Shown here: piece by piece, positions 1-64,000 of the stretch
Layout: the number at the start of each line of letters is the position of its first letter
Numbering within the stretch: the first letter of the stretch is position 1
Source of the DNA: Paenibacillus sp. FSL R10-2782
Lineage (GTDB): Bacteria > Bacillota > Bacilli > Paenibacillales > Paenibacillaceae
Direction of reading: 5' to 3'
NCBI RefSeq assembly: GCF_038592985.1
Contig: NZ_CP151951.1
Location: 1,231,001-1,295,000 of the forward strand
DNA length: 64,000 bases
Program-made: the position numbers and the translations under genes
Notes under the pieces: model-generated
What the model was told of the DNA's origin: nothing
The model's database searches: none
What the model saw: only the letters and a program-made list of their open reading frames with translations

Positions 1-93
1 CGTATGCTGTTGGCAGGCGAGCTGGATGCCGTAGGCGACAAGGTGCTGGAACTGTCCGGCTTTGGGGTGGAAATTGCTGACCTAAAAAACTAA
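1..93 (+). CDS. Phage tail assembly chaperone, C-terminal end only (XkdN / lambda gpG position)
   Basis: The window opens inside this gene and shows only its last 30 codons, ending VEIADLKN and a TAA at 91-93. Too little is visible for a domain call. The assignment rests on position and on the frameshift signal at its 3' end: in PBSX-like and lambda-like phages the gene just before the tape measure encodes a tail assembly chaperone that is made in a short form and, by -1 frameshifting, in a long form. Both features are present here. It is inferred to help the tape measure and tail tube assemble in the cytoplasm. Confidence 0.6.
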   Translation, partial: RMLLAGELDAVGDKVLELSGFGVEIADLKN

Positions 94-159
94 TCGGCTC
101 CGGGGGAATGACGACGATGCTGTACCACTTGTGGGTTCGGCACCACCTCCGTCCCGGAG
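82..159 (+). promoter_or_regulatory. Programmed -1 ribosomal frameshift site (A AAA AAC) with possible downstream stem
   Basis: The last sense codons of the upstream frame are CTA AAA AAC followed by TAA, giving the heptamer A AAA AAC at 84-90 in the correct phase (X XXY YYZ). Slipping back one base after the AAC codon continues through CTA ATC GGC with no stop until 248. CTCCGGG at 98-104 can pair with CCCGGAG at 153-159, with smaller GTGG/CCAC pairings inside, so a stimulatory structure is possible. This is the architecture known for tail chaperone pairs (gpG/gpGT type). Confidence 0.75.
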
Positions 160-248
160 ACTTTTGGCAGTTTCCCCGTGGCGAGCGCATGCTGCTGTTG
201 GCGTTTGCTGAACAGGAAATGGACAGTATGGTTTCTTCAAAAGCATAA
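90..248 (+). CDS. Frameshift extension of the tail assembly chaperone (gpT-like)
   Basis: This frame is open from the slippery site to the TAA at 246-248. After the frameshift it would add about 52 residues to the upstream protein. An internal ATG at 108 would give 46 residues on its own, but it is preceded only by a G-run and lies right after the slippery site, so translation as a fusion is more likely. The peptide is rich in H, R, W and M, with a core reading FWQFPRGERMLLLAF, typical of the small helical domain before tape-measure genes. The next gene starts 21 bases downstream. In-frame continuity is seen; the function is inferred from the arrangement. Confidence 0.65.
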   Translation, partial: LIGSGGMTTMLYHLWVRHHLRPGDFWQFPRGERMLLLAFAEQEMDSMVSSKA

Positions 249-269
249 ACAAGGAGGTGAACATGAAAT

Positions 270-2090
270 ATGGCAGAAGCATTAAATTACCGTATGAACC
301 TCGTAATTGATCCTAAAAACGTCATTAAAGCGAACCGTGAATTGCGCGCGATGGAACGCTATTTTGAGCGGATTCAAGGGCGTGTTATGAAAATAGGTCG
401 CACTCGCATGGCCCCGGAAATCGTGCTGAACGATATGGCCTCCAAAGGGCTGGATAATCTGTTGAACAAGATTAACCGGGTCAAATCCCAGATTATTAAC
501 GCTTCGGGGAATGTCAATGTGAAGGCAGTCTCTCAAGGTAGCTCATCAGCTAATAGTGGTGCTGGCAAAGCAGATCCAATTAAGGCTGATAACAATCCGA
601 GTATCGTTTTGCTAGGTACTGCTGTGCAATTGAACACTATTGCAGTGAACGCCAACACGACTGCTATTGCAGCTTTAGGTAGCAATTTAGCTTCTCTAAA
701 GCTCGGCGGTGAGAAGAAGGAAGAGGAACCTAAGGGTTTTTTAACTAATGTACAAAATTTTTTTGGTAATGTTAAAAAAGTTGGTGAAGGATTAAAAAAC
801 GTATCTGAAGCTCCAGAAGCATTTAAAAAATTTAAAACTGATTTTGGTATCCTAAAGGGACCGCTCCAGGGAACTACCAAAACAGAAAAGTTTAAAGATT
901 TGGCTAAAAAGACACTTAATGTAGGAAAATCTGGGGGTGAATTTTTAGAAAAATTTGGAGGAGCTTCAGATTTATTGGAAGGTGGACAAGGACTATTTGA
1001 TCAGGCTAAAAGCTTGGGGATGATAAATCCAAGCGAAGCCGCTGGTGTAGTACCTAGCACTGCAAGTTCAAATGCTGCGGCAGATGCAGCCTCAAGTATT
1101 ATCAGACCAAGTAGCGTTGCTGGTGCAGCTGAGGAAGCAGGATCAGGCTTGTTCAAAAACCTTTTAAAAGGTGGCGCGAAAAAGCTAATGGGTCCTTTGA
1201 GTTACGGGATGGACATTATGAATATCGCTCAGGCTACCTCTGGTAAAGAGCGTGCAGAAGCTATTGGTTCTACTGTAGGTGGGACCGCTGGTACTGCGAT
1301 AGGTGGAGCCATAGGCTCATTTATACTTCCAGGTATTGGTACTATGGTTGGATCTCAACTTGGAAGCATAGCGGGAGATTTTATCGGTGGAAAAGTAGGC
1401 GGATTAGTCTCAGACTATGGACCAGCTATTATGGATAAGGCTACTTCAGCAGGGAAATATCTCGGAGAAAAAGCATCCGAGGTAACAAGCTGGATCTCGG
1501 ATAAGACTGGAGATTTTGGTAAAAGCTTTTCCAACTTCTTCTCCTTTGGAGGTAAAGATGAGCCTAAGAAAACCCCAGCGAAGCCAGCCGAAGTGCCCAA
1601 GCCTGCGACGCCACCTCAATCCACTACACCTGTAACGATGACTAAGCCATTAACACCTATGCGACCCTTCCCGGGATTACCACCCGGTTCTCAAGTGATG
1701 TATGGGCCTGCACAGTCAGCCTTAAACGGCACTGCCAATCCTTACGGGCCGATGGCTATCGCTAACCAAGGGGTCAATCCTAATCCACTATTGAATACTG
1801 CGGCTCATGCGAACAATGGAGCCAAAGCTAAAGGTAACGCCAATGGCAGCCCGACTCCTCAAGTAGTACAGATCAGCCCTGAACAAATGGGAACACTCTC
1901 CGGATTTTTGAAGGATTTTAAGACGGAAACTACGAACCAGTTCAATCTTCCAGCAGGGGCTGTACAGGTAACTGTGCATGAAAACAAGCTGGATGTGGAG
2001 GGGCTTATTACGCAAATTGGCTACCGCCTCAAAGCCGAGATTCTGCGGGCGACGCAGAACATCAAGCCTGCGAGCGGAGGAGCTATGTAA
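270..2090 (+). CDS. Tail tape measure protein (XkdO-like position)
   Basis: A 606-residue protein sits where PBSX carries its tape measure. The first ~70 residues are basic and helical (NRELRAMERYFERI). Residues ~330-385 form a Gly/Ala-rich hydrophobic stretch (GTAIGGAIGSFILPGIGTM), usual in tape measures and possibly inserted in the membrane on ejection. A Pro-rich linker follows (~430-530), then a helical C-terminus ending in TQIGYRLKAEILRATQNIK. AAGGAGG at 251-257 serves the ATG at 270 with slightly long spacing; an out-of-frame ATG lies at 263. It is short for a tape measure, implying a short tail. Bases ~530-1600 are clearly more AT-rich than both ends, suggesting mosaic exchange. Confidence 0.7.
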   Translation: MAEALNYRMNLVIDPKNVIKANRELRAMERYFERIQGRVMKIGRTRMAPEIVLNDMASKGLDNLLNKINRVKSQIINASGNVNVKAVSQGSSSANSGAGKADPIKADNNPSIVLLGTAVQLNTIAVNANTTAIAALGSNLASLKLGGEKKEEEPKGFLTNVQNFFGNVKKVGEGLKNVSEAPEAFKKFKTDFGILKGPLQGTTKTEKFKDLAKKTLNVGKSGGEFLEKFGGASDLLEGGQGLFDQAKSLGMINPSEAAGVVPSTASSNAAADAASSIIRPSSVAGAAEEAGSGLFKNLLKGGAKKLMGPLSYGMDIMNIAQATSGKERAEAIGSTVGGTAGTAIGGAIGSFILPGIGTMVGSQLGSIAGDFIGGKVGGLVSDYGPAIMDKATSAGKYLGEKASEVTSWISDKTGDFGKSFSNFFSFGGKDEPKKTPAKPAEVPKPATPPQSTTPVTMTKPLTPMRPFPGLPPGSQVMYGPAQSALNGTANPYGPMAIANQGVNPNPLLNTAAHANNGAKAKGNANGSPTPQVVQISPEQMGTLSGFLKDFKTETTNQFNLPAGAVQVTVHENKLDVEGLITQIGYRLKAEILRATQNIKPASGGAM

Positions 2091-2127
2091 TGCAGTAGGA
2101 TGGGAGTAATGAGGAAGGAGGAAAGAG

Positions 2128-2769
2128 ATGGAATTTAGTTTAACGGATGGCAAGGGATTTAAGTTTATATTTCCGGTGAATCCCGAGGAAGTGACGATCT
2201 CTCGGCAAAAAGGGTTTGAAACGACAACGATTTTATCCTATGGGGAGTTTGATTTTCCACAAGGGGAGAAGGTGAAGGAAATCTCCTTCTCTTCTTTTTT
2301 TCCCAAGGAATACGACGAATCGTATTGTAAATATCAGGACATTCCCGATCCACAGGAGGCCATGAACACGTTGAATGGTTTTTTGCTGTCCCAAAAGCCA
2401 TTACGCTTCATTATTTCAGAGACGGCTGTAAATGTACCCGTAATTGTAGCTTCTCATAACTCGACCTTTCGGGGCGGGGAATATGGGGACGTGAATTTTG
2501 ATCTTTCGCTGCGGACCTGGAGTGAAATGAAGGTATCCAAAAAAGCCGGCAGTGGGACGAAGTCTGCTACGGTCAACAAAAAGCCCCGCACGGATATGAA
2601 AGAAAAGAAGAAAACCTACACGGTTAAATCGGGAGATTCCTTGTCCAAAATTGCCAAGCTGGAGCTGGGGGATAGCTCACAATGGAGCCGTATTTATCAG
2701 CTTAACAAAAAGGTCATTGGTCAAAATCCGAATGCGATTAAACCAGGGCAAAAGCTGGTGCTGTCATGA
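2128..2769 (+). CDS. xkdP: LysM-containing tail protein (XkdP-like)
   Basis: A 213-residue protein. The N-terminal ~130 residues resemble the XkdP/YqbP tail proteins (start MEFSLTDGKGFKFIFPVNPE). After a Lys-rich linker, residues ~163-213 form a single LysM domain (YTVKSGDSLSKIA ... NAIKPGQKLVLS), which in this family binds peptidoglycan or helps position the hub. A good ribosome site, AAGGAGGA, precedes the ATG by 6-7 bases. The stop overlaps the next start as ATGA at 2766. Located between tape measure and hub, it fits a tail-tip protein. Confidence 0.85.
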   Translation: MEFSLTDGKGFKFIFPVNPEEVTISRQKGFETTTILSYGEFDFPQGEKVKEISFSSFFPKEYDESYCKYQDIPDPQEAMNTLNGFLLSQKPLRFIISETAVNVPVIVASHNSTFRGGEYGDVNFDLSLRTWSEMKVSKKAGSGTKSATVNKKPRTDMKEKKKTYTVKSGDSLSKIAKLELGDSSQWSRIYQLNKKVIGQNPNAIKPGQKLVLS

Positions 2770-3743
2770 GCTATAAAGTTATTTTACAGGATAAATATGA
2801 TTTGTCGCCGCTGGTGGAGAACATTAATTTGAGGGATTCGCTGGAGCAAATCGCTTATCAGGGCACAGTAAATCTGGTCGTGACGCCGGATTTGCCGCCC
2901 ATCTCTCCAGGGATGTCGATTCGGGTTAGTGGCATTCCGTATGGCAAAAAAGACTATGTCCCCTTGCTGTCTCCAGCGGTTATTTGGGAAGTGGAAACAT
3001 CTAACAATGGACTCAAGCGTATGACGCTGACATTGTATGATCGCACGGTGTATTTGGACAAGTCGGAGGATGAATATTTGCTCCCTGCCAAGCAGACGGC
3101 TACTCAGCGTTTTCAGAAATATGCCAGGGACTGGAAGCTGAAAATCGCTTCATTACCAGATACGAAAAAGACGCTGGGACGCGCTGTATACCGGACACAG
3201 TCCATTTATTCCATGATGCTGGGCGATTTGCGTGAAACGGCAAAGGCGGGTGGCAAGCTGTATCATCCACGGATGATTACCTCCGGTTTGGAGCTATACG
3301 AGCTGGGAACGAACAAGGATGTGTATGTTTTGGAGAGAGTGACCGATACGACACAATCCCGTACGCTCGAAGGCGCGGCCACAAGAGTCAAGGTGCTGGC
3401 TACGGCGGCCAGTGAAACGGGCAATGAGGTTCCCTCCAAGGTGATGGCGCTGGAGGAAAAGGATATTGCCAAGTACGGCACACTTCAGGTGATCGTGCAG
3501 GATGACGAGGTGAAATCGGGTGCGGCGGCACGTGAGTTGGCCAAAAGTAAGCTGAGAGGCATACAACAAACGATATCGGTCAATGCGCCAGATATGAACA
3601 CGATTCGTGCAGGAGACGCGGTGATGCTGGGTTCCATGAAGCTGCTGGTAATTTCAGTGAGCAGGGAATTGGGGAATCCCGGCAGTATGTCGCTGGAACT
3701 GGGTACGTATGACGATGTGAAAAGGAGGTTTTACCTTGAATAA
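2766..3743 (+). CDS. xkdQ: Tail hub protein (XkdQ/YqbQ family)
   Basis: A 325-residue protein in the xkdP-xkdQ-xkdR order. It begins MSYKVILQDKYDLSPLVENI, like XkdQ/YqbQ proteins, which correspond to the gpD-type hub at the tip of contractile tails. The C-terminal part (NTIRAGDAVMLGSMKLLVIS) has the beta-rich pattern of hub proteins. Translation is coupled to the upstream gene by an ATGA overlap, and its end overlaps the next gene by 8 bases. No cell-wall hydrolase motif is apparent. Confidence 0.8.
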   Translation: MSYKVILQDKYDLSPLVENINLRDSLEQIAYQGTVNLVVTPDLPPISPGMSIRVSGIPYGKKDYVPLLSPAVIWEVETSNNGLKRMTLTLYDRTVYLDKSEDEYLLPAKQTATQRFQKYARDWKLKIASLPDTKKTLGRAVYRTQSIYSMMLGDLRETAKAGGKLYHPRMITSGLELYELGTNKDVYVLERVTDTTQSRTLEGAATRVKVLATAASETGNEVPSKVMALEEKDIAKYGTLQVIVQDDEVKSGAAARELAKSKLRGIQQTISVNAPDMNTIRAGDAVMLGSMKLLVISVSRELGNPGSMSLELGTYDDVKRRFYLE

Positions 3744-4143
3744 GGACCCCTACGGGCATTTGGTCACTGCTCTGCAATCCTCATTTCACAAGCAAACCAA
3801 GCAAGCGCTGAGTGGAGTGGGCGCGGTACTGGGCACGATTACCTCCACGGGAATCAAGCTGGACGATTTTAAACATGAGCTTCAGGATTATCTGGTCGCC
3901 GAGCTGCCGGGATTGCTGTCTGTACCGCGTCATATGTACAGAGGAACCTCAACCGCAGTAGAGTCGGAGAATTGGGAGGGCAAGGAGCTGAAAACTTCCT
4001 TTTATATCGGGGAGGACGAGCTGGAGGATGTGAATCTGAGCCTGAACGAAGGACTGAAGCCCGGTGATCGCGTACTTGCGGTTCGGGTGAATAGCGGCAA
4101 CGATGTGGTTGTGGTATGCAAGGTGGTGAGTGGACGTGGCTAA
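3736..4143 (+). CDS. xkdR: Baseplate protein, DUF2577 (XkdR-like)
   Basis: A 135-residue protein starting at TTG 3736, chosen because AAAGGAGG at 3721-3728 is 7 bases upstream and the following residues (MNKDPYGHLVTALQ) fit the DUF2577 family. The C-terminal part is a small beta-barrel-like segment ending LKPGDRVLAVRVNSGNDVVVVCKVV, reminiscent of spike or OB-fold baseplate proteins. It overlaps xkdQ by 8 bases and xkdS by 14, so the set is translationally coupled. Confidence 0.75.
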   Translation: MNKDPYGHLVTALQSSFHKQTKQALSGVGAVLGTITSTGIKLDDFKHELQDYLVAELPGLLSVPRHMYRGTSTAVESENWEGKELKTSFYIGEDELEDVNLSLNEGLKPGDRVLAVRVNSGNDVVVVCKVVSGRG

Positions 4144-4594
4144 TTTATTTCCCGAAACGGATGATATGCTCTGGACGGATATTACGGATCCGGATGTGCT
4201 GGAGGATAACCGGGCGGTATTTGGACGAAGCTGGCGGTTTGATTTTGAAGCCGGAGAATTTGTTATGAGCCCCAGTCGTAAAATCGTGACTACAGGTGAA
4301 AAAGAAGCCTGGGTGCAGTGGTGTGAAAAAGCAATTCGTACCCCCCGCTACCGTCACGTCATCTATTCTCCCGACTATGGTAGCGAGCTGGAGGAGCTGA
4401 TCGGCAGCAGCTATGGGCATGGTGTGCAGGAAAGTGAAATCAAGCGCATGGTCACGGAAGCGTTGCTGGCAGATGCTCGCACGGCTAGTGTGGATCAGTT
4501 CACGTTTAGCTGGGAAGGCGAGGCGTGCCATTTTAGCTGCCAGATTACGAATGTGCGGGATGAAACGGAAATTGTGGAAAGTGTGGTGATCTAA
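4130..4594 (+). CDS. xkdS: Baseplate protein, DUF2634 (XkdS-like, gp25-type)
   Basis: A 154-residue protein of the XkdS/DUF2634 family, the counterpart of the gp25 sheath-initiating wedge protein. The core YRHVIYSPDYGSELEELIG and the C-terminal beta region EACHFSCQITNVRDETEIVE support this. The GTG at 4130 is the likely start, with AAGGTGG a few bases upstream; GTG 4136 is an in-frame alternative. It ends in TAATG, overlapping the ATG of the next gene by one base. Confidence 0.75.
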   Translation: MDVANLFPETDDMLWTDITDPDVLEDNRAVFGRSWRFDFEAGEFVMSPSRKIVTTGEKEAWVQWCEKAIRTPRYRHVIYSPDYGSELEELIGSSYGHGVQESEIKRMVTEALLADARTASVDQFTFSWEGEACHFSCQITNVRDETEIVESVVI

Positions 4595-5745
4595 TGGCAG
4601 ACTTGCCGGAATATTTGGTAAACCAGACGGAAGAGGAAATTTTAAATCGAATGCTGGAAAAAGTGCCTTCGGACATCGATAAGTCCGAGGGCTCTTTTAT
4701 TTGGGATGCGCAGGCGCCAGTGGCGTTTATGCTTTCCGAAGCGGCGATCTGGGCGCAGGAGCTGCTGCGCCGGGGCTTTGCCAGCACGGCAGCCAGCGAC
4801 AACCTGGATTTTCGCTCGCCGGAGCTGGATCTGCGAACAGCAGAGCATGGAGTGACACGGAGGGAAGCGGTTGCTGCCTCAGGTATGGTCACATTCACGG
4901 GTACAGCGGGAACGACCGTTCCGGCGGGAACGTTGGTGGCGACCCCGGCAGATGATGTATCCGGGGAAGCTTCCATTGAGTATGCGACCACGGCAGCGGC
5001 CACGCTGGATGAGCAGGGTAAAGGAGAAGCGGCGATTCGGGCAGTCAATCCCGGTCGCAGCGGTAACGTACCCGCGGGCGTCATTCAGGTGATGGCTAGC
5101 CCGGTCAATGGTGTTTCCTCCGTTATCAATACAGAGGAAACGAAAAGTGGCACGGACATTGAGAGCGACCAGCTGTTGCTGGAGCGTTTTTATGCCAAGG
5201 TGCGGAACCAGGGGACAAGCGGCAACAAGGCGCAGTATATGCAGTGGGCGAATGAAATCGCTGGAGTAGGCGGCGTGGAGGTTGTTCCGCTGTGGAAAGG
5301 GCCGGGTACGGTGGCTTTATATGTGCTGGACACAGATAAACGCGCTGCCAGTCCGGATATCGTCGCTGCGGTGCAGAAGTACATTGATCCGACTCAGGAT
5401 GGACAAGGCGAAGGATTGGCACCCGCGGGTCCCGTGGTGACGATCATGCCTGCGGCAGAGGTGGAAATTAACATCTCGGTCAAGGTACAGCGTACCAAGG
5501 AGAAGCCATCCACCCTGGAAGAGATCAAAAAGCTAATCGAAAGCGGAGTGCGGACGTATTTGAAGCAGCTTGCTTTTTACAAGGAAGACCCATTGGTTCG
5601 GTATACCCGGATTTCTGCTGTTTTGCTGGACATTCCGATCATTATTGATTTCTCTGAGCTAAAAATCAACGGACAGAGCAATCAAAATATTGAGATCGGA
5701 TCAGGTCAGGTGGCGGTGCTGGGGACGGTGAGCGTCAGTGAGTAA
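4594..5745 (+). CDS. xkdT: Baseplate J-like wedge protein (XkdT/gpJ)
   Basis: A 383-residue baseplate J family protein. Visible features are the N-terminal NQTEEEILNRMLEKVPSDID, a central beta-rich domain (GTTVPAGTLVATPADDVSG, NPGRSGNVPAGVI), the segment RNQGTSGNKAQYMQWANEI characteristic of the family, and a C-terminal ferredoxin-like part. It builds the baseplate wedge in contractile tails. The start overlaps xkdS (TAATG) and the end overlaps xkdU by 8 bases. Its last ~45 bases reappear as a diverged copy at about 10035-10077, upstream of the second xkdU. Confidence 0.88.
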   Translation: MADLPEYLVNQTEEEILNRMLEKVPSDIDKSEGSFIWDAQAPVAFMLSEAAIWAQELLRRGFASTAASDNLDFRSPELDLRTAEHGVTRREAVAASGMVTFTGTAGTTVPAGTLVATPADDVSGEASIEYATTAAATLDEQGKGEAAIRAVNPGRSGNVPAGVIQVMASPVNGVSSVINTEETKSGTDIESDQLLLERFYAKVRNQGTSGNKAQYMQWANEIAGVGGVEVVPLWKGPGTVALYVLDTDKRAASPDIVAAVQKYIDPTQDGQGEGLAPAGPVVTIMPAAEVEINISVKVQRTKEKPSTLEEIKKLIESGVRTYLKQLAFYKEDPLVRYTRISAVLLDIPIIIDFSELKINGQSNQNIEIGSGQVAVLGTVSVSE

Positions 5746-6355
5746 TGATGGAATGAACATGAACAATCCAACGAATCGTCTAGCTATGGGTGAAGAGGGG
5801 CAAATGAGCAGCTTGCGGGGACGCGAGCTGTTTTCCTATTTACCCGCCTACTATGAAATTTCCCGTGTGATGCGCTCCGATATGGATGCGAAGGGCAGTG
5901 AACTGGATTCCTTGTATCTGGCGATGGATGCGACGGTAGCTCAGTTTTTTGTCCGTACCGCTACCTGGGGATTGGAACGCTGGGAAATGGAGCTGGGTAT
6001 CGAAACCGACCTTGGCAAGCCGCTGGATCAGCGTCGTGCAGTAGTGGAGTCGAAGCTACGGGGAGCAGGGACTTTTTCAGGCCGACTTGTCAAAAATGTA
6101 GCTGAAGCATATGACGGCGGTACAGTAGATGTTACCTTTCATCCCGCCGAATGGGGATTCACGGTCAAATTTATAGATACCATCGGGATTCCCCCCAATG
6201 TGGAGGATCTTAAAGCAGCCATCGAGGAGATCAAGCCGGCTCATTTGGCGGTTGAATATAAACTACGCTACCTGACCATTGCCGAAGTCGAGTCTATGAC
6301 CATCTATGAAAATGAACATACAACACAGGATAGATATTTAGGAGGTGGCGCATAA
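5738..6355 (+). CDS. xkdU: Tail protein XkdU/YmfQ family, first copy
   Basis: A 205-residue protein starting at GTG 5738. The family hallmark is the N-terminal block RGRELFSYLPAYYEISRVM followed by WGLERWEMELGI, RRAVVESKLRGAGTFSG and IKPAHLAVEY. These proteins (gpI/YmfQ-like) join the baseplate to tail fibres. It ends just before the fibre gene at 6357. A second, longer paralogue occurs at 10070-10960, so each fibre set has its own XkdU. Confidence 0.82.
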   Translation: MSNDGMNMNNPTNRLAMGEEGQMSSLRGRELFSYLPAYYEISRVMRSDMDAKGSELDSLYLAMDATVAQFFVRTATWGLERWEMELGIETDLGKPLDQRRAVVESKLRGAGTFSGRLVKNVAEAYDGGTVDVTFHPAEWGFTVKFIDTIGIPPNVEDLKAAIEEIKPAHLAVEYKLRYLTIAEVESMTIYENEHTTQDRYLGGGA

Positions 6356-6356
6356 C

Positions 6357-8951
6357 ATGGCAAGTGAAAAAACACCAAATCTGGGCTTAAATCAAATTGA
6401 CCGTACATCGCCTAAAACAACGTATTTTGATCTGGAGAAGTATTTGGATCAAAACTGGCGTGCTGTAGACGATTTTGCAGGTGATGTGAATGATGGTGTG
6501 GATGCGATCAAGAAGCGGTTGGATACGACGGAGCGTAAGGAGGTTACTCTGGAGCCTGGGGTGCAAATTGTGCATGCGGAAAAGGCTTCGCCGTTCTCGC
6601 TCACGGGGCTGAGCGGGCGTACGTTGGTGAATTTGTTGGGTAGATGGGGAAACTTAAGTAGTTTAACGGGGATTACACCTTATCAATCCGAGATAGCGAT
6701 GGATACTACGAATAAGGGAACGATGCCTAATTCGTTAAAAGTAACAATCAAATCGGGATATACAGTCGGAGTTGGGTTTTATAGCGATTTTAAATTTTTG
6801 GCCGGAAAATATTATGTTGCAATCGCAAAGGTGAAGGTCGGAAACTCCGCAAATGCGGGAATATCGGCCCCGAACGTTCAGGAAGGGACGACAGTAACAG
6901 ATAAGACTAAATTTACTACTTCATGGTTCAGGGCGGCTCCTACCAGCAATGTGACTTCAAATATTGATTTGAGAATACAAGGGACTCAAGGACAGTATTC
7001 TTATTTTGAGGCTGTCCGCATCTATGAGATTTCTGCAGTTGATTATACCGCTTTGGCCTCAATGACGGGGGAGCAAATTGACGCTAAGTATCCATATGTG
7101 GATAGCGTAATGCCTGTACGTAATCCGTATGCGATTCGTTATGGGGAAAATTTGTTGCCGCCGTTCTACGAGTGGCAGAGAATCCATGCAAACGCCAAGA
7201 TTCTCGGGCCGTACAGCTTGACGCACACTAAGACTGATACGAGCGTAGGAGAATCATGCTCAGCTCCAGTATTGCCAGTGGTGCCTAACACCAGCTACTA
7301 CTTAAAAAATGGTAGTGCGGGAGTAACCATGAAGGTTTGGTTCTCTGCTGATGGGCTTTCCTTTGCGGAAACCGCAAGCATCGACACAGCAGATGGGACT
7401 TTCAAAACCCCTGCATACTGCAATTACATCTTAATCGAAACCTATATAAAAGCAGACAAGACAGGTAAATTCACGTTTACTAATCCTATGCTCAACATCG
7501 GCAGCACCGCCAAACCATTCAAGCCACGGGAGGACTGCATGTTGGCGACACAAACAGGCCTGTGTGCTGATCCAGTTACAGGGGCTAATTCCGATACAGT
7601 GTTTGAACGTGATGGGCAGTATTTTAAGTCGAAGAAATGGAATGGCATCGTTCTGGATGGGTCATTACCGTGGGTGCTGGATGCCTCTTACACGGGTAGT
7701 AAGCAAGTGGCTTTTCCTGTATTGGATGGGGTAGGTAGCAGTGCTATTGTTTGTAAGTATGACGGAAAAATTATAGGAAATGTGCTGGCGCAAGTCCCTG
7801 ACACTCAAGTTCTACATCCGATACTCAAACAACTGTTTATTACCGTGTCTAGCGCAGACAGTGGATGGGCAGACAGTTACACGCCGACGGCAGACGAGAT
7901 TAAGGCGTATTTTATGGGATGGAACATGTATTATTGGAACGGTACGTCTGCTGAGATTTTTAATAACCAAGGACCAAAGAGCTGGAGGAAGATCAACGAT
8001 CATGGATCAACAACTTCGATTTTACCGAGAACGCAAATAGACCCGGGGTTGAGTAAAGACGGTAGGGCTGTGTATTGGGAGCCGTACCAACTCGTATATC
8101 AACTAGCAACGCCTACCATGGAGTCTATCGTTAGCGAGGGCAAACTTACGTTTAGCGAGGGATATAATCAGGTCGAAGTCGGTACGGGAATTGTATTACG
8201 TGAACGAGCAAACCCTGTGTATTCTTCAGGCGCATATTATATTAATGGACGTACAGATCAGCCGAGTATATTGAGAAACAGAGTCGGAAGGATACTGACC
8301 ACTTTTGTTGGGGATAAAAAAGACTCGACATGGAGAATTGCGAATGTCAGCACAGAATACCAGGTTACGTACGGGAAAGAGCAGACATATACGTTGGCTA
8401 CTGACTATATACCGTCCAAATCCTATAGTACAACCTATCTAATGTTAGACAAGTCGCCTATCACCACATTTGCTGGTACATACGTTGCCAACGAAAAAAC
8501 GTTACTGCTGGAATTGGTAGACAATGTGCAGCAAAATACGGCGCGTGTTTCGGTGCTAGAGAACAAAAAGACTGAGAAGGATGCTCCGAGTTTTATGTCT
8601 GTTACGCTTTTGAACGGTTTTGCAGCAACAAGTGAGTCACAATTTTCAGACTACTTACCAGGTATGAATATTAGAAAAGACTCCAACGGAATGGTTTACA
8701 TCACTGGCTTGGTTAGAAATGGCGCTGTAAGAGGTGTTATTGCTATTTTGCCAGTAGGTTACAGACCTAAGAAGTCTGTTATGTATAGTGTGCCTTACTT
8801 CCGTGATACAGGCGGGGATATTGGCGAAGGGGAAAAAACAACCCGTGTAAAAGTTAGCGCTGATGGTACAGTTATGACTTTTATTCCTGTGGTCGTGAAC
8901 GGTGCTAATGATTGGTTGTCTCTTCACCTGCCGCCATTCCTAGCAGAATAA
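6357..8951 (+). CDS. Large tail fibre / receptor-binding protein
   Basis: An 864-residue protein after xkdU, in the place of receptor-binding fibres. The ATG at 6357 is favoured because AGGAGG at 6340-6345 precedes it by 11 bases; GTG 6345 lies inside that ribosome site. The N-terminus (KTPNLGLNQIDRTSPKTTY) is a fibre attachment domain shared by many Firmicute tail proteins. The middle is beta-rich with no catalytic motif recognised. Residues ~730-750 look like a short coiled coil (VDNVQQNTARVSVLENKK) before a C-terminal domain ending SLHLPPFLAE. Host target unknown. Confidence 0.65.
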   Translation: MASEKTPNLGLNQIDRTSPKTTYFDLEKYLDQNWRAVDDFAGDVNDGVDAIKKRLDTTERKEVTLEPGVQIVHAEKASPFSLTGLSGRTLVNLLGRWGNLSSLTGITPYQSEIAMDTTNKGTMPNSLKVTIKSGYTVGVGFYSDFKFLAGKYYVAIAKVKVGNSANAGISAPNVQEGTTVTDKTKFTTSWFRAAPTSNVTSNIDLRIQGTQGQYSYFEAVRIYEISAVDYTALASMTGEQIDAKYPYVDSVMPVRNPYAIRYGENLLPPFYEWQRIHANAKILGPYSLTHTKTDTSVGESCSAPVLPVVPNTSYYLKNGSAGVTMKVWFSADGLSFAETASIDTADGTFKTPAYCNYILIETYIKADKTGKFTFTNPMLNIGSTAKPFKPREDCMLATQTGLCADPVTGANSDTVFERDGQYFKSKKWNGIVLDGSLPWVLDASYTGSKQVAFPVLDGVGSSAIVCKYDGKIIGNVLAQVPDTQVLHPILKQLFITVSSADSGWADSYTPTADEIKAYFMGWNMYYWNGTSAEIFNNQGPKSWRKINDHGSTTSILPRTQIDPGLSKDGRAVYWEPYQLVYQLATPTMESIVSEGKLTFSEGYNQVEVGTGIVLRERANPVYSSGAYYINGRTDQPSILRNRVGRILTTFVGDKKDSTWRIANVSTEYQVTYGKEQTYTLATDYIPSKSYSTTYLMLDKSPITTFAGTYVANEKTLLLELVDNVQQNTARVSVLENKKTEKDAPSFMSVTLLNGFAATSESQFSDYLPGMNIRKDSNGMVYITGLVRNGAVRGVIAILPVGYRPKKSVMYSVPYFRDTGGDIGEGEKTTRVKVSADGTVMTFIPVVVNGANDWLSLHLPPFLAE

Positions 8952-8966
8952 AAAGGGGGTTAATGT

Positions 8967-9578
8967 ATGAAATTAGTACCTAAAGTAAACACAGACGGCC
9001 TCTATCTGGAGGACGAGTTGGTGGATGATGCCTTTTCTGGCGTTGTCCCTTTTTATGTTCCATCTTCGCTCACGCTATCTGATACAAACGAGCAGTTAGA
9101 CACCTATCAGCCTACCGTTACTAATTCCAACACTGCGGATCAAACCAGTCAGGAAAAAATTCCTGCTGGCTATACCGTTGGTATTCCAGTGCCACCGGGC
9201 TTATACCATCCTCGTTTTGATATCCAAAGCTGGCTGAACTGTGAAGCAGAATACAGCGAAAAGCTGCTAGAGGCCCAAAACGCGTATGAGCAACGGAGCA
9301 AGGAATCACAAGCTTCATTTCAGAAGCTCCATGATGAATGGCAAAGTAAGCCGGTAAGCGAACGCGGGGAAGAACCTGTATATTCTTCACCACATTTTAC
9401 AACTCCAGAACGAAAAGACCCAACGACATTCTGGGGTGAAGGATTAAGTGGCGAAGCGATCAAAGAGCTGACACAAAAAGCGGATCAACAGCCAAGCGAG
9501 GCAGACCAATTGAAGCAGCGTATTGCAGATCTGGAAGTAACGCTGACCCAACTCATGCTTGGTAACACAGGAAAATAA
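8967..9578 (+). CDS. Tail protein, XkdW-like accessory to the fibre
   Basis: A 203-residue protein 15 bases after the fibre gene, with AAAGGGGG upstream. The middle has two Pro-rich patches (IPAGYTVGIPVPPGLYHP) and a Glu/Gln-rich helix (CEAEYSEKLLEAQNAYEQRS). The C-terminus is a short coiled coil (LKQRIADLEVTLTQLMLG). Such proteins commonly follow fibre genes as fibre-assembly or trimerising factors. The family name is not certain; position and coiled coil are the evidence. Confidence 0.5.
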   Translation: MKLVPKVNTDGLYLEDELVDDAFSGVVPFYVPSSLTLSDTNEQLDTYQPTVTNSNTADQTSQEKIPAGYTVGIPVPPGLYHPRFDIQSWLNCEAEYSEKLLEAQNAYEQRSKESQASFQKLHDEWQSKPVSERGEEPVYSSPHFTTPERKDPTTFWGEGLSGEAIKELTQKADQQPSEADQLKQRIADLEVTLTQLMLGNTGK

Positions 9579-9637
9579 TGTGTACTGACTATTCTATAAG
9601 TAGCAAAAATCTATATAAAAGAGGTGAAGTTATCATC

Positions 9638-9904
9638 ATGGCAGCTTTAACAGAGGCTCAATTGCGTATTTGTGCTCATGCTTGCATTACCCGCTATGAT
9701 CGGGGAGAGGGCGATGTAGCTACGATCATTGGAAGCTATGTTTTGGATGAACAACAGCGTGACGAGGTCATGGAGATTATTATATCCAAACGTTCTGATC
9801 TGGTTCCGGGTAACGTAGAAGATTCGTCATCTGTGGAGATTTCCAATACACAACCAGAAACGGTTAAATGGTATAGCTCTATTTTCCGCAAGAAAACAGT
9901 GTAG
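9638..9904 (+). CDS. Small tail-cluster protein of unknown function
   Basis: An 88-residue protein. The ATG at 9638 is preceded by GAGGTGAAG at 9621-9629 with ideal spacing; an upstream in-frame ATG at 9578 has no such site. The sequence is helical, starting MAALTEAQLRICAHACITRY and containing GEGDVATIIGSYVLDEQQRDEV. The C-terminus ends in basic residues (IFRKKTV). It has no signal peptide or membrane segment. It occupies the place of small XkdX-type proteins, but similarity to them is not evident. Confidence 0.55.
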   Translation: MAALTEAQLRICAHACITRYDRGEGDVATIIGSYVLDEQQRDEVMEIIISKRSDLVPGNVEDSSSVEISNTQPETVKWYSSIFRKKTV

Positions 9905-9948
9905 CGAACAGAACAAAAAAACAGTCTGAACCCAAAGGGGGGACGAGC

Positions 9949-10077
9949 ATGTGTCAAAGAATGAATCCGACCCTGGCTGATCGTTCCAAGCTGAAAATGA
10001 ATAGACGGAGCAAGCAGCATAAAAGGATTCAATTTGGTCAGGCGACGGAGCTGAGGAAGGTGATCGTCAGTGGGTAG
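9949..10077 (+). pseudogene. Short frame carrying a remnant of the xkdT 3' end
   Basis: A 42-codon frame (ATG 9949, TAG 10075-10077) with a G-rich ribosome-like site AAAGGGGGG upstream. Its last part, GQATELRKVIVSG, aligns with the XkdT end GQVAVLGTVSVSE, and the DNA stays similar across the stop into the following xkdU start (GTCAGTGRGTARTGATGGAAT in both places). The frame is therefore best read as leftover sequence from duplication of the xkdT-xkdU junction, possibly with an unrelated 5' part. Expression as a peptide is possible but unsupported. Confidence 0.5.
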
Positions 10078-10960
10078 TGATGGAATAAGCGTAAGCTCCA
10101 AAGAGACAGGTTCTTTCGGGAGGAGCGGCTCAGATATACCAGACAGTAATCAACTCGGCATCCAGAGTGTGATGAAGGATATCAAAAGTCAAATGTGCAG
10201 TGTGCGAGGACAGGAGCTATTCTCCTATTTGCCTGCTTATTACGAAATTTCCCGTGTAATGCACGCTGATATGGACGCAAAGGGTAGTGAATTGGATGCT
10301 CTATATCTCGCGTTGGATGATACATTAGCCCAGTTTTTCGTTCGTACCGCCACCTGGGCGCTGGAACGTTGGGAGATGGAGCTAGGCATCCCTATTCATT
10401 TGGACAAGCCACTAGAGCAGCGACGTTCGGTAGTAGAATCCAAGCTGCGCGGGAGTGGCAAATTTTCCGGGGATTTAGTACGAGGTATTATGAATTCGTT
10501 TGGTGCCGATGGAGAAGTTGATTTTTTCCCGACGGCATACAAGCTTGGCATAAGTTTTGAAAATAAAGCCCCAGATAATATGGCTGATTTCAGAAAGATC
10601 ATAGAGGATGTTAAGCCTGCTCATCTTGCTTTTTATATAAATAATAAAACGAGGCTTACATTCCTTCATGATCATGAGATGGATCCACGTCTCAGATTAC
10701 GCTCGCGAGTTCGTTTTTTTGGTGGACGCCCCTGGTATCTGGATGGTGTTGAGTTATTAAACGGAGGGGCTTCCTTGTCCGGGTGGACTGGGGAACGTCT
10801 GCGGTATTTGAACCGCACGAAGCTATCTTTTTTGCATCGTGTAGACAATCATCAGGAAGGCAACGTAAAGATCAGGAATCATTACTGGAAATTTGACGGT
10901 AGCATGAGGCTCGATGGTACCCGGCTTTTAAGCTCAACTGAGACGGTTATTTCAATGTAG
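10070..10960 (+). CDS. Tail protein XkdU/YmfQ family, second, extended copy
   Basis: A 296-residue paralogue of the protein at 5738-6355, starting at GTG 10070. The block RGQELFSYLPAYYEISRVM, WALERWEMELGI and VKPAHLAFYI match the first copy closely, while the stretch after the conserved core differs. A ~100-residue C-terminal extension contains two related units: one begins NKTRLTFLH, the other NRTKLSFLH, each ending in a YLDG/RLDG-LL motif. It carries an extra 40-residue N-terminal leader. It should connect the baseplate to the second fibre set that follows. Confidence 0.75.
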   Translation: MGSDGISVSSKETGSFGRSGSDIPDSNQLGIQSVMKDIKSQMCSVRGQELFSYLPAYYEISRVMHADMDAKGSELDALYLALDDTLAQFFVRTATWALERWEMELGIPIHLDKPLEQRRSVVESKLRGSGKFSGDLVRGIMNSFGADGEVDFFPTAYKLGISFENKAPDNMADFRKIIEDVKPAHLAFYINNKTRLTFLHDHEMDPRLRLRSRVRFFGGRPWYLDGVELLNGGASLSGWTGERLRYLNRTKLSFLHRVDNHQEGNVKIRNHYWKFDGSMRLDGTRLLSSTETVISM

Positions 10961-11080
10961 ATCACTTATAAATTATGTGGCTCATTGGCAAGAGGGTGAA
11001 AACTTGCAACATAGTTGCCCCATTATAAATGGATTAGACAAGGGTAAACGTTAATTTTTATGAGTGAAAGGGTGATAGTC

Positions 11081-11470
11081 ATGGCAGAACAAGTTTTAAC
11101 AGTTACGACCGCTTATGCAAGGGAACAAATGGCACGTGCCCGCGCTGAAGGTAGTTCGCTAACTAAAGTGGTGAAGATGGCATTTGGTAGCGGAGGTGTG
11201 GATCAAGCAGGTAAACCCCTCCCTTTGGACGGAACGGAACAGTTATTGAAAAAAGAACTAATCCAAAAGGATATTACCAGCTTTGAATTTATTTCACCTG
11301 CGACCATCCGCTATACCTGCTCACTGGCAGAAGCTGAATTGGCTGGTGAAACGATTAATGAGCTTGCCTTGGTGGATTCGGCTGGTAAGCTGACGGCTGT
11401 TCGTACGATGAGCAATAAGACCAAGGACAGCGATATGGAGTTTATTTTTGAAATTGATGATATTTATTAA
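11081..11470 (+). CDS. Tail-collar fibre-like protein (DUF3751-type)
   Basis: A 129-residue protein. ATG 11081 is favoured (AAAGGGTGA upstream); ATG 11060 lacks a ribosome site. The sequence TKVVKMAFGSGGVDQAGKPLPLDGTEQLL, read in its two halves around the GSGG turn, and NELALVDSAGKLTAVRTMSNK match the N-terminal fold of phage tail-collar fibre proteins. It stops immediately before AAGGAGG of the next fibre gene, so it may form the base of that fibre. Confidence 0.65.
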   Translation: MAEQVLTVTTAYAREQMARARAEGSSLTKVVKMAFGSGGVDQAGKPLPLDGTEQLLKKELIQKDITSFEFISPATIRYTCSLAEAELAGETINELALVDSAGKLTAVRTMSNKTKDSDMEFIFEIDDIY

Positions 11471-11484
11471 GGAGGATGAGTCTT

Positions 11485-12378
11485 ATGGCAATAAAACAAC
11501 CACGTAGATTTGTGACAACGGATCAGGGACATGCGGATGTCCTGAATGTACCAATTGATACGCTTTATGCAAACGACCAGGAACTGGCTGCACAGGTGGA
11601 AAGCATCAAAAAGGACCCAGCCGGGAATGGTGTTGCTTCCAAAGAAGCACTGGATAACCATGCTGCAAATACAGACCTTCACGTCACAGCCGCCAAACAA
11701 GCGACATGGAATGTAGCAGAAGGCAACGCCAAACAGTATACACGGGATTATGCAGCTACCAAAGCACATACACATCCAGCGTCCGACTTGCCCTCTGCAT
11801 CCACACAGGCGAGAGGGATTGTGCAGCTTAATACATCCACAGGGAGCACAGCCACGGATCAGGCAGCTACGCCGAGTGCGGTAAAGGCAGCTAATGATCG
11901 AGCAAATGAGGCATATAGCCGGGCAGACCAGGCTTTTACGCAAGCCAGTGATCTTAAATCAAAGGTTGCTAACGCTATCACTGGCAAAGGCGGCAGCGCC
12001 AACTCTGGTATGACCGGAGATCAGTTAGCAGCATCGATTCTAAATTTACCTACAAAGAAATATGCAACTGGTTATCTTAACGTAGATAGAGCGGTCGTTC
12101 GTGTGGGGGAATCATATATCATTACCTTACCAATAGATTTTAACCCCAGTGCTGTTTTTGTAACTTTGGATGCTTTACAAGACTATTCAGGTGGAGGTTC
12201 AGTATTTGCAGTAATTAGGAATACAGGAAAAGATGGAATCGGGGTGCAGGGGTCAAACGGTAAGGTGGATATATCATTATCTGGAAAACAGGTTACGTTC
12301 AAACCTACATCAACGACTACCAGTCCTGTAGTTTCATATTTTCGGTTTAGTCTATATCAGTGGTGGGCTTATGAGTGA
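11485..12378 (+). CDS. Second tail fibre protein with phage_fiber_2-like repeat
   Basis: A 297-residue protein. ATG 11485 has AAGGAGG at 11469-11475 with 9-base spacing; ATG 11476 touches that site and is rejected. Residues ~110-150 carry ARGIVQLNTSTGSTATDQAA then TPSAVKAANDRA, the repeat of tail fibres such as lambda Stf/T4-like side fibres. A His-rich turn (KAHTHPASDLPS) precedes it. The C-terminal half is a beta-rich tip domain (residues ~190-297) with AT-richer codon use, probably receptor-binding and exchanged between strains. Confidence 0.72.
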   Translation: MAIKQPRRFVTTDQGHADVLNVPIDTLYANDQELAAQVESIKKDPAGNGVASKEALDNHAANTDLHVTAAKQATWNVAEGNAKQYTRDYAATKAHTHPASDLPSASTQARGIVQLNTSTGSTATDQAATPSAVKAANDRANEAYSRADQAFTQASDLKSKVANAITGKGGSANSGMTGDQLAASILNLPTKKYATGYLNVDRAVVRVGESYIITLPIDFNPSAVFVTLDALQDYSGGGSVFAVIRNTGKDGIGVQGSNGKVDISLSGKQVTFKPTSTTTSPVVSYFRFSLYQWWAYE

Positions 12379-12730
12379 AGAAGAATAATTGGAAAATTGA
12401 TTGAATCAACAGGAACTTCGGACGTTAAGGGAGAGGCATACACATCTGAAATTTAGGATAGTAAACCGTGGCTTAGCTTTACTCCCTCCCTTCAGCAGCC
12501 TAAAAGACATACCATAAGGTATTCTAAACTTAGAAAAAAAGGTATCGAAATTAAATCTATATAAAGAATATTAAAACAAAGAATATTAAATGATATACCA
12601 TATAACAAATATAAAATTATAGAGATAAAAGTAAACAAGCACGTTTTCACAACGGAGTGTGTCTTTTTGTGCCCTTGATTACCTCAAGGGGACATTCATT
12701 TTACACCTTGATTCAAAAGGGGGAACAAGC
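12379..12730 (+). other. AT-rich gap between fibre and lysis genes with direct repeats and a hairpin
   Basis: No gene is supported here. Bases 12510-12640 are strongly AT-rich and contain a 13-base direct repeat, AAAGAATATTAAA, at 12563-12575 and 12578-12590. A hairpin, CCCTTGA/TCAAGGG at 12672-12690, lies 40 bases before the holin start but has no T-run, so it is not a clear terminator. A promoter for the lysis genes could lie here; none is certain. Confidence 0.4.
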
Positions 12731-13177
12731 ATGCATGAAAAGGTCGATCAGATTTGGCTGGGGTTTTCCACGGGGACCTTGATCGGTTATTTTTTCGGGG
12801 GGTGGACGACGATGTTGACGTTGTTGTTATGGATGGTTATTATCGACTTTTTCACAGGCTGGGCGGCGGCCTGGATTAATGGAGCATTGAAAAGCCGAGA
12901 GGGCTATTACGGTATTTTTCGCAAGGTTACGGTGTTTTTGATGATTACGGTAGCTCATCTGATCGACGGTATTTTGGGGGATGCACATTATTTCCGGGAT
13001 GCCGTCGTTTTCTTTTATTTGGCGAACGAGCTATTGTCGATTATTGAAAATGTGGGCCGAATGGGAGTGCCGATGCCGGATATTTTGCGAAATGCGGTAG
13101 CCATTTTTGAATCCAAGTCGAATGGGGAAAAGAAAAAGCAAGCAGACCCCTCCGACAAAGGAAATAAATCTTCATAA
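12731..13177 (+). CDS. Phage holin (phage_holin_4 / TcdE-Bhl family)
   Basis: A 148-residue membrane protein. ATG 12731 has AAGGGGG 8 bases upstream; the frame is open further 5' but without support. Three to four hydrophobic segments are visible at residues ~10-27, 29-46, 62-80 and 90-103, with the family core LWMVIIDFFTGWAAAWINGALKS. The tail is hydrophilic and Lys-rich (NGEKKKQADPSDK). It should permeabilise the membrane so that the muramidase encoded next reaches the wall. Confidence 0.88.
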   Translation: MHEKVDQIWLGFSTGTLIGYFFGGWTTMLTLLLWMVIIDFFTGWAAAWINGALKSREGYYGIFRKVTVFLMITVAHLIDGILGDAHYFRDAVVFFYLANELLSIIENVGRMGVPMPDILRNAVAIFESKSNGEKKKQADPSDKGNKSS

Positions 13178-13312
13178 GATGAGCAGAATGCACCTTTGCC
13201 CCATTTTCAGCACCAAGTTGGAAAAGCCCGGACCACGTCAATGGTCCAAGCATAGTAATAACAGTAACATCATCGGTTACAACATTATGAAATGACAAGG
13301 AGGGATCGACTT

Positions 13313-14278
13313 ATGCAAAATCGCAGTCCTAACGCTGCCGAGGGCATTGACGTGTCCCGATACCAGGGAAATATTGATTGGAAACGTGTACGAACCGATG
13401 GCAAATCGTTTGCTTTTATGAAAGCGAGTCAGGGAGAGCGTTACGTCGATCCGACATTTATCACCAACGCGAAAGGGGCCAAGGCAGCAGGAGTATTGCT
13501 GGGAGCTTACCACTTTGTAGATGCAACCAGCGTTGACGCGGCCAAAGCGGAGGCCAGACATTTTGCCGAGGTGCTGGATCGGGTTGGAGGTGCAAAAGCG
13601 CTGGACTTCCCAGCGGTCATGGATTATGAGAATAATCCGGGAGGACTTAGCTCTGCCGCGATCCATGACGTAGCCATGGCATTTTTGACGGAATTTGAAA
13701 GGGTAAGTGGTCGCAAGCCGATGGTATATACGGGAAACGCTTTTGCGACCCATTTTAAAGCGCCGCTGGGAGCCTATAAGCTGTGGATCGCGCGTTACAG
13801 CACACAAGTGCCCAACGATACCACAGCATGGAAGCAATGGGATTTCTGGCAATACAGCGACAGCGGGCGGGTGGATGGGATTCAAGGGCCCGTTGACCTG
13901 AATGTATACGCCGGAACAGAGGCAGAGCTGCGCCAGGCTTTTGCAGGAGAAGAGGGGGATGAGCCGATGACGGCAGAGGAAAAAGCAGCATTTAAAGCCT
14001 TGCAGCAGCAGGTAGCCGCACTTGAAAACAGCAAGGATGTGCTCAAACAGACATTGAACGAACAGACCGCTTATATTAAAAAAGTGGATCAGCAAGTAGC
14101 TGACCTGGAGGCGCGTCAGGCTATGCCAGTGCCAGCTTGGGCCAAGGAAGCCGTAGCCGCAGTTGTTGCTTTTAATCCGTCGAGTCCGATTGTGGATGCC
14201 AAGCAGCCGAGCAGCTATGATTTTTATCGCCTGCTTGTCGTCTTGAACCGTCTGGGTGTGTTTAAGAAATCGTCGTAA
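13313..14278 (+). CDS. GH25 N-acetylmuramidase (endolysin)
   Basis: A 321-residue lysozyme. ATG 13313 follows AAGGAGGG by 8 bases. The GH25 domain spans residues ~7-205: GIDVSRYQGNIDW, FAFMKASQGERYVDPTF, the catalytic pair in AVMDYEN (D104, E106), LWIARY and WDFWQYSDSGRVDGI. It cleaves the MurNAc-GlcNAc bond. Residues ~225-265 are coiled coil (KALQQQVAALENSKDVL), and the C-terminal ~55 residues (VPAWAKEAVAAVVAFNPSSP) are a domain seen on Paenibacillus wall lysins. No signal peptide, so it depends on the holin. Confidence 0.92.
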   Translation: MQNRSPNAAEGIDVSRYQGNIDWKRVRTDGKSFAFMKASQGERYVDPTFITNAKGAKAAGVLLGAYHFVDATSVDAAKAEARHFAEVLDRVGGAKALDFPAVMDYENNPGGLSSAAIHDVAMAFLTEFERVSGRKPMVYTGNAFATHFKAPLGAYKLWIARYSTQVPNDTTAWKQWDFWQYSDSGRVDGIQGPVDLNVYAGTEAELRQAFAGEEGDEPMTAEEKAAFKALQQQVAALENSKDVLKQTLNEQTAYIKKVDQQVADLEARQAMPVPAWAKEAVAAVVAFNPSSPIVDAKQPSSYDFYRLLVVLNRLGVFKKSS

Positions 14279-14377
14279 GACGAACTGAACATTGACATGG
14301 TATGTATTAGCTACAGAACTGTAGGGAAAAAGTTTGAGTGAATAAGTAGAGCTAGGTGGGGAGATCGTATCTTGCCA

Positions 14378-14416
14378 AGAGGACGCGAGCAGCTGTTATA
14401 GCCGCGTTCTTTTTTA
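14378..14416 (+). terminator. Rho-independent terminator after the lysis genes
   Basis: AGAGGACGCG at 14378-14387 pairs with CGCGTTCTTT starting at 14403 (ten pairs including two G-U), loop 15 bases, followed by TTTTTT. It closes the tail cluster. Confidence 0.8.
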
Positions 14417-14750
14417 TATATTTGTAGATATTTCCCTGTGATATTAACTAACATCGCTCTCCGAAAACGCTGGGAAATTTTAAAAAAATCTATGAAAACG
14501 CTCTTGTCTACCATCTCATTTTATAGTAAAGTAACCAGTAATCACTCTCCATTGATGTAATCACTTGTATATATTGTGAGTATATATGACATTTTTTACT
14601 ATGATTCAACAAAAGCTGAATGCTTGGAGACTGTAATCTTCCTCATAACCTCACAGATCATCTCATCGGGTACGAAACTTTAGGCATACAGCACGGAGGC
14701 CGATTGAATTGAACCACAGGTGTTGATATCTACTTCTACATATAAAATTA

Positions 14751-15071
14751 CCTTTCACACCTCCTACTTGAGCATTTTGCAACAATCCCAAGAGCGATTT
14801 CAAATCAGCTTGATTCCATTAGACTTACTCGAAATAATGCACATACCACCCGGAAGCAGTTTTTTCTGCTGAATATAAAGGGGTTATTCGGTTTAGCCGT
14901 TCAGCCCCATCATTCGCTTATACCTTACGATGTGTGATAGCTATTTGCTGTATAAGCTTACGTATCTGTGTGTCATGAGGTTTAATGTGGACGCTGTGTC
15001 CATTAGATCATAGAGGTTATCTAAACATCCATCTGGTATCAACGAACTAACAATATACGAGGTGTGAAAGG
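14751..15071 (+). promoter_or_regulatory. Long-range complement covering the ribosome binding site of the binding-protein gene
   Basis: CCTTTCACACCTC at 14751-14763 is the exact reverse complement of GAGGTGTGAAAGG at 15059-15071, and the right arm contains part of the Shine-Dalgarno region (GAAAGGGG) for the ATG at 15082. If both are on one transcript the pairing would hide the ribosome site. The arms could instead be ends of a small inserted element; no target duplication is seen. Confidence 0.4.
14770..14809 (+). repeat. 40-base dispersed repeat, copy A
   Basis: Bases 14770-14809 match 32887-32926 at 36 of 40 positions; the shared right part is GAGCGATTTCAAATCAGC. Both copies are intergenic on the + strand. 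Confidence 0.75.
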
Positions 15072-15081
15072 GGTCTGCTGC

Positions 15082-16737
15082 ATGAGCAAAAAGTATGCAA
15101 AGAACAAAGCCTGGACCGTCCTGTTGGTGCTTGCATTGGGGGCTGTTCTGGCACTTTCCGGCTGTGGAGGTTCCAATGAAGGCGCAAAACCAGAGGCGGG
15201 AAAAACGCCGGGCGGAGCGGGCGAGGGCGTACAGGATACGCTGATTTATGGACGCGGTGGAGATTCTGTGGCGCTGGATCCGGCGATCGTGACCGAAAGT
15301 GAATCGTTAAAAATCGGGATGCAGGTGTTCGATACCTTGCTGGAATACAAGGAGAGCACCACGGAGATTCAGCCGGGGCTTGCAGAGAGCTGGGAAGTAT
15401 CACCGGACGGACTGATTTATACATTCAAGCTGCGTCAAGGTGTAAAATTCCATGATGGAAGCGACTTTAATGCAGAAGCCGTTGTATTTAACTTTAACCG
15501 CTGGTCTGATCCGAAAAGTCCGTACAAATTTGAAGGGGACTCGTATGATTATTATGATTCCATGTTCGGGCCAGAGGGGAGTCGGGTGATTAAGGAGGTC
15601 AAAGCGGTAGATGCGAACACGGTTCAGTTTACACTGACCAAGCCGCAGGCGCCTTTTTTACAAAATATCGCTATGCCATCCTTTAGTATCGCCAGCCCTA
15701 AGGCTATTCAGGAGAAAAAGGCTGATTTCAAGAGCAATCCGGTCGGTACGGGACCCTTTGTATTTAAGGAATGGAAGCGGAACGATACCATCACGCTGGA
15801 GAAAAATCCAAACTATTGGAAAGAGGGACAGCCGAAGCTGGCCAAGATCATTGTTCGTTCTATTCCCGACAATACCGCGCGATTTAATGCTCTGCAAAAT
15901 GGAGAAATTGATCTGATGGAGGATCTGAACCCGGACGACGCGAAGCAGCTGGAAGGCAATAACGAACTGCAAAAAATAGAACGCCCATCCTTTAATGTGG
16001 CGTATATCGGATTTAATTTAAAGAAAAAGGTATTCAATAATCCCAAGGTGCGGCAGGCGCTTAATCATGCGGTGAACAAGCAGGCCATTATTGATGCATT
16101 GTTTGCGGGAGAGGCCAAGCCTGCGGTCAATCCGATGCCACCTACATTATGGGGGTACGACGATAGCATTCAGGATTATACCTACGATCTGGATAAGGCC
16201 AAATCCTTGCTGGTAGAAGCGGGCTACCCTAATGGGCTTCCCGAGCCGTTAACCTTTTACGCGATGCCTGTATCTCGTCCGTATATGCCTGACGGCAAAA
16301 AGGTAGCGGAGGCTATTCAAGCTGATTTTGAAAAAATAGGTGTGAAAGTGAACATCCAATCGCCGGAATGGGCCACTTATCTGGAGGATCTCAAAGCGGG
16401 CCAGAAAGATGATTTGTATATGCTGGGATGGAACGGGGATAATGGCGATCCGGACAACTTCCTTTACACCCTGCTGGACAAGGATACGATTCCGGGTAAT
16501 AACCGTAGCTTTTATGTCAATGAGGAGCTGCACAAAATATTGGTAAAAGCACAGGTTGAGGTCGATCAGGACAAGCGTGCTGAGTTGTACAAGCAAGCGC
16601 AATTCATTATTAAACAGGATGCGCCATGGATTCCACTGGTTCACAGTACACCGTTGATGGCAGGTAAAGTGAACCTCAAGGGCTTCGTGCCTGCTCCGGG
16701 AGGTATTGAATCGTATAGCAGCGTTTATTTTGAATAG
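15082..16737 (+). CDS. Peptide/nickel-type ABC transporter substrate-binding lipoprotein (SBP_bac_5)
   Basis: A 551-residue lipoprotein. ATG 15082 has GAAAGGGG 8 bases upstream. A lipoprotein signal runs to the lipobox ALSGC with the acylated Cys at residue 28. The mature protein has the SBP family 5 pattern: LAESWEVSPDGLIYTFKLRQ, VKFHDGSDFNAEAVVFNFNR, NPVGTGPFVFKEW, and FNNPKVRQALNHAVNKQAII. It captures peptides or related solutes outside the membrane for the two permeases that follow. The exact substrate cannot be read from sequence. Its long leader has a segment complementary to the ribosome site. Confidence 0.9.
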   Translation: MSKKYAKNKAWTVLLVLALGAVLALSGCGGSNEGAKPEAGKTPGGAGEGVQDTLIYGRGGDSVALDPAIVTESESLKIGMQVFDTLLEYKESTTEIQPGLAESWEVSPDGLIYTFKLRQGVKFHDGSDFNAEAVVFNFNRWSDPKSPYKFEGDSYDYYDSMFGPEGSRVIKEVKAVDANTVQFTLTKPQAPFLQNIAMPSFSIASPKAIQEKKADFKSNPVGTGPFVFKEWKRNDTITLEKNPNYWKEGQPKLAKIIVRSIPDNTARFNALQNGEIDLMEDLNPDDAKQLEGNNELQKIERPSFNVAYIGFNLKKKVFNNPKVRQALNHAVNKQAIIDALFAGEAKPAVNPMPPTLWGYDDSIQDYTYDLDKAKSLLVEAGYPNGLPEPLTFYAMPVSRPYMPDGKKVAEAIQADFEKIGVKVNIQSPEWATYLEDLKAGQKDDLYMLGWNGDNGDPDNFLYTLLDKDTIPGNNRSFYVNEELHKILVKAQVEVDQDKRAELYKQAQFIIKQDAPWIPLVHSTPLMAGKVNLKGFVPAPGGIESYSSVYFE

Positions 16738-16775
16738 TCCAAATAGCTCAAGCGCAAGCAGGCGGTGATTCTGGT

Positions 16776-17780
16776 ATGAACTCATACATTGTAAAAAGAC
16801 TGGCCGTATTGATTCCGGTACTGCTGGGCATGACGCTCATCGTTTTTTCGATTATTCATGCCATTCCGGGTGATCCGGCGGAAACGATACTGGGAGACAA
16901 GGCCACAGAGCAGTCCAAACAGGCACTACGTGAGCAGTTGGGGCTGGACAAGCCGTGGTTGCAGCAATATGGAACCTATCTGGGTGAGCTGGCCCATGGC
17001 GATTTGGGTGATTCGATCCGCACCAGACAGCCGATTGCCCGGGAAATGCTGCCTTATCTGGCGGCTACGCTGGAGTTGACGGTGGCGAGTATGTTTTTTG
17101 CCATTGTTGTTGGAATGAATGCGGGTATCGTGAGCGCTTGGAAGCGAAATTCCTGGTTCGACTATGTCAGCATGGTCATTGCCCTTGTCGGGGTGTCGAT
17201 GCCGATTTTCTGGCTGGGCTTGATGGAGCAGTGGATTTTTGCCAATAAGCTGCATTGGCTACCTTCCATCGGACGCATGAATTCCCGTGATCCGGTGGAG
17301 GCGGTGACACATTTGGCGATTATTGATGCAATGGTTGGTGGACGTATGGAGCAGGTATGGACGGTCATCAAGCATTTAATTTTGCCCAGCATCGCACTGG
17401 GAACCATCCCGATGGCGGTCATTGCGCGTATTACCCGTTCCAGCATGCTGGAGGTTATGGATTCGGATTATATCCGTACGGCGCGGGCGAAGGGATTGGC
17501 ATCTTTTCAAGTCGTGTACAAGCATGCACTTAAAAATGCCGCCATCCCCGTGCTTACCATCATCGGTCTTCAGACAGGCTCGCTACTGGGCGGCGCGGTG
17601 CTGACAGAGACCATTTTTGCATGGCCCGGCATCGGACGGTACATTTTTGAAGCAATCAGCTCGCGTGACTATCCTGTCATTCAAAGCGGGATTCTGACCA
17701 TTGCGTTCCTGTTCGTTATCATTAATCTGATTGTCGATTTGCTGTACGCGGTTCTGGACCGGCGTATCCGTTATCAGTAA
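16776..17780 (+). CDS. ABC transporter permease, DppB type
   Basis: A 334-residue inner-membrane protein with the DppB start MNSYIVKRLAVLIPVLLGMT and about six membrane segments. The cytoplasmic EAA-like loop is SDYIRTARAKGLASFQVVYK. The conserved C-terminal block GSLLGGAVLTETIFAWPGIG is present. It lies 38 bases after the binding-protein gene and 35 bases before the second permease. No ATP-binding subunit is encoded nearby, so the importer must share ATPases from another locus. Confidence 0.9.
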   Translation: MNSYIVKRLAVLIPVLLGMTLIVFSIIHAIPGDPAETILGDKATEQSKQALREQLGLDKPWLQQYGTYLGELAHGDLGDSIRTRQPIAREMLPYLAATLELTVASMFFAIVVGMNAGIVSAWKRNSWFDYVSMVIALVGVSMPIFWLGLMEQWIFANKLHWLPSIGRMNSRDPVEAVTHLAIIDAMVGGRMEQVWTVIKHLILPSIALGTIPMAVIARITRSSMLEVMDSDYIRTARAKGLASFQVVYKHALKNAAIPVLTIIGLQTGSLLGGAVLTETIFAWPGIGRYIFEAISSRDYPVIQSGILTIAFLFVIINLIVDLLYAVLDRRIRYQ

Positions 17781-17815
17781 TCAAGTCGTCAATGGGTCAA
17801 GGGGGAGCTTGTCCG

Positions 17816-18727
17816 ATGTCACAATTTTCGATGGAACCCAACAATATACCGACGACACGCCATACGCTGGCTCATGTGCCTGTCGTTTCCGGCCCTTGGA
17901 GAGACGCGTGGAGGGCTTTCCAACACAATAAAATGGCGCTCGTTGGCCTCAGCATTATTATCTTCTTTGTCATTATCGCCTTGATCGCGCCGTGGATTGC
18001 TCCTTTTGATTATAAAGCGCAGAATTTGGTGGGTCGCTTGCAGCCTCCTTCCGCAGAGCATTGGTTCGGGACGGACGATCTCGGCAGGGATTTGCTGACT
18101 CGTACGTTATATGGGGCCAGAATCTCGTTGTGGGTCGGATTTCTGTCCGTCATTGGTTCGATGATCGTAGGAACAGCTTTAGGTTTAATTGCGGGATTTT
18201 ATGGAAAATGGGCAGACATGATCATCTCGCGGCTATTCGACATTTTACTGGCGTTTCCGGGGATTTTGCTGGCGATTGCCATTGTAGCTATTTTAGGACC
18301 TTCACTGGAAAATGCACTGTATGCTATTGCGATTGTCAACGTTCCGACATACGGACGGTTGGTCCGCTCCAAAGTGCTTAGTGTCAAAACCGAGGAATAC
18401 ATCACTTCTGCCAGAGCGCTTGGGGCGAATAATGTACGAATCATACTCCGGTATATTTTGCCGAATAGCCTGACACCGATTATCGTACAGGGCACGCTGG
18501 GAATTGGAACGGCGATCATTGAAGCGGCGGCGCTTGGATTTCTCGGCTTGGGCGCACAGCCTCCTCAGCCGGAGTGGGGGAAAATGCTGTCGGATTCACG
18601 CCAATACATCCAGAACGCGCCGTGGACTGTTATTTTTCCGGGTATATCCATTATGCTGACCGTATTGGGCTTTAACCTGATGGGGGACGGCCTGCGGGAT
18701 GTGCTGGACCCGAGGGCGAAGCGTTAG
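17816..18727 (+). CDS. ABC transporter permease, DppC type
   Basis: A 303-residue permease. ATG 17816 follows AAGGGGG by about 10 bases; an in-frame ATG at 17792 lies before this site. An N-terminal membrane segment (MALVGLSIIIFFVIIALIAP) precedes the DppC signature HWFGTDDLGRDLLTRTLYGAR, then four or five further segments and the EAA loop EEYITSARALGANNVRIILR. It pairs with the DppB-type protein to form the channel. A strong terminator follows, so the operon ends without ATPase genes. Confidence 0.9.
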   Translation: MSQFSMEPNNIPTTRHTLAHVPVVSGPWRDAWRAFQHNKMALVGLSIIIFFVIIALIAPWIAPFDYKAQNLVGRLQPPSAEHWFGTDDLGRDLLTRTLYGARISLWVGFLSVIGSMIVGTALGLIAGFYGKWADMIISRLFDILLAFPGILLAIAIVAILGPSLENALYAIAIVNVPTYGRLVRSKVLSVKTEEYITSARALGANNVRIILRYILPNSLTPIIVQGTLGIGTAIIEAAALGFLGLGAQPPQPEWGKMLSDSRQYIQNAPWTVIFPGISIMLTVLGFNLMGDGLRDVLDPRAKR

Positions 18728-18750
18728 AACAAAAATAGTGGGGTATAAAC

Positions 18751-18797
18751 AAAGGTGTTCCTCGGCCTGAATCCTAATGGCTGGAGGAACACCTTTT
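18751..18797 (+). terminator. Rho-independent terminator of the ABC importer operon
   Basis: AAAGGTGTTCCTC at 18751-18763 pairs with GAGGAACACCTTT at 18784-18796, with extra inner pairs GGCC/GGCT, followed by T5. Confidence 0.92.
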
Positions 18798-18899
18798 TCA
18801 TATGATATTTTTCGTGTAATGAACTTCGATTCATTCAACTGTGAAATACAATCTTCTCAATGCAAGTCATGTCAGCTTTCCTGAGACGTGAAAAAAATG

Positions 18900-18905
18900 T
18901 ATAAT
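18900..18905 (+). promoter_or_regulatory. Possible -10 box for the dGTPase gene
   Basis: A perfect TATAAT at 18900-18905 lies 33 bases before the ATG at 18938. No good -35 box is seen at 16-18 bases upstream. Confidence 0.35.
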
Positions 18906-18937
18906 CACTCCAATTGAGTACGTTGGGAGTGGGATTT

Positions 18938-20353
18938 ATGACATGGCAAAACAAGAGAGAGCACCGGCAGTTTCCGGAACAGACACGAAGCGACGCTTCA
19001 CGGGCAGTATATGAACGGGATTATTCCCGATTAATCCATTCACCGACCTTTCGTCGGCTGCAAGGCAAATCTCAGGTTTTTGGCGCAGGCACGGGCGATT
19101 ATTATCGCACACGGCTGACGCATTCGCTGGAGGTAGCGCAGATTGCACGCGAAGCGGCACGCAGCTTGCTGCGGCGGCATCCCGAGGTGGAGCTGGGGCA
19201 GGCGGATAACGCCGGGCTGATTATTGACCCCGAGGTGGTGGAATGTGCGTCCATTGCGCATGATTTTGGTCATCCACCGTTCGGACACAAGGGCGAAGAG
19301 GTGCTGGACGGCATTTTGGATCAGTTGATCAAGACGAAGGTGGAAAAGATAGCAGCCGCTGGAGGCTTCACGCCTGATTCCAAGCAGGGATTGGAGGCAT
19401 ATGCACGCGAGCGACAAATCTACGAGCATTTTGAGGGGAACGCACACAATTTCCGACTCATTATGTTTTTGGAGAAGCGTGAGAACGTAGATGGTTTGAA
19501 TTTGTCGGACGCTGTTTTACTGGGGATCAACAAGTACCCGTATCCGGGGATTTGGAATAAAAAAGGGATGTATCTGCATGAGTGGGAATACATTCGTTCC
19601 ATCCGCGAGGATTGGGGAATCCCGGATGGTCAAAAGACGCTGGAGGCCCAGCTTATGGACCTGTGCGACGATATTGCGTATTCCGCGCATGATCTGGAGG
19701 ACGGAATTAAGGCAGGGAAAATTGAGGTACACGAGCATTTTTTGTATGATCCGTACTTGATCCGTCTGATTACAGAAAAAATTACTACGCTGGAGGATAG
19801 CTTCTGGCAAGGCTGGCAGCTGGCTCAGATCGAACAGAAGGTGGCGGCTGTGCTTAGCGAATTTTTGAAGGTATGGAATGGCAAGATGCCGATGTGTGAA
19901 CACGATTATTCCCGTACCCGGCGTGAGGTGAAAGCATACTGGGTCAGTTTGTTCGTCAGCAGCCTGGGTGTAATTGATGTAGGCAATTGGAAAAAGGTTA
20001 CTTTTGTACGGGATGGAAGCGAGGATCTCGACATGCTTCGCACCGTGAGTGTGCTGAAAAGCTTTGCCTGGGTCACGATGATCCGTGATCTGCGCGTGCA
20101 GCGGCTGCAAAAACGGAGTGAATGGATGCTCAGACGGCTGTGGCTGGCTTTTCTCGATCCAGAGACATCCAAGTCCATTATTCCGAGTGATTGGCTTCAA
20201 CGCTTTGAACGTGACCAGGGCAAGGCAAAACCGATTTGGACATGGGAGCATATGGTCATTGATTATATTGCAGGGATGACCGATGCTTTTGCCGAGAAAA
20301 TCTATAATGAGCTGTACGGTTTGAAGGTGGGTTCCATTTATGATCTGGACTAA
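18938..20353 (+). CDS. dgt: Deoxyguanosinetriphosphate triphosphohydrolase (HD domain)
   Basis: A 471-residue cytoplasmic enzyme that cleaves dGTP (and perhaps other dNTPs) to deoxynucleoside and triphosphate. ATG 18938 is chosen because GGGAG lies 8 bases upstream and the N-terminus then matches the family; a TTG 24 bases upstream is in frame. The family block RLIHSPTFRRLQGKSQVF, the first metal His in RLTHSLEV (H62), the HD pair in IAHDFGHPPFGHKGEEVLD (H108, D109) and a further Asp in DLCDDIAYSAHDLED are present. Length is normal. It stands alone after a terminator. Confidence 0.9.
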   Translation: MTWQNKREHRQFPEQTRSDASRAVYERDYSRLIHSPTFRRLQGKSQVFGAGTGDYYRTRLTHSLEVAQIAREAARSLLRRHPEVELGQADNAGLIIDPEVVECASIAHDFGHPPFGHKGEEVLDGILDQLIKTKVEKIAAAGGFTPDSKQGLEAYARERQIYEHFEGNAHNFRLIMFLEKRENVDGLNLSDAVLLGINKYPYPGIWNKKGMYLHEWEYIRSIREDWGIPDGQKTLEAQLMDLCDDIAYSAHDLEDGIKAGKIEVHEHFLYDPYLIRLITEKITTLEDSFWQGWQLAQIEQKVAAVLSEFLKVWNGKMPMCEHDYSRTRREVKAYWVSLFVSSLGVIDVGNWKKVTFVRDGSEDLDMLRTVSVLKSFAWVTMIRDLRVQRLQKRSEWMLRRLWLAFLDPETSKSIIPSDWLQRFERDQGKAKPIWTWEHMVIDYIAGMTDAFAEKIYNELYGLKVGSIYDLD

Positions 20354-20422
20354 CACTTCATGCTGAACCCTATATAGTAGAAGAAACTGGTTTTTAAGTA
20401 TGGAAAAGAAGGGGGGATGTCT

Positions 20423-21367
20423 ATGGGTTCCCAGTCTATACCTGCCAAATCACTGATGCTGGGGGTACTCGATATGGTGCCGTTGTTGCCCGGAAATCGA
20501 CCGGAGCAGGCCGTTCAATGGGCAGGAGAGCTGGCAAGACGTGCGGAAGCATGGGGCTATACGCGCTACTGGACCTCGGAGCATCACGATATGAAGGGGC
20601 TGGCTTCCTCCAGTCCGGAAGTGCTGCTGGCTCACATCGGGGCAGTGACCCGGCAAATCAAGCTGGGGGCAGGCGCTATTTTGCTTCCGCATTATAGTCC
20701 GGTCAAGGTCGCAGAATGGTTTCATCTGCTGGCGGCTCTATATCCGGGCAGAGTCGAGTTGGGTCTCGGGAGAGCACCCGGTGGAGGGCCACATGCGTCG
20801 ATGGCGCTGAGCGGCAACTTTCTCCAGCATGTGGCTGAACTGCCACAGACGATGGAAGCGTTGCTGGCTTTGCTGGAAGGCACATACGAGTATGAGCAGG
20901 TGTCCGTGTTTGCCCGCCCGATGCCTGAACAGCCACCTGCGCTGTGGATGCTGGGTACAAACCGTAAAAGTGCCGAATACGCCGCACGGTATGCAACTGG
21001 CTATGTGTTCGGTCAATTTATGAGTGAGCAGGATACGGGAGAAATGCTGAGCATGTACCGTTCCGGCTTTCAGCCGTCCAAACGAATGGACAAGCCGCGT
21101 ACGATGGTTGCTGTAGGAGCCATATGCGCCTCAACGGATGAACAGGCGCAGCGGTGGGCTGCACAGATTACGATGGGTGACCCTGCGATGCGGGCTAATT
21201 GGCTGGTGGGAACACCAGCGGATGTTGCCGAACGGTTGCACAGCTTGCAGGTTGAGTACGATAATGATGAATTTTTGCTGGTCACACCCATTCCAGATTA
21301 TGAGCAGCGGCTTCAATCCTACCGCCTTATAGCGGAGGCGATAAAGTCTAGCTGTGATTCCAAATGA
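20423..21367 (+). CDS. LLM-class flavin-dependent oxidoreductase (luciferase-like)
   Basis: A 314-residue protein of the bacterial luciferase-like superfamily. ATG 20423 has AAGGGGG 7 bases upstream; ATG 20417 is too close to it. Features include the N-terminal LMLGVLDMVPLLPGN, YWTSEHHDMKGLASSSPEVL and VELGLGRAPGGGP, which form the FMN/F420-type TIM barrel. The substrate is unknown. Related proteins in Firmicutes are annotated as alkanal monooxygenase-like (YtmO/YwcH type). It overlaps the possible start region of the following methyltransferase, so the two may be co-transcribed. Confidence 0.85.
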   Translation: MGSQSIPAKSLMLGVLDMVPLLPGNRPEQAVQWAGELARRAEAWGYTRYWTSEHHDMKGLASSSPEVLLAHIGAVTRQIKLGAGAILLPHYSPVKVAEWFHLLAALYPGRVELGLGRAPGGGPHASMALSGNFLQHVAELPQTMEALLALLEGTYEYEQVSVFARPMPEQPPALWMLGTNRKSAEYAARYATGYVFGQFMSEQDTGEMLSMYRSGFQPSKRMDKPRTMVAVGAICASTDEQAQRWAAQITMGDPAMRANWLVGTPADVAERLHSLQVEYDNDEFLLVTPIPDYEQRLQSYRLIAEAIKSSCDSK

Positions 21368-21380
21368 AAAGAGATCTGAC

Positions 21381-22370
21381 ATGAACCGACATGAAATCAA
21401 TAGTTCTGCTATGAATATGCAAAGATACATATATACCTATGCGTGTCATGAAACCGAGCGAGAGCTGTGTCTTTTGGAGTTGAAAAGCCTGTTTGGTCAG
21501 CCACCTGCGCATGATTCCATGCTGTTGTCCCATCGGCGGTTAGAGCCTGGCACCAGCCCGTTCATCCATCTTCGGCTGAATGTGACCGCAGATGCGGGTA
21601 CGTTGGATGAGCTGTGCGAAGCAGCTTCCGCAATTCACCTTGAAGAAGGAAAGACCTTCAAGGTTCTGTGCCTTAAGGAAGGCGACAACGTGGCCGACTA
21701 TGACGAGCGACGCGGTATAGAAAGACGCATTGGCGCACGTATTCGAGGACAGGCGCAAATGAAAGGACCGGATGTCACCCTGGGTGTCATACGGGTAGGA
21801 GAGCGGTGGCTGCTCGGCAAGTGCATATACAGCGACAGATCATGGCTGGAGCGCCGTCATAAGCCGCAAAACTATTCCACCGGACTACCCGTGCTGGTAG
21901 CCAAAGCGCTTGTGAATTTAGCAGTGAAGGGCATAGCAGCACAGGGTATAGATGCGGGCCGATTGAAGTTGCTGGACCCGTGCTGTGGCATGGGTAATGT
22001 GATGATTGAAGCATTGAGCATGGGAAAAGATATTCGCGGTTGTGATATCAATCCGCTGGCGGTACGCGGGGCACGCGTGAATTTGCGTCATTTTGGATAT
22101 GAAGAGGATCGGGTGAAACTGGGAGATATGAATCTGCTGGAGGGAACCTATGATGCAGCGATATTGGATATGCCCTATAACCTGTGCTCCGTGCTCCCTG
22201 CCGATGAACAAAAGCAGATGCTGCGCAGTCTGAGACGCTTGGCTGCACGAGCAGTAGTCGTAAGCACGGAGCCGATGGCAGCATTGCTGTCCAAGTCAGG
22301 CTGGACCCTCACGGAGCAATGCCGTATACACAAGACAGGTATGAGCCGGGAAATATGGATCTGTGAGTAA
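21381..22370 (+). CDS. TRM11-like / THUMP-type RNA methyltransferase
   Basis: A 329-residue SAM-dependent methyltransferase. ATG 21381 is taken as start; GTG 21354 and ATG 21411 are alternatives. The N-terminal half (YIYTYACHETERELCLLELK) is the THUMP-like RNA-binding part. The catalytic half has motif I LDPCCGMGNVMIEAL, the acidic GCDINPLAVRGARVN, and motif IV LDMPYN, a variant of the D/N-P-P-Y amine-methyltransferase motif. It probably methylates a guanosine in tRNA or rRNA. It converges with the reverse-strand dehydrogenase, leaving only 8 bases between stops. Confidence 0.8.
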   Translation: MNRHEINSSAMNMQRYIYTYACHETERELCLLELKSLFGQPPAHDSMLLSHRRLEPGTSPFIHLRLNVTADAGTLDELCEAASAIHLEEGKTFKVLCLKEGDNVADYDERRGIERRIGARIRGQAQMKGPDVTLGVIRVGERWLLGKCIYSDRSWLERRHKPQNYSTGLPVLVAKALVNLAVKGIAAQGIDAGRLKLLDPCCGMGNVMIEALSMGKDIRGCDINPLAVRGARVNLRHFGYEEDRVKLGDMNLLEGTYDAAILDMPYNLCSVLPADEQKQMLRSLRRLAARAVVVSTEPMAALLSKSGWTLTEQCRIHKTGMSREIWICE

Positions 22371-22378
22371 TTGGTTTA

Positions 22379-23335
22379 TTAATACTGGGTTTTATAGTTG
22401 ACCAAATTCAGCGGTAGCTCCTGATCGGCTGCATAGGCTTTCAAATTGGTGAGGAAAATATCTACCGCCCGTTCAGCGTAGCGGTCCGTGTCGCCCGCAA
22501 TATGCGGCGTGATCAGGACATTTTCCAGACTCCACAGCGGGTGCGACACGGGTAGCGGTTCTTTCTCGAATACATCCAGTCCGGCAAAGGCAATATGCTT
22601 TTGCTCCAGAGAGCGCACAAGTGCATCCGTATAGACAGTGCCGCCACGACCTACATTAATGAAGAAAGCTCCCTTACGCATGGCTGCAAATGCCTTTTCG
22701 TCAAAGAAGTGACGGGTTTCCTCGGTGAATGGCAAAATATTCACCACAATATCCGCTTCCCCCAGCGCTTCATGTAATTGCTCATTTGTATACATGCGCT
22801 TCACATGAGGGGCATCCTTGCCGGAACGTCGGACTCCGATCACCCGCATGCCGAAGGCTTCTGCGATCCGTGCCGTTTCACGGCCGATTTCACCCACGCC
22901 CGTAATCAGCAGCGTTTTGCCACGTAATTCCGTCAGGTCGCCTTCCGGTGGCTGCCATGTTTTCTGACGCTGCAAGAGAGCTGCTTGCTGCAAATACCGT
23001 GTATGCGACAGCAGCATCCCAAAGATTTGCTCCGTAATCGGGATGGCATGAACGCCGCTTGTATTGGTGAGTAAAATATGACGCTTTTCCAGCTCTGATA
23101 GTGGCAACTTATCAATCCCCGCCGACCAGGTCTGTATCCATTTCAGCTTGCTGTCGGGATGCAAAGCCGCTTCGGCAATATGCCTGGACCAGCCCAAAAT
23201 GACCTCTGCCTGTCGGATTTGTTCAGGCTCCAGCTCCTGTGCTTTACTAATGATCAGCTCATAGCCCGGAGCTGCTGCACGAACTTGCTTTTCTTGCTCT
23301 GTGGTAAGCTGGTGTAAACTGACGATGGTTCCCAC
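22379..23335 (-). CDS. D-2-hydroxyacid dehydrogenase (NAD-binding)
   Basis: A 318-residue oxidoreductase on the reverse strand, starting at GTG 23335 with GAGGAGG 8 bases upstream. The Rossmann motif is LLITGVGEIGRETARIAEAF followed by VRRSG, whose Arg suggests possible NADP use. The catalytic region has VNILPFTEETRHFF, FINVGRGG and ITPHIAGD; the His after PH is the catalytic one. It reduces 2-keto acids to D-2-hydroxy acids or the reverse; the physiological substrate cannot be inferred. It is a single-gene unit. Confidence 0.87.
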   Translation of the reverse strand: MGTIVSLHQLTTEQEKQVRAAAPGYELIISKAQELEPEQIRQAEVILGWSRHIAEAALHPDSKLKWIQTWSAGIDKLPLSELEKRHILLTNTSGVHAIPITEQIFGMLLSHTRYLQQAALLQRQKTWQPPEGDLTELRGKTLLITGVGEIGRETARIAEAFGMRVIGVRRSGKDAPHVKRMYTNEQLHEALGEADIVVNILPFTEETRHFFDEKAFAAMRKGAFFINVGRGGTVYTDALVRSLEQKHIAFAGLDVFEKEPLPVSHPLWSLENVLITPHIAGDTDRYAERAVDIFLTNLKAYAADQELPLNLVNYKTQY

Positions 23336-23514
23336 GATTCATTACCTCCTCGACTTTTGATTCTATGGAGCTTCCAATATATTCTGATGAATCATCCCTT
23401 CAAGGATAACAGATTGGCGGAAAGATTGCATAAATGGGGGTAAAGACGAGTTTGCTGTGTCACCATAGATAACAACAAATGACTGTAGCTCTGATTAGGG
23501 ACGAAAGGAAGACG

Positions 23515-24114
23515 ATGACGATGAACGGAATACCGCCGGTAGTACCACAAACAGCACACACACAAAGGCTTTTTACCGCGATTGCTCTCCCGAGCGAGCA
23601 CAAGAAGGAGCTGCGTCGCTGGGTGGAACAGGATGTTAAACAGCTTTCTTTTCGCAAATGGAGCGATTTCAGGGATTACCACGTGACACTTCAGTTCCTG
23701 GGGGATGTGGCAACCAACGATATACCGGAACTGGAACAGGCTTTATTTCAGGCTGCTGCTGCACATTCCCCATTCACTCTCGGCATTGGCGAACCGGGGA
23801 CTTTTGGACGGGATGGATTTCCGCGGGTGCTGTGGAGGGGAGTTACGGGGCAGAAGGATTCTTTGAATCAGCTCCACCAATCCATAGTTAAGGCTACCGA
23901 ACCGCTTGGTTTTAAGCCCGAGGAACGGCCTTACCGGCCCCATATCACAGTAGCGCGTTCGTATACAGGGCAGGAGCCTATTCCGGCGTCTATGTTTCAG
24001 TCCAATGACCGGATAGGAGAGCCGTGGGCAGTGGGAGAATTTGTTTTGTACGCGACCCGAATGGGCCAAAAACCGATGTACCAAATAATTCAAACGATCC
24101 CATTATCAAGGTGA
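23515..24114 (+). CDS. thpR: RNA 2',3'-cyclic phosphodiesterase (2H family)
   Basis: A 199-residue enzyme with the two HxT/S motifs of 2H phosphoesterases: HVTLQFLGDV and HITVARSY. It hydrolyses 2',3'-cyclic phosphate ends of RNA to 2'-phosphate. Several ATGs occur near the start; 23515 has GAAAGGA 5-6 bases upstream, 23521 is the alternative. The sequence RLFTAIALPSEHKKELRRWV is the standard family beginning. It lies divergently from the dehydrogenase gene with a 180-base gap in which no clear promoter is seen. Confidence 0.88.
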   Translation: MTMNGIPPVVPQTAHTQRLFTAIALPSEHKKELRRWVEQDVKQLSFRKWSDFRDYHVTLQFLGDVATNDIPELEQALFQAAAAHSPFTLGIGEPGTFGRDGFPRVLWRGVTGQKDSLNQLHQSIVKATEPLGFKPEERPYRPHITVARSYTGQEPIPASMFQSNDRIGEPWAVGEFVLYATRMGQKPMYQIIQTIPLSR

Positions 24115-24225
24115 AACCCTTGATCTATCAGCGATTTTAGTGATATAGTATTTCAGCGTTATTCAAAAGGCGCATTTTGGGTTACATATCTGAGAAATGT
24201 GCCTAAAGTTAACAGGAGGAACATT

Positions 24226-25038
24226 ATGGAAATCGTTAAAGAACATCGTTGGTTTGCACCTCTTTTGAGTGTGCTACTTGTTTGTATATTGGGGGTAGGC
24301 CTCTACGCTGAGGTTCAACAAACACAGAAAAATCACAAAAATGCACCTATGCAATCTCTGAGCTGGTCAGGGAATTCTTCGGCTCCTTCACACGGGGACA
24401 GGATGGAGACCCATAATGGGTCAAACAGAACAAGTCCCATCTTTGCCAAGGCTCATGGGCAGCCGAGCTGGAAACAAATCATGCCGGCTCCGTTACCCGC
24501 TTCCCAGATGAAGCAGGCGGGACAAGCCCGGAGCAATGTTGCAACCGGCGTGAAAAAACCTGAAGTCCAGCATAGCAAGTCTGCAATTCTTACCCCTCCT
24601 ACAACCATTTACTTTACGAAGACACAAATGCTCTCTCAGGATGACAAGGCGTTGTCTACCTGGAGCTATCCTGTCTCCGCTAAAGAACTGCTCCTGCTAC
24701 AAAAAATAGTCATGGCAGAAGCAGAAGGCGAACCGTACGAAGGCAAAGTGGCAGTTGCCAACGTTGTCTTAAACCGGCTGCGGTCAGCCCCATTTCCCGA
24801 TACGATTCAGGCAGTGATTTATCAAAAAGCGCAATTTAGTCCGGTTGCGAACGGGCGTCTTCGTCGTGTCCAGCCCAATCAGGACAGCATTCGTGCGGTT
24901 ACGGCTGCTTTGAACGGTCATAAAGCCGTGCCTGACAACACCTGCTTTTTCCTGTCGCTGACGTTGGCTCAGGATCTTACAGTTCATCATTCGCGTACCA
25001 AGGTGAAAACAATCGGCCATCATACCTTCTACAAATAA
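24226..25038 (+). CDS. Cell wall hydrolase, SleB/CwlJ-type
   Basis: A 270-residue exported protein. ATG 24226 has AGGAGGA 5 bases upstream. A single membrane segment at residues ~9-30 (WFAPLLSVLLVCILGVGLYA) serves as signal or anchor. A low-complexity linker of ~110 residues follows. The hydrolase domain covers residues ~150-270: LLLLQKIVMAEAEGEPYEGK with the catalytic Glu, VAVANVVLNRL, and AQFSPVANGRLRRVQP. This domain is a lytic-transglycosylase-like fold that acts on spore cortex or wall peptidoglycan. It may act in germination or wall turnover. Confidence 0.87.
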   Translation: MEIVKEHRWFAPLLSVLLVCILGVGLYAEVQQTQKNHKNAPMQSLSWSGNSSAPSHGDRMETHNGSNRTSPIFAKAHGQPSWKQIMPAPLPASQMKQAGQARSNVATGVKKPEVQHSKSAILTPPTTIYFTKTQMLSQDDKALSTWSYPVSAKELLLLQKIVMAEAEGEPYEGKVAVANVVLNRLRSAPFPDTIQAVIYQKAQFSPVANGRLRRVQPNQDSIRAVTAALNGHKAVPDNTCFFLSLTLAQDLTVHHSRTKVKTIGHHTFYK

Positions 25039-25092
25039 CAGCCCTTTCTAAACAATAGGGTTCGGCTTGGTGAACGTATTTTTCGTGTACAG

Positions 25093-25122
25093 GTGAAGCT
25101 TTTATGCAAAAAGTGGTATAAT
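25093..25122 (+). promoter_or_regulatory. Extended -10 promoter for the UPF0173 hydrolase
   Basis: TATAAT at 25117-25122 is preceded by TGG (extended -10), and GTGAAG at 25093-25098 could be a weak -35 with 18-base spacing. The start codon lies 57 bases downstream. Confidence 0.6.
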
Positions 25123-25178
25123 GGGTAAAGGTTAAGGTACCTAAGTTATAAAAGTGACAATGGAGGTGGGCAGATGAT

Positions 25179-25862
25179 ATGAAAATCACATATTACGGAC
25201 ATTCAGCAGTACTGGTGGAGGAAGAGGGCAAACGGATTATTATTGATCCTTTTTTGACCGGGAATCCTAAAGCGGTAGTAAAAGCTGAGGATATTCAGGT
25301 GGATGCAGTGCTGTTGACGCATGGTCATGCGGATCATTTTGGTGATGCTATCGAAATTGCCAAGCACAACGATTGCCCTGTAATCGCGGTGGCGGAATTG
25401 GCTAACTATTGTTCATCTCAGGGAGCCAAGGCTCACGGTATGAACCTGGGCGGCGGTCACCAATTTGACGGCTTCCATGTAAAATTCACACTTGCGTTCC
25501 ACAGTTCCTCTTTAACGGTGGATGGACAAACGATATATATGGGTGAGCCTGCGGGCATTTTATTGACCATAGGTGGCAAAACATTTTTCCATGCTGGCGA
25601 TACGGCCCTGTTTGGCGATATGCGTCTTATTGGTGAAACCAACTCCATAGATGCTGCGGTATTACCGATTGGTGACGGTTATACAATGGGACCGGAGGAT
25701 ACGTTACTGGCAGCCAAATGGCTCCGGGCCAGCCGCGTAATACCGGTGCATTACAATACATTTCCGGGGATCGAGCAGGATGGGAACGCCTTCTGTGACC
25801 GTCTGCACAAAGAAGGGATTAAGGGAACAGCCCTGAATCCCGGCGAAAGCCTCGAATTTTAA
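25179..25862 (+). CDS. UPF0173 metal-dependent hydrolase (metallo-beta-lactamase fold)
   Basis: A 227-residue protein of the YtkL/UPF0173 family. ATG 25179 follows TGGAGG. The metal-binding signature is HGHADH at residues 48-53, with further ligands in FHAGDTALFGDM and in RVIPVHYNTFPG. The family fold is established, but its natural substrate is unknown. The length is typical. It is probably monocistronic, framed by its own promoter and a terminator-like hairpin. Confidence 0.9.
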   Translation: MKITYYGHSAVLVEEEGKRIIIDPFLTGNPKAVVKAEDIQVDAVLLTHGHADHFGDAIEIAKHNDCPVIAVAELANYCSSQGAKAHGMNLGGGHQFDGFHVKFTLAFHSSSLTVDGQTIYMGEPAGILLTIGGKTFFHAGDTALFGDMRLIGETNSIDAAVLPIGDGYTMGPEDTLLAAKWLRASRVIPVHYNTFPGIEQDGNAFCDRLHKEGIKGTALNPGESLEF

Positions 25863-25923
25863 CCTGCATTGCCAAATTGCGAGCAAATGTCGGAGCGCCA
25901 GAATGTTCAATAGATATCCTCTG

Positions 25924-25966
25924 CCAGCCTTTTCTGTTCCTTTGGGAATGGGAAAGGCTGGATTTA
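25924..25966 (+). terminator. Probable terminator after the UPF0173 gene
   Basis: CCAGCCTTT at 25924-25932 pairs with AAAGGCTGG ending at 25961, followed by ATTTATT. The T-tract is broken, so strength is uncertain. Confidence 0.6.
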
Positions 25967-26065
25967 TTAAAATGAATATTTATACATAAAAACGGTATAT
26001 TTTTGCATCTTCACGTTGAAGCTGTAATGTAAAAGATTTATTATCACAATCATAAAAACTTTGAA

Positions 26066-26094
26066 TTGCTAACATGGTAGGTCAATGATAAAAT
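26066..26094 (+). promoter_or_regulatory. Candidate promoter of the glutamate synthase gene
   Basis: TTGCTA at 26066-26071 and TAAAAT at 26089-26094 are spaced by 17 bases. This would give a leader of about 225 bases before ATG 26326. The leader holds a small hairpin, GGCGG/CCGCC near 26178-26193. No TnrA- or GltC-type site was recognised. Confidence 0.4.
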
Positions 26095-26325
26095 GATATA
26101 ACTAATTAGATTCATCAGTAGATCCGACGTATTTTTCAAGTCAAGCTATTGCATAATTATTGAAAAACATTCGCATTCGGCGGACCGTACCGCCTTGAAT
26201 ACGTCACATGTTTTGTCCCCCAATCCTCGTAGTTGTTCTTTGAGTTACCTCTTGTTGCCACTGTCTTCTATTCGGCCGCCTGTATTTCAGGCCAGCATGA
26301 CTTTATAACAGAAAGGTTGCGTTCC

Positions 26326-29300
26326 ATGAGACAGACAGGTTTACCACCCAAACAGGGATTATACGATCCCCAATTCGAAAAAGACGCCTGCGGCATGGGC
26401 TTTGTTGCCCACATCAAGGGAAAACCATCGCACGATATCGTAAGTCAGGCTTTGACCATGCTCGTCAATATGGAGCATCGGGGCGGTCAGGGAAGTGAAC
26501 CGAACTCTGGTGACGGAGCGGGGATCATGATTCAGGTACCGCATTTATTTTTCCAAGAGGAAGCGGAGCGACTGGGCTTCAAGCTGCCAAAGGCTGGACA
26601 TTACGGCGTGGGTATGCTTTTTGTATCCAATGATCCGAAGGTTCGTGAAGTTCATGAACAAAAGCTGAGAGATATTATCGTAGATGAGGGCCAGAATTGT
26701 CTGGGCTTCCGGGATGTTCCGACTTATGACGAAATGCTGGGCAAATCGGCGAAAGCCGCCAAACCGGGCGTACGTCAGGTGTTTATCGGTCGAAGCAGTG
26801 ATTTGAAGGAAGAGCTGGACTTTGAACGGAAACTGTATGTTATTCGCAAACGGGCGGAGCTTGCCATTCGCTATAACGAAGAGGACCAGAACCGTGAGTC
26901 GTTTTATATCCCGAGTTTGTCATGCCGTAAGGTTGTATACAAAGGAATGCTTACAACCGAGCAGGTAGGACAATTTTATCTGGATTTGCAGGATGAGCGG
27001 GTGACTTCGGCAATCGCGCTGATCCATTCCCGTTTCAGTACGAACACGTTCCCGAGCTGGGACCGTGCGCATCCTTATCGTTTTATGATTCACAACGGTG
27101 AAATTAACACGATGCGTGGCAACGTGAACTGGATGCATGCACGTCAGACCCAGTTTGAAAGTGAAGCGTTTGGCGAAGATATTGGCAAGGTAAAACCGGT
27201 CATTAACCCGGATGGTTCAGATACAGCCATGTTTGATAATACGCTTGAATTCCTGTATCTGAGTGGGCGTTCCCTTCCTCATGTAGCCATGATGATGGTG
27301 CCGGAGCCTTGGAACAAGCATGAGACGATGGACCCGAAGAAGCGGGCATTTTATGAGTATCACAGTACGATGATGGAGCCTTGGGATGGACCGGCTGCGA
27401 TGGCGTTTACGGATGGTGTGCAGATCGGAGCAATTCTGGACCGCAACGGCCTGCGCCCTGCGCGTTACTATGTGACCAAGGATGACCTGATCGCCTTGTC
27501 TTCAGAAGCGGGTGTACTGGATATTGCTCCTGAAAATGTACTCTACAAGGATCGTCTCCGTCCGGGACGGATGCTGCTGGTCGATACCCAGGAGGGCCGC
27601 ATCATTTCTGACGAAGAGTTGAAGGAGCGTATCGCTTCCGAGGAGCCCTACCAGGAATGGCTGGATGAGCATCTGGTCAATCTGGATGAGTTGCCTGAAG
27701 CGCTGGAGCAGCCGGAGCCGAAGCATGAGAATGTAAACCAGCTTCAGCTGGCTTTTGGCTATACGTTTGAAGAACTGCGCAAGATTCTGGAGCCGATGGC
27801 GCTCACAGGTGCGGAACCGATTGGCTCGATGGGATATGATGCTCCATTGGCGGTGCTGTCTGACCGTCCGCAGCGTTTATACAACTATTTTAAACAGATG
27901 TTTGCTCAAGTCACGAATCCGCCGATTGATGCCATTCGGGAAGAGATCGTAACGTCCACAGCAACTACGATTGGACCTGAACGCAATTTGCTGCATCCTG
28001 AGCCGGAAAGCTGTCGTCAGATTCGTCTGGATTCACCGGTGCTGTCGAATGAGGAATTTGCCAAAATTCGTCATGTACACCGTCCAGGCTTCAAGTCGAT
28101 GACGATTCCGATCTTCTTTGAAGCGAAGGAAGGCGCAGAAGGCTTGCGTAAGGCGCTCGAAGGGCTGTTTGAGGCGGCTGATCGTGTCATTGACAAGGGT
28201 CATAACATCCTGATTTTGTCCGACCGTGGAGTGGACGCAGAGAATGCGGCCATTCCAGCGCTGCTGGCTGTCTCAAGCCTGCACCACCACCTGATCAAGC
28301 AGGGTACACGCACACGTGTAAGTATTTTGCTGGAGTCGGGAGAGCCAAGAGATATTCATCATTATGCGGTGCTGCTTGGTTACGGCGTGAGTGCGGTTAA
28401 TCCGTATCTGGCTTTCGAAACACTGGATGTCATGATTCAGCAGGGCTTGCTGCGCGGTGTCTCGCATGAAAAAGCAATTAAAAATTATATTAAAGCGGCC
28501 ACTAAGGGTGTCGTTAAAATATTGTCCAAAATGGGTATTTCCACGATTCAGTCGTACCGTGGAGCGCAAATTTTTGAGGCTGTAGGTCTCAAACAGGATT
28601 TCGTTGATCGCTACTTCACCTGGACACCTTCCCGCATTGGCGGTATCGGTCTGGAGGAAGTCACGGTGGAAGCGCTGGCTCACCACAACCGTGCTTTTAC
28701 CGATAAGGACGGCAACGACAAGGTGCTGGATTCGGGCGGTGAATATCAATGGCGCAACGATGGGGAAGAGCATTTGTTTAATCCGCAAACGGTACATTTG
28801 CTCCAGCAGTCGGTTCGCTCGGGGGACTACAAGCTGTACAAGAAATACGCCAAGCTGGTGCAGGGTGAAACTGAACAGCATTTGACGATCCGTTCCATGC
28901 TTCAGTTGAAGCCTGCGGGTAAGTCTGTGCCACTGGAAGAAGTGGAATCCGCTGCATCGATTATGCGACGTTTTAAGACGGGAGCAATGTCCTTCGGCTC
29001 AATCAGTCAGGAAGCGCATGAAGATATGGCGATCGCGATGAACCGTATCGGCGGTAAGAGCAACACCGGTGAAGGTGGGGAAAACCCTGCACGTTTCATT
29101 CCGGATGCCAATGGCGATTCTCGCCGCAGCTCGATCAAGCAGGTGGCATCAGGCCGATTTGGTGTAACGTCGAATTATTTGGTGAACGCTGACGAAATTC
29201 AGATTAAAATGGCGCAAGGCGCGAAGCCGGGCGAAGGTGGACAACTGCCAGGACGCAAGGTTTATCCTTGGGTGGCTGAGGTGCGTGGTTCTACGCCGGG

Positions 29301-30924
29301 CGTGGGACTGATTTCGCCGCCGCCGCATCACGATATTTATTCTATCGAGGATTTGGCAGAGTTGATCTACGATCTCAAAAACGCCAATCCGCGTGCTGAC
29401 ATTAACGTGAAGCTGGTGTCGGAGGTAGGCGTAGGTACGATTGCAACAGGAGTGGCTAAAGGCCGCGCTGACATTATTCTGGTCAGCGGCTATGACGGCG
29501 GTACAGGCGCTTCTCCGCAAGGCTCCATCCGCCATGCGGGTATGCCCTGGGAGCTGGGTCTGGCCGAGACACATCAGACGCTGATGCTGAACAATTTGCG
29601 CGACCGCGTGGTGCTGGAGACAGACGGCAAGATGCTGTCCGGCCGCGATTTGGTGGTAGCTGCGCTGTTAGGTGCAGAAGAATATGGCTTCTCTACAGCG
29701 CCGCTTGTGGCGTTGGGCTGTATTATGATGCGGGTATGCCAAATGGACACCTGTCCGGTTGGTGTTGCTACGCAGAATCCGGAACTGCGCAAAAATTATA
29801 TGGGCGATCCTGCCCATGTGGTGAATTTTATGCGTTTCATCGCAGAAGATGTCCGCGAAATTATGGCGGAGCTGGGCTTCCGCACGATTCAGGAAATGAT
29901 CGGCCGTACGGACTGCCTGGATACCGTGAACGCCGATTCGCACTGGAAGAAGAAAGGCGTCGATCTGAGCTTGCTGCTGCATGTTCCTGAGCTGGAAGAC
30001 GGCAGTGTGCGTTACCGCGTACAACGCCAAAACCACGGGCTGGAAGAAACGCTTGATATGCAGAAGCTCGTACCGATGGCTGCCGGGGCGCTGGAGAACG
30101 GAAGAGCTGTAGAGGCCACTATGCCTATAACGAACGTGAATCGGGCCGTAGGTACGATTCTGGGCAGCGAGGTCACCCGCAAGTACGGAGCGGCGGGTTT
30201 GCCTGAGGATACGATTCGTTTTAACTTCATCGGATCAGCAGGTCAAAGCTTCGGGGCGTTTATTCCGAAAGGCATCACGCTGAGCGTTGAAGGCGACAGC
30301 AATGACTATGTAGGTAAAGGACTATCCGGTGGTAAGGTTATTGTGAAGAAATCTCACAAAGCGACCTTTAAGGCAGAAGAGAACATTATTATCGGAAATA
30401 CGGCTTTGTATGGAGCGACCAGCGGGGAAGCTTATATTAGCGGAATTGCAGGGGAGCGCTTTGCCGTTCGAAACTCCGGCGCACGTATCGTCGTCGAGGG
30501 TGTCGGCGATCATGGCTGTGAGTATATGACAGGCGGACGTGTAGCTGTACTGGGCGAGACTGGACGGAATTTTGGAGCCGGGATGTCTGGAGGCATTGCA
30601 TACGTCTATGATCCTCAGGGGATGTTCCTGAGCCGTTGTAACCTGGAAATGGTGCTGCTGGAAGACGTGGAAGACCCTGCGGAAGCAGCGGATCTGCGCG
30701 GTATGATTCAGCGCCATGTCACACACACAGGCAGCGAAGCGGGACAACGTATTTTGGATGACTGGCAGACTGCGATTCAGCAGTTTGTACGGGTGATTCC
30801 AAAGGATTACAAGCGTATGGTTGAACAGATACAAAAAGAAGAGGCGACCGGTTTGAGCGGGGATGAGGCTCTGCTGGCTGCATTTGAAGCCAATATGCGT
30901 GAATTGGCGCGTGCCGGGGGTTAA
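26326..30924 (+). CDS. gltB: Glutamate synthase (NADPH-type), large subunit
   Basis: A 1532-residue enzyme (called gltA in Bacillus subtilis). It moves the glutamine amide to 2-oxoglutarate. ATG 26326 has GAAAGG 9 bases upstream; a 31-codon 5' extension is open but unlike the family. A short propeptide precedes the N-terminal nucleophile Cys22 in [12 protein letters not shown]. The class II amidotransferase domain (~22-430) is followed by a central domain, the FMN synthase domain with EGGENPARF and [10 protein letters not shown], the 3Fe-4S cysteines in [15 protein letters not shown], and the C-terminal beta-helix. The small subunit gene is not adjacent, and a terminator follows directly. Confidence 0.96.
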
Positions 30925-30946
30925 TGTAGCCCCTCACCAAATTTAC

Positions 30947-31009
30947 TAAAAAAGGGCTTGCTGAATACCGTTGTTAAGATTACGGTGATACCAGCAAGTC
31001 CTTTTTTAG
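30947..31009 (+). terminator. Strong bidirectional-looking terminator after glutamate synthase
   Basis: AAAAAAGGGCTTGCTG pairs with CAGCAAGTCCTTTTTT (one G-U pair), with ACCGT/ACGGT pairing inside the loop. T-runs occur on both strands, although no converging gene is present. Confidence 0.92.
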
Positions 31010-31123
31010 TTCTTTAGAAAATATGATTTATGTCCTTGACAAACGTTATAGTTTCTGACATTACCCCCAAAATGTTTTCCTGAAACGGTAAATATGTTAT
31101 AAAAAGTGTCATTTTTTTTGGAA

Positions 31124-31137
31124 TGTAACCGTTTACG
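31124..31137 (+). promoter_or_regulatory. cre-like site (catabolite repression) before the two-component system
   Basis: TGTAACCGTTTACG matches the cre consensus TGWAANCGNTNWCA at all but the last base. A possible promoter with TTGACA at 31036-31041 lies 80-90 bases upstream, so CcpA bound here would act as a roadblock. The start codon is at 31249. Confidence 0.45.
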
Positions 31138-31248
31138 TTAGAGTTTATGTCTTGTTATTTATTTTTGGATTGGTTATGATTTTTTTAGAGTACACATGCA
31201 AATCTAGTATGCCCATCGTCACTTCAAAACACAGAATAGGGTGACAGG

Positions 31249-32886
31249 ATGAAGTTGAAGAAGTCAGCAGAAGACCAAATGATTTTTTTGTACCGGTATG
31301 TATCACTATCTTTAACATCGCTTGTTTTTCTGTTCGAATCATCCAGATTAATCGCGTGGCAGAAGTTATTACTTATTGTGTTTCTTTTTTTATCTGTTAC
31401 ATTATTTACGTGGATTTACCGCAAGTACAGACTTCATGATATGGTACTGAAATGTTGCATTGCTCTGGAAACCGCAGGGATCATTTTGTTGCTGCTCCCG
31501 ACGGGAGGGATGGATAGTCCGTTCAAATGGTATGTGATTACCCCTATGTTGGTGGCTTGTGCTCACCTTTCTATGAGGTACAGTTGGACGCTCCTTCTTT
31601 CCTATATCGGCTTGGTACTCACATTTTGTTATATCTTTTTTACACCAGGTCAATATTTTTTGTGGGATACGGTGTTACAAAATGCGAATTTATTTCTGGT
31701 GCTGATTGTGACCACGATGGCCATGCAGGTGATCGGTGTTATGAAGAATGAGTTGAAGATGGCGAAGGAGCAAGCTAATGAGACGATGGAACATATTAAG
31801 TCGATTTACCACATCATGGAGACGACTAGCCACAACGAGGCATTAAATCTGGGACAGGTCATCTCGGACTACACGGTTAAGCTGACGAAGCAGAGCCGCG
31901 CATTTTTCTGGCTGGACAGTCAGGAGGAGGATGCGCCGGAGAGTAGTCAGACAGGTTGGACGGTGGAGGAAGAGGAGCAGCTATTCGAGGAGCTGGGGAA
32001 TTATCGTGAGGAATTCAGGGAAGAGCGTGAGCCGTTTTTCAGGCATCTGCCGGAATGGGGCGATTTTCTCATGATCACGGTACCGATGACGACTCGTTTT
32101 GTAGCGACCATCGGACTCAAGCTGGGCCCGGATCAAAGTCTGACGGGAAGACGCTGGCTCGTGCAGCAACTGATATTCCTGGCTGAGCTGAGCGCCGTGT
32201 TTTTAGAGCGCTACGAGCTGGAGCGTATCGAAAATCAGTTGATTGTGACGAATGAGCAGAACCGGATCGCGAATGAAATGCATGATAATGTATCACAAAG
32301 TCTTTTTGGCATTGTGTACGCGACGCATTCACTTCGGCAGACATGGCATGATCAGTCCAAGGAGCAGGTGGAGGAACAAATTGAGCTGATTCAGCAATCC
32401 GCCAATCAGGCAGTGAGAGAGCTAAAAGGAGCCATTCATAGCCTAAGCTCGAAAAAGAGCGGCGGCCCGACTTGGTTAGGAACAGTGAAAAGCCATCTGC
32501 ATACGCTGTCCAAGCTGAACCATGTACAGATTGACTTTGATATTCATGGGGATCATTTTTCACTGCCGTACTTGTATCAAAAGGCTTTGTTTCGTATCAT
32601 ATCCGAAGCCGCAGGTAACGCAATCCGGCATGGGCTGGCGAAGCGGATTGATGTGAAGTTAAAATTGACGCCCCAAGTGATTAGACTGTCTATTCATGAT
32701 GACGGAGTAGGGTTCGAGACGGCGAGAATGGTTGCAGGAGGTGAGGCAGTCAGTGCAGGCAGCGGCCTGGGCATGATGAATATGGAATATTTAGCTCATT
32801 CGATGGGAGGTGAATTTGATATTTCAAGTCGAATCGGAGAGGGGACACAGATCCGATTGTCCATTCCAGTAAATGCTTATGAATAA
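31249..32886 (+). CDS. Membrane sensor histidine kinase, NarL-partner type (HisKA_3)
   Basis: A 545-residue kinase. Residues ~15-165 carry about six membrane segments with no large outside domain, so the signal is probably sensed in or near the membrane. A linker with a weak GAF-like region (residues ~200-320) follows. The dimerisation/phosphorylation site is EMHDNVSQSLFG with H345, and the ATP-binding part has SEAAGNAIRHG, DDGVGF and GSGLGMMNM. The response regulator gene follows at 33102 after a gap holding a dispersed repeat. The EPS operon starts 1.2 kb downstream, so it may be a target. Confidence 0.9.
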   Translation: MKLKKSAEDQMIFLYRYVSLSLTSLVFLFESSRLIAWQKLLLIVFLFLSVTLFTWIYRKYRLHDMVLKCCIALETAGIILLLLPTGGMDSPFKWYVITPMLVACAHLSMRYSWTLLLSYIGLVLTFCYIFFTPGQYFLWDTVLQNANLFLVLIVTTMAMQVIGVMKNELKMAKEQANETMEHIKSIYHIMETTSHNEALNLGQVISDYTVKLTKQSRAFFWLDSQEEDAPESSQTGWTVEEEEQLFEELGNYREEFREEREPFFRHLPEWGDFLMITVPMTTRFVATIGLKLGPDQSLTGRRWLVQQLIFLAELSAVFLERYELERIENQLIVTNEQNRIANEMHDNVSQSLFGIVYATHSLRQTWHDQSKEQVEEQIELIQQSANQAVRELKGAIHSLSSKKSGGPTWLGTVKSHLHTLSKLNHVQIDFDIHGDHFSLPYLYQKALFRIISEAAGNAIRHGLAKRIDVKLKLTPQVIRLSIHDDGVGFETARMVAGGEAVSAGSGLGMMNMEYLAHSMGGEFDISSRIGEGTQIRLSIPVNAYE

Positions 32887-33101
32887 GAGTATTTTGCATA
32901 AATCCCAGGAGCGATTTCAAATCAGCAATACATAGATCGAAACGGTTTAGTTCGTCTATATATTGCACTTTCGAGCGTTGAGAATGGAATTATGCAAAAT
33001 GCTGATAAAGATGTGTGAACATCCTGCAATACAAAATCTGCGGTAACAATCGGATACATAGGGATTATGCAAATCCTGAACTGTAGACAGGAGGCCGAAT
33101 C
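32887..33101 (+). repeat. 40-base dispersed repeat, copy B, in a 215-base gap with inverted ends
   Basis: Bases 32887-32926 match 14770-14809 (36 of 40). TTTTGCATAAATCCC near 32893 is a near-perfect inverted match of GGGATTATGCAAA at about 33060-33072, so the whole gap may be one ~180-base element. It begins right after the kinase stop and ends ~30 bases before the regulator gene. No reading frame of note is inside. Confidence 0.6.
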
Positions 33102-33737
33102 ATGAAAATTGTCATTGTCGATGATCATCCTTTAGTACGGAAAGGACTCGCTGCCGTTATATCCATGCAGCCCAATGTTCAGTTTGCGGGAGAGGCCCAG
33201 AATCAACAGGAAGCACTTGTGGTTATCGAGGAAACTGACCCGGATCTGGTGCTGCTGGACTTGAAGCTTGCCGATGAATCAGGTCTGGATATTATCAAAA
33301 TAGCACGCGGACGCGGGTTCAGAAGCAAATTTATTTTGCTGACATCCTCGTCCACACGAGAAGACTTCCTGAAAGCGGAGGAAGCTTCTGTGGACGGTTA
33401 CGTACTCAAGGAGGCTTTGCCTGAGGAACTAATTTACGCGATTCATCTTGTCAACAAAGGACGCAAATATTATGATCCTGCTATTCTGGAGAACAAGCTG
33501 CGGGAGGATGCGGGCAATCTGACAGACGACCTGACACCGAAGGAAAAGGAAGTATTGGTCGAGCTGGGCCAGGGAGCCTGCAACCGCGAAATTGCATCCC
33601 GATTATTCATCAGCGAATTTACCGTCAAAAAGCATGTCAGTCAGATTTTGGCCAAGCTGCGGCTGGCGGATCGGACTCAGGCAGCGTTGTATGCCAATGC
33701 GATTGGTCTGGCGAAGTACGAGCCAACGAACATCTAG
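33102..33737 (+). CDS. Response regulator, NarL/FixJ family
   Basis: A 211-residue regulator. The receiver domain has the acidic pair in IVDDHPLVRKG, the phosphorylated Asp53 in LVLLDLKLADESG, and a Lys in GYVLKEAL. The C-terminal LuxR-type helix-turn-helix covers residues ~145-205 (TPKEKEVLVELGQGACNREI, FTVKKHVSQILAKL). AGACAGGAGG upstream of the ATG is a good ribosome site. It is paired with the preceding kinase and may bind the direct repeats found at 33915-33946 before the EPS operon; that last point is inference. Confidence 0.92.
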   Translation: MKIVIVDDHPLVRKGLAAVISMQPNVQFAGEAQNQQEALVVIEETDPDLVLLDLKLADESGLDIIKIARGRGFRSKFILLTSSSTREDFLKAEEASVDGYVLKEALPEELIYAIHLVNKGRKYYDPAILENKLREDAGNLTDDLTPKEKEVLVELGQGACNREIASRLFISEFTVKKHVSQILAKLRLADRTQAALYANAIGLAKYEPTNI

Positions 33738-33765
33738 CGTGTGATACGCTGAAGGCGGTGGCGAT

Positions 33766-33807
33766 GGAAAGCCTGTCCGACTGGGCAGTGCGCCCATGTA
33801 GCTTTCC
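33766..33807 (+). other. Nested hairpin after the response regulator
   Basis: GGAAAGC at 33766-33772 pairs with GCTTTCC at 33801-33807, enclosing TGGGC/GCCCA. No T-run follows and no known RNA family was recognised. It lies just upstream of the true terminator. Confidence 0.35.
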
Positions 33808-33837
33808 AGTTCAGTTTATATAGCGAGTAACAGAAGA

Positions 33838-33880
33838 AGCCTCAAAATCACCAGCTTCGGTGGTTTTGGGGCTTTTTTTC
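33838..33880 (+). terminator. Rho-independent terminator of the two-component operon
   Basis: GCCTCAAAATCACC starting at 33839 pairs with GGTGGTTTTGGGGC, loop AGCTTC, followed by T7. It separates the two-component genes from the EPS operon. Confidence 0.93.
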
Positions 33881-33914
33881 AATTTATTTTTCCATAATCA
33901 ACAAAGACTGGTAC

Positions 33915-33946
33915 AAAAGTATACCATGCTGTAGCTAAAAGTATAC
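33915..33946 (+). promoter_or_regulatory. Tandem 22-base-period direct repeat upstream of the first EPS operon
   Basis: AAAAGTATAC occurs exactly at 33915-33924 and 33937-33946, two helical turns apart, 124 bases before the first EPS start codon. The first copy lies in a GGTA..TACC inverted context. This is a plausible activator site. No confident -35/-10 pair was identified downstream. Confidence 0.45.
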
Positions 33947-34069
33947 AATCTCATCCCCCTGTAGTGATGGAGAAAGTGCCGTCAGGTTCCATGTCGTACC
34001 CACAGCAGCTTGTTACAATTAGATCATACTTAAAATAAGAAGAAAAATGGTATGGGAGGGAGGATTTTT

Positions 34070-34813
34070 GTGGAGAAAACCATTTTGGATTATCTGGTCC
34101 TAATCAAAAAAAGATTGTGGCTGATTTCGATTTTTGTCATTCTCTCATGCGTGACGACTTACTTTGTGAGCGACAAGGTCGTGAAGCCGGTCTATTCCGC
34201 CTCAAGTCAGCTACTGGTTAACCATATTTCCGGTAAGCAGGGAAGCAACAATCTGAACGATGTCAACACAAGTCTTAATTTGGTGGAAAGCTACAAGCAA
34301 ATTCTCACTTCACCTAAAATTATGGAGGCTGTCGTAACGATTCATCCCGAATTCGGCTTGACGCAGCAAAAGCTGGCAGAAAAGCTGCAGGTCAAAACCT
34401 CGGATAAAAGTCAGGTCATCGGCTTGACGTTTGAGGCAGGGAGTTATCCACAGGCTGCCGCTGTTGTGAACGCGGTAACCCAGAAATTCGTGCAGACGGT
34501 TCCGGGGCTGATGGAATTGAATAATGTGAAAATCTTGAATGAGGCGGACCCGCGGGCCAATCCTGACCCGACCAATGGCAATCCGCTCATGAATATTGCG
34601 ATTAGCTTTCTCGTATCGCTGATGATTGCACTGGGCACGATTGTGTTTCTGGAAAGCATCAACGGTACGCTGCGCACGGAAAAAGAGGCAGATGCGGACA
34701 TCGGTATTCCAGTGATTGCATCCATCCCGGTCATTCGCAAGAAGGACATCGACGGCGCAGCCGGAAATTCCAAAGAACGGGTAGGGGAGCGTAAATATGC
34801 TGCGATTGAATGA
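34070..34813 (+). CDS. EPS chain-length regulator, Wzz/KapA type (copy 1)
   Basis: A 247-residue membrane protein. GTG 34070 is favoured, with GGGAGGGAGG 7 bases upstream; the ATG at 34052 precedes that site. The first ~45 residues contain a membrane segment (LWLISIFVILSCVTTYFV), followed by the extracytoplasmic Wzz domain (PVYSASSQLLVN, LNLVESYKQILTSP) and a second membrane segment at ~180-200 after NPDPTNGNPL. It sets polymer length and works with the kinase encoded next, overlapping it by 17 bases. It opens the long EPS operon. Confidence 0.88.
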   Translation: MEKTILDYLVLIKKRLWLISIFVILSCVTTYFVSDKVVKPVYSASSQLLVNHISGKQGSNNLNDVNTSLNLVESYKQILTSPKIMEAVVTIHPEFGLTQQKLAEKLQVKTSDKSQVIGLTFEAGSYPQAAAVVNAVTQKFVQTVPGLMELNNVKILNEADPRANPDPTNGNPLMNIAISFLVSLMIALGTIVFLESINGTLRTEKEADADIGIPVIASIPVIRKKDIDGAAGNSKERVGERKYAAIE

Positions 34814-35435
34814 CATGTTGATTACAGAAAGCAATCCTTCATCGTATGTCTCGGAATCCTTCCGTTCTCTCCGTACATACATTCGGCAGCAGGTCATCGG
34901 GCAGACGGACCGCGGGACGGTTCTGCTGCTGACCTCGCCAGAGAGCGGAGCGGGCAAAACAACGCTGATCGCCAACATCGGCGTTTCCTTTGCACAAGAA
35001 GGCAGGAAGGTGGCTCTGGTGGATTGCAATCTCCATACGCCAGCGTTACACGAGATATTCGGATTGGAGAATACCGGAGGTTTATCGGCTTATTTGCGCG
35101 GTGGAGCTGCTTCCAAGTCCATTGTCAGATATGGCGTGCCGGAGTTGTCTGTTATTCCAGGCGGAGACACCTTGCACAACGCGGCTGATTTGCTCGGCAG
35201 TGAACGCATGGTGGAGCTGCTGGAAGAGCTAAAACGCGAATATGACATCATACTGCTCGACTCGGCTCCAGCGCTGAACTATACGGATGCTCGCCTGGTC
35301 GCAAGCTTGACGGATGGTGTGATTCTCGTCGCCAGACACGCCCGGACCAAGCGGGAAGATTTACGCAAAACAAAGCAACTCATGGATCAGGCCGGTGCGA
35401 CACTGGTTGGAATTGTGATGAATCAGGTGAAGTAA
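34797..35435 (+). CDS. CpsD/CapB-type tyrosine-protein kinase (copy 1)
   Basis: A 212-residue cytoplasmic ATPase. Walker A is SGAGKTT with the Lys at residue 54, Walker A' is VALVDCNLHTP, and Walker B is IILLDSAP. It partners the Wzz-type activator encoded just before, as in Gram-positive split bacterial tyrosine kinases. No Tyr-rich C-terminal tail is present: the protein ends LVGIVMNQVK, so autophosphorylation may occur elsewhere or not at all. Compare the second copy at 56789, which lacks the Walker lysine. Confidence 0.88.
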   Translation: MLRLNDMLITESNPSSYVSESFRSLRTYIRQQVIGQTDRGTVLLLTSPESGAGKTTLIANIGVSFAQEGRKVALVDCNLHTPALHEIFGLENTGGLSAYLRGGAASKSIVRYGVPELSVIPGGDTLHNAADLLGSERMVELLEELKREYDIILLDSAPALNYTDARLVASLTDGVILVARHARTKREDLRKTKQLMDQAGATLVGIVMNQVK

Positions 35436-35474
35436 GCAACACCAAAATTCGATGATGCAAGGAGAATGAGTGCG

Positions 35475-36368
35475 ATGACGAAAAGAGTGAAAAAGGCCAT
35501 TATTCCAGCAGCAGGTTTGGGTACGCGCTTCCTTCCTGCAACCAAGGCAATGCCTAAGGAAATGCTTCCGATTATCAATAAGCCCACAATTCAATATATC
35601 GTGGAAGAAGCGATTGCTTCTGGTATTGAGGACATTATTATCGTAACGGGCAAAGGCAAGCGTGCGATTGAGGATCACTTTGACAACGCATTTGAGCTGG
35701 AATCGAAGCTGCTGGAGGACGGCAAGCTGAAGCTTCTGGAAGAGGTTCAGCGTTCTTCGGGAGTAGAAATTCACTACATTCGCCAGAAAGAACCCAAAGG
35801 TCTGGGACATGCGGTATGGTGCGCAAGACGCTTTATCGGGGACGAGCCGTTCGGTGTACTGCTGGGCGATGATATCGTAACAGGTCAGAAGCCTTGCCTG
35901 CGTCAGTTGATGGATCAATATGAGGAAACTCAAAATTCCGTCATCGGTGTACAGCGGGTACCGCAGGAATTCACGAATCGCTACGGCATCATTGAACCGG
36001 ATCAACAGGACGGACGTCTGTACCGGGTAAACAATTTTATAGAAAAACCGGCTCCGGGCACAGCGCCTTCCGATCTGGCTATTATGGGCCGTTATGTATT
36101 CTCACCAAAAATTTTCAAATATCTCGATCTTCAGGAAAAAGGGGCAGGCGGCGAAATTCAGTTGACCGATGCGATCCAAAAGCTGAATCAAAGCGAGCGC
36201 GTATACGCCTACGACTTTGAAGGAACACGCTACGACGTGGGTGAGCGTCTGGGTTATATTTTGACCACACTTGAATTTGCACTCGCTAGTGATGATTTGA
36301 AGTATCCGGTTATAGAAGCCATGCACGAGTGGCTGAAAAAGACCGAGAAAGCAACCACGGCAGGTTGA
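35475..36368 (+). CDS. galU: UTP-glucose-1-phosphate uridylyltransferase
   Basis: A 297-residue enzyme making UDP-glucose from UTP and glucose-1-phosphate. ATG 35475 follows AAGGAGA by 9 bases; ATG 35466 abuts it. The signature [20 protein letters not shown], the site [20 protein letters not shown] and NFIEKPAPG are present. UDP-glucose feeds the initiating transferase and the UDP-glucose dehydrogenase later in the operon. Length is standard. Confidence 0.95.
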
Positions 36369-36384
36369 GAGGGGGTACGTCAGC

Positions 36385-37083
36385 ATGAGCATGGAAAATT
36401 TACCGGAGGACGGCGAGGCTGTCATGTCAGGTAAAGCGTTTTACATGCCATACGGAAATACACAAATTCAGGATAAAACGTCTTACCTGGTAACCAAGCG
36501 ATTGCTCGACATGTTGCTGTCTTTCGTTGGTTTGATCGTATTACTGCCGCTTTTTATCGTGGTGGGTGTTTTGATCAAGCTCGAAGATCCGAAGGGAAGC
36601 GTTTTTTTTAAGCAAATTCGGGTGGGCAAGAACGAGAAGCTATTCAACATGTATAAATTCCGCTCCATGGTGTCCAACGCCGAGGAGCTGAAAAAGGACT
36701 TAATGGAGCTGAATGAAGTGAGCGGCGCCATGTTCAAAATTAAAAACGACCCGCGAATTACGAAGATCGGCAGTTTTTTGCGCAAGACGAGTATTGATGA
36801 GATTCCACAGCTTTGGAATGTGTTGGTCGGGGACATGACGTTAGTAGGTCCACGTCCGCCATTGCCGAGCGAGGTTGAGCAATACTCTGATTATGACAAG
36901 CAGCGCCTGATTGTCACACCAGGATGTACCGGCTACTGGCAGGTGAGTGCACGTAACAGTGTAGGCTTCGAAGAAATGGTGCAAATGGATTTGAAGTATA
37001 TTCATGTTCGCAATACGTGGCTCGATCTGAAAATCATCATGAAAACAGGCATTAAGATGCTGTTCTCCAAGGATGCTTACTGA
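36385..37083 (+). CDS. Undecaprenyl-phosphate sugar-phosphate transferase (initiating, copy 1)
   Basis: A 232-residue monotopic phosphoglycosyl transferase (Bac_transf family). It transfers a sugar-1-phosphate to undecaprenyl phosphate and starts a repeat unit. One membrane hairpin at residues ~35-60 (LLSFVGLIVLLPLFIVVGVL) is followed by the catalytic part: FKQIRVGKNEKLFNMYKFRS, SIDEIPQLWNVLVGDM and [12 protein letters not shown]. Whether glucose or galactose phosphate is used cannot be told. GAGGGGG lies 10 bases before the ATG. A paralogue lies at 57578. Confidence 0.92.
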   Translation: MSMENLPEDGEAVMSGKAFYMPYGNTQIQDKTSYLVTKRLLDMLLSFVGLIVLLPLFIVVGVLIKLEDPKGSVFFKQIRVGKNEKLFNMYKFRSMVSNAEELKKDLMELNEVSGAMFKIKNDPRITKIGSFLRKTSIDEIPQLWNVLVGDMTLVGPRPPLPSEVEQYSDYDKQRLIVTPGCTGYWQVSARNSVGFEEMVQMDLKYIHVRNTWLDLKIIMKTGIKMLFSKDAY

Positions 37084-38018
37084 TGGATGCATTCAAGCGG
37101 TGTCCCGCAGTGTCCGTCGTTATTTGCACCTATAACCGGGCTGATCTGCTGGAAAAAACGCTAATGTCGCTGCTGGAGCTGAACGACCTTGCGCTGGCTG
37201 AGATCATTGTGGTCGATAATCGCTCCACCGACCATACGGCGGCAACGATCAAAAGATTTAATGCCGAGCACGGTCATGATATTCATCTTCGGTATCATTA
37301 TGAGCGCGAGCAAGGATTATCCGCCGCTCGTAATGCGGGTATTACGTTATCGAGGGCAGAAGTCATTGCTTTTCTGGATGATGATGCGATCCCGTGTGCT
37401 ACATGGCTGCAAACGATTATGTCGACCTTCGGAAATAATTCCGAACTGACGGCCATGGGCGGGAAGATAGATCCTTTGTTTGAAACGGAACGACCGGGCT
37501 GGCTGACCGGGCCGCTTGAGCTGCCTTACACGATTATTGACTTGGGAAAAGCCATCCGTGAATATCCGGCGGGACTGAATCCGTTCGGAGCGAATATGGC
37601 CATGCGCAAAACAGCTTTTGCTGCCGTAATGTTCCCACTTCATTTGGGAAGAAAGGGAGATATTCTCTTATCTGGTGAAGAATCGTGGGTATTCGAGCAG
37701 ATTCGTAAAAATGGTGGAACGATCATGTATCATCCTCACATGGCAGTGAAGCATTTTGTTCCGGCTGCACGCTTAACAAAGGAATGGATCATGAACCGTT
37801 ACTACTGTCAGGGTATGTCTTATGCTGTTCAGGCCGCAGGCCTGCGCGGCAACGTGATGCTGATGGCGAAGACGGCAGCCAAATGGCTATACAACACGGC
37901 GGACTCCCTGCTGGCACGTACTGAGGGCAGAAAGCTGTTGAACCGGTGCAGATTTGAAAGTATACGGGGAACCCTGGATACGCTGCGCAACCGGAAAAGC
38001 GAGTCAGCTGCGGGGTGA
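37083..38018 (+). CDS. Glycosyltransferase family 2 (EPS)
   Basis: A 311-residue GT-A enzyme. The N-terminal VSVVICTYNRADLLEKTL, the metal-site motif AFLDDDA (DxD) and the acceptor part EESWVFEQIRKNGG are clear. The start overlaps the stop of the previous gene (TGATG). It adds a sugar to the lipid-linked intermediate in the cytoplasm. The C-terminal 60 residues are basic and may touch the membrane. Donor and linkage are unknown. Confidence 0.88.
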   Translation: MDAFKRCPAVSVVICTYNRADLLEKTLMSLLELNDLALAEIIVVDNRSTDHTAATIKRFNAEHGHDIHLRYHYEREQGLSAARNAGITLSRAEVIAFLDDDAIPCATWLQTIMSTFGNNSELTAMGGKIDPLFETERPGWLTGPLELPYTIIDLGKAIREYPAGLNPFGANMAMRKTAFAAVMFPLHLGRKGDILLSGEESWVFEQIRKNGGTIMYHPHMAVKHFVPAARLTKEWIMNRYYCQGMSYAVQAAGLRGNVMLMAKTAAKWLYNTADSLLARTEGRKLLNRCRFESIRGTLDTLRNRKSESAAG

Positions 38019-38028
38019 AAGATTGATC

Positions 38029-39366
38029 ATGAGCAACTATCCTTGGACTTCAAGAATAAACACAATACAGCATGTTTTCATTTTTCTTCTAGGCGCTCTT
38101 GCTGTAGGAATTGCGGCTACTTATCAGCCGGTGGCCAGCATTGCGGCAGTATGCTTACTGCTTCTGCTGGCCGTTTCTATCCATCATCCAGAGCGCATCA
38201 GCTATGCAGTTCTGCTGAGTACGGCGGTATCGGTGGATTCCTTGTATCAGGGTGGCGTATTCGGGATCGAGATTTTGTCATTATACAAATTGGGCATTTT
38301 GGCCTTGCTGGTACCGTGCATGCTCGTTTACGGCATACGTCTTAAATTTAGCTATCCGATCTGGGCATTGGTGATCATGCTGGGGATTACATTTGGATTT
38401 TCAGCATGGCTGCCTACGCTGACGACCTCGATTGCAGTGAAGGCGTTCGTCGGACTATCGTTGCCCTTCTTTTTTTTACTGATCCAGTGGAAGAAGGAGG
38501 TGGCCGAAAAGCATATCCGGTTGATCAGCCTGCTGCCGATCATTAGTGTGGTCGTTGGACTCGTTTTACAGATCGTAGGTATGCATTCGTTTACCGATGT
38601 GGAATTTACGGGAGCGGTGAGAGTACAGGGGGCGAATATTCCGCCGCATCTGGCGATGCTTTCCTTCCTCGGGATTGCCGTCTCGTTGATTGAGGTCAAA
38701 CGCAAGCCGCAGCAAGCTGCCTTTTATTATACGGTGCTGGCGCTGAACTTTTTGATTCTGATTGCTACCGGCACACGCGGGCCGATTCTGGCACTGTTGC
38801 TCATGTTTGCTGTGTATCTGTTCGATATCGCCAGGCAGTATCTCAAGGGGAAAGTCAATTATTTGCTACCGCTGGCCGGATCGTTTTTGATTGCTCTGGG
38901 GGCGGTGGCCCTGCAATGGAACAATTTAAAAAAACGCTCCTTCGAGCGGGAGACCGATACGGGAATTGATCTGTCGGGACGCTCGGAGGCATGGGAATAT
39001 TTCTTGAACAGAGTACAGGATTATCCGTGGTCAGGCAGGGGTCTTGGCGCGGTGACGGTTGCGAACGACGGGACGTTATTCAAAGGCTTTGTCGTGCCGC
39101 ATAACGAGTATATACGCTTTTATTTTGACACGGGATATATTGGCTGCGGGTTATTGATGCTTTCATTGCTGGTCGTGTTCGTTCTCATTTACCGGTCGCT
39201 TGCCAAGTCGATCAAACCTTATTTTGCAAGCTTGATTGCGGGCTTTCTGATTTATTCATTTTCAGATAACACGTTGTCGACGGTTCAGATGATTATTCCA
39301 TTTTGCTGGTATTTGAACGTTTTATACCAGACATCTACTCAAACCGATTTTCGCAAAGAGAAGTGA
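38029..39366 (+). CDS. Wzy-like polysaccharide polymerase / O-antigen ligase family (1)
   Basis: A 445-residue protein with about ten to twelve membrane segments. ATG 38029 follows GGGGTGAAAG; the open frame extends into the previous gene without a ribosome site. The Wzy/WaaL signature part is NRVQDYPWSGRGLGAVTVAN followed by VPHNEYIRFYFDTGYIGCG, a periplasm-side loop with the HNEY motif. It polymerises repeat units on the outer face. A second Wzy-like protein is encoded at 40138, suggesting two polymers or a polymerase-ligase pair. Confidence 0.82.
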   Translation: MSNYPWTSRINTIQHVFIFLLGALAVGIAATYQPVASIAAVCLLLLLAVSIHHPERISYAVLLSTAVSVDSLYQGGVFGIEILSLYKLGILALLVPCMLVYGIRLKFSYPIWALVIMLGITFGFSAWLPTLTTSIAVKAFVGLSLPFFFLLIQWKKEVAEKHIRLISLLPIISVVVGLVLQIVGMHSFTDVEFTGAVRVQGANIPPHLAMLSFLGIAVSLIEVKRKPQQAAFYYTVLALNFLILIATGTRGPILALLLMFAVYLFDIARQYLKGKVNYLLPLAGSFLIALGAVALQWNNLKKRSFERETDTGIDLSGRSEAWEYFLNRVQDYPWSGRGLGAVTVANDGTLFKGFVVPHNEYIRFYFDTGYIGCGLLMLSLLVVFVLIYRSLAKSIKPYFASLIAGFLIYSFSDNTLSTVQMIIPFCWYLNVLYQTSTQTDFRKEK

Positions 39367-39370
39367 TACG

Positions 39371-40141
39371 ATGAGCAGAGTGAACATGTTCGATGTCAAC
39401 TTTGATAATTATGATTTTAACGATCTACTCGAATTTATAGATACTTCTATTGAGCATCAGCGTCATTCCTACATTTTGACCTGTAATGTCGATCATGTGA
39501 TCAAGCTTCGCAAGGATGATGAATTCCGCAAGGTATATTCCGATGCAGGAGCTGTGGTGGCTGATGGAATGCCAATTATATGGGCGTCCAGGTTGCTGAA
39601 AAAACCCCTCAAGCAAAAGGTATCAGGCTCCGATCTGTTCACCCGGCTGGGGGAGGCTTTTGAGGATCGAGGCTATCGCTTGTTTTTTCTGGGGGCGGCG
39701 GATGGTATTCCCGAGAAGGCGATGCTCAATCTTCAGGAGTCGTACCCGAACATGAATGTAGTGGGCTGTTACTCTCCTTCCTATGGCTTTGAGAAAAATG
39801 AGGAAGAGAACAGACACATTGTCCAATTGCTGCAAGAGGCCCGCCCGGACATCGTTTTTGTCGGCGTAGGCGCACCTAAACAGGAAAAATGGATTTACAG
39901 ATATTACGAGACATATCGCGCTCCGATTTCGATAGGGGTGGGAGCTACGTTTGATTTTCTGTCGGGAAATGTGAAGCGTGCACCGGAGCTGATGCAGAGG
40001 ACGGGATTTGAATGGTTTTGGCGGTTGTCTCAAGAGCCTAAACGTTTGTGGAAAAGATACTTGATTGAGGATTCCCAGTTTCTCGTACTGCTGTTTAAGG
40101 AAATGTTCAAGCGGAACCGGGTGAAGGGAGGTCAGGGGTGA
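39371..40141 (+). CDS. WecG/TagA/CpsF family glycosyltransferase (GT26)
   Basis: A 256-residue GT26 enzyme. Hallmarks are YILTCNVDHVIKLRKDDEF, VADGMPIIWASRLL, FFLGAADGIPEKA and VGVGAPKQEKW, and the closing basic stretch EWFWRLSQEPKRLWKRYL. These enzymes add ManNAc, GlcA or related sugars to a lipid-linked sugar. Since UDP-GlcA is made by ugd in this operon, GlcA is a possible donor (inference). It overlaps the next gene by 4 bases. Confidence 0.9.
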   Translation: MSRVNMFDVNFDNYDFNDLLEFIDTSIEHQRHSYILTCNVDHVIKLRKDDEFRKVYSDAGAVVADGMPIIWASRLLKKPLKQKVSGSDLFTRLGEAFEDRGYRLFFLGAADGIPEKAMLNLQESYPNMNVVGCYSPSYGFEKNEEENRHIVQLLQEARPDIVFVGVGAPKQEKWIYRYYETYRAPISIGVGATFDFLSGNVKRAPELMQRTGFEWFWRLSQEPKRLWKRYLIEDSQFLVLLFKEMFKRNRVKGGQG

Positions 40142-41589
40142 GAAATATGACTCGGCTGGCAGATCAGCAGGTTTCCGTTTGGTTAGGAAATCGGCGTGGA
40201 ATTGGCATGATCGGCATGGGAGTGCTGGCTTGTATGCTGCCACTCGCCATCGGATTTGTCAGCGCCAAGATGAATCCCACCATGAGCCAGCAGGGAGCCA
40301 TATTGCTGGCACTCGTTTTTCCGGCCTTTTTGCTGGCGATTATCCAGTCGCGGATGCTGATTCCGTACACACTGATGGTGTGGGCAGTAGGTCCGGAAAT
40401 CCGGCGCATTGCAGACTGGCTGGAGGGAACGTATCACTCGGTGTCCTTGTTGAGCTTGGCACCGTTGCTGGTCAGCAGCATGTTGATTATTCCTGTGCTG
40501 CGTGGCATTCATCAGGCGGAAAAGCCATTGACCCGAATTGCTGTGTTTTTTGGGATTGAACTAGCCTACGGAAGTGTGGTCGGGTTGTTCAAAAATGGAA
40601 TCGTTTTTGCCTATGATTTAGCCAACTATGTGATTCCTTTGCTACTGCTGCCTTATCTTGCGATTAAGCCCATGAAAGCGAAGGAGCTGGACCGTCTGCT
40701 GTATTCCTATGCTAATATTGCCGTTCTCGTGGCGATTTACGGCATTATTCAGTATTTGACGGTGCCACCTTGGGATGCGTTTTGGATGAATAACGTAGAG
40801 ATGAATTCCATTGGTATACCAGAGCCACTCCAAATCAGAGTTTTCTCTTCGATGAACTCGCCTGGTCCCTGCGCTATTTTCCTGGCAATGGCGCTTGTAC
40901 CCATGCTGATGGAAAAACGGTGGCGCGGCACCTTGGGATGGATCGGAGTCCTGCTGACGGTCGTTTGTCTTTTGATCACGCTGGTACGTTCAGCCTGGCT
41001 GATTGCATTCGTTATGCTGCTGGCGTATATCCTCACTTCATCCTCCAAGGGAAAGTGGAAAACCTTGTTTCAACTTGCTGTTGTTGGCCTCCTTCTCTAC
41101 ATCATTGTTCCGAAGCTGCCGGGAGCAGAAGGTCTTGTGGCACGCATGCAGACGTTGACGGATATTCAACAGGATCATTCGTACAATGAACGCTTGGATC
41201 TGTTGCATACGATGCTTCCGGCCATTGTCGGTAATCCGGTAGGGCAGGGGATCGGGAGTGTCGGAATTGGAACCAAGCTAGATAACGGCGGCGATCTCGG
41301 TGAACTTGGGATTATGGATAATGGCTATATTGCCATTTTTCTCACCTTCGGTATTTTCGGAGCATTCTTTTTCTTCGGTGGTCTGTTCGTTATCGTCAAG
41401 CGCCTCCTTGTCCGCATTGCCGAGCGAGATTCCAGCCAGCCTTATATCAGACTGGCGTTGGCTACGTGGGCCGGAGCTGTAGCCAGTCTCATATCGGATA
41501 ACGGTTTTCCCGGTATGCGCGGCTATCTGATCTGGATGATGATCGGAATAGGACTGTGGGCGAAAGATGTTATCGCGGAAAGAAGGTAG
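40138..41589 (+). CDS. Wzy-like polysaccharide polymerase / O-antigen ligase family (2)
   Basis: A 483-residue membrane protein with about ten or more segments. GTG 40138 has GGGAGG 6 bases upstream; ATG 40147 is the alternative. The outer loop contains QDHSYNERLDLLHTMLPAIV then GNPVGQGIGSVGIGTKL and a LGIMDNGYIAIFLTFG motif like O-antigen polymerases. It is not closely similar to the first Wzy-like protein. A few bases separate it from the flippase gene. Confidence 0.8.
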   Translation: MRNMTRLADQQVSVWLGNRRGIGMIGMGVLACMLPLAIGFVSAKMNPTMSQQGAILLALVFPAFLLAIIQSRMLIPYTLMVWAVGPEIRRIADWLEGTYHSVSLLSLAPLLVSSMLIIPVLRGIHQAEKPLTRIAVFFGIELAYGSVVGLFKNGIVFAYDLANYVIPLLLLPYLAIKPMKAKELDRLLYSYANIAVLVAIYGIIQYLTVPPWDAFWMNNVEMNSIGIPEPLQIRVFSSMNSPGPCAIFLAMALVPMLMEKRWRGTLGWIGVLLTVVCLLITLVRSAWLIAFVMLLAYILTSSSKGKWKTLFQLAVVGLLLYIIVPKLPGAEGLVARMQTLTDIQQDHSYNERLDLLHTMLPAIVGNPVGQGIGSVGIGTKLDNGGDLGELGIMDNGYIAIFLTFGIFGAFFFFGGLFVIVKRLLVRIAERDSSQPYIRLALATWAGAVASLISDNGFPGMRGYLIWMMIGIGLWAKDVIAERR

Positions 41590-41594
41590 AGGCT

Positions 41595-42974
41595 GTGCAA
41601 AACTTACAAACAATATCCGCACCTGTCCGAACACTATGGTCCACGGTCGTTCGCTTTGCCAAAAGCAAGGATAGCAGCTCGGCAGCAGTTAAAACGATGA
41701 TATTCAGCATGCTGATTCTCGTCGTAAACATGCTGACTGGCGTGCTGACGGCCCGATTCCTGGGTCCTACCGGACGCGGGGAACAGACCGCGATGGTGAA
41801 CTGGTCCCAATTTCTCGCCTTCTGCATGAGCTTCGGTGTCCCGTCTGCGTTGATTTACAATGCGAAAAGGAACCCAGAGGAAACAGGCAAGCTGTACGGC
41901 CTCGCCTTGCTACTGGCGACGATGTTCGGGGGCTTGGCGACACTTATCGGCGTGTTCCTGATTCCATATTGGCTGCGCTCCTTTTCTTCATCGGTCATCC
42001 TGTTCGCCCAATGCTCCATGATGATGTGTCCGCTTATCGCGATCTCACAGATTAATAATGCATTGCTTCAGGTCCGGTCGGAATACAAGCAGTACAATTT
42101 GTTTCGGTATCTGGTACCGCTGAGTACGCTGCTGGGTCTGACGATCCTAATCCTGACGGGTCAAATGAATCCGTATACCTCAGCCTTGGCCTATTTGCTG
42201 CCAGGTTTGCCGATTTATATCGGTGTCACGATTCGAATGGTTCGGCTGTACAAACCGAAGGTGAAGAACAGCTGGACGCAATTCAAAAATCTCTTTACCT
42301 ACGGCATGGGCTCATACGGCAATGATCTCATGGGGCAGGTTTCTTATTATATCGACCAGATCCTGATTGCAGGTCTGCTCAGACCGGCTGATCTCGGCTT
42401 ATATGCGGTAGCGGTCAGCCTGGCCCGGATGGTGAATGTATTTTCAACCTCGATTATCGTCGTGCTCTTTCCCAAAGCCTCCGGGTTAAACAAGGAGGAT
42501 GCGGTTGCAATAACATTCCGGGCATTTCGGGTGACTTCAACAGCAACGATTCTGGCTGCCATGATGCTGATGCTGATTGCTCCGTTCGTATTTACATTGC
42601 TATATGGTCAGGAGTTTAAACAAGCGCTTACGGTATTCCGGTTACTGGTGCTTGAGGTTGCTATCAGCGGAGGAACCATGGTGCTGGCACAGCAATTCAT
42701 GGCGCTGGGTAAGCCCAAGCTGGTTACCATCCTACAGGGTGTCGGATTGGCGCTCGTCATACCATTGCTGTCTATACTCGTTCCGAGATACGGCTTGACG
42801 GGTGCAGGGATAGCAATGCTGTCTTCGGGGATTCTACGGTTCGGTTTCATTTTATGTAATGTTAAATTCGTTCTGAAAATGAAAATTCCGAGACTGCTTA
42901 TTTCCAAACAAGATATTCAATGGCTCCGATCAACGATGTCACACTACATCCGGAAAAAGCCAGTTAACGGTTAG
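41595..42974 (+). CDS. Wzx-type polysaccharide flippase (1)
   Basis: A 459-residue MATE/Wzx-like transporter with about twelve membrane segments. GTG 41595 is chosen, with AGAAGG 8 bases upstream and 5 bases after the previous stop. Typical blocks are NMLTGVLTARFLGPTGRGEQ, YYIDQILIAGLLRPADLGLY and LTGAGIAMLSSGILRFG. It turns undecaprenyl-linked repeat units across the membrane. A second flippase gene occurs at 60377 in the other EPS operon. Confidence 0.88.
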   Translation: MQNLQTISAPVRTLWSTVVRFAKSKDSSSAAVKTMIFSMLILVVNMLTGVLTARFLGPTGRGEQTAMVNWSQFLAFCMSFGVPSALIYNAKRNPEETGKLYGLALLLATMFGGLATLIGVFLIPYWLRSFSSSVILFAQCSMMMCPLIAISQINNALLQVRSEYKQYNLFRYLVPLSTLLGLTILILTGQMNPYTSALAYLLPGLPIYIGVTIRMVRLYKPKVKNSWTQFKNLFTYGMGSYGNDLMGQVSYYIDQILIAGLLRPADLGLYAVAVSLARMVNVFSTSIIVVLFPKASGLNKEDAVAITFRAFRVTSTATILAAMMLMLIAPFVFTLLYGQEFKQALTVFRLLVLEVAISGGTMVLAQQFMALGKPKLVTILQGVGLALVIPLLSILVPRYGLTGAGIAMLSSGILRFGFILCNVKFVLKMKIPRLLISKQDIQWLRSTMSHYIRKKPVNG

Positions 42975-42996
42975 ATAAAGAAGGAGGCACCCCCTA

Positions 42997-43836
42997 ATGA
43001 ACCACATGTCTAGCGTTCCCGCGGACAACCGGATATCCGTAGTTATTATCGCTCAGGATGATGGTACTCGAATCACAGCCGCCATTAAATCCTGCCAGCC
43101 CTTTGCGGACGATATCGTCGTCATTGACGGAGGGAGCAAGGACAATACGATTCAGGTAGCTGAATCATTGGGCTGTCGGGTGTTTTCCAACCCATGGCCC
43201 GGTTATGCGAAGCAGCGCATGTTTGGTGTTGAAAAAGCCGAGTTTGATTGGATTTTCCTGATTGATACAGACGAGGTGGTAGATGCGGAGCTTCTTGGAA
43301 ATTTGTTGAAGGTCAAGGAAACGCTCCATGATCCTGCCAAAGCATACTCTGTGTTTCGAATTGGTGATTTTTTGGGCAAATGGATGAACAAAGGCGAGCA
43401 TTTGGTTCGTCTGTACAATCGGCGTATTTACGGCATTACGAATAGTCTTGTTCATGAAATGCCGGATGTAGCCTCTTCCCAGATCATTAAACTGGAGGGT
43501 GTGTTATGGCACTACGGCTTCCGCAGTATCAGTGATCATATGACCCGTTTTAACAAGTATACGGACCTCGAAGCAGAGACGGCCTTTAACAAAGGCAGAT
43601 CCTTTCGGATTTCCAGGCTGTTGTTGCGACCTCCAGCCCGCTTTGTGCAGAAGTATTTTGTCCAAGGCTTATACCGCAAGGGATTGGCAGGTTTTGCTGT
43701 AGCGGTCTTTTGGGTGATGTACGAGTTTCTGGTCTGCTTCAAGCATTATGAGCTGACGAAGCGGCGGAAAAAAATAGAGATTGTGGAAGACGGACAGACC
43801 GAGCAGAAAGGAGAAACCAGCTATGTCGTACAATAA
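42997..43836 (+). CDS. Glycosyltransferase family 2, WaaE-like
   Basis: A 279-residue enzyme of the family containing LPS inner-core WaaE/KdtX and lipopolysaccharide-like beta-1,4-glucosyltransferases. Motifs are DDIVVIDGGSKDNTI, WIFLIDTDEVVDAEL (DxD) and MPDVASSQIIKLEGVLWHYG. A hydrophobic C-terminal segment (LAGFAVAVFWVMYEFLVCF) may bind the membrane. AAGGAGG precedes the ATG. It likely adds glucose or a related sugar to a branch; this is inference. Confidence 0.83.
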   Translation: MNHMSSVPADNRISVVIIAQDDGTRITAAIKSCQPFADDIVVIDGGSKDNTIQVAESLGCRVFSNPWPGYAKQRMFGVEKAEFDWIFLIDTDEVVDAELLGNLLKVKETLHDPAKAYSVFRIGDFLGKWMNKGEHLVRLYNRRIYGITNSLVHEMPDVASSQIIKLEGVLWHYGFRSISDHMTRFNKYTDLEAETAFNKGRSFRISRLLLRPPARFVQKYFVQGLYRKGLAGFAVAVFWVMYEFLVCFKHYELTKRRKKIEIVEDGQTEQKGETSYVVQ

Positions 43837-45010
43837 CGGTTTTCGCATTGCAGCAACAGGGCTTAGCTGGCCGTCCCTGCAGCCCGGCGGATTAAACACG
43901 TACTTCAAATCCATCTGTGAGCAACTGGCAGAGCAAAATACGCTGGATGCTTTAATCTGTAGCGATGAGAAGCCGCAAGTACCTGAAAATATCCGAATTC
44001 ATTCGATTGGCAGCAAGCAGCAATCCATCTGGAAGCGTCGAGAGCTGATGCAAAAATATGCAGCAACGCTGTTCGACAAGCAGCCGATAGATGTGCTGTA
44101 CTCCCATTTTGCCCCCTATGGTGTCGGACCGGCGCTGGAGGCGAAAAAACGGGGAATTCCGGTAGTCACCACCTTCCACGGCCCATGGACGGAGGAAATG
44201 AAAATTGAAGGGCAAGGCCTCAAGCATCTGCTGAAAACAACGTTGGCCAAATCCATTGAAATGAAGGCATATGGCCTGGCGGACAAATTTGTAGTGCTGA
44301 GTGAAACCTTTCGGGATATTCTGCATGAGCATTATAAGGTTCCACTCAGCAAAATCCATATCATTCCCGGTGCAGCCAATATAGAGAGGTTCCATCCGGC
44401 AGAGGATCGGGGGACGGTGCGGGAACGGCTGAATTTGCCACAGAATGCGACGATTGTGCTGACCGTCCGTCGTCTTGTTAACCGAATGGGACTGCTGCAA
44501 CTGCTGGAAGCATGGCGGCGGGTAATTGAGCGTCATCCTGATCATCTACTGCTGATTGGAGGGAAGGGACCTCTGATGGAGGAACTGGCTTCCAAGGTGG
44601 CAGAATACAATCTTCATAATCATGTAAGATTGCTTGGATATGTATCGGATGAGGAACTTCCCCTGTATCATCAGGCATCGAATATGTTCGTTGTGCCGAC
44701 ACAGGCACTGGAGGGCTTCGGCCTGATTACGGTGGAAGCGATGGCCTCGGGGGTTCCGGTGATGGCGACTCCTGTAGGCGGCAACAGGGAAATTTTAAGT
44801 GGATTCCGTCCGGAGCTGTTGTTCCGGGGAACGGACAGCGAAGCCATTGCGGAAGGACTGCTGCGTGTGCTGGATAACCGCGAAGCCCTTCCCAACGCAC
44901 GGGAATGCAGGGACCATGTCCTGAGCAAATATACGTGGGGACATGTGGTGGAGCAGGTGGAAGATGTGTTCCGGCAGGTCCTTGACAGAAAGGCGGCTGC
45001 AAAATGCTGA
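43823..45010 (+). CDS. Glycosyltransferase family 4 (EPS, first of three)
   Basis: A 395-residue GT-B enzyme. ATG 43823 has AAAGGAG 9 bases upstream, overlapping the previous gene by 14 bases. The N-domain starts FRIAATGLSWPSLQPGG, the hinge has VLTVRRLVNRMG, and the donor site is EGFGLITVEAMASGVPVMAT with the EX7E glutamates. It transfers a hexose from a nucleotide donor with retention. It is one of three consecutive GT4 genes, so it extends the backbone or side chain. Confidence 0.9.
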   Translation: MSYNNGFRIAATGLSWPSLQPGGLNTYFKSICEQLAEQNTLDALICSDEKPQVPENIRIHSIGSKQQSIWKRRELMQKYAATLFDKQPIDVLYSHFAPYGVGPALEAKKRGIPVVTTFHGPWTEEMKIEGQGLKHLLKTTLAKSIEMKAYGLADKFVVLSETFRDILHEHYKVPLSKIHIIPGAANIERFHPAEDRGTVRERLNLPQNATIVLTVRRLVNRMGLLQLLEAWRRVIERHPDHLLLIGGKGPLMEELASKVAEYNLHNHVRLLGYVSDEELPLYHQASNMFVVPTQALEGFGLITVEAMASGVPVMATPVGGNREILSGFRPELLFRGTDSEAIAEGLLRVLDNREALPNARECRDHVLSKYTWGHVVEQVEDVFRQVLDRKAAAKC

Positions 45011-46152
45011 GAATAGCTTATATTGACCACACGGCAAGATGGAGCGGCGGCGAAGTCGCGTTGTATAACATACTGACGAACATCGGGGAACATATCGATC
45101 CGCTGGTGATTTTGGCGGAGGAAGGCGATTTGGCAGATCGTCTTCGGCAGCGCAACATTGATGTACGTATCGTTCCGCTGGATGATTCCATTCGCAATCG
45201 GGGACGGAATGCCGTCAATCTGGGTGCGCCTGCGGCAGCCTACCGACTGTTGGCTTATGGGAAAAAGCTTGCGCCTTTGCTGCGCGAGGAAAAGGTCGTG
45301 TGTGTTCACACGAACTCACTCAAGTCGGCGTTCTACGGCGCGGTAGCCGCGAAGTCAGCGAAGGTGCCGTTGATCTGGCATATCCGTGACCATATCGGCC
45401 CACCGTACCTGAAGCCGATTGTGGCCAAAGGCATTCGGCTGATGTCCCGCTTTTTGCCTAACGGCGTCATTGCCAATTCCAAGTCCACGCTGAGTGCGCT
45501 GGAGCTGCCCCCGGACAAAAAGACGCTCGTCGTCTACTCGGCATTTGCCAAAGCGATTACGGCCCGTGATGCGACTGCAAATTCACGTGACGATGACTCG
45601 TTTAACGTCGTATTGGTCGGCAGACTGGCAGAGTGGAAGGGACAGCACATTTTACTGGAAGCTGCTCGCTCTTTTTTACCAGATAAGCGTGTGAAATTTT
45701 GGCTGGCTGGGGATGCGCTGTTCGGCGAAGAGGAATACAAACGCCGTCTGGAATCCACGATGCGCGAATACGGATTAGACAACGTTAACTTACTTGGACA
45801 CGTCGATGACATTCAGGGCTTGATGCAGCGCTGTGATCTGCTCATTCACACCTCCATTACACCGGAGCCGTTCGGGCAGGTCATTATTGAGGGCATGGCT
45901 GCAGGTCTGCCAGTGATTGCTTCGAATGAGGGTGGACCCAAGGAAACCGTTGTACCGAACGAAACCGGGCTGCTTATTGAACCGGGTGATCCGGCCAAGC
46001 TGGAAGAAGCCATCCGCTGGATGCTGGAGCATCCGCAGGAACGTCAGCACATGGGCGATAAAGGGATGGAACGGGTCAGGAAACATTTTGTTATCGAGAA
46101 CACCGTTAAGGATATAGTTCATTACTATAAGGGTTTGTTGGCAGGAGTCTGA
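45004..46152 (+). CDS. Glycosyltransferase family 4 (EPS, second of three)
   Basis: A 382-residue GT4 enzyme overlapping its upstream neighbour by 7 bases. The start LRIAYIDHTARWSGGEVALY gives the nucleotide-independent N-domain; VVLVGRLAEWKGQHILLEA and EPFGQVIIEGMAAGLPVIAS mark the donor domain. It has no membrane segment or signal. Donor sugar not assignable from sequence. Confidence 0.9.
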   Translation: MLRIAYIDHTARWSGGEVALYNILTNIGEHIDPLVILAEEGDLADRLRQRNIDVRIVPLDDSIRNRGRNAVNLGAPAAAYRLLAYGKKLAPLLREEKVVCVHTNSLKSAFYGAVAAKSAKVPLIWHIRDHIGPPYLKPIVAKGIRLMSRFLPNGVIANSKSTLSALELPPDKKTLVVYSAFAKAITARDATANSRDDDSFNVVLVGRLAEWKGQHILLEAARSFLPDKRVKFWLAGDALFGEEEYKRRLESTMREYGLDNVNLLGHVDDIQGLMQRCDLLIHTSITPEPFGQVIIEGMAAGLPVIASNEGGPKETVVPNETGLLIEPGDPAKLEEAIRWMLEHPQERQHMGDKGMERVRKHFVIENTVKDIVHYYKGLLAGV

Positions 46153-46180
46153 CCGACATTCGCGTTAAAGGATGATTCAG

Positions 46181-47281
46181 ATGAAAATAGCGATAGCACA
46201 CGATTACTTAATCCAAATGGGCGGAGCGGAAAGGGTGGTAGAGGTATTCCACGATATGTATCCGAAGGCTCCAATCTTCACAACGGTGTTCAGCGACGAC
46301 CGCCTGTCGAACAACTTGAAGGATGCAGATATTAGAGCCACCTGGCTACAGCACATCCCGGGAGTGAAGGCCAATTTCAAAGGAGTGCTGCCGCTGTACC
46401 CCATTGCTATCCGTGATTTTGATTTTAGGGATTTCGACATTGTTTTAAGCTCCAGCAGCGCATTTATGAAAAGCATCCAGGTACCTAAGCATACGTTTCA
46501 CATTTGTTATTGTCACACACCGATGCGGTTTGCCTGGGATTACGATACATATATGGCCCGGCAGTCCAAATCCAACCTGCTCAAAAGCATGCTAAAGCTG
46601 TACATGAATCGGTTGAAAACATGGGATGCCAAAACTTCTCGCAATGTAAACCAATTTGTCGCCAACTCTTCGGTCGTCCAACGGAGAATTCTGCACTATT
46701 ACCAGCGGGAGTCGGATGTCATTTTCCCTCCTGTTAATACATCCCGTTTCCAACGTGCTACAAGCATTGGTGACTATTACCTGATCGTATCCCGGTTAGT
46801 GTCCTACAAGCGCGTTGACCTGGCGATTGAAGCATTCAAGCGCAATGGTCTCAAGCTGCGCATTGTCGGTGAAGGACCGGATCGTAAAAGACTGGAGGGC
46901 ATGGCCTCCCCGAATATTGAGTTTCTTGGCAGACTTGAAGACGAAGAGGTCAACAAGCTGATGGCAGAATGCCGGGCGCTCGTTTTTCCGGGGGAGGAGG
47001 ACTTCGGTATCACGCCTCTGGAGGCGAATGCAGCTGGGCGGCCTGTTATCGCTTATCAGGGCGGGGGAGCGCTGGATACCATTGTTCCTCATGTGAATGG
47101 TGTATTTTTCCGTAGACATCAGGTAGAGGATGTGCTGGAGGCGGTCGCCAAGGTCGAGCAGCATGCATGGGATGTGGACGGTATCATTAGCCATGCACGC
47201 AAATTTGATGAAGATACGTTCAAGGATCATTTCAAAAAGTATGTAGAGCAAGCCTATGTGAACTTTCTAAAAGGAGGATGA
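46181..47281 (+). CDS. Glycosyltransferase family 4 (EPS, third of three)
   Basis: A 366-residue GT4 enzyme. ATG 46181 is 8 bases after AAAGGA; ATG 46172 overlaps that site. Its N-terminus KIAIAHDYLIQMGGAERVVE and CYCHTPMRFAWDYD resemble the WbaZ/mannosyltransferase-like group, so GDP-mannose is a plausible donor (manC lies downstream). The donor site is GEEDFGITPLEANAAGRPVI. It overlaps the RBS region of ugd. Confidence 0.88.
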   Translation: MKIAIAHDYLIQMGGAERVVEVFHDMYPKAPIFTTVFSDDRLSNNLKDADIRATWLQHIPGVKANFKGVLPLYPIAIRDFDFRDFDIVLSSSSAFMKSIQVPKHTFHICYCHTPMRFAWDYDTYMARQSKSNLLKSMLKLYMNRLKTWDAKTSRNVNQFVANSSVVQRRILHYYQRESDVIFPPVNTSRFQRATSIGDYYLIVSRLVSYKRVDLAIEAFKRNGLKLRIVGEGPDRKRLEGMASPNIEFLGRLEDEEVNKLMAECRALVFPGEEDFGITPLEANAAGRPVIAYQGGGALDTIVPHVNGVFFRRHQVEDVLEAVAKVEQHAWDVDGIISHARKFDEDTFKDHFKKYVEQAYVNFLKGG

Positions 47282-47286
47282 ACGGA

Positions 47287-48615
47287 ATGAAGCTGGCTGT
47301 AATCGGTACTGGATACGTTGGGCTCGTCTCGGGCGTGTGTTTTGCACATAAAGGTAATGAGGTGATTTGTGTCGATCTGGAGCAGTACAAAATTGATATG
47401 CTGAACCGGGCTGAATCTCCTATTTATGAACCTGGCATAGAGGAATTGATCGCGTTAAATATGGAAGCGGGTCGTTTGGAGTTTACTTCGGATTTGGCCG
47501 ACGCGGTTCGCCGCTCGGATATCGTTATTTTGGCGGTGGGTACGCCGTCTCTAGCTAACGGTGAAGCGAATTTGTCCTACATTGAGCAGGCGGCTGCTGA
47601 TGTCGGGAAGGCCATGAACGGGTATAAAATTATTATGACCAAGAGCACGGTGCCTGTCGGAACGAACGAAAAGATCAAGGACGTGCTGGCTCATCATACG
47701 AGTTTGTCCTTCGATATTGTATCCGCTCCGGAATTTTTGAGAGAAGGCTCTGCTATCAATGATACTCTCCATCCAGATCGCATCATTATCGGTTTGGACA
47801 ATACGGGGCTGCGTGAAACGATGGTTACGCTGCATCAGGTGTTCACGGATAAAATTTATGTAACGGATATCCGCAGTGCCGAGATGATCAAATACGCGTC
47901 CAACGCATTTCTGGCGACCAAAATTTCGTTTATCAACGAAATCGCCAATATTTGCGAAAAGGTAGGCGCGGATGTTACCTGTGTGGCTGACGGCATGGGG
48001 ATGGACAAACGAATCGGGTCCTCTTTCCTGCAAGCAGGGATTGGGTACGGTGGCTCTTGCTTCCCGAAAGACACGAATGCGCTCATCCAAATTGCGGGTA
48101 ATGTGGATTATGAATTTAAGCTGTTAAAATCGGTGGTCGAGGTGAACACGGACCAGCGTTTCATGATCGTATCCAAGCTGCGCGAATCGCTGGGTCAGCT
48201 GCACGGCGTGCCGATTGGCATTTGGGGCTTGGCCTTCAAGCCGAATACAGACGATATCCGCGAGGCTCCGGCACTGGAAATCGTTGAAACGCTGATTCAG
48301 GCAGGTGCTATTGTGAAGCTGTATGATCCGATTGCAATGGAAAAATTCAAGGAGCGCGTGGATCATCCGAATATTGTATGGTGCTCATCCCCGCAGCAAG
48401 CTGCCGAAGGAAGCGACGCGGTCTGCCTGCTGACCGATTGGGAAGAGTTCAAAAACGTCAATCTCGTACAATTGTCTTCCATTCTGCACAAGCCAGTCCT
48501 GATTGACGGTCGTAACGTATTTACGGAGGAGCAGATTCAAGGCTCCGGGCTGGAATACTATTCCGTGGGTCGTCCGCGGATGAGTGGGTGGAATCGGGAT
48601 AAGGTGGAAGCTTAA
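47287..48615 (+). CDS. ugd: UDP-glucose 6-dehydrogenase
   Basis: A 442-residue NAD-dependent enzyme oxidising UDP-glucose to UDP-glucuronate. ATG 47287 has AAGGAGG 9 bases upstream; ATG 47278 is inside that site. The N-terminal KLAVIGTGYVGLVSGVCFA Rossmann motif, TKSTVPVGTNEK, APEFLREGSAINDTLHPDR and the catalytic-Cys motif GYGGSCFPKDT are intact. It supplies the acidic sugar of the EPS and closes the first EPS operon. Confidence 0.95.
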   Translation: MKLAVIGTGYVGLVSGVCFAHKGNEVICVDLEQYKIDMLNRAESPIYEPGIEELIALNMEAGRLEFTSDLADAVRRSDIVILAVGTPSLANGEANLSYIEQAAADVGKAMNGYKIIMTKSTVPVGTNEKIKDVLAHHTSLSFDIVSAPEFLREGSAINDTLHPDRIIIGLDNTGLRETMVTLHQVFTDKIYVTDIRSAEMIKYASNAFLATKISFINEIANICEKVGADVTCVADGMGMDKRIGSSFLQAGIGYGGSCFPKDTNALIQIAGNVDYEFKLLKSVVEVNTDQRFMIVSKLRESLGQLHGVPIGIWGLAFKPNTDDIREAPALEIVETLIQAGAIVKLYDPIAMEKFKERVDHPNIVWCSSPQQAAEGSDAVCLLTDWEEFKNVNLVQLSSILHKPVLIDGRNVFTEEQIQGSGLEYYSVGRPRMSGWNRDKVEA

Positions 48616-48682
48616 AAAGTGACGGATATAAAAGTGGAACATTAAAAAGTGACTGTGGTGGTGTTGGAGGCGCTACGCGTGC

Positions 48683-48794
48683 AGATTGTTCTTCCGATTG
48701 CTGTTACCCCCGGATTTTCTTGATTGTATAAAACATTCAAAGGTTAAAATCCGGGGATAAAGGCAAACGCTGACGCTTCTTCAGAACAATTCTG
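48683..48794 (+). repeat. Nested-palindrome intergenic repeat, copy 1 (forward)
   Basis: Outer arms AGATTGTTCT and AGAACAATTCT enclose the core TTCCGATTGCTGTTA, an inner perfect 11-bp stem CCCCGGATTTT/AAAATCCGGGG (48708-48718 with 48746-48756), and a right part AAACGCTGACGCTTCTTCAG. The same layout recurs at 63017-63161 and, reversed, at 63470-63584. Confidence 0.75.
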
Positions 48795-48868
48795 CCCGCT
48801 CCGTTGCTTTTACCGCATGGAGTCACGATTTTTAACCTCCCACCTTATGGGGGGAGGTAGGAAGGGCA

Positions 48869-48908
48869 GATCCGAAGGAGCGGCTCAGTGAAGCCGCTCC
48901 TTCGGATC
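48869..48908 (+). repeat. Perfect 17-bp inverted repeat (REP-like)
   Basis: GATCCGAAGGAGCGGCT at 48869-48885 pairs perfectly with AGCCGCTCCTTCGGATC at 48892-48908, loop of 6. No T-run follows, so it is not a standard terminator. Confidence 0.85.
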
Positions 48909-49145
48909 AAAGCCGCGCCGCTCCTGCGGAGCAAGGCTACTGTGAGAATGCGCTATGCTACTCCTGCGGGGCTGTCATGTGTTTACTCTATGCTGCTCCT
49001 TCCGAGCAAGGGCGTGGCAGGGCCGACTGATACTTGAAGCCTGCAAGCACGCGAGCGTCTTTACAGGCTGACCGGACATGAATCGTCCGGTTGTGCCTTT
49101 TGCAATACACGGTATGATCGGCATGATGCATTTTTGAGTAGCGCA

Positions 49146-49199
49146 GGGATGGATTTGAATCTGGAGTAGCAACAGCGATCGTAAGATCAAATCCATCCC
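49146..49199 (-). repeat. Nested-palindrome repeat, short copy lacking the inner stem (reverse)
   Basis: GGGATGGATTTGA at 49146-49158 pairs perfectly with TCAAATCCATCCC at 49187-49199. Between them lies GCAACAGCGATCGTAAGATC, the reverse of the family core. The inner hairpin and the AACGCTGACG part are missing. Confidence 0.7.
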
Positions 49200-49269
49200 G
49201 TAGCGGGCTCGGGCTACTCAACTTTGCCCCATCCGATCACCCATACATTTAGAGAGGAAGTGGAGAGTT

Positions 49270-50646
49270 ATGAAGCTCGTACTTTTGTCTGGTGGTTCCG
49301 GTAAGAGATTATGGCCTTTGTCCAACGATTCCCGTTCCAAACAATTTTTGAAGGTGCTGGAGAGTCCAGAGGGTAATTCGGAATCTATGGTGCAGCGGGT
49401 GTGGAGACAACTGGGGGATAACGGCTTGTCCGAATCCTCGTTTATTGCAACAGGGAGAGCGCAGGTTGAAATGATTCAGAGTCAGGTTGGGCAGGATACG
49501 CGCATCATTGTTGAGCCGGAGCGAAGAGATACCTTTCCTGCCATTGCGCTGACAGCGACTTATCTATATTCCATCGTTGGAGTTTCGCCCGATGAAATTG
49601 TTGCTATATTGCCGGTAGATCCCTATGTAGAGGATGCTTTCTTTGCTACAGTCGCCCAGTTGGAACATACTCTTCAGGAGAGTGAAGGCAAGCTTGCACT
49701 AATCGGGGTTGTCCCTTCCTATCCCTCTGAGAAATATGGTTACATTATACCGAAAAATGATGCCACACAAGGTAGCACAGGCTACCGCGAAGTGAGCCAT
49801 TTTCAAGAGAAACCCGACCGGGAGCAGGCGGAGCGTCTGATGGAACGCAATGCTCTATGGAACTGCGGGGTTTTTGCATTCAAATTGGGTTACTTGCTCG
49901 ATATCTTGGCATCCAAAGGTTTGCCGCTGAACTATGAAGAAATGCAAAAGCAATATTCTTCTCTGGAAAAAATCAGCTTTGACTATGAGGTAGTCGAGAA
50001 GGAGCAGGACATCGTTGTTCTCCCGTATGATGGATTCTGGAAGGATTTAGGTACTTGGAACACCTTAACGGAAGAAATGTCACATCAGCAAGTGGGCAGA
50101 GGCGTAGTCACGGAGGATTGCGTCAATACGAGCCTTATCAACGAACTGGATATCCCCGTGGCAATCATTGGAACGAATGATCTGATCGTAGCTGCCAGCC
50201 CGGATGGCATCCTTGTGACCAATAAGGCGGAAAGTCCGCGCATCAAGGAAGTGCTCAAGGCTCATAATCAGCGTCCAATGTACGAAGAGCGCCGTTGGGG
50301 GCATTATCGGGTAGTGGATTATGTGAAGTATGACGAGGGCAACGAGGTATTGACCAAGCGAATCCGTGTGCTGCAAGGCAAAAATATCAGCTACCAGCTT
50401 CATTTCAAACGGAGTGAAATTTGGACCATTATTAGCGGTGAAGCGGAAATTATTTTGAATGAAAAGCTGCATAAGGTGAAGGCTGGTGATGTGGTTCGTA
50501 TTCCAGAAGGGACGAAGCATAGTATTTTAGCCGTGACTGATGTGGAATTGATCGAGGTACAGACAGGTTCTGAGTTGATCGAAGAGGATATTGTCCGTTT
50601 TTGCATGGATTGGGATGAAATTTCCCGTCACAAGTTTATTTCATAA
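49270..50646 (+). CDS. manC: Mannose-1-phosphate guanylyltransferase (ManC type, with cupin domain)
   Basis: A 458-residue enzyme making GDP-mannose. The N-terminal nucleotidyltransferase has LLSGGSGKRLWPLS and the Lys of FQEKPDREQAE. The C-terminal cupin (residues ~350-455; KNISYQLHFKRSEIWTIISG, KAGDVVRIPEGTKHSI) is the phosphomannose isomerase-like part of type II enzymes, so it may also isomerise Fru-6-P to Man-6-P. GDP-mannose feeds GT4 enzymes and the gmd-fcl branch to GDP-fucose. Repeat-rich DNA precedes it. Confidence 0.93.
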   Translation: MKLVLLSGGSGKRLWPLSNDSRSKQFLKVLESPEGNSESMVQRVWRQLGDNGLSESSFIATGRAQVEMIQSQVGQDTRIIVEPERRDTFPAIALTATYLYSIVGVSPDEIVAILPVDPYVEDAFFATVAQLEHTLQESEGKLALIGVVPSYPSEKYGYIIPKNDATQGSTGYREVSHFQEKPDREQAERLMERNALWNCGVFAFKLGYLLDILASKGLPLNYEEMQKQYSSLEKISFDYEVVEKEQDIVVLPYDGFWKDLGTWNTLTEEMSHQQVGRGVVTEDCVNTSLINELDIPVAIIGTNDLIVAASPDGILVTNKAESPRIKEVLKAHNQRPMYEERRWGHYRVVDYVKYDEGNEVLTKRIRVLQGKNISYQLHFKRSEIWTIISGEAEIILNEKLHKVKAGDVVRIPEGTKHSILAVTDVELIEVQTGSELIEEDIVRFCMDWDEISRHKFIS

Positions 50647-50789
50647 ATATTTTGCGAAATCCTGAAAGATGAAAAAAAGACTCATTTATGAAGTTATTTA
50701 GCTCAAACTGTCGAAAATACACGAAAATCTGTAAATTCATAAACATGACCTATTAAATTTTGGTAAAAAAAAGTCGATACTTAGGGTAA
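50647..50789 (+). other. Gap upstream of the riboswitch, likely promoter region
   Basis: AT-rich sequence between manC and the aptamer. It contains ACACGAAAATC at 50719-50729, also present at 54995-55005. The transcription start for the riboswitch leader should be here, but no convincing -35/-10 pair was recognised. Confidence 0.35.
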
Positions 50790-50897
50790 GAAGGAATCCA
50801 AACTCCTTCCACGATAAACGCAGCCCTGTTGAAAGGCAGGTACGCAAAGCTAAAGGGCCTTCCGTGAGGATGGCAGCCTGGCTACCGAAAGGAAGAG
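50790..50897 (+). ncRNA. Cyclic-di-GMP-I (GEMM) riboswitch controlling the mannanase gene
   Basis: The aptamer core runs from about 50806 to 50895. It shows the P2 arm with a GAAA tetraloop (CCCTGTTGAAAGGCAGG), then the conserved TACGCAAAGCTAAAGGG, and the P3 end GGATGGCAGCCTGGCTACCG. CTTCC at 50806-50810 can pair with GGAAG at 50891-50895 to close P1, and that 3' strand is the mannanase Shine-Dalgarno. Alternatively GAAGGA (50790-50795) can pair with TCCTTC (50804-50809), freeing it. The layout predicts translational repression when c-di-GMP is bound; the direction is inferred, the aptamer is seen. Confidence 0.93.
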
Positions 50898-50902
50898 CGA
50901 GA

Positions 50903-52495
50903 GTGAGCCCCTATTTTACCCCTGTGTATCGATGGATACGCAGTGTACTCCCCGTTGTTATGCTTTTTTCTTTGTTGCCTGTCGGTTTCGGTGAATCTCT
51001 GTCCGTGGCGAATGCTGCCACATTACAGCCTGTTAATTCGGACGCTTCTGCTGAGGCCCGTGAACTATACAGCTATTTGATCAGCATCTCCGGGAAAAAA
51101 ATGGTCACAGGTCAACATGACTATTTGGAAAGTCCGGATGAATTAAGCAACAAGGTCCAAAAAATCAGTAAGGCGTATGTTGGTGTACATGGCTACGAGA
51201 TGGGGGCCATCTCCGGTCAGTCCGCCACTACGGAGGCAGCACAACGTAAAAATGTCGTCGATAGCGCCATACGTTGGAGTAGAGATGGCGGCATGGTTAC
51301 AATGACTTATCATGAACCGCTGCCGGGTAAACCACTGACTTGGGCTAATGTGCAGGCGAAAGTAAGCCAGGCGGAGTTTAATAAATATGTGACGCCGGGT
51401 ACTGCGCAGTATAATCTTCTCATTGCCGATCTGGATAAGGTCGCTATATCGTTAAAGCAGCTTCGTGATGCAGGAGTTCCAGTATTATGGAGACCTTACC
51501 ACGAAATGAACGGCGACTGGTTCTGGTGGGGAAATAAAAACAATTTCAATCAGCTATGGGATATCATGTATGACCGTTTTGCAAACACGCATCAACTGAA
51601 CAATCTGCTGTGGGTATGGAGTCCGAATGCGCCTAATTCGTACACTGTCCCATATACCCCGAAATATCCGGGGGATGACAAAGTGGATATTTTGGCTGTA
51701 GACATTTACAACCATGATTTTAAGCAAAGCCATTACGAAGGACTGCTCGGACTGGCACGGAATAAGCCGATTGCCATTGGGGAACATGGTGAGGTACCCA
51801 GTCCCGAGGTGATGCAGGCTCAGCCAAAATGGGTGTATTCCATGACCTGGGGCAAGATGCTGACCGAAAATAACACGACGGATCAGATTCAGGATTATAT
51901 GAATGATTCGACAAGCTTGACGCGGGATGATGTGAAAAAAGGATTAGCTGCGATGAAAGAACCTGACACGGAGCTACCGACCGTACCGGACACGGGGTCA
52001 AACGATCCAACTCCGGCTCCGCCAGTGGTAAGTAAACCAACCCCGCCTTCCGTTCCGGATATGGTTTATGCGAACGGGTTGCGGGGTGAATATTTTAACA
52101 GTATGGATCTGGACGGCACCACTGTTTTGGTTCGTACAGACAGTATGCTGGATTATAACTGGCGTGCGGCCTCGCCTGATCCCAAGGTGAAGGCTGATCA
52201 GTTCTCGGTCCGCTGGACGGGCAAAATCAAGCCGCAATACAGTGAGACCTATACGTTTACCACGATTTCTGATGATGGTATTCGTGTATGGGTAGACGGC
52301 AAGCTGGTTATTGATAGCTGGTTCAAACAAAGCTGGACGGAACGCAAGGGCAGCATTACCTTGCAAGCAGGCAAAATGGCAGATTTGAAAGTTGAATATT
52401 ATGATGAAAAAGGCGACGCAATGGCACGTCTGATGTGGGAAAGTCAGCATGAAGCGAAAGCGGTAATTCCCGGCAACGCTTTGTTTCTTCCTTGA
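50903..52495 (+). CDS. Secreted GH26 beta-mannanase with PA14 domain
   Basis: A 530-residue exported hydrolase. GTG 50903 is the start, since GGAAGAG precedes it and any upstream start (GTG 50864, ATG 50870) lies inside the riboswitch aptamer. A signal peptide ends near ANA-ATLQ (residue ~38). The GH26 domain has WRPYHEMNGDWFWWGNK with acid/base E201 and PIAIGEHGEVPS with nucleophile E294. A Pro/Thr linker is followed by a PA14 domain (~385-530: LRGEYFNSMDLDG, TTISDDGIRVWVDGK). It likely trims mannose-containing EPS or plant mannan; placement in the EPS locus favours the former. Confidence 0.92.
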   Translation: MSPYFTPVYRWIRSVLPVVMLFSLLPVGFGESLSVANAATLQPVNSDASAEARELYSYLISISGKKMVTGQHDYLESPDELSNKVQKISKAYVGVHGYEMGAISGQSATTEAAQRKNVVDSAIRWSRDGGMVTMTYHEPLPGKPLTWANVQAKVSQAEFNKYVTPGTAQYNLLIADLDKVAISLKQLRDAGVPVLWRPYHEMNGDWFWWGNKNNFNQLWDIMYDRFANTHQLNNLLWVWSPNAPNSYTVPYTPKYPGDDKVDILAVDIYNHDFKQSHYEGLLGLARNKPIAIGEHGEVPSPEVMQAQPKWVYSMTWGKMLTENNTTDQIQDYMNDSTSLTRDDVKKGLAAMKEPDTELPTVPDTGSNDPTPAPPVVSKPTPPSVPDMVYANGLRGEYFNSMDLDGTTVLVRTDSMLDYNWRAASPDPKVKADQFSVRWTGKIKPQYSETYTFTTISDDGIRVWVDGKLVIDSWFKQSWTERKGSITLQAGKMADLKVEYYDEKGDAMARLMWESQHEAKAVIPGNALFLP

Positions 52496-52544
52496 TATAT
52501 ACTCTTTCCCCGCCAAAAATTTTGAGGAGAGAGGGTGGAGCACA

Positions 52545-54833
52545 ATGATGAAAAATTGGTTGACCCAAAGGTATATAGTAGTATTGGCCGGGCTGCTAGG
52601 GGTCGCAGCTATAGCGCTGATTGCCTGGTTTATTCATACGCCTCCCAAGAGTGAAGAACTTCAGACGATTAAAGTAGCGGCGGCCAGTCCGGTATGGAAG
52701 ATTGGTCAGCGGGATGACTCTTCAGCAGAATTTAAAGGTATGGTTGGTAAGGACAATGTCAATATTTCGGCGGCCTCCACCGAGTCGTCTGCTAAAGGAG
52801 CATCGTCAGCGATGTCCATAGCAGAAAGTACAACGGCTCCGGTATTGCTCAGCAGTGGAGATATTCCTCCCGGTTTAAATGCGTCCATGAATCCTGAACT
52901 ATCACTCCAGTACAAGCTGGATCAGGTTCCTCCCAACGGGATGATATTCCGTGTACGGATTTTGGATGCGGGTAAAGCCGTTCCCCAAATGGCTGTATTT
53001 TCAAATCATCAGTTGTCCGGTATCATTCAGATTGCCGGGGTTTCCGGCACAGGCAGTGCATATAATTTCAAAAACAACTACGAGCTGTATATCCCCAAAG
53101 AGCAATTGCAAAGCGGTGTTAACGTACTCAAGCTAAAGACAGCACGCTGCCTATACTGCTCCTCTGCTGAAGATAAAAATGTGTGGTGGACTTGGGATGA
53201 CTTGAGCTTGGAGACGTTAGCTTCACCTGCGACTGAGCCGATACACGGTAAATATATACTGACCGGAACGAATGTGAACAATAAAGAATTTTATTATGAT
53301 CAGGGTGCGGTAAAACATTTACCATACGTTCTCAAATGGCTGGGAATTGCATATAGCGGCAATGTCATGAGAGTCACCTGTGCCAGTAATGTGAACAAGG
53401 CATGCACAGACGTGGGAGAGTACTACCAAACGTTGAAGCAGTATAATATGCAATCGTCGGCCTTGTATTTATATACGGGCGATATCAAGCTGCAAAAAGA
53501 CGGTTCCCTGCCGGAGACAGCCAAGCAGAAGTTGCGCGATTATGTAAAAAAATATGGTTCATACCTGCAATATTATGAAGTGGATAATGAACCGGGATTG
53601 TTTAACCGCTCGAAAGCGGTCAATCTGGCCGTTGCCAAGTGGCTGAATACGGAAGGTAAGCAATTGGCGCCGCATCTCAAAACGGTAGCGCCGGGCTGGG
53701 CCTACTGGCCGACGTATTCGACCAAGGCTTGTAAAAACCAAACCGGAGGTACGCCGAAATGCGGCGATCCGGATGGATGGGAGCGGGACCCGGCACAGCG
53801 TAAACAACTGGAGGATGTCACCGACCTGACTAACGGGCACGCCTATGGCGAATCGTATAATGAAGAGGGCGGGGGCAGCTTCGTCCAAAATTTGAAAACC
53901 TTCGGCGGTTCGAGCAATGGGCTGGAGAAGAAGATGCTGAATACGGAGTTTGGTACGAACGATACGCATCGGGACAACCCTGATTACGGGGCCAGTCAGC
54001 CACAAGCAGCAGCATTCGACCGGATTATGCGTTCGCAGATCGGTTTTGCCGATATGTTTATCCAGCATGCTGCTTTTTATAAGGACTACACGTTGTTTAA
54101 AACCGGCTTTGACTTGCAAAATCACAATCCGGCGAATACGGAAATTTATCCGTTCGGACAAGGGCAGGACAGCCGTGTAAACATCATGAGACGCTTGAGT
54201 CTGGCTTATGCCACACACGGAAAACCATTGACTTATACGGTCCTGAATCCAGAGGAAACGAAGGATAAGATGGTCTATGTCCGTGCAGTGGATACGTCTA
54301 AACTGAAACCGCTGGCTGGCAGTGGGGCCACCTCGGACAAATTGCTGGTGAATCTGGTGAATTTTGAATCCACAGCACAGACGATCCGTGTACGGGTGAC
54401 GTTGCCGAAAGTCGGTTTGTACACGGGTGAACGCTTCGGAGCTGGCTCTACGTACAGCCAGGCACAGCGTTCCATATCAGGACTCAAGGCTTCGCCTTCC
54501 CTTGATTTTGAAGAAAAGCTGGGGCCCGGCGAGTCGGTCCAATACATTCTGGAATTGAAAAGTGCAGATCAGGCCGCAGCTTCGGCCCCTACAGAGGTGA
54601 AGGCCGCCTCTGTTCAGGAAGGCGCGGTAAAGATTGATTGGCTTCAGGCAGAAGGCGTATCCGCCTATGATGTGCTGCGTGCGGACGGGACAGACGGGGC
54701 GTATCAGGTGATTGCCTCGGAAGTAGCGGGAAGCACGTATACGGACCACACGGTGAAAGCCGGAAGTCACTACGCCTACAAAGTCCGAGCGACTGGGGGC
54801 ACTCAGGTGTCTCCCGCGGCCGAGGTCGCTTAA
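52545..54833 (+). CDS. Membrane-anchored glycoside hydrolase-like protein with C-terminal FN3 domain
   Basis: A 762-residue protein. One membrane segment (residues ~9-27) anchors it outside. A beta-sandwich-like part (~100-220) has a CLYC cysteine pair. A TIM-barrel region (~230-560) shows the clan GH-A pattern: an acid/base Glu in EVDNEPGLF (E349) and a candidate nucleophile in MLNTEFGTND (E468). A beta domain (~600-670) and an FN3 domain (~680-762; KIDWLQAEGVSAYDVLRAD) follow. The GH family is not recognised. It lies 49 bases after the mannanase gene, so it is probably controlled with it. Confidence 0.75.
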   Translation: MMKNWLTQRYIVVLAGLLGVAAIALIAWFIHTPPKSEELQTIKVAAASPVWKIGQRDDSSAEFKGMVGKDNVNISAASTESSAKGASSAMSIAESTTAPVLLSSGDIPPGLNASMNPELSLQYKLDQVPPNGMIFRVRILDAGKAVPQMAVFSNHQLSGIIQIAGVSGTGSAYNFKNNYELYIPKEQLQSGVNVLKLKTARCLYCSSAEDKNVWWTWDDLSLETLASPATEPIHGKYILTGTNVNNKEFYYDQGAVKHLPYVLKWLGIAYSGNVMRVTCASNVNKACTDVGEYYQTLKQYNMQSSALYLYTGDIKLQKDGSLPETAKQKLRDYVKKYGSYLQYYEVDNEPGLFNRSKAVNLAVAKWLNTEGKQLAPHLKTVAPGWAYWPTYSTKACKNQTGGTPKCGDPDGWERDPAQRKQLEDVTDLTNGHAYGESYNEEGGGSFVQNLKTFGGSSNGLEKKMLNTEFGTNDTHRDNPDYGASQPQAAAFDRIMRSQIGFADMFIQHAAFYKDYTLFKTGFDLQNHNPANTEIYPFGQGQDSRVNIMRRLSLAYATHGKPLTYTVLNPEETKDKMVYVRAVDTSKLKPLAGSGATSDKLLVNLVNFESTAQTIRVRVTLPKVGLYTGERFGAGSTYSQAQRSISGLKASPSLDFEEKLGPGESVQYILELKSADQAAASAPTEVKAASVQEGAVKIDWLQAEGVSAYDVLRADGTDGAYQVIASEVAGSTYTDHTVKAGSHYAYKVRATGGTQVSPAAEVA

Positions 54834-54900
54834 TCAGGACAGATACAGAGTAGGACCAGAGTCGAAGAATACCTTACATGCAACCGAAAATAGAATGCCT

Positions 54901-54945
54901 AAGAACCTATCGGGAGAAAGTAGGACCCGACAGGTTCTTTTTTAT
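54901..54945 (+). terminator. Rho-independent terminator after the glycosidase genes
   Basis: AAGAACCT pairs with AGGTTCTT, with GGG/CCC inside, followed by T6. Confidence 0.9.
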
Positions 54946-55143
54946 CTGTAAATGGTTCTGATTTGGCAGTTCATTGCGTATATTTTAGAAAAAAACACGA
55001 AAATCCTTTAATTTTCTCGCCATAAGACGACAACATTGCAGGTATGTATTCATATATAATAGTTTTGCTCATAACTATACATACATGGTTTGTGGGGATT
55101 CTCTTTCCGGTGACCAAGAATGATAAAGTGAGGTTAGTGCCGA
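54946..55143 (+). promoter_or_regulatory. Regulatory region with TATAAT framed by an inverted repeat
   Basis: GTATGTA at 55042-55048 and TACATAC at 55078-55084 are inverted and flank a perfect TATAAT at 55055-55060. No good -35 is visible. ACACGAAAATC at 54995-55005 repeats a motif found upstream of the c-di-GMP riboswitch. The region precedes a small frame at 55144. Confidence 0.4.
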
Positions 55144-55326
55144 ATGAACAAGGAGACAGAATCAGGGATGGACAACCCTCTTGTACGTAACAATGTACGG
55201 AAAGCAGACAAACCTGTCGTCCACTTGGACATCCGGGATATTTTGCTTCAATGCGGCATCACGATGCCGCATTGTCTACAGAGCGAAGCTGACGGAACCA
55301 AGGGCCGAAAGGATAAGAGCTTGTAA
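55144..55326 (+). CDS. Small hypothetical protein, convergent with the XRE regulator
   Basis: A 60-residue frame with a GTGAGG site about 10 bases upstream and promoter-like sequence further up. It reads MNKETESGMDNPLVRNNVRK and contains VVHLDIRDILLQCGITMPHC. It has no signal or membrane segment and no recognised family. Because it sits tail-to-tail with the repressor gene and behind its own possible promoter, a role as partner or antagonist is conceivable but unsupported. Confidence 0.35.
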   Translation: MNKETESGMDNPLVRNNVRKADKPVVHLDIRDILLQCGITMPHCLQSEADGTKGRKDKSL

Positions 55327-55381
55327 AATATCGGTTGCCGGTACTTCTTAAAAATAGGAGTGAACCGGCTCCCATCCTTCT

Positions 55382-55750
55382 TTATTTCATCATTCGTTCC
55401 ATGCGGACAAACGCGATAAAACGCTTGGCTTCTTCCTCAGACAAAGTTCTTCCATCAATGGTCAAATTAAAACGTTGCAGGATATCTTCATCGGACAGCT
55501 CCAACTGGTCCACAAATTCCCTCACATCTGAATCCAAAATTGCTGCCGGATGGCTAGTGCGTCCTACCAAGTAATCAATGGACACCCCGAAAATGTCTGC
55601 AAGCTTGGTCAGTATCTCAAAATCTGGCTTGCGCCGGTTTTTTTCATAGTGAGAAAGAGCCGCCCGCGTAATTCCGAGAGATTGCGCTAGTTCCTCTTGT
55701 TTTAATCCCTTATATTCCCGTAATTCAGCGATGCGGGTGCCATAATTCAT
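55382..55750 (-). CDS. XRE-family transcriptional regulator (helix-turn-helix)
   Basis: A 122-residue protein on the reverse strand. The HTH covers residues ~6-62 (IAELREYKGLKQEELAQSLG, ITRAALSHYEKNRRKPD, LADIFGVSIDYLVGR). The C-terminal half is acidic and helical (DSDVREFVDQLELSDEDIL), probably for oligomerisation. AGGAGGA precedes the ATG. It is divergent from the second EPS operon, and palindromic operators fill the space between; autoregulation and control of that operon are inferred. It resembles SinR/SlrR-type biofilm regulators in general build only. Confidence 0.9.
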   Translation of the reverse strand: MNYGTRIAELREYKGLKQEELAQSLGITRAALSHYEKNRRKPDFEILTKLADIFGVSIDYLVGRTSHPAAILDSDVREFVDQLELSDEDILQRFNLTIDGRTLSEEEAKRFIAFVRMERMMK

Positions 55751-55802
55751 CTGATATTCCTCCTGAATGCAAGGTTGAGAAAGAAAAAAAGCGATTTTAC
55801 AC

Positions 55803-55857
55803 TTGACAAGATACGATTCGTATCATAAATTAGTTATGTAAGATACATAACGTATCT
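55803..55857 (+). promoter_or_regulatory. Promoter of the second EPS operon with embedded operators
   Basis: TTGACA at 55803-55808 and TAAATT at 55826-55831 are 17 bases apart. The spacer contains GATACGATTCGTATC (55810-55824), a 7-bp inverted repeat around one base. Downstream lie GTTATGTA/TACATAAC (55833-55851) and AGATAC/GTATCT (55841-55857). The shared half-site is GATAC. A protein bound there would block RNA polymerase. Confidence 0.7.
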
Positions 55858-56058
55858 ATGTTTTATAGTTTTAACCATATGTTATCGTTTATATACCTTG
55901 GGAGGCCACCGATGGTTTGCACTTGTGCTTATTCGCTGGCTAGACCTTCTATGCGCTATTATACAACATTTTACTATAGATTATATGGTCATGCTACGCA
56001 GAGGATCAGTACAAGCGTCATTGCATCGAAAACAAGTCAATCAGAGAGGACTGGTCTT

Positions 56059-56808
56059 GTGCAGTTGAAAGAGTACATCCGTATGATCCGAAAAAGAATA
56101 TGGTTGATTGGCGGTATCGTATTGTTGGTATGTGCTGTGGTGGGCGTGAAAAATGTATATTTTACCCCTCAGATTTATGAAGCGACAGCGAAGCTTATTA
56201 TCAACCAGACACCAAGGCCGGATCGAGCAGGTGTCGTCGATTACAGTGTCGTTCAAACGAATATAGCCTTAACGAACTCCTATAAGCAAATTATGATGTC
56301 CTCGGCAATTATGGATCAGGTGGTCACCAGCTTCCCCGATCTCAAGGCCACTCCTTCAGCTCTGACGCAAAAACTAAGAGTAAACACCGCAGGTGATTCA
56401 CAGGTCATGGATTTAACAATCCGTGATTTATCGTATACGAAGGCTGTCAAAACCGTAAATGCGGTAGCCAAAGTATTCAAACGACAAATTCCCTCTATCA
56501 TGAAAATGGACAACGTCACGATTCTAAGCGAAGCCAGTCTGACTGAACCGGCTGTTCCCGTGAATAGCAATCCCGCTATACAGATGTTCATTGCTTTTTC
56601 CGTCTCCTTGTTGCTGGGTATAGGCTTGTCGTTTTTGCTGGAAGTGCTGGACGATACCTTTAAAAATGAAGAGGATGTTGAGAAAGAACTCGGCCTGCCT
56701 ACCCTATCCCTGATTACGAAAATGAAAAAAGAAGACAGACGCTCCGACGGTTCAGCTACAACTCCCAAACAGGTAGGTGAAGGACAATATGCCGCGATTA
56801 ATCAATAA
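56059..56808 (+). CDS. EPS chain-length regulator, Wzz type (copy 2)
   Basis: A 249-residue membrane protein paralogous to that at 34070. GTG 56059 has AGAGGA 8-9 bases upstream and gives a length matching copy 1; the frame is open 67 codons further upstream, but that stretch is unlike the family and overlaps the promoter leader. A first membrane segment (IWLIGGIVLLVCAVVGV), the Wzz domain (IYEATAKLIINQTPRPDR, LTNSYKQIMMSSAIMD) and a second segment (MFIAFSVSLLLGIGLSFLLE) are present. A 200-base leader precedes it. It overlaps the next gene. Confidence 0.88.
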   Translation: MQLKEYIRMIRKRIWLIGGIVLLVCAVVGVKNVYFTPQIYEATAKLIINQTPRPDRAGVVDYSVVQTNIALTNSYKQIMMSSAIMDQVVTSFPDLKATPSALTQKLRVNTAGDSQVMDLTIRDLSYTKAVKTVNAVAKVFKRQIPSIMKMDNVTILSEASLTEPAVPVNSNPAIQMFIAFSVSLLLGIGLSFLLEVLDDTFKNEEDVEKELGLPTLSLITKMKKEDRRSDGSATTPKQVGEGQYAAINQ

Positions 56809-57475
56809 CCAGCTTGTCACATCCCTACATGCCCAATCTCCTGTTTCGGAGGAGTACCGTATGCTTCGCACGAACATTCAGTTTTCTTCTATAGATGAAC
56901 CGATTGAGGTTATGATGGTCGCATCAGCTCAGGCGGGTGAAGGCAGGACGGTTACGATCAGCAATTTGGCTGTAACGTATGCGCAAGAGGGGAAGAAGGT
57001 GCTGGTCATGGACATGGATTTGCGCCGCTCTTCCTTGCACCACATGTTCGGCTTGCGTAATCATACTGGACTGACGCGGGTCCTTGCCAACCAGCAGCCG
57101 TGGCAGGAAATAGTTCAGGAAACCGGGATTGATCATCTGTATGCCATTACAGCTGGACCGACTCCGCCGAATCCGTCCGAAATGCTCAGCTCCCGCAGAA
57201 TGAAAGCTCTTCTGGCTGAGCTGAAGGAGCGTTATGATGTGATTTTAATGGATACGCCGCCGTTGCTGTCCTTTCCGGATGGCTTCATTATAAGCGCCAT
57301 GTGTGACGGAGTGATTTTGGTGGTCCAGGCAGGGAAGGTCAAAAAGGATCTCGTCAAGAAAGCGAAAGCCAATTTGGAACGAGTAAAGGCACGTATTTTG
57401 GGCGTGGTGCTCAACAACGTGAAACGGTCGAATACTCGTGCGGAGCGCGGCATGGAGGAACGTAACCTGACATGA
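56789..57475 (+). CDS. CpsD-type tyrosine kinase-like protein with altered P-loop (copy 2)
   Basis: A 228-residue paralogue of the kinase at 34797. ATG 56789 has GAAGGA upstream; GTG 56777 is the alternative. Walker A reads AGEGRTVT, with Arg53 where the invariant Lys should be; Walker A' (VLVMDMDLRRSSLH) and Walker B (VILMDTPPLL) are intact. No C-terminal tyrosine cluster is present (ends RAERGMEERNLT). ATP hydrolysis or kinase activity may be lost or weak, so it may be a regulatory pseudokinase working with its Wzz partner. The codon is AGG, so a single base change from AAG explains it. Confidence 0.85.
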   Translation: MPRLINNQLVTSLHAQSPVSEEYRMLRTNIQFSSIDEPIEVMMVASAQAGEGRTVTISNLAVTYAQEGKKVLVMDMDLRRSSLHHMFGLRNHTGLTRVLANQQPWQEIVQETGIDHLYAITAGPTPPNPSEMLSSRRMKALLAELKERYDVILMDTPPLLSFPDGFIISAMCDGVILVVQAGKVKKDLVKKAKANLERVKARILGVVLNNVKRSNTRAERGMEERNLT

Positions 57476-57577
57476 ATAGAAAAAAGGGAAATGAAAGTCA
57501 ATTAAATTCTTGTAACAATGAATAAATGATACTTATTAATCTGAAGCCAAATCAATTGGAAACTGAGGTGATGAGCT

Positions 57578-58273
57578 GTGTCTTCCCACTCGAACGAGGC
57601 CGAAGCTTTGAGTACATCAGTGGAAGTGTATTCGGCCGCTCATGGGGTTGAACGCCGGCAAGGTTTGAGCGTGTATCCGTTCATAAAGCGAAGTATGGAC
57701 ATCGTGCTGTCGTTCATTGGATTAATCGTGCTATGCCCGGTATTTCTACTCGTGATTTTGCTGATTAAGCTGGAGGATCCGAGAGGAAGCGCGTTATTTT
57801 ATCAAGTTCGTATTGGTAAAAATGAGCGGCCGTTTCGCATGATCAAATTTCGTTCCATGGTGTCCGATGCTGAGGATAAATTGTCTACGTTGCTGCTGGA
57901 AAATGAAATCGAAGGTGCAATGTTCAAAATGCGGGATGATCCACGCATCACCCGTATTGGGCGCTTCCTGCGCAGAACGAGCATTGATGAGCTGCCGCAA
58001 CTGTTGAATGTATTACGTGGGCAGATGAGTCTGGTAGGACCCAGACCTCCGCTGCCGAGAGAAGTTGATGATTATACGGTTAGGGATAAGCTGCGTCTGA
58101 CGGTTACGCCAGGCTGTACCGGCCTATGGCAGGTCAGCGGTCGTAATCATCTGAGCTTTAACCAGATGGTAGAGTTAGATCTGGAATACATATCCAGACG
58201 TAGTTTACGCACGGATATTATCATCATGCTGAAAACGTTCCGGGTGCTATTGGGCTCCAACGATGCATATTAA
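57578..58273 (+). CDS. Undecaprenyl-phosphate sugar-phosphate transferase (initiating, copy 2)
   Basis: A 231-residue paralogue of the enzyme at 36385, starting at GTG 57578 with GAGGTGA upstream. It has the membrane hairpin [20 protein letters not shown] and catalytic motifs [30 protein letters not shown] and [12 protein letters not shown]. It starts a second type of repeat unit, probably with a different sugar (glucose or galactose; not distinguishable here). A 100-base gap with no terminator separates it from the kinase-like gene. Confidence 0.92.
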
Positions 58274-58304
58274 ATTCACTCCAACAGGAAGGGCAGGGGA
58301 AAGC

Positions 58305-59243
58305 ATGGATCTTCATTCCAACATATATGTAGCAGGGCATAACGGACTGGTGGGCTCCGCCATTGTTCGGGCATTGAGCAAAGCAGGCTATCGTAACCTG
58401 ATCACTCGCACAAGCAGTGAACTGGACCTGCGCAATAAAGAAGCGGTAGACCGTTTTTTTGAAACCGGGTCTATTGATTATGTGTTTCTGGCAGCAGCCA
58501 AGGTAGGCGGGATTTTGGCAAATAACGATTACCCAGCCGATTTTATCCGTGACAACCTGCTCATACAGACGAATGTGATAGACGCGTCATACCGGGCGAA
58601 TGTAAGCAAGCTGCTATTCCTTGGGTCTACCTGTATTTATCCCAAATTTGCCCCGCAGCCATTGCGGGAGGAATATCTGCTCACAGGTGAGCTGGAGCCT
58701 ACGAATGAAGCCTATGCTATCGCTAAAATCGCCGGGATTAAAATGTGCCAGTCCTACAACCGTCAATATGGAACCCGTTTTATTTCGGTGATGCCTACGA
58801 ATTTGTACGGTCCAGGCGACAATTTTGATCTCCAGACCTCTCATGTGCTGCCTGCGCTCATCCGCAAGTTTCACGAAGCCAAGCTGAATCAGTCCCCAAC
58901 GGTAGAAGTATGGGGCTCCGGCACACCGCGCCGTGAATTTCTTCATTCGGATGATTTGGCGGAAGCCTGTCTGTTCCTGATGAATAGCTATGAGGGAAAT
59001 GAGATTGTGAACATCGGCGTTGGGGAGGATATTTCTATCCGGGAGCTGGCTGAAAGGGTGAAGGAAGTCGTCGGTTATGAGGGGGAAATTACCTTTAACA
59101 CGTCCGCTCCCGATGGCACACCGCGCAAGCTGGTAGATGTGACCCGAATTTCCGGACTGGGCTGGTCGGCGCGTATTCCATTGGAAGAGGGATTAACGTC
59201 TGTCTATCAGGCATTTCAAGGTCTGGATCTGGTTGAACAATAA
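58305..59243 (+). CDS. fcl: GDP-L-fucose synthase
   Basis: A 312-residue SDR-family enzyme (3,5-epimerase/4-reductase) that completes GDP-L-fucose. ATG 58305 follows AGGGGA closely; the earlier ATG 58263 overlaps the previous gene. The NADP motif [11 protein letters not shown], the catalytic YxxxK in [28 protein letters not shown] and the substrate motif [13 protein letters not shown] are present. Length matches the family. It works with gmd next door. Here fcl precedes gmd. Confidence 0.95.
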
Positions 59244-60254
<1,011 letters not shown>

Positions 60255-60376
60255 GACATGGAGGGACCGCCCGCTGGCCGGGAGGTCTCTTCGCTGTACA
60301 TTATTGTAGTCGCGTCGGCAGAACAGTATGGTATGGAGCCGTGCGAAAGGTCATTTTTCAAGATGGAGTAGAGCTT

Positions 60377-61720
60377 ATGACATTAGTCAAAAATCGCGCC
60401 AAGCCACGCAGAAGTCTGCTGGTGAATACGTCCTGGCTGTTCGGTGACAAGATGATCCGCATGGTGTTTGGCCTGGCGGTCAGCATTATCATGGCAAGAG
60501 TGCTCGGACCGGAGCAGTTGGGGAAGTGGAATTATGCGGAATCTTTTTTCGGGATGTTCCTGATTTTCACGACGCTTGGCTTTGATTCCATATTGGTGCG
60601 TGATCTTGTCAAGGACCCCAAGGATGAGCATGAGTTACTGGGTACGACGATTCTGCTGAAGCTGGCGGGTACTGTGGTAGCCATTGTCTTGTCATGCTCC
60701 TTCATTTCGCTGCTCAGACCGGAGAATAGTTCCGTACGGTTGATCAATCTGATCCTTGCAACGGCCTCGGTGTTTCAGTTGTTTGATATCATCGACTACT
60801 GGTTCCGGGCGCAGATGTTGTCCAAATACACGGTCATTGCCAAGAACACAGCCTTTGTCCTCAGCTCCACCGTTAAAATCATTTTATTGCTGTCCGGTGT
60901 CCCCATCTGGGTGGTGGCGCTGTGCGCTCACGGCGAGTTTCTGCTGGGAAGTCTGATTCTGCTGTATTTCTTCCGTAAGGAAGGACGGCGTATGCACAAG
61001 TGGACGTTCAGCTTAACCACAGCACGACGGATTATGAATCACAGTTGGCCACTTATTTTGTCATCCTCCGCTGTATATGTACAGGCACGGATCGATCAGG
61101 TCATTATCGGCGAGATGCTGGGAGATGCGGCGGTGGGGCAATATTCTGTTGCACTCCGACTCATTGAAGTGCTGGGCTTTATTCCAGTCGTCCTTACCAC
61201 AGCATATGCCCCGGTGGTGACCCGTTCCAAGATGAAAGGGAGCGACGAATACAGACAGACGTTGTCCAACGTGTATCGGTTGATGTTTATCTGTTTTCTT
61301 GTGACCTCGATACCGTTGTTTTTTCTGTCCCAGTGGGTGGTGGTCGTGCTGTATGGGCGGGAATTTACCGAGGCAGGCTCTTTGCTGTCGCTGTTTGCGA
61401 TTCGTCTGTTTTTCACCAATTTCAGTGTTGCCAAAAGCTTGTTTATCACGAATGAAAATTTGTTCAAATATACGCTGCTGACCTCTATCGTGGGTGCGGT
61501 CACAAATGTGGCTTTAAATTATGCGCTTATCCCGTTGCTTGGTGTTCGAGGCTCTCTGGTGGCGACCATCTTGTCTTTTACGATATCTGTATTTCTATTC
61601 GATTTGCTGTTTAAGGAAGCCAAAGCCAATTTGGGCTGGATGATCCAGTCGATCCTGAGCTTCTGGCGTGTTCATATTACAGTACCGAAAGTTGGAGAGA
61701 ACAATCATGATACCCATTAA
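60377..61720 (+). CDS. Wzx-type polysaccharide flippase (2)
   Basis: A 447-residue transporter with about twelve membrane segments. ATG 60377 has GATGGAG about 8 bases upstream; the frame is open further back only as overlap with gmd. Blocks: SWLFGDKMIRMVFGLAVSII, ARVLGPEQLGKWNYAESFFG, YVQARIDQVIIGEMLGDAAV and NVALNYALIPLLGVRGSLVA. It flips the second type of repeat unit. A short hairpin (GGGACC/GGTCTC near 60264-60290) precedes it. The end overlaps the next gene by 14 bases. Confidence 0.88.
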   Translation: MTLVKNRAKPRRSLLVNTSWLFGDKMIRMVFGLAVSIIMARVLGPEQLGKWNYAESFFGMFLIFTTLGFDSILVRDLVKDPKDEHELLGTTILLKLAGTVVAIVLSCSFISLLRPENSSVRLINLILATASVFQLFDIIDYWFRAQMLSKYTVIAKNTAFVLSSTVKIILLLSGVPIWVVALCAHGEFLLGSLILLYFFRKEGRRMHKWTFSLTTARRIMNHSWPLILSSSAVYVQARIDQVIIGEMLGDAAVGQYSVALRLIEVLGFIPVVLTTAYAPVVTRSKMKGSDEYRQTLSNVYRLMFICFLVTSIPLFFLSQWVVVVLYGREFTEAGSLLSLFAIRLFFTNFSVAKSLFITNENLFKYTLLTSIVGAVTNVALNYALIPLLGVRGSLVATILSFTISVFLFDLLFKEAKANLGWMIQSILSFWRVHITVPKVGENNHDTH

Positions 61721-62975
61721 ACCGTTTGTTCAGCATGAGGGACAATGTCCGCATTGTGGAGATAAGGTACGGGGCGGAGAGGTGCTGTGGCAGGGAATTC
61801 ATGTATGTGTCAGCACTTGGTGTGAGGGCTGTGGACGTGAATATATCGAGGATATGCCGGTCGGTCATGCCACGTATTCACCCTATCGGGTAGAAGTGCC
61901 CAACTATACATTGACGGGAGATGCGAAGTCGAGAAAATGGCTCGGAGAGCCCTTGCGGCAAGCGTTGCTAAGTCCTTCCTATGATTTGGCGGTTGGTATG
62001 ACTGTGCATAAAATGAAACCCTTTAAGCGCATCATCATCGTCAATACGATTGATTATTTGTATGGTCACGCTTTGCTCAAGCTGCTAAATGTGCAGCGGG
62101 AATACGAACAATCGCCGGAGCTGGGCATCGTCGTTATTGTGCAAAAATCGTTGGAGTGGATGGTTCCCGCATGTGTGGCTGAAATCTGGACAGTCGATGT
62201 GCCGTTCAGCAAGGCCCGCAACTTTTATCCGGTGCTGCATCATCGGATGATAGAGGAACTGGTACGTTTTGATGAGGTCCATGTCAGTCCGGCGTATTCA
62301 CACCCTAGTCAGTTCGATATTGAGCAGTTTACGGGTATCCCGCGTTATGAGGATGGTCGTGAGTCGGAGCCGCGAATTACCTTCGTATGGAGGGAAGACC
62401 GCTTGTGGAGCGGCAGCCATCATATCGCACGGGCAGTGCAGAAATTTCCGCAGCTCAAACGTTGGCTTAAACCGCTGATTTATCATCAGCGCCGCAAAAT
62501 CATTCGGTTGTTCCGCAGGTTGCGGGAATCCTTTCCAGATTACCGTTTTACGGTTGCCGGATTGGGTCGCACCGGGAGCTTCCCGGCATGGATTACGGAC
62601 GAACGTGTCGCACGCTTCGACCGGGAAAGTGAGCTGCGAGTATGCGAGGTGTATGCTGCCAGCCGATTAGTGATCGGCATTCACGGCTCCAATATGCTGC
62701 TGCCCTCCGCCCATGCGGGCATGACGATTGACTTGATGCCCAAGGATCGTTGGGGCAACTACGCGCAGGATATTTTATTTCACGAAACGGACCATCGGCT
62801 TACGGCCTACAAATACCGCTTTGTCCCGATGGAGTCGAGCGTGACCTTGGTGGCAGATATGGCGGCTGCCCAGCTTAAAGGAGCAGATCATTTTAATATG
62901 CAGATGATGGAAGAAAAACAGCGGCAGGGGGAAAGTTCGGTTTGGAGGGGAGAGGCCGCTTCGGGACGGATTTGA
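61707..62975 (+). CDS. Glycosyltransferase-like protein with N-terminal zinc ribbon (GT61-like)
   Basis: A 422-residue protein. ATG 61707 has GGAGAG upstream. Residues 14-42 form a zinc-ribbon-like set CPHC and CEGC. The C-terminal half has a nucleotide-sugar GT pattern: RFTVAGLGRTGSFPAWI and VIGIHGSNMLLPSAHAGMTI followed by DLMPKDRWGNY, resembling the GT61 donor loop (HG..L....A....ELxP). There is no membrane segment. It is translationally coupled to the flippase. Function as an EPS transferase is inferred; family assignment is tentative. Confidence 0.6.
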   Translation: MIPIKPFVQHEGQCPHCGDKVRGGEVLWQGIHVCVSTWCEGCGREYIEDMPVGHATYSPYRVEVPNYTLTGDAKSRKWLGEPLRQALLSPSYDLAVGMTVHKMKPFKRIIIVNTIDYLYGHALLKLLNVQREYEQSPELGIVVIVQKSLEWMVPACVAEIWTVDVPFSKARNFYPVLHHRMIEELVRFDEVHVSPAYSHPSQFDIEQFTGIPRYEDGRESEPRITFVWREDRLWSGSHHIARAVQKFPQLKRWLKPLIYHQRRKIIRLFRRLRESFPDYRFTVAGLGRTGSFPAWITDERVARFDRESELRVCEVYAASRLVIGIHGSNMLLPSAHAGMTIDLMPKDRWGNYAQDILFHETDHRLTAYKYRFVPMESSVTLVADMAAAQLKGADHFNMQMMEEKQRQGESSVWRGEAASGRI

Positions 62976-63016
62976 TCTCCTAGCTACGACTGTCGGTGTA
63001 AGGCGCTTCGAGTAGC

Positions 63017-63161
63017 ATTTGATCTTCCGATCGCTGTTGCTGTGGGATTCCTTGGATTAAATAAGCCCCATAGGGGCGGAATCCCACAGGGGTATGCTTC
63101 CGAAGCGAGCTTTCCTACGGAAAGCTTTGAGGCGAACGCTGACGCTTCTCCAGATTCAAAT
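63017..63161 (+). repeat. Nested-palindrome intergenic repeat, copy 2 (forward, longest)
   Basis: Outer arms ATTTGATCT and AGATTCAAAT; core CTTCCGATCGCTGTTGC; inner stem TGTGGGATTCC/GGAATCCCACA; extra hairpins GCTTC/GAAGC and CTTTCC/GGAAAG; then GGCGAACGCTGACGCTTCT. Confidence 0.78.
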
Positions 63162-63239
63162 CCTACCCTCCGCTACTTCCCGCCGCCGCCAAAAAGAATT
63201 CCCCCTGCCCATAGGATGGGTGGTGAGGTAAGAGCCGCC

Positions 63240-63264
63240 CGGCGATAGCTTCGCCCTATCGCCG
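63240..63264 (+). repeat. 9-bp perfect hairpin
   Basis: CGGCGATAG, loop CTTCGCC, CTATCGCCG. Not followed by a T-run. Confidence 0.75.
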
Positions 63265-63469
63265 TGAACATCTCGTCGGGCACGCATCCCAGCGATAGCG
63301 CCCATGCTTGTTCAATCGCTTGCCGCTATTGCACCAGCATACAAACCAGCGTAGTCAACGCCTGCGTGCATCCGCCCGCGTAACCCGCGCAGCGGGGGCA
63401 CTTCATGCCCTAAGTTCCCTTTTTTTAAATTAGGGTGACTTTATGGACACGGCGGTCAGCAGCGAAGCG

Positions 63470-63584
63470 GTCCATTTGAATCTGAAGAAGCGCTAGCGTT
63501 CGCCTTTGCAGTGGGATTCTTACCTTGGAATGTTTTATATCATCCAAGAATCCCACTGCAACAGCGATCGGAAGATCAAATGGA
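63470..63584 (-). repeat. Nested-palindrome intergenic repeat, copy 3 (reverse)
   Basis: On the reverse strand it reads TCCATTTGATCTTCCGATCG then CTGTTGC, an inner stem GCAGTGGGATTCTT/AAGAATCCCACTGC, and AGGCGAACGCTAGCGCTTCT followed by CAGATTCAAATGGA. It faces copy 2, 310 bases away. Confidence 0.78.
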
Positions 63585-63648
63585 GTGCGCAGCGGTCTCT
63601 AAACCCTCGCACCCCATAACTCACCCAATATGAAATGGCAGGAGCATA

Positions 63649-64000
63649 ATGATGATTCAAAAAATATTGTATCTTCGCAATTTTGCCAGCAAGGTGAACG
63701 GGGACTCATACAATTTGCAGGAAGTCGGCTTGGGCAAGGCACTCGTTCGGAAAGGCTTCGATTGCGACATTGTCTACTACAACGACCACAAGGAAACTCA
63801 TCTGGAGCAGGTATACCGTCACGAAGGCTGCACATTGCGCATCATATGGCTCCACGGATTGAAGTTCCTGAGCAACAGCATCTACAGGGATGTCCTCAAG
63901 GATTCGTTTTTGGCTGCTTATGATTGGGTCATCTCCACAGAATACAACCAGATCATGACTTATCTGCTTTCCCGCAAATGTCCGGAAAAGCTGGTGCTGT
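63649..64000 (+). CDS. Glycosyltransferase, N-terminal part (GT4-like, runs off the window)
   Basis: 117 codons of an open gene starting at ATG 63649 or 63652 with GGCAGGAG upstream. It begins QKILYLRNFASKVNGDSYNL and continues QEVGLGKALVRKGFDCDIVYY, the usual N-domain of GT-B glycosyltransferases with a Gly-rich donor-side turn. The rest lies beyond the window, so family 4 is likely but not proven. It continues the EPS locus after a repeat-rich gap and probably has its own promoter. Confidence 0.7.
   Translation, partial: MMIQKILYLRNFASKVNGDSYNLQEVGLGKALVRKGFDCDIVYYNDHKETHLEQVYRHEGCTLRIIWLHGLKFLSNSIYRDVLKDSFLAAYDWVISTEYNQIMTYLLSRKCPEKLVL

Follow-up and report, generated by a model that had tools for sequence, protein, structure and literature searches.

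Class I cyclic di-GMP (c-di-GMP) riboswitches have been described on several expression platforms and acting in both directions. Vc2 of Vibrio cholerae has been described as turning translation OFF, with the outcome depending on P1 (PMC9262584). The functional class I switches of Clostridioides difficile are uniformly OFF, and in the same organism the protease PPEP-1 (ZmpI) cuts surface adhesins near their wall anchor, releasing them, while Bc2 of Bacillus thuringiensis is a class I ON switch that controls transcription read-through into a collagen adhesion protein gene (PMC6366702). In bacilli, dispersal of Bacillus velezensis is negatively correlated with c-di-GMP (PMC12029170), and swarming Paenibacillus polymyxa shows higher levels of several glycosidases, an observation that the authors tied to degradation of the cells' own exopolysaccharide (EPS) (PMC6878767). 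The pep-2 cluster for EPS formation in P. polymyxa has the order ugdH1-manC-pepM-pepN-pepO, and a deletion in this cluster raised motility (PMC7911366, the former from its Table 1); neither term, 'riboswitch' or 'c-di-GMP', is used in the main text of that paper. An antisense-acting c-di-GMP-I switch was proposed for a SinR-like gene in a Paenibacillus, which may or may not be the pepM locus (PMC9943018), and a transcriptome paper on Paenibacillus riograndensis holds no c-di-GMP or SigD term. Among the open-licence literature matches listed on c-di-GMP riboswitches in connection with Paenibacillus, EPS, mannanases or glycoside hydrolases, we found no prior report of a pepM switch, in agreement with a preliminary description of this DNA that had called such a circuit not widely described.

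Here we analyze the leader of pepM within a window of 64,000 nucleotides (the whole stretch of DNA under study) from a Paenibacillus polymyxa-like soil bacterium. We propose, with a probability of about 0.6, that this leader is a two-input gate nested in the EPS operon, through which hydrolases would be made in motile, low-c-di-GMP cells. Sigma-D RNA polymerase, active in flagella-building cells, would initiate transcription at the leader's edge, and the leader would also be carried by read-through from the EPS operon. At low c-di-GMP, a GAAGGA/UCCUUC hairpin would capture the 5' strand of P1 and leave a weak local stem over the Shine-Dalgarno sequence, such that the secreted GH26 protein PepM, and probably PepN, would be translated. 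At high c-di-GMP, the bound aptamer would keep P1 shut over the Shine-Dalgarno sequence, and the EPS genes could be expressed without the hydrolases. The expected output is trimming or release of the matrix as cells turn motile. In more general terms, the sequence points to a conserved, motility-linked control of the hydrolases within a Paenibacillus EPS operon, which is very probably gated by a cyclic dinucleotide. The features concerned are collected in Table 1.

Table 1. Position of the pepM leader elements and neighboring genes in the window
Feature	Position	Strand	Details
manC	49270..50646	+	Pfam; final EPS biosynthesis gene before the leader
Sigma-D type promoter	50754..50780	+	TAAA 50754-50757, 15 nt, GTCGATAC 50773-50780
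Predicted transcription start	50786..50788	+	From -10 box spacing; at the competing hairpin's 5' edge
Competing (anti-P1) hairpin	50790..50809	+	GAAGGA 50790-50795 with UCCUUC 50804-50809
P1 5' strand CUUCC	50806..50810	+	Pairs with GGAAG 50891-50895; shared with competing hairpin
c-di-GMP-I aptamer	50809..50889	+	RF01051 55.9 bits; RF03167 50.3 bits (below cut-off 59)
GAAA loop of aptamer	50831-50834	+	Within c-di-GMP-I aptamer
Shine-Dalgarno AAGGAAG	50889..50895	+	GGAAG 50891-50895 is the P1 3' strand
pepM	50903..52495	+	GTG start; secreted GH26 glycosidase with PA14; PF02156 2.4e-54, PF07691 1.2e-27
pepN	52545..54833	+	Putative secreted glycoside hydrolase, same operon

By Pfam, the neighboring genes are, in order, a UDP-glucose dehydrogenase gene, manC, pepM (GH26-PA14) and pepN, which matches the gene order in the pep cluster for EPS of P. 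polymyxa WLY78/DSM365 (PMC7911366); the preliminary description had placed the leader in an EPS locus, and the upstream manC and this gene order bear it out. Since pepM and pepN were co-transcribed with manC in the EPS operon of strain WLY78, as seen by RT-PCR (PMC7911366), the pepM switch would lie inside an operon transcript, and the expectation that the next glycosidase gene is probably included in the control agrees with these data. A terminator-like hairpin is found at 54922, downstream of pepN. The product of pepN gave no Pfam match above cut-off and no NCBIfam match. PepM matches PF02156 with 185.3 bits and carries both catalytic-region motifs, which upholds the proposed GH26 target; H200-E-M-N-G204, G293, E294, G296 and E297 are invariant in an alignment of six proteins, and presumably comprise the catalytic glutamates. 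Relatives of solved structure include 6q75 and 3zm8, and the N-terminus is signal-peptide-like by eye.

The start codon had been placed at GTG 50903, and homologue comparisons point to the same codon: GH26 homologues align 3' of the Shine-Dalgarno sequence, their matches starting at query residues 1-15, the codon at this place is mostly GTG or TTG in relatives, and the in-frame GTG 50864 falls within the aptamer. The gap between manC and pepM was given as 217 bp in P. polymyxa WLY78 (PMC7911366). Since 217 bp is also the distance from manC to GTG 50864 in the window, the published WLY78 pepM gene model probably starts inside the riboswitch; the published PepM length of 535 aa (PMC7911366) fits neither 530 nor 543, such that a riboswitch-internal start is a fit, short of proof, and one that favors GTG 50903.

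When the whole window was searched with cmscan against 4227 Rfam families, c-di-GMP-I (RF01051) was the sole match above its gathering score (55.9 bits versus a cut-off of 35; E = 3.1e-08). A chance match is ruled out by this E value and by the presence of the aptamer in 50 of 57 related leaders. We also considered membership of the c-di-GMP-I-GGC family (RF03167), whose letters GGC correspond, in our reading of its consensus, to positions 20, 47 and 92; it was rejected on the sub-threshold score and on the A, instead of G, at 50846. A total of 32 relatives were listed under the RF03167 model, a preference that seems to reflect their short P3, the consensus G47 being absent.

Of 75 genomes from the genus, 18 had GH26 matches at E 1e-60; for the family, the figure was 53 of 394 genomes at E 1e-180. 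We used 57 of the 58 match rows (G007:3621571 was omitted owing to stops), and the 50 leaders with the aptamer above the curated cut-off include that of the window; one of the 50 was cut by a contig end. The seven leaders that do not carry it are L022, L023, L102, L104, L105, L106 and L107. Another GH26 paralogue of the same genome (L031) has neither the aptamer nor an exact sigma-D pattern nearby.

Upstream of the aptamer lies a sigma-D type promoter. The sigma-D (FliA-type) consensus is TAAA-N14-16-GNCGATA, and we calibrated it on the genome itself, which encodes a FliA/sigma-D protein above the family cut-off. The exact motif is present upstream of flagellin (hag) and of two of the 21 MCP genes with a placeable start (two further MCP loci were unplaceable), with approximately 0.03 exact matches expected by chance in these hag and MCP upstream stretches; two further MCP genes carry it with one mismatch, and 17 of 21 have neither form. 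The genome has 11 matches of the GTCGATA type, and pepM, hag and two MCP genes account for four of them. The pattern is not enriched genome-wide (51 matches versus 67 for the reversed control), and is thus uninformative by itself; by eye, no motility gene was seen downstream among the first 30 of these 51 matches. Both the lack of enrichment and the 17 MCP upstream regions without the motif count against the main reading.

The motif, with at most one change in TAAA, occurs in 51 of 53 GH26 leaders versus 94 of 2650 shuffled upstream sequences, and the -10 box in 52 of 53, accompanied by a correctly spaced exact TAAA in 45, one change in six and two changes in one; this count of 53 omits L095 (contig end), L102 and L105 (second tandem copies) and L107 (truncated paralogue). 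The motif is one that the pepM leader has in common with motility genes of its genome and that is kept in relatives, and we infer that transcription from it depends on sigma-D. Since this promoter is conserved, the release logic gains independent support. The preliminary description mentioned neither the promoter nor the occurrence of the aptamer in 50 of 57 GH26 leaders nor its non-textbook ligand pocket.

We also scanned named genomes, where the best 80 matches represented 76 loci, and searched the aptamer and Shine-Dalgarno sequence by pattern. Both were present in 25 of the 76 loci; named carriers among these best 80 matches include P. terrae, P. brasilensis, P. ottowii, P. jilunlii, P. 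wynnii and P. camerounensis. Within the same set, the promoter motif was found in 22 of the 25 aptamer-bearing leaders versus 3 of the 51 others, the -35 box reading TACA in L203 and L205, which are two of the three aptamer-bearing leaders without the motif, and manC lay upstream in 24 of 25 versus 11 of 51. The 51 others are an unclean control, as in nine of them (and by eye in L234) the stretch read is coding, and in L239 and L245 the loose aptamer pattern matched with the Shine-Dalgarno sequence absent. A cmscan of 18 named loci, 17 of them from the 51, identified the aptamer in L207 only, which is one of the 25. These linkage counts indicate that promoter and riboswitch travel together, and with the EPS locus.

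They also bear on the substrate of PepM. The enzyme could be a nutrient-scavenging mannanase for plant polymers that happens to lie beside EPS genes, with the circuit serving motile foraging, and it is true that beta-mannanases make up most of the named GH26 relatives with a solved structure, that the secreted PepM carries a PA14 domain, and that P. polymyxa is commonly root-associated (PMC6878767). However, among the best 80 matches manC precedes the riboswitch-bearing copy almost without exception, the GH26 paralogue of the same genome has no aptamer and no exact sigma-D pattern nearby, and pepM and pepN belong to the EPS operon transcript of WLY78 (PMC7911366). We thus regard the foraging role as unlikely, and take EPS to be the putative substrate, noting, as a point against the release circuit, that the glycosidase families named as detected in the P. 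polymyxa swarming study do not include GH26 (PMC6878767).

The ligand pocket is less canonical than the family assignment suggests. We assigned the Vc2 numbering (G20, A47, C92) to the window aptamer with the aid of the literature. In the alignment to the RF01051 model, the ligand-contacting A47 (A 50846) and C92 (C 50885) are retained, and the position of G20 is occupied by C 50819. The base of P2 is also altered, with AGC in place of AAA at 50822-50824 and UAC in place of GAC at 50841-50843. The preliminary description had called the aptamer a clear GEMM-I; the class was confirmed by the Infernal-type search, but 'clear' is too strong for an aptamer with these changes, which could weaken or alter ligand binding and in this respect count against the main reading.

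Position 20 nevertheless varies in nature. Of 110 aptamers that otherwise resemble the consensus, drawn from 148 genomes of the family, 14 have C there by a hand count, although 12 of the 14 belong to one genus. Another riboswitch of the genome studied here, scoring 75.7 bits, also has C at this position. In a sample of 40 family riboswitches, skewed toward high scores, the 37 readable ones had 36 G and one A. As for function, G20 has been described as contributing to selectivity, and replacing the corresponding G of Cd1 with A or C caused no major change (PMC9262584). Taking together the selectivity role, the mild Cd1 mutants and the natural C20 aptamers, we consider the mismatch non-decisive. 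Decay of the aptamer owing to C20 was dropped as an explanation, since C occurs naturally in these consensus-like family members. In favor of the main reading, the genome has 11 GGDEF and 2 EAL matches. With the variant pocket set against the natural occurrence of C20, c-di-GMP is the likely, yet uncertain, ligand of the pepM leader.

The same changes could be read differently, namely that the switch is a real translational one whose aptamer was retuned in the P. polymyxa group, toward another cyclic dinucleotide or a much higher c-di-GMP range. Indeed, C20 and the AGC/UAC base of P2 are common to all 15 P. polymyxa-group leaders, while G20, AAA and GAC are kept by the 28 of 39 aligned leaders that come from outside the group, with the exception of L024, which has G20 and a different P2 base. 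Against such retuning stand the Cd1 mutants, the C20 aptamers of the family, even if concentrated in one genus, and the high-scoring C20 riboswitch of the same genome, and we judge it quite unlikely. An extended form, in which EPS operons have a built-in release module of sigma-D promoter and riboswitch and in which the P. polymyxa-group pocket has in addition been retuned, such that synthesis and release would follow distinct signals, seems to us similarly improbable.

The anatomy around the aptamer is that of a translational switch. The preliminary description had P1 closing on the GGAAG of the Shine-Dalgarno sequence, and CUUCC can indeed pair with it; 7 nt separate GGAAG from the GTG start. 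The competing GAAGGA/UCCUUC helix that it proposed lies exactly where it had been put, and P1 and this hairpin are mutually exclusive, as they have bases in common. In folding predictions, which were calculated without ligand or tertiary contacts and whose balance varies with the stretch folded, the competing-hairpin fold was favored in six of six stretches, by 0.1 to 5.4 kcal/mol. The lowest value came from the stretch 50786-50950 and the other five gave 2.8 to 5.4 kcal/mol; the near-tie of 0.1 kcal/mol is specific to one 3' end.

The claim that this hairpin would release the Shine-Dalgarno sequence stood only in part. In the predicted ligand-free ensemble, its GG (50891-50892) is approximately 98% paired (unpaired probability 0.02), taken up either by P1 or by a CC-GAAA-GG stem of two pairs, which counts against the main reading. 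Opening GGAAG is predicted to require 2.4 to 3.4 kcal/mol in the hairpin state of the window, and a median of 0.94 kcal/mol in the full ensemble of 39 leaders. Between aptamer and start codon the window has no terminator-like site, and a terminator platform was hence excluded. With the Shine-Dalgarno sequence inside P1 and a competing helix upstream, the leader architecture fits a Vc2-type translational OFF switch. On the Vc2-like anatomy, the absence of a terminator-like site and the sigma-D type promoter, our best guess is that OFF is the direction of the switch. The circuit of the preliminary description has sequence support for its OFF architecture, and overlooked the operon transcript and the apparent promoter of the leader itself.

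Helix conservation was evaluated in 39 distinct leaders, chosen for a Shine-Dalgarno sequence of the form CGA[AG]AGG[AG]AG and a suitably spaced -10 box. Eight of the 57 failed this selection (L090, L095, L099, L102, L104, L105, L106 and L107), nine identical leaders were merged, and L022, in which the aptamer is replaced, was left out of the alignment. As the leaders were chosen for GG[A/G]AG, its presence in the aligned set is no evidence. A full 5-pair P1 can form in 30 of 39 leaders versus 5.3% of shuffles, and one with at least 4 pairs in all 39 versus 50%; a competing helix of at least 6 bp is present in 32 of 39 versus 20.7%, and of at least 5 bp in 38 of 39 versus 46.5%, with the caveat that the sequences are related and the counts are not independent trials. 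GGGAG replaces GGAAG in five leaders, four of which have matching changes in the shared and 5' strands. In those four the competing helix still has 5 to 9 pairs (AGAGGA/UCCUCU, for example), and P1 has 4 to 5 pairs of which just three are Watson-Crick, a further point against the main reading. In the fifth, L024, P1 and the competing helix are both weak.

When the short leaders were folded without ligand, 30 of the 39 favored an open GGAAG over P1, by a median of 3.2 kcal/mol. The opposite held for 8 of the 11 distinct leaders of the P. polymyxa group, in which P1 was favored over an open Shine-Dalgarno sequence by 0.1 to 1.5 kcal/mol, and this also counts against the main reading.

The possibility that the switch is reversed or constitutive, in which case the ligand would fail to lower, or would raise, pepM translation and regulation would fall to the sigma-D promoter, gains from the generally favorable open fold and from leaders that lack the aptamer and have other elements. 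Promoter, hairpin and Shine-Dalgarno sequence are kept in the P. massiliensis leaders L022 and L023, where no aptamer model reaches the cut-off, and by pattern in L185 and L186 of the same species, also without aptamer; L197 of P. pinistramenti, as well as L104 and L106, have a promoter-like site with one -35 change and no aptamer. Nonetheless, most relatives have the aptamer and Shine-Dalgarno sequence together, a full P1 is widespread, and the stretch between aptamer and start is free of terminator-like sites, and we hold a reversed or constitutive switch to be distinctly doubtful.

If the two-input gate proposed here is correct, the EPS operon would hold its own off-ramp, with matrix cutters freed once the biofilm signal is off and motility is switched on. 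It would tie c-di-GMP and sigma-D to matrix turnover in Gram-positive soil bacteria in a concrete and testable way, and would offer a handle on strains used for EPS production, in which leaked hydrolases could shorten the product.

In comparison with known systems, the pepM leader is closest in its proposed mode to Vc2, which also combines a class I aptamer with translational OFF control decided by the stability of P1. It differs from Vc2 in the C at the G20 position, in its target, a hydrolase of an EPS cluster, and in the sigma-D type promoter; in addition, the pepM leader has a 5' hairpin competing for P1, which the Vc2 platform is not known to have. The PPEP-1 gene of C. difficile carries a class I switch, and that system follows the same release-at-low-signal logic as proposed for pepM, but by transcription termination and with a protease acting on proteins, whereas pepM would rely on masking of the Shine-Dalgarno sequence and on a glycosidase that putatively acts on EPS. 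Bc2 and the pepM leader both place a class I aptamer on a surface gene of Bacillota, Bc2 being ON and the pepM leader predicted to be OFF. The c-di-GMP-I-GGC family (RF03167) and the pepM aptamer both have a short P3 that lacks the CUAA segment found in the RF01051 consensus, but RF03167 has G at the position of A47, where the window and the aligned leaders have A. Thus, as far as we have seen, the parts of the pepM leader are of known kinds, and their combination and the variant pocket are new.

Some leaders of GH26 genes related to pepM, which itself encodes a secreted GH26 enzyme, are altered in several ways. In the four P. massiliensis leaders (L022, L023, L185 and L186), the sigma-D site, a competing hairpin and the Shine-Dalgarno are retained, and other sequence stands where the aptamer would have its P2 arm; in L022 and L023, all Rfam models scored below their cut-offs. 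This leader seems to be a riboswitch whose sensor has been lost. In loci L102 and L105, a second GH26 copy lies directly downstream of the first. Of the leader, this copy has just the Shine-Dalgarno and the aptamer's 3' portion left, which looks like the outcome of leader duplication and later decay. The L099 leader carries its insertion between the promoter with the competing hairpin and an aptamer that is itself intact. Finally, L207, from the Paenibacillus MAG UBA10396, has a GH26 gene with an intact aptamer; upstream of this gene, no manC match and no sigma-D pattern were found and no competing hairpin was seen by eye. Either misassembly or rewiring of this copy may account for the arrangement.

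In published pepM gene models, the start codon appears to be the GTG at position 50864 of the window, within the riboswitch, since PMC7911366 gives a manC-pepM gap of 217 bp; such a start may have hidden the element. PepN, encoded downstream of pepM, is named a glycoside hydrolase in published work. No Pfam family exceeded its cut-off with this protein, no NCBIfam family matched, and PDB matches were confined to Fn3-type stretches of two chains; PepN possibly represents an undescribed glycosidase family.

Other c-di-GMP-I aptamers occur in the same genome. Downstream of the tandem aptamers of L005 are a transglutaminase-like gene and then one for a collagen-binding adhesin of the SpaA type, 1239 aa long. 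In the proximal aptamer, the ligand-contacting position 20 is A, and its CCGAAAGGAAG-7 nt-ATG layout resembles that of pepM, so that it, like the pepM aptamer, may act on translation. The L006 aptamer carries C at position 20 and lies upstream of a gene for a nonribosomal peptide synthetase of 2975 aa, whose end domain is reductase-like.

Coordinates of the features discussed
Feature	Position	Strand	Remark
PepN	window 52545-54833		
XRE-like regulator	window 55382-55750	minus	between pep-2 and pep-1 EPS clusters
Tandem c-di-GMP-I aptamers	L005 9696-9901 (G000:C1:514695-514900)	minus	
c-di-GMP-I aptamer	L006 10866-10955 (G000:C1:2932865-2932954)	minus	75.7 bits
L099 leader	G237:C1:6817230-6818030		insertion of ~180 bases

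With regard to the XRE-like regulator, PMC9943018 mentions another Paenibacillus in which a SinR-like XRE gene has a supposed antisense c-di-GMP-I switch.
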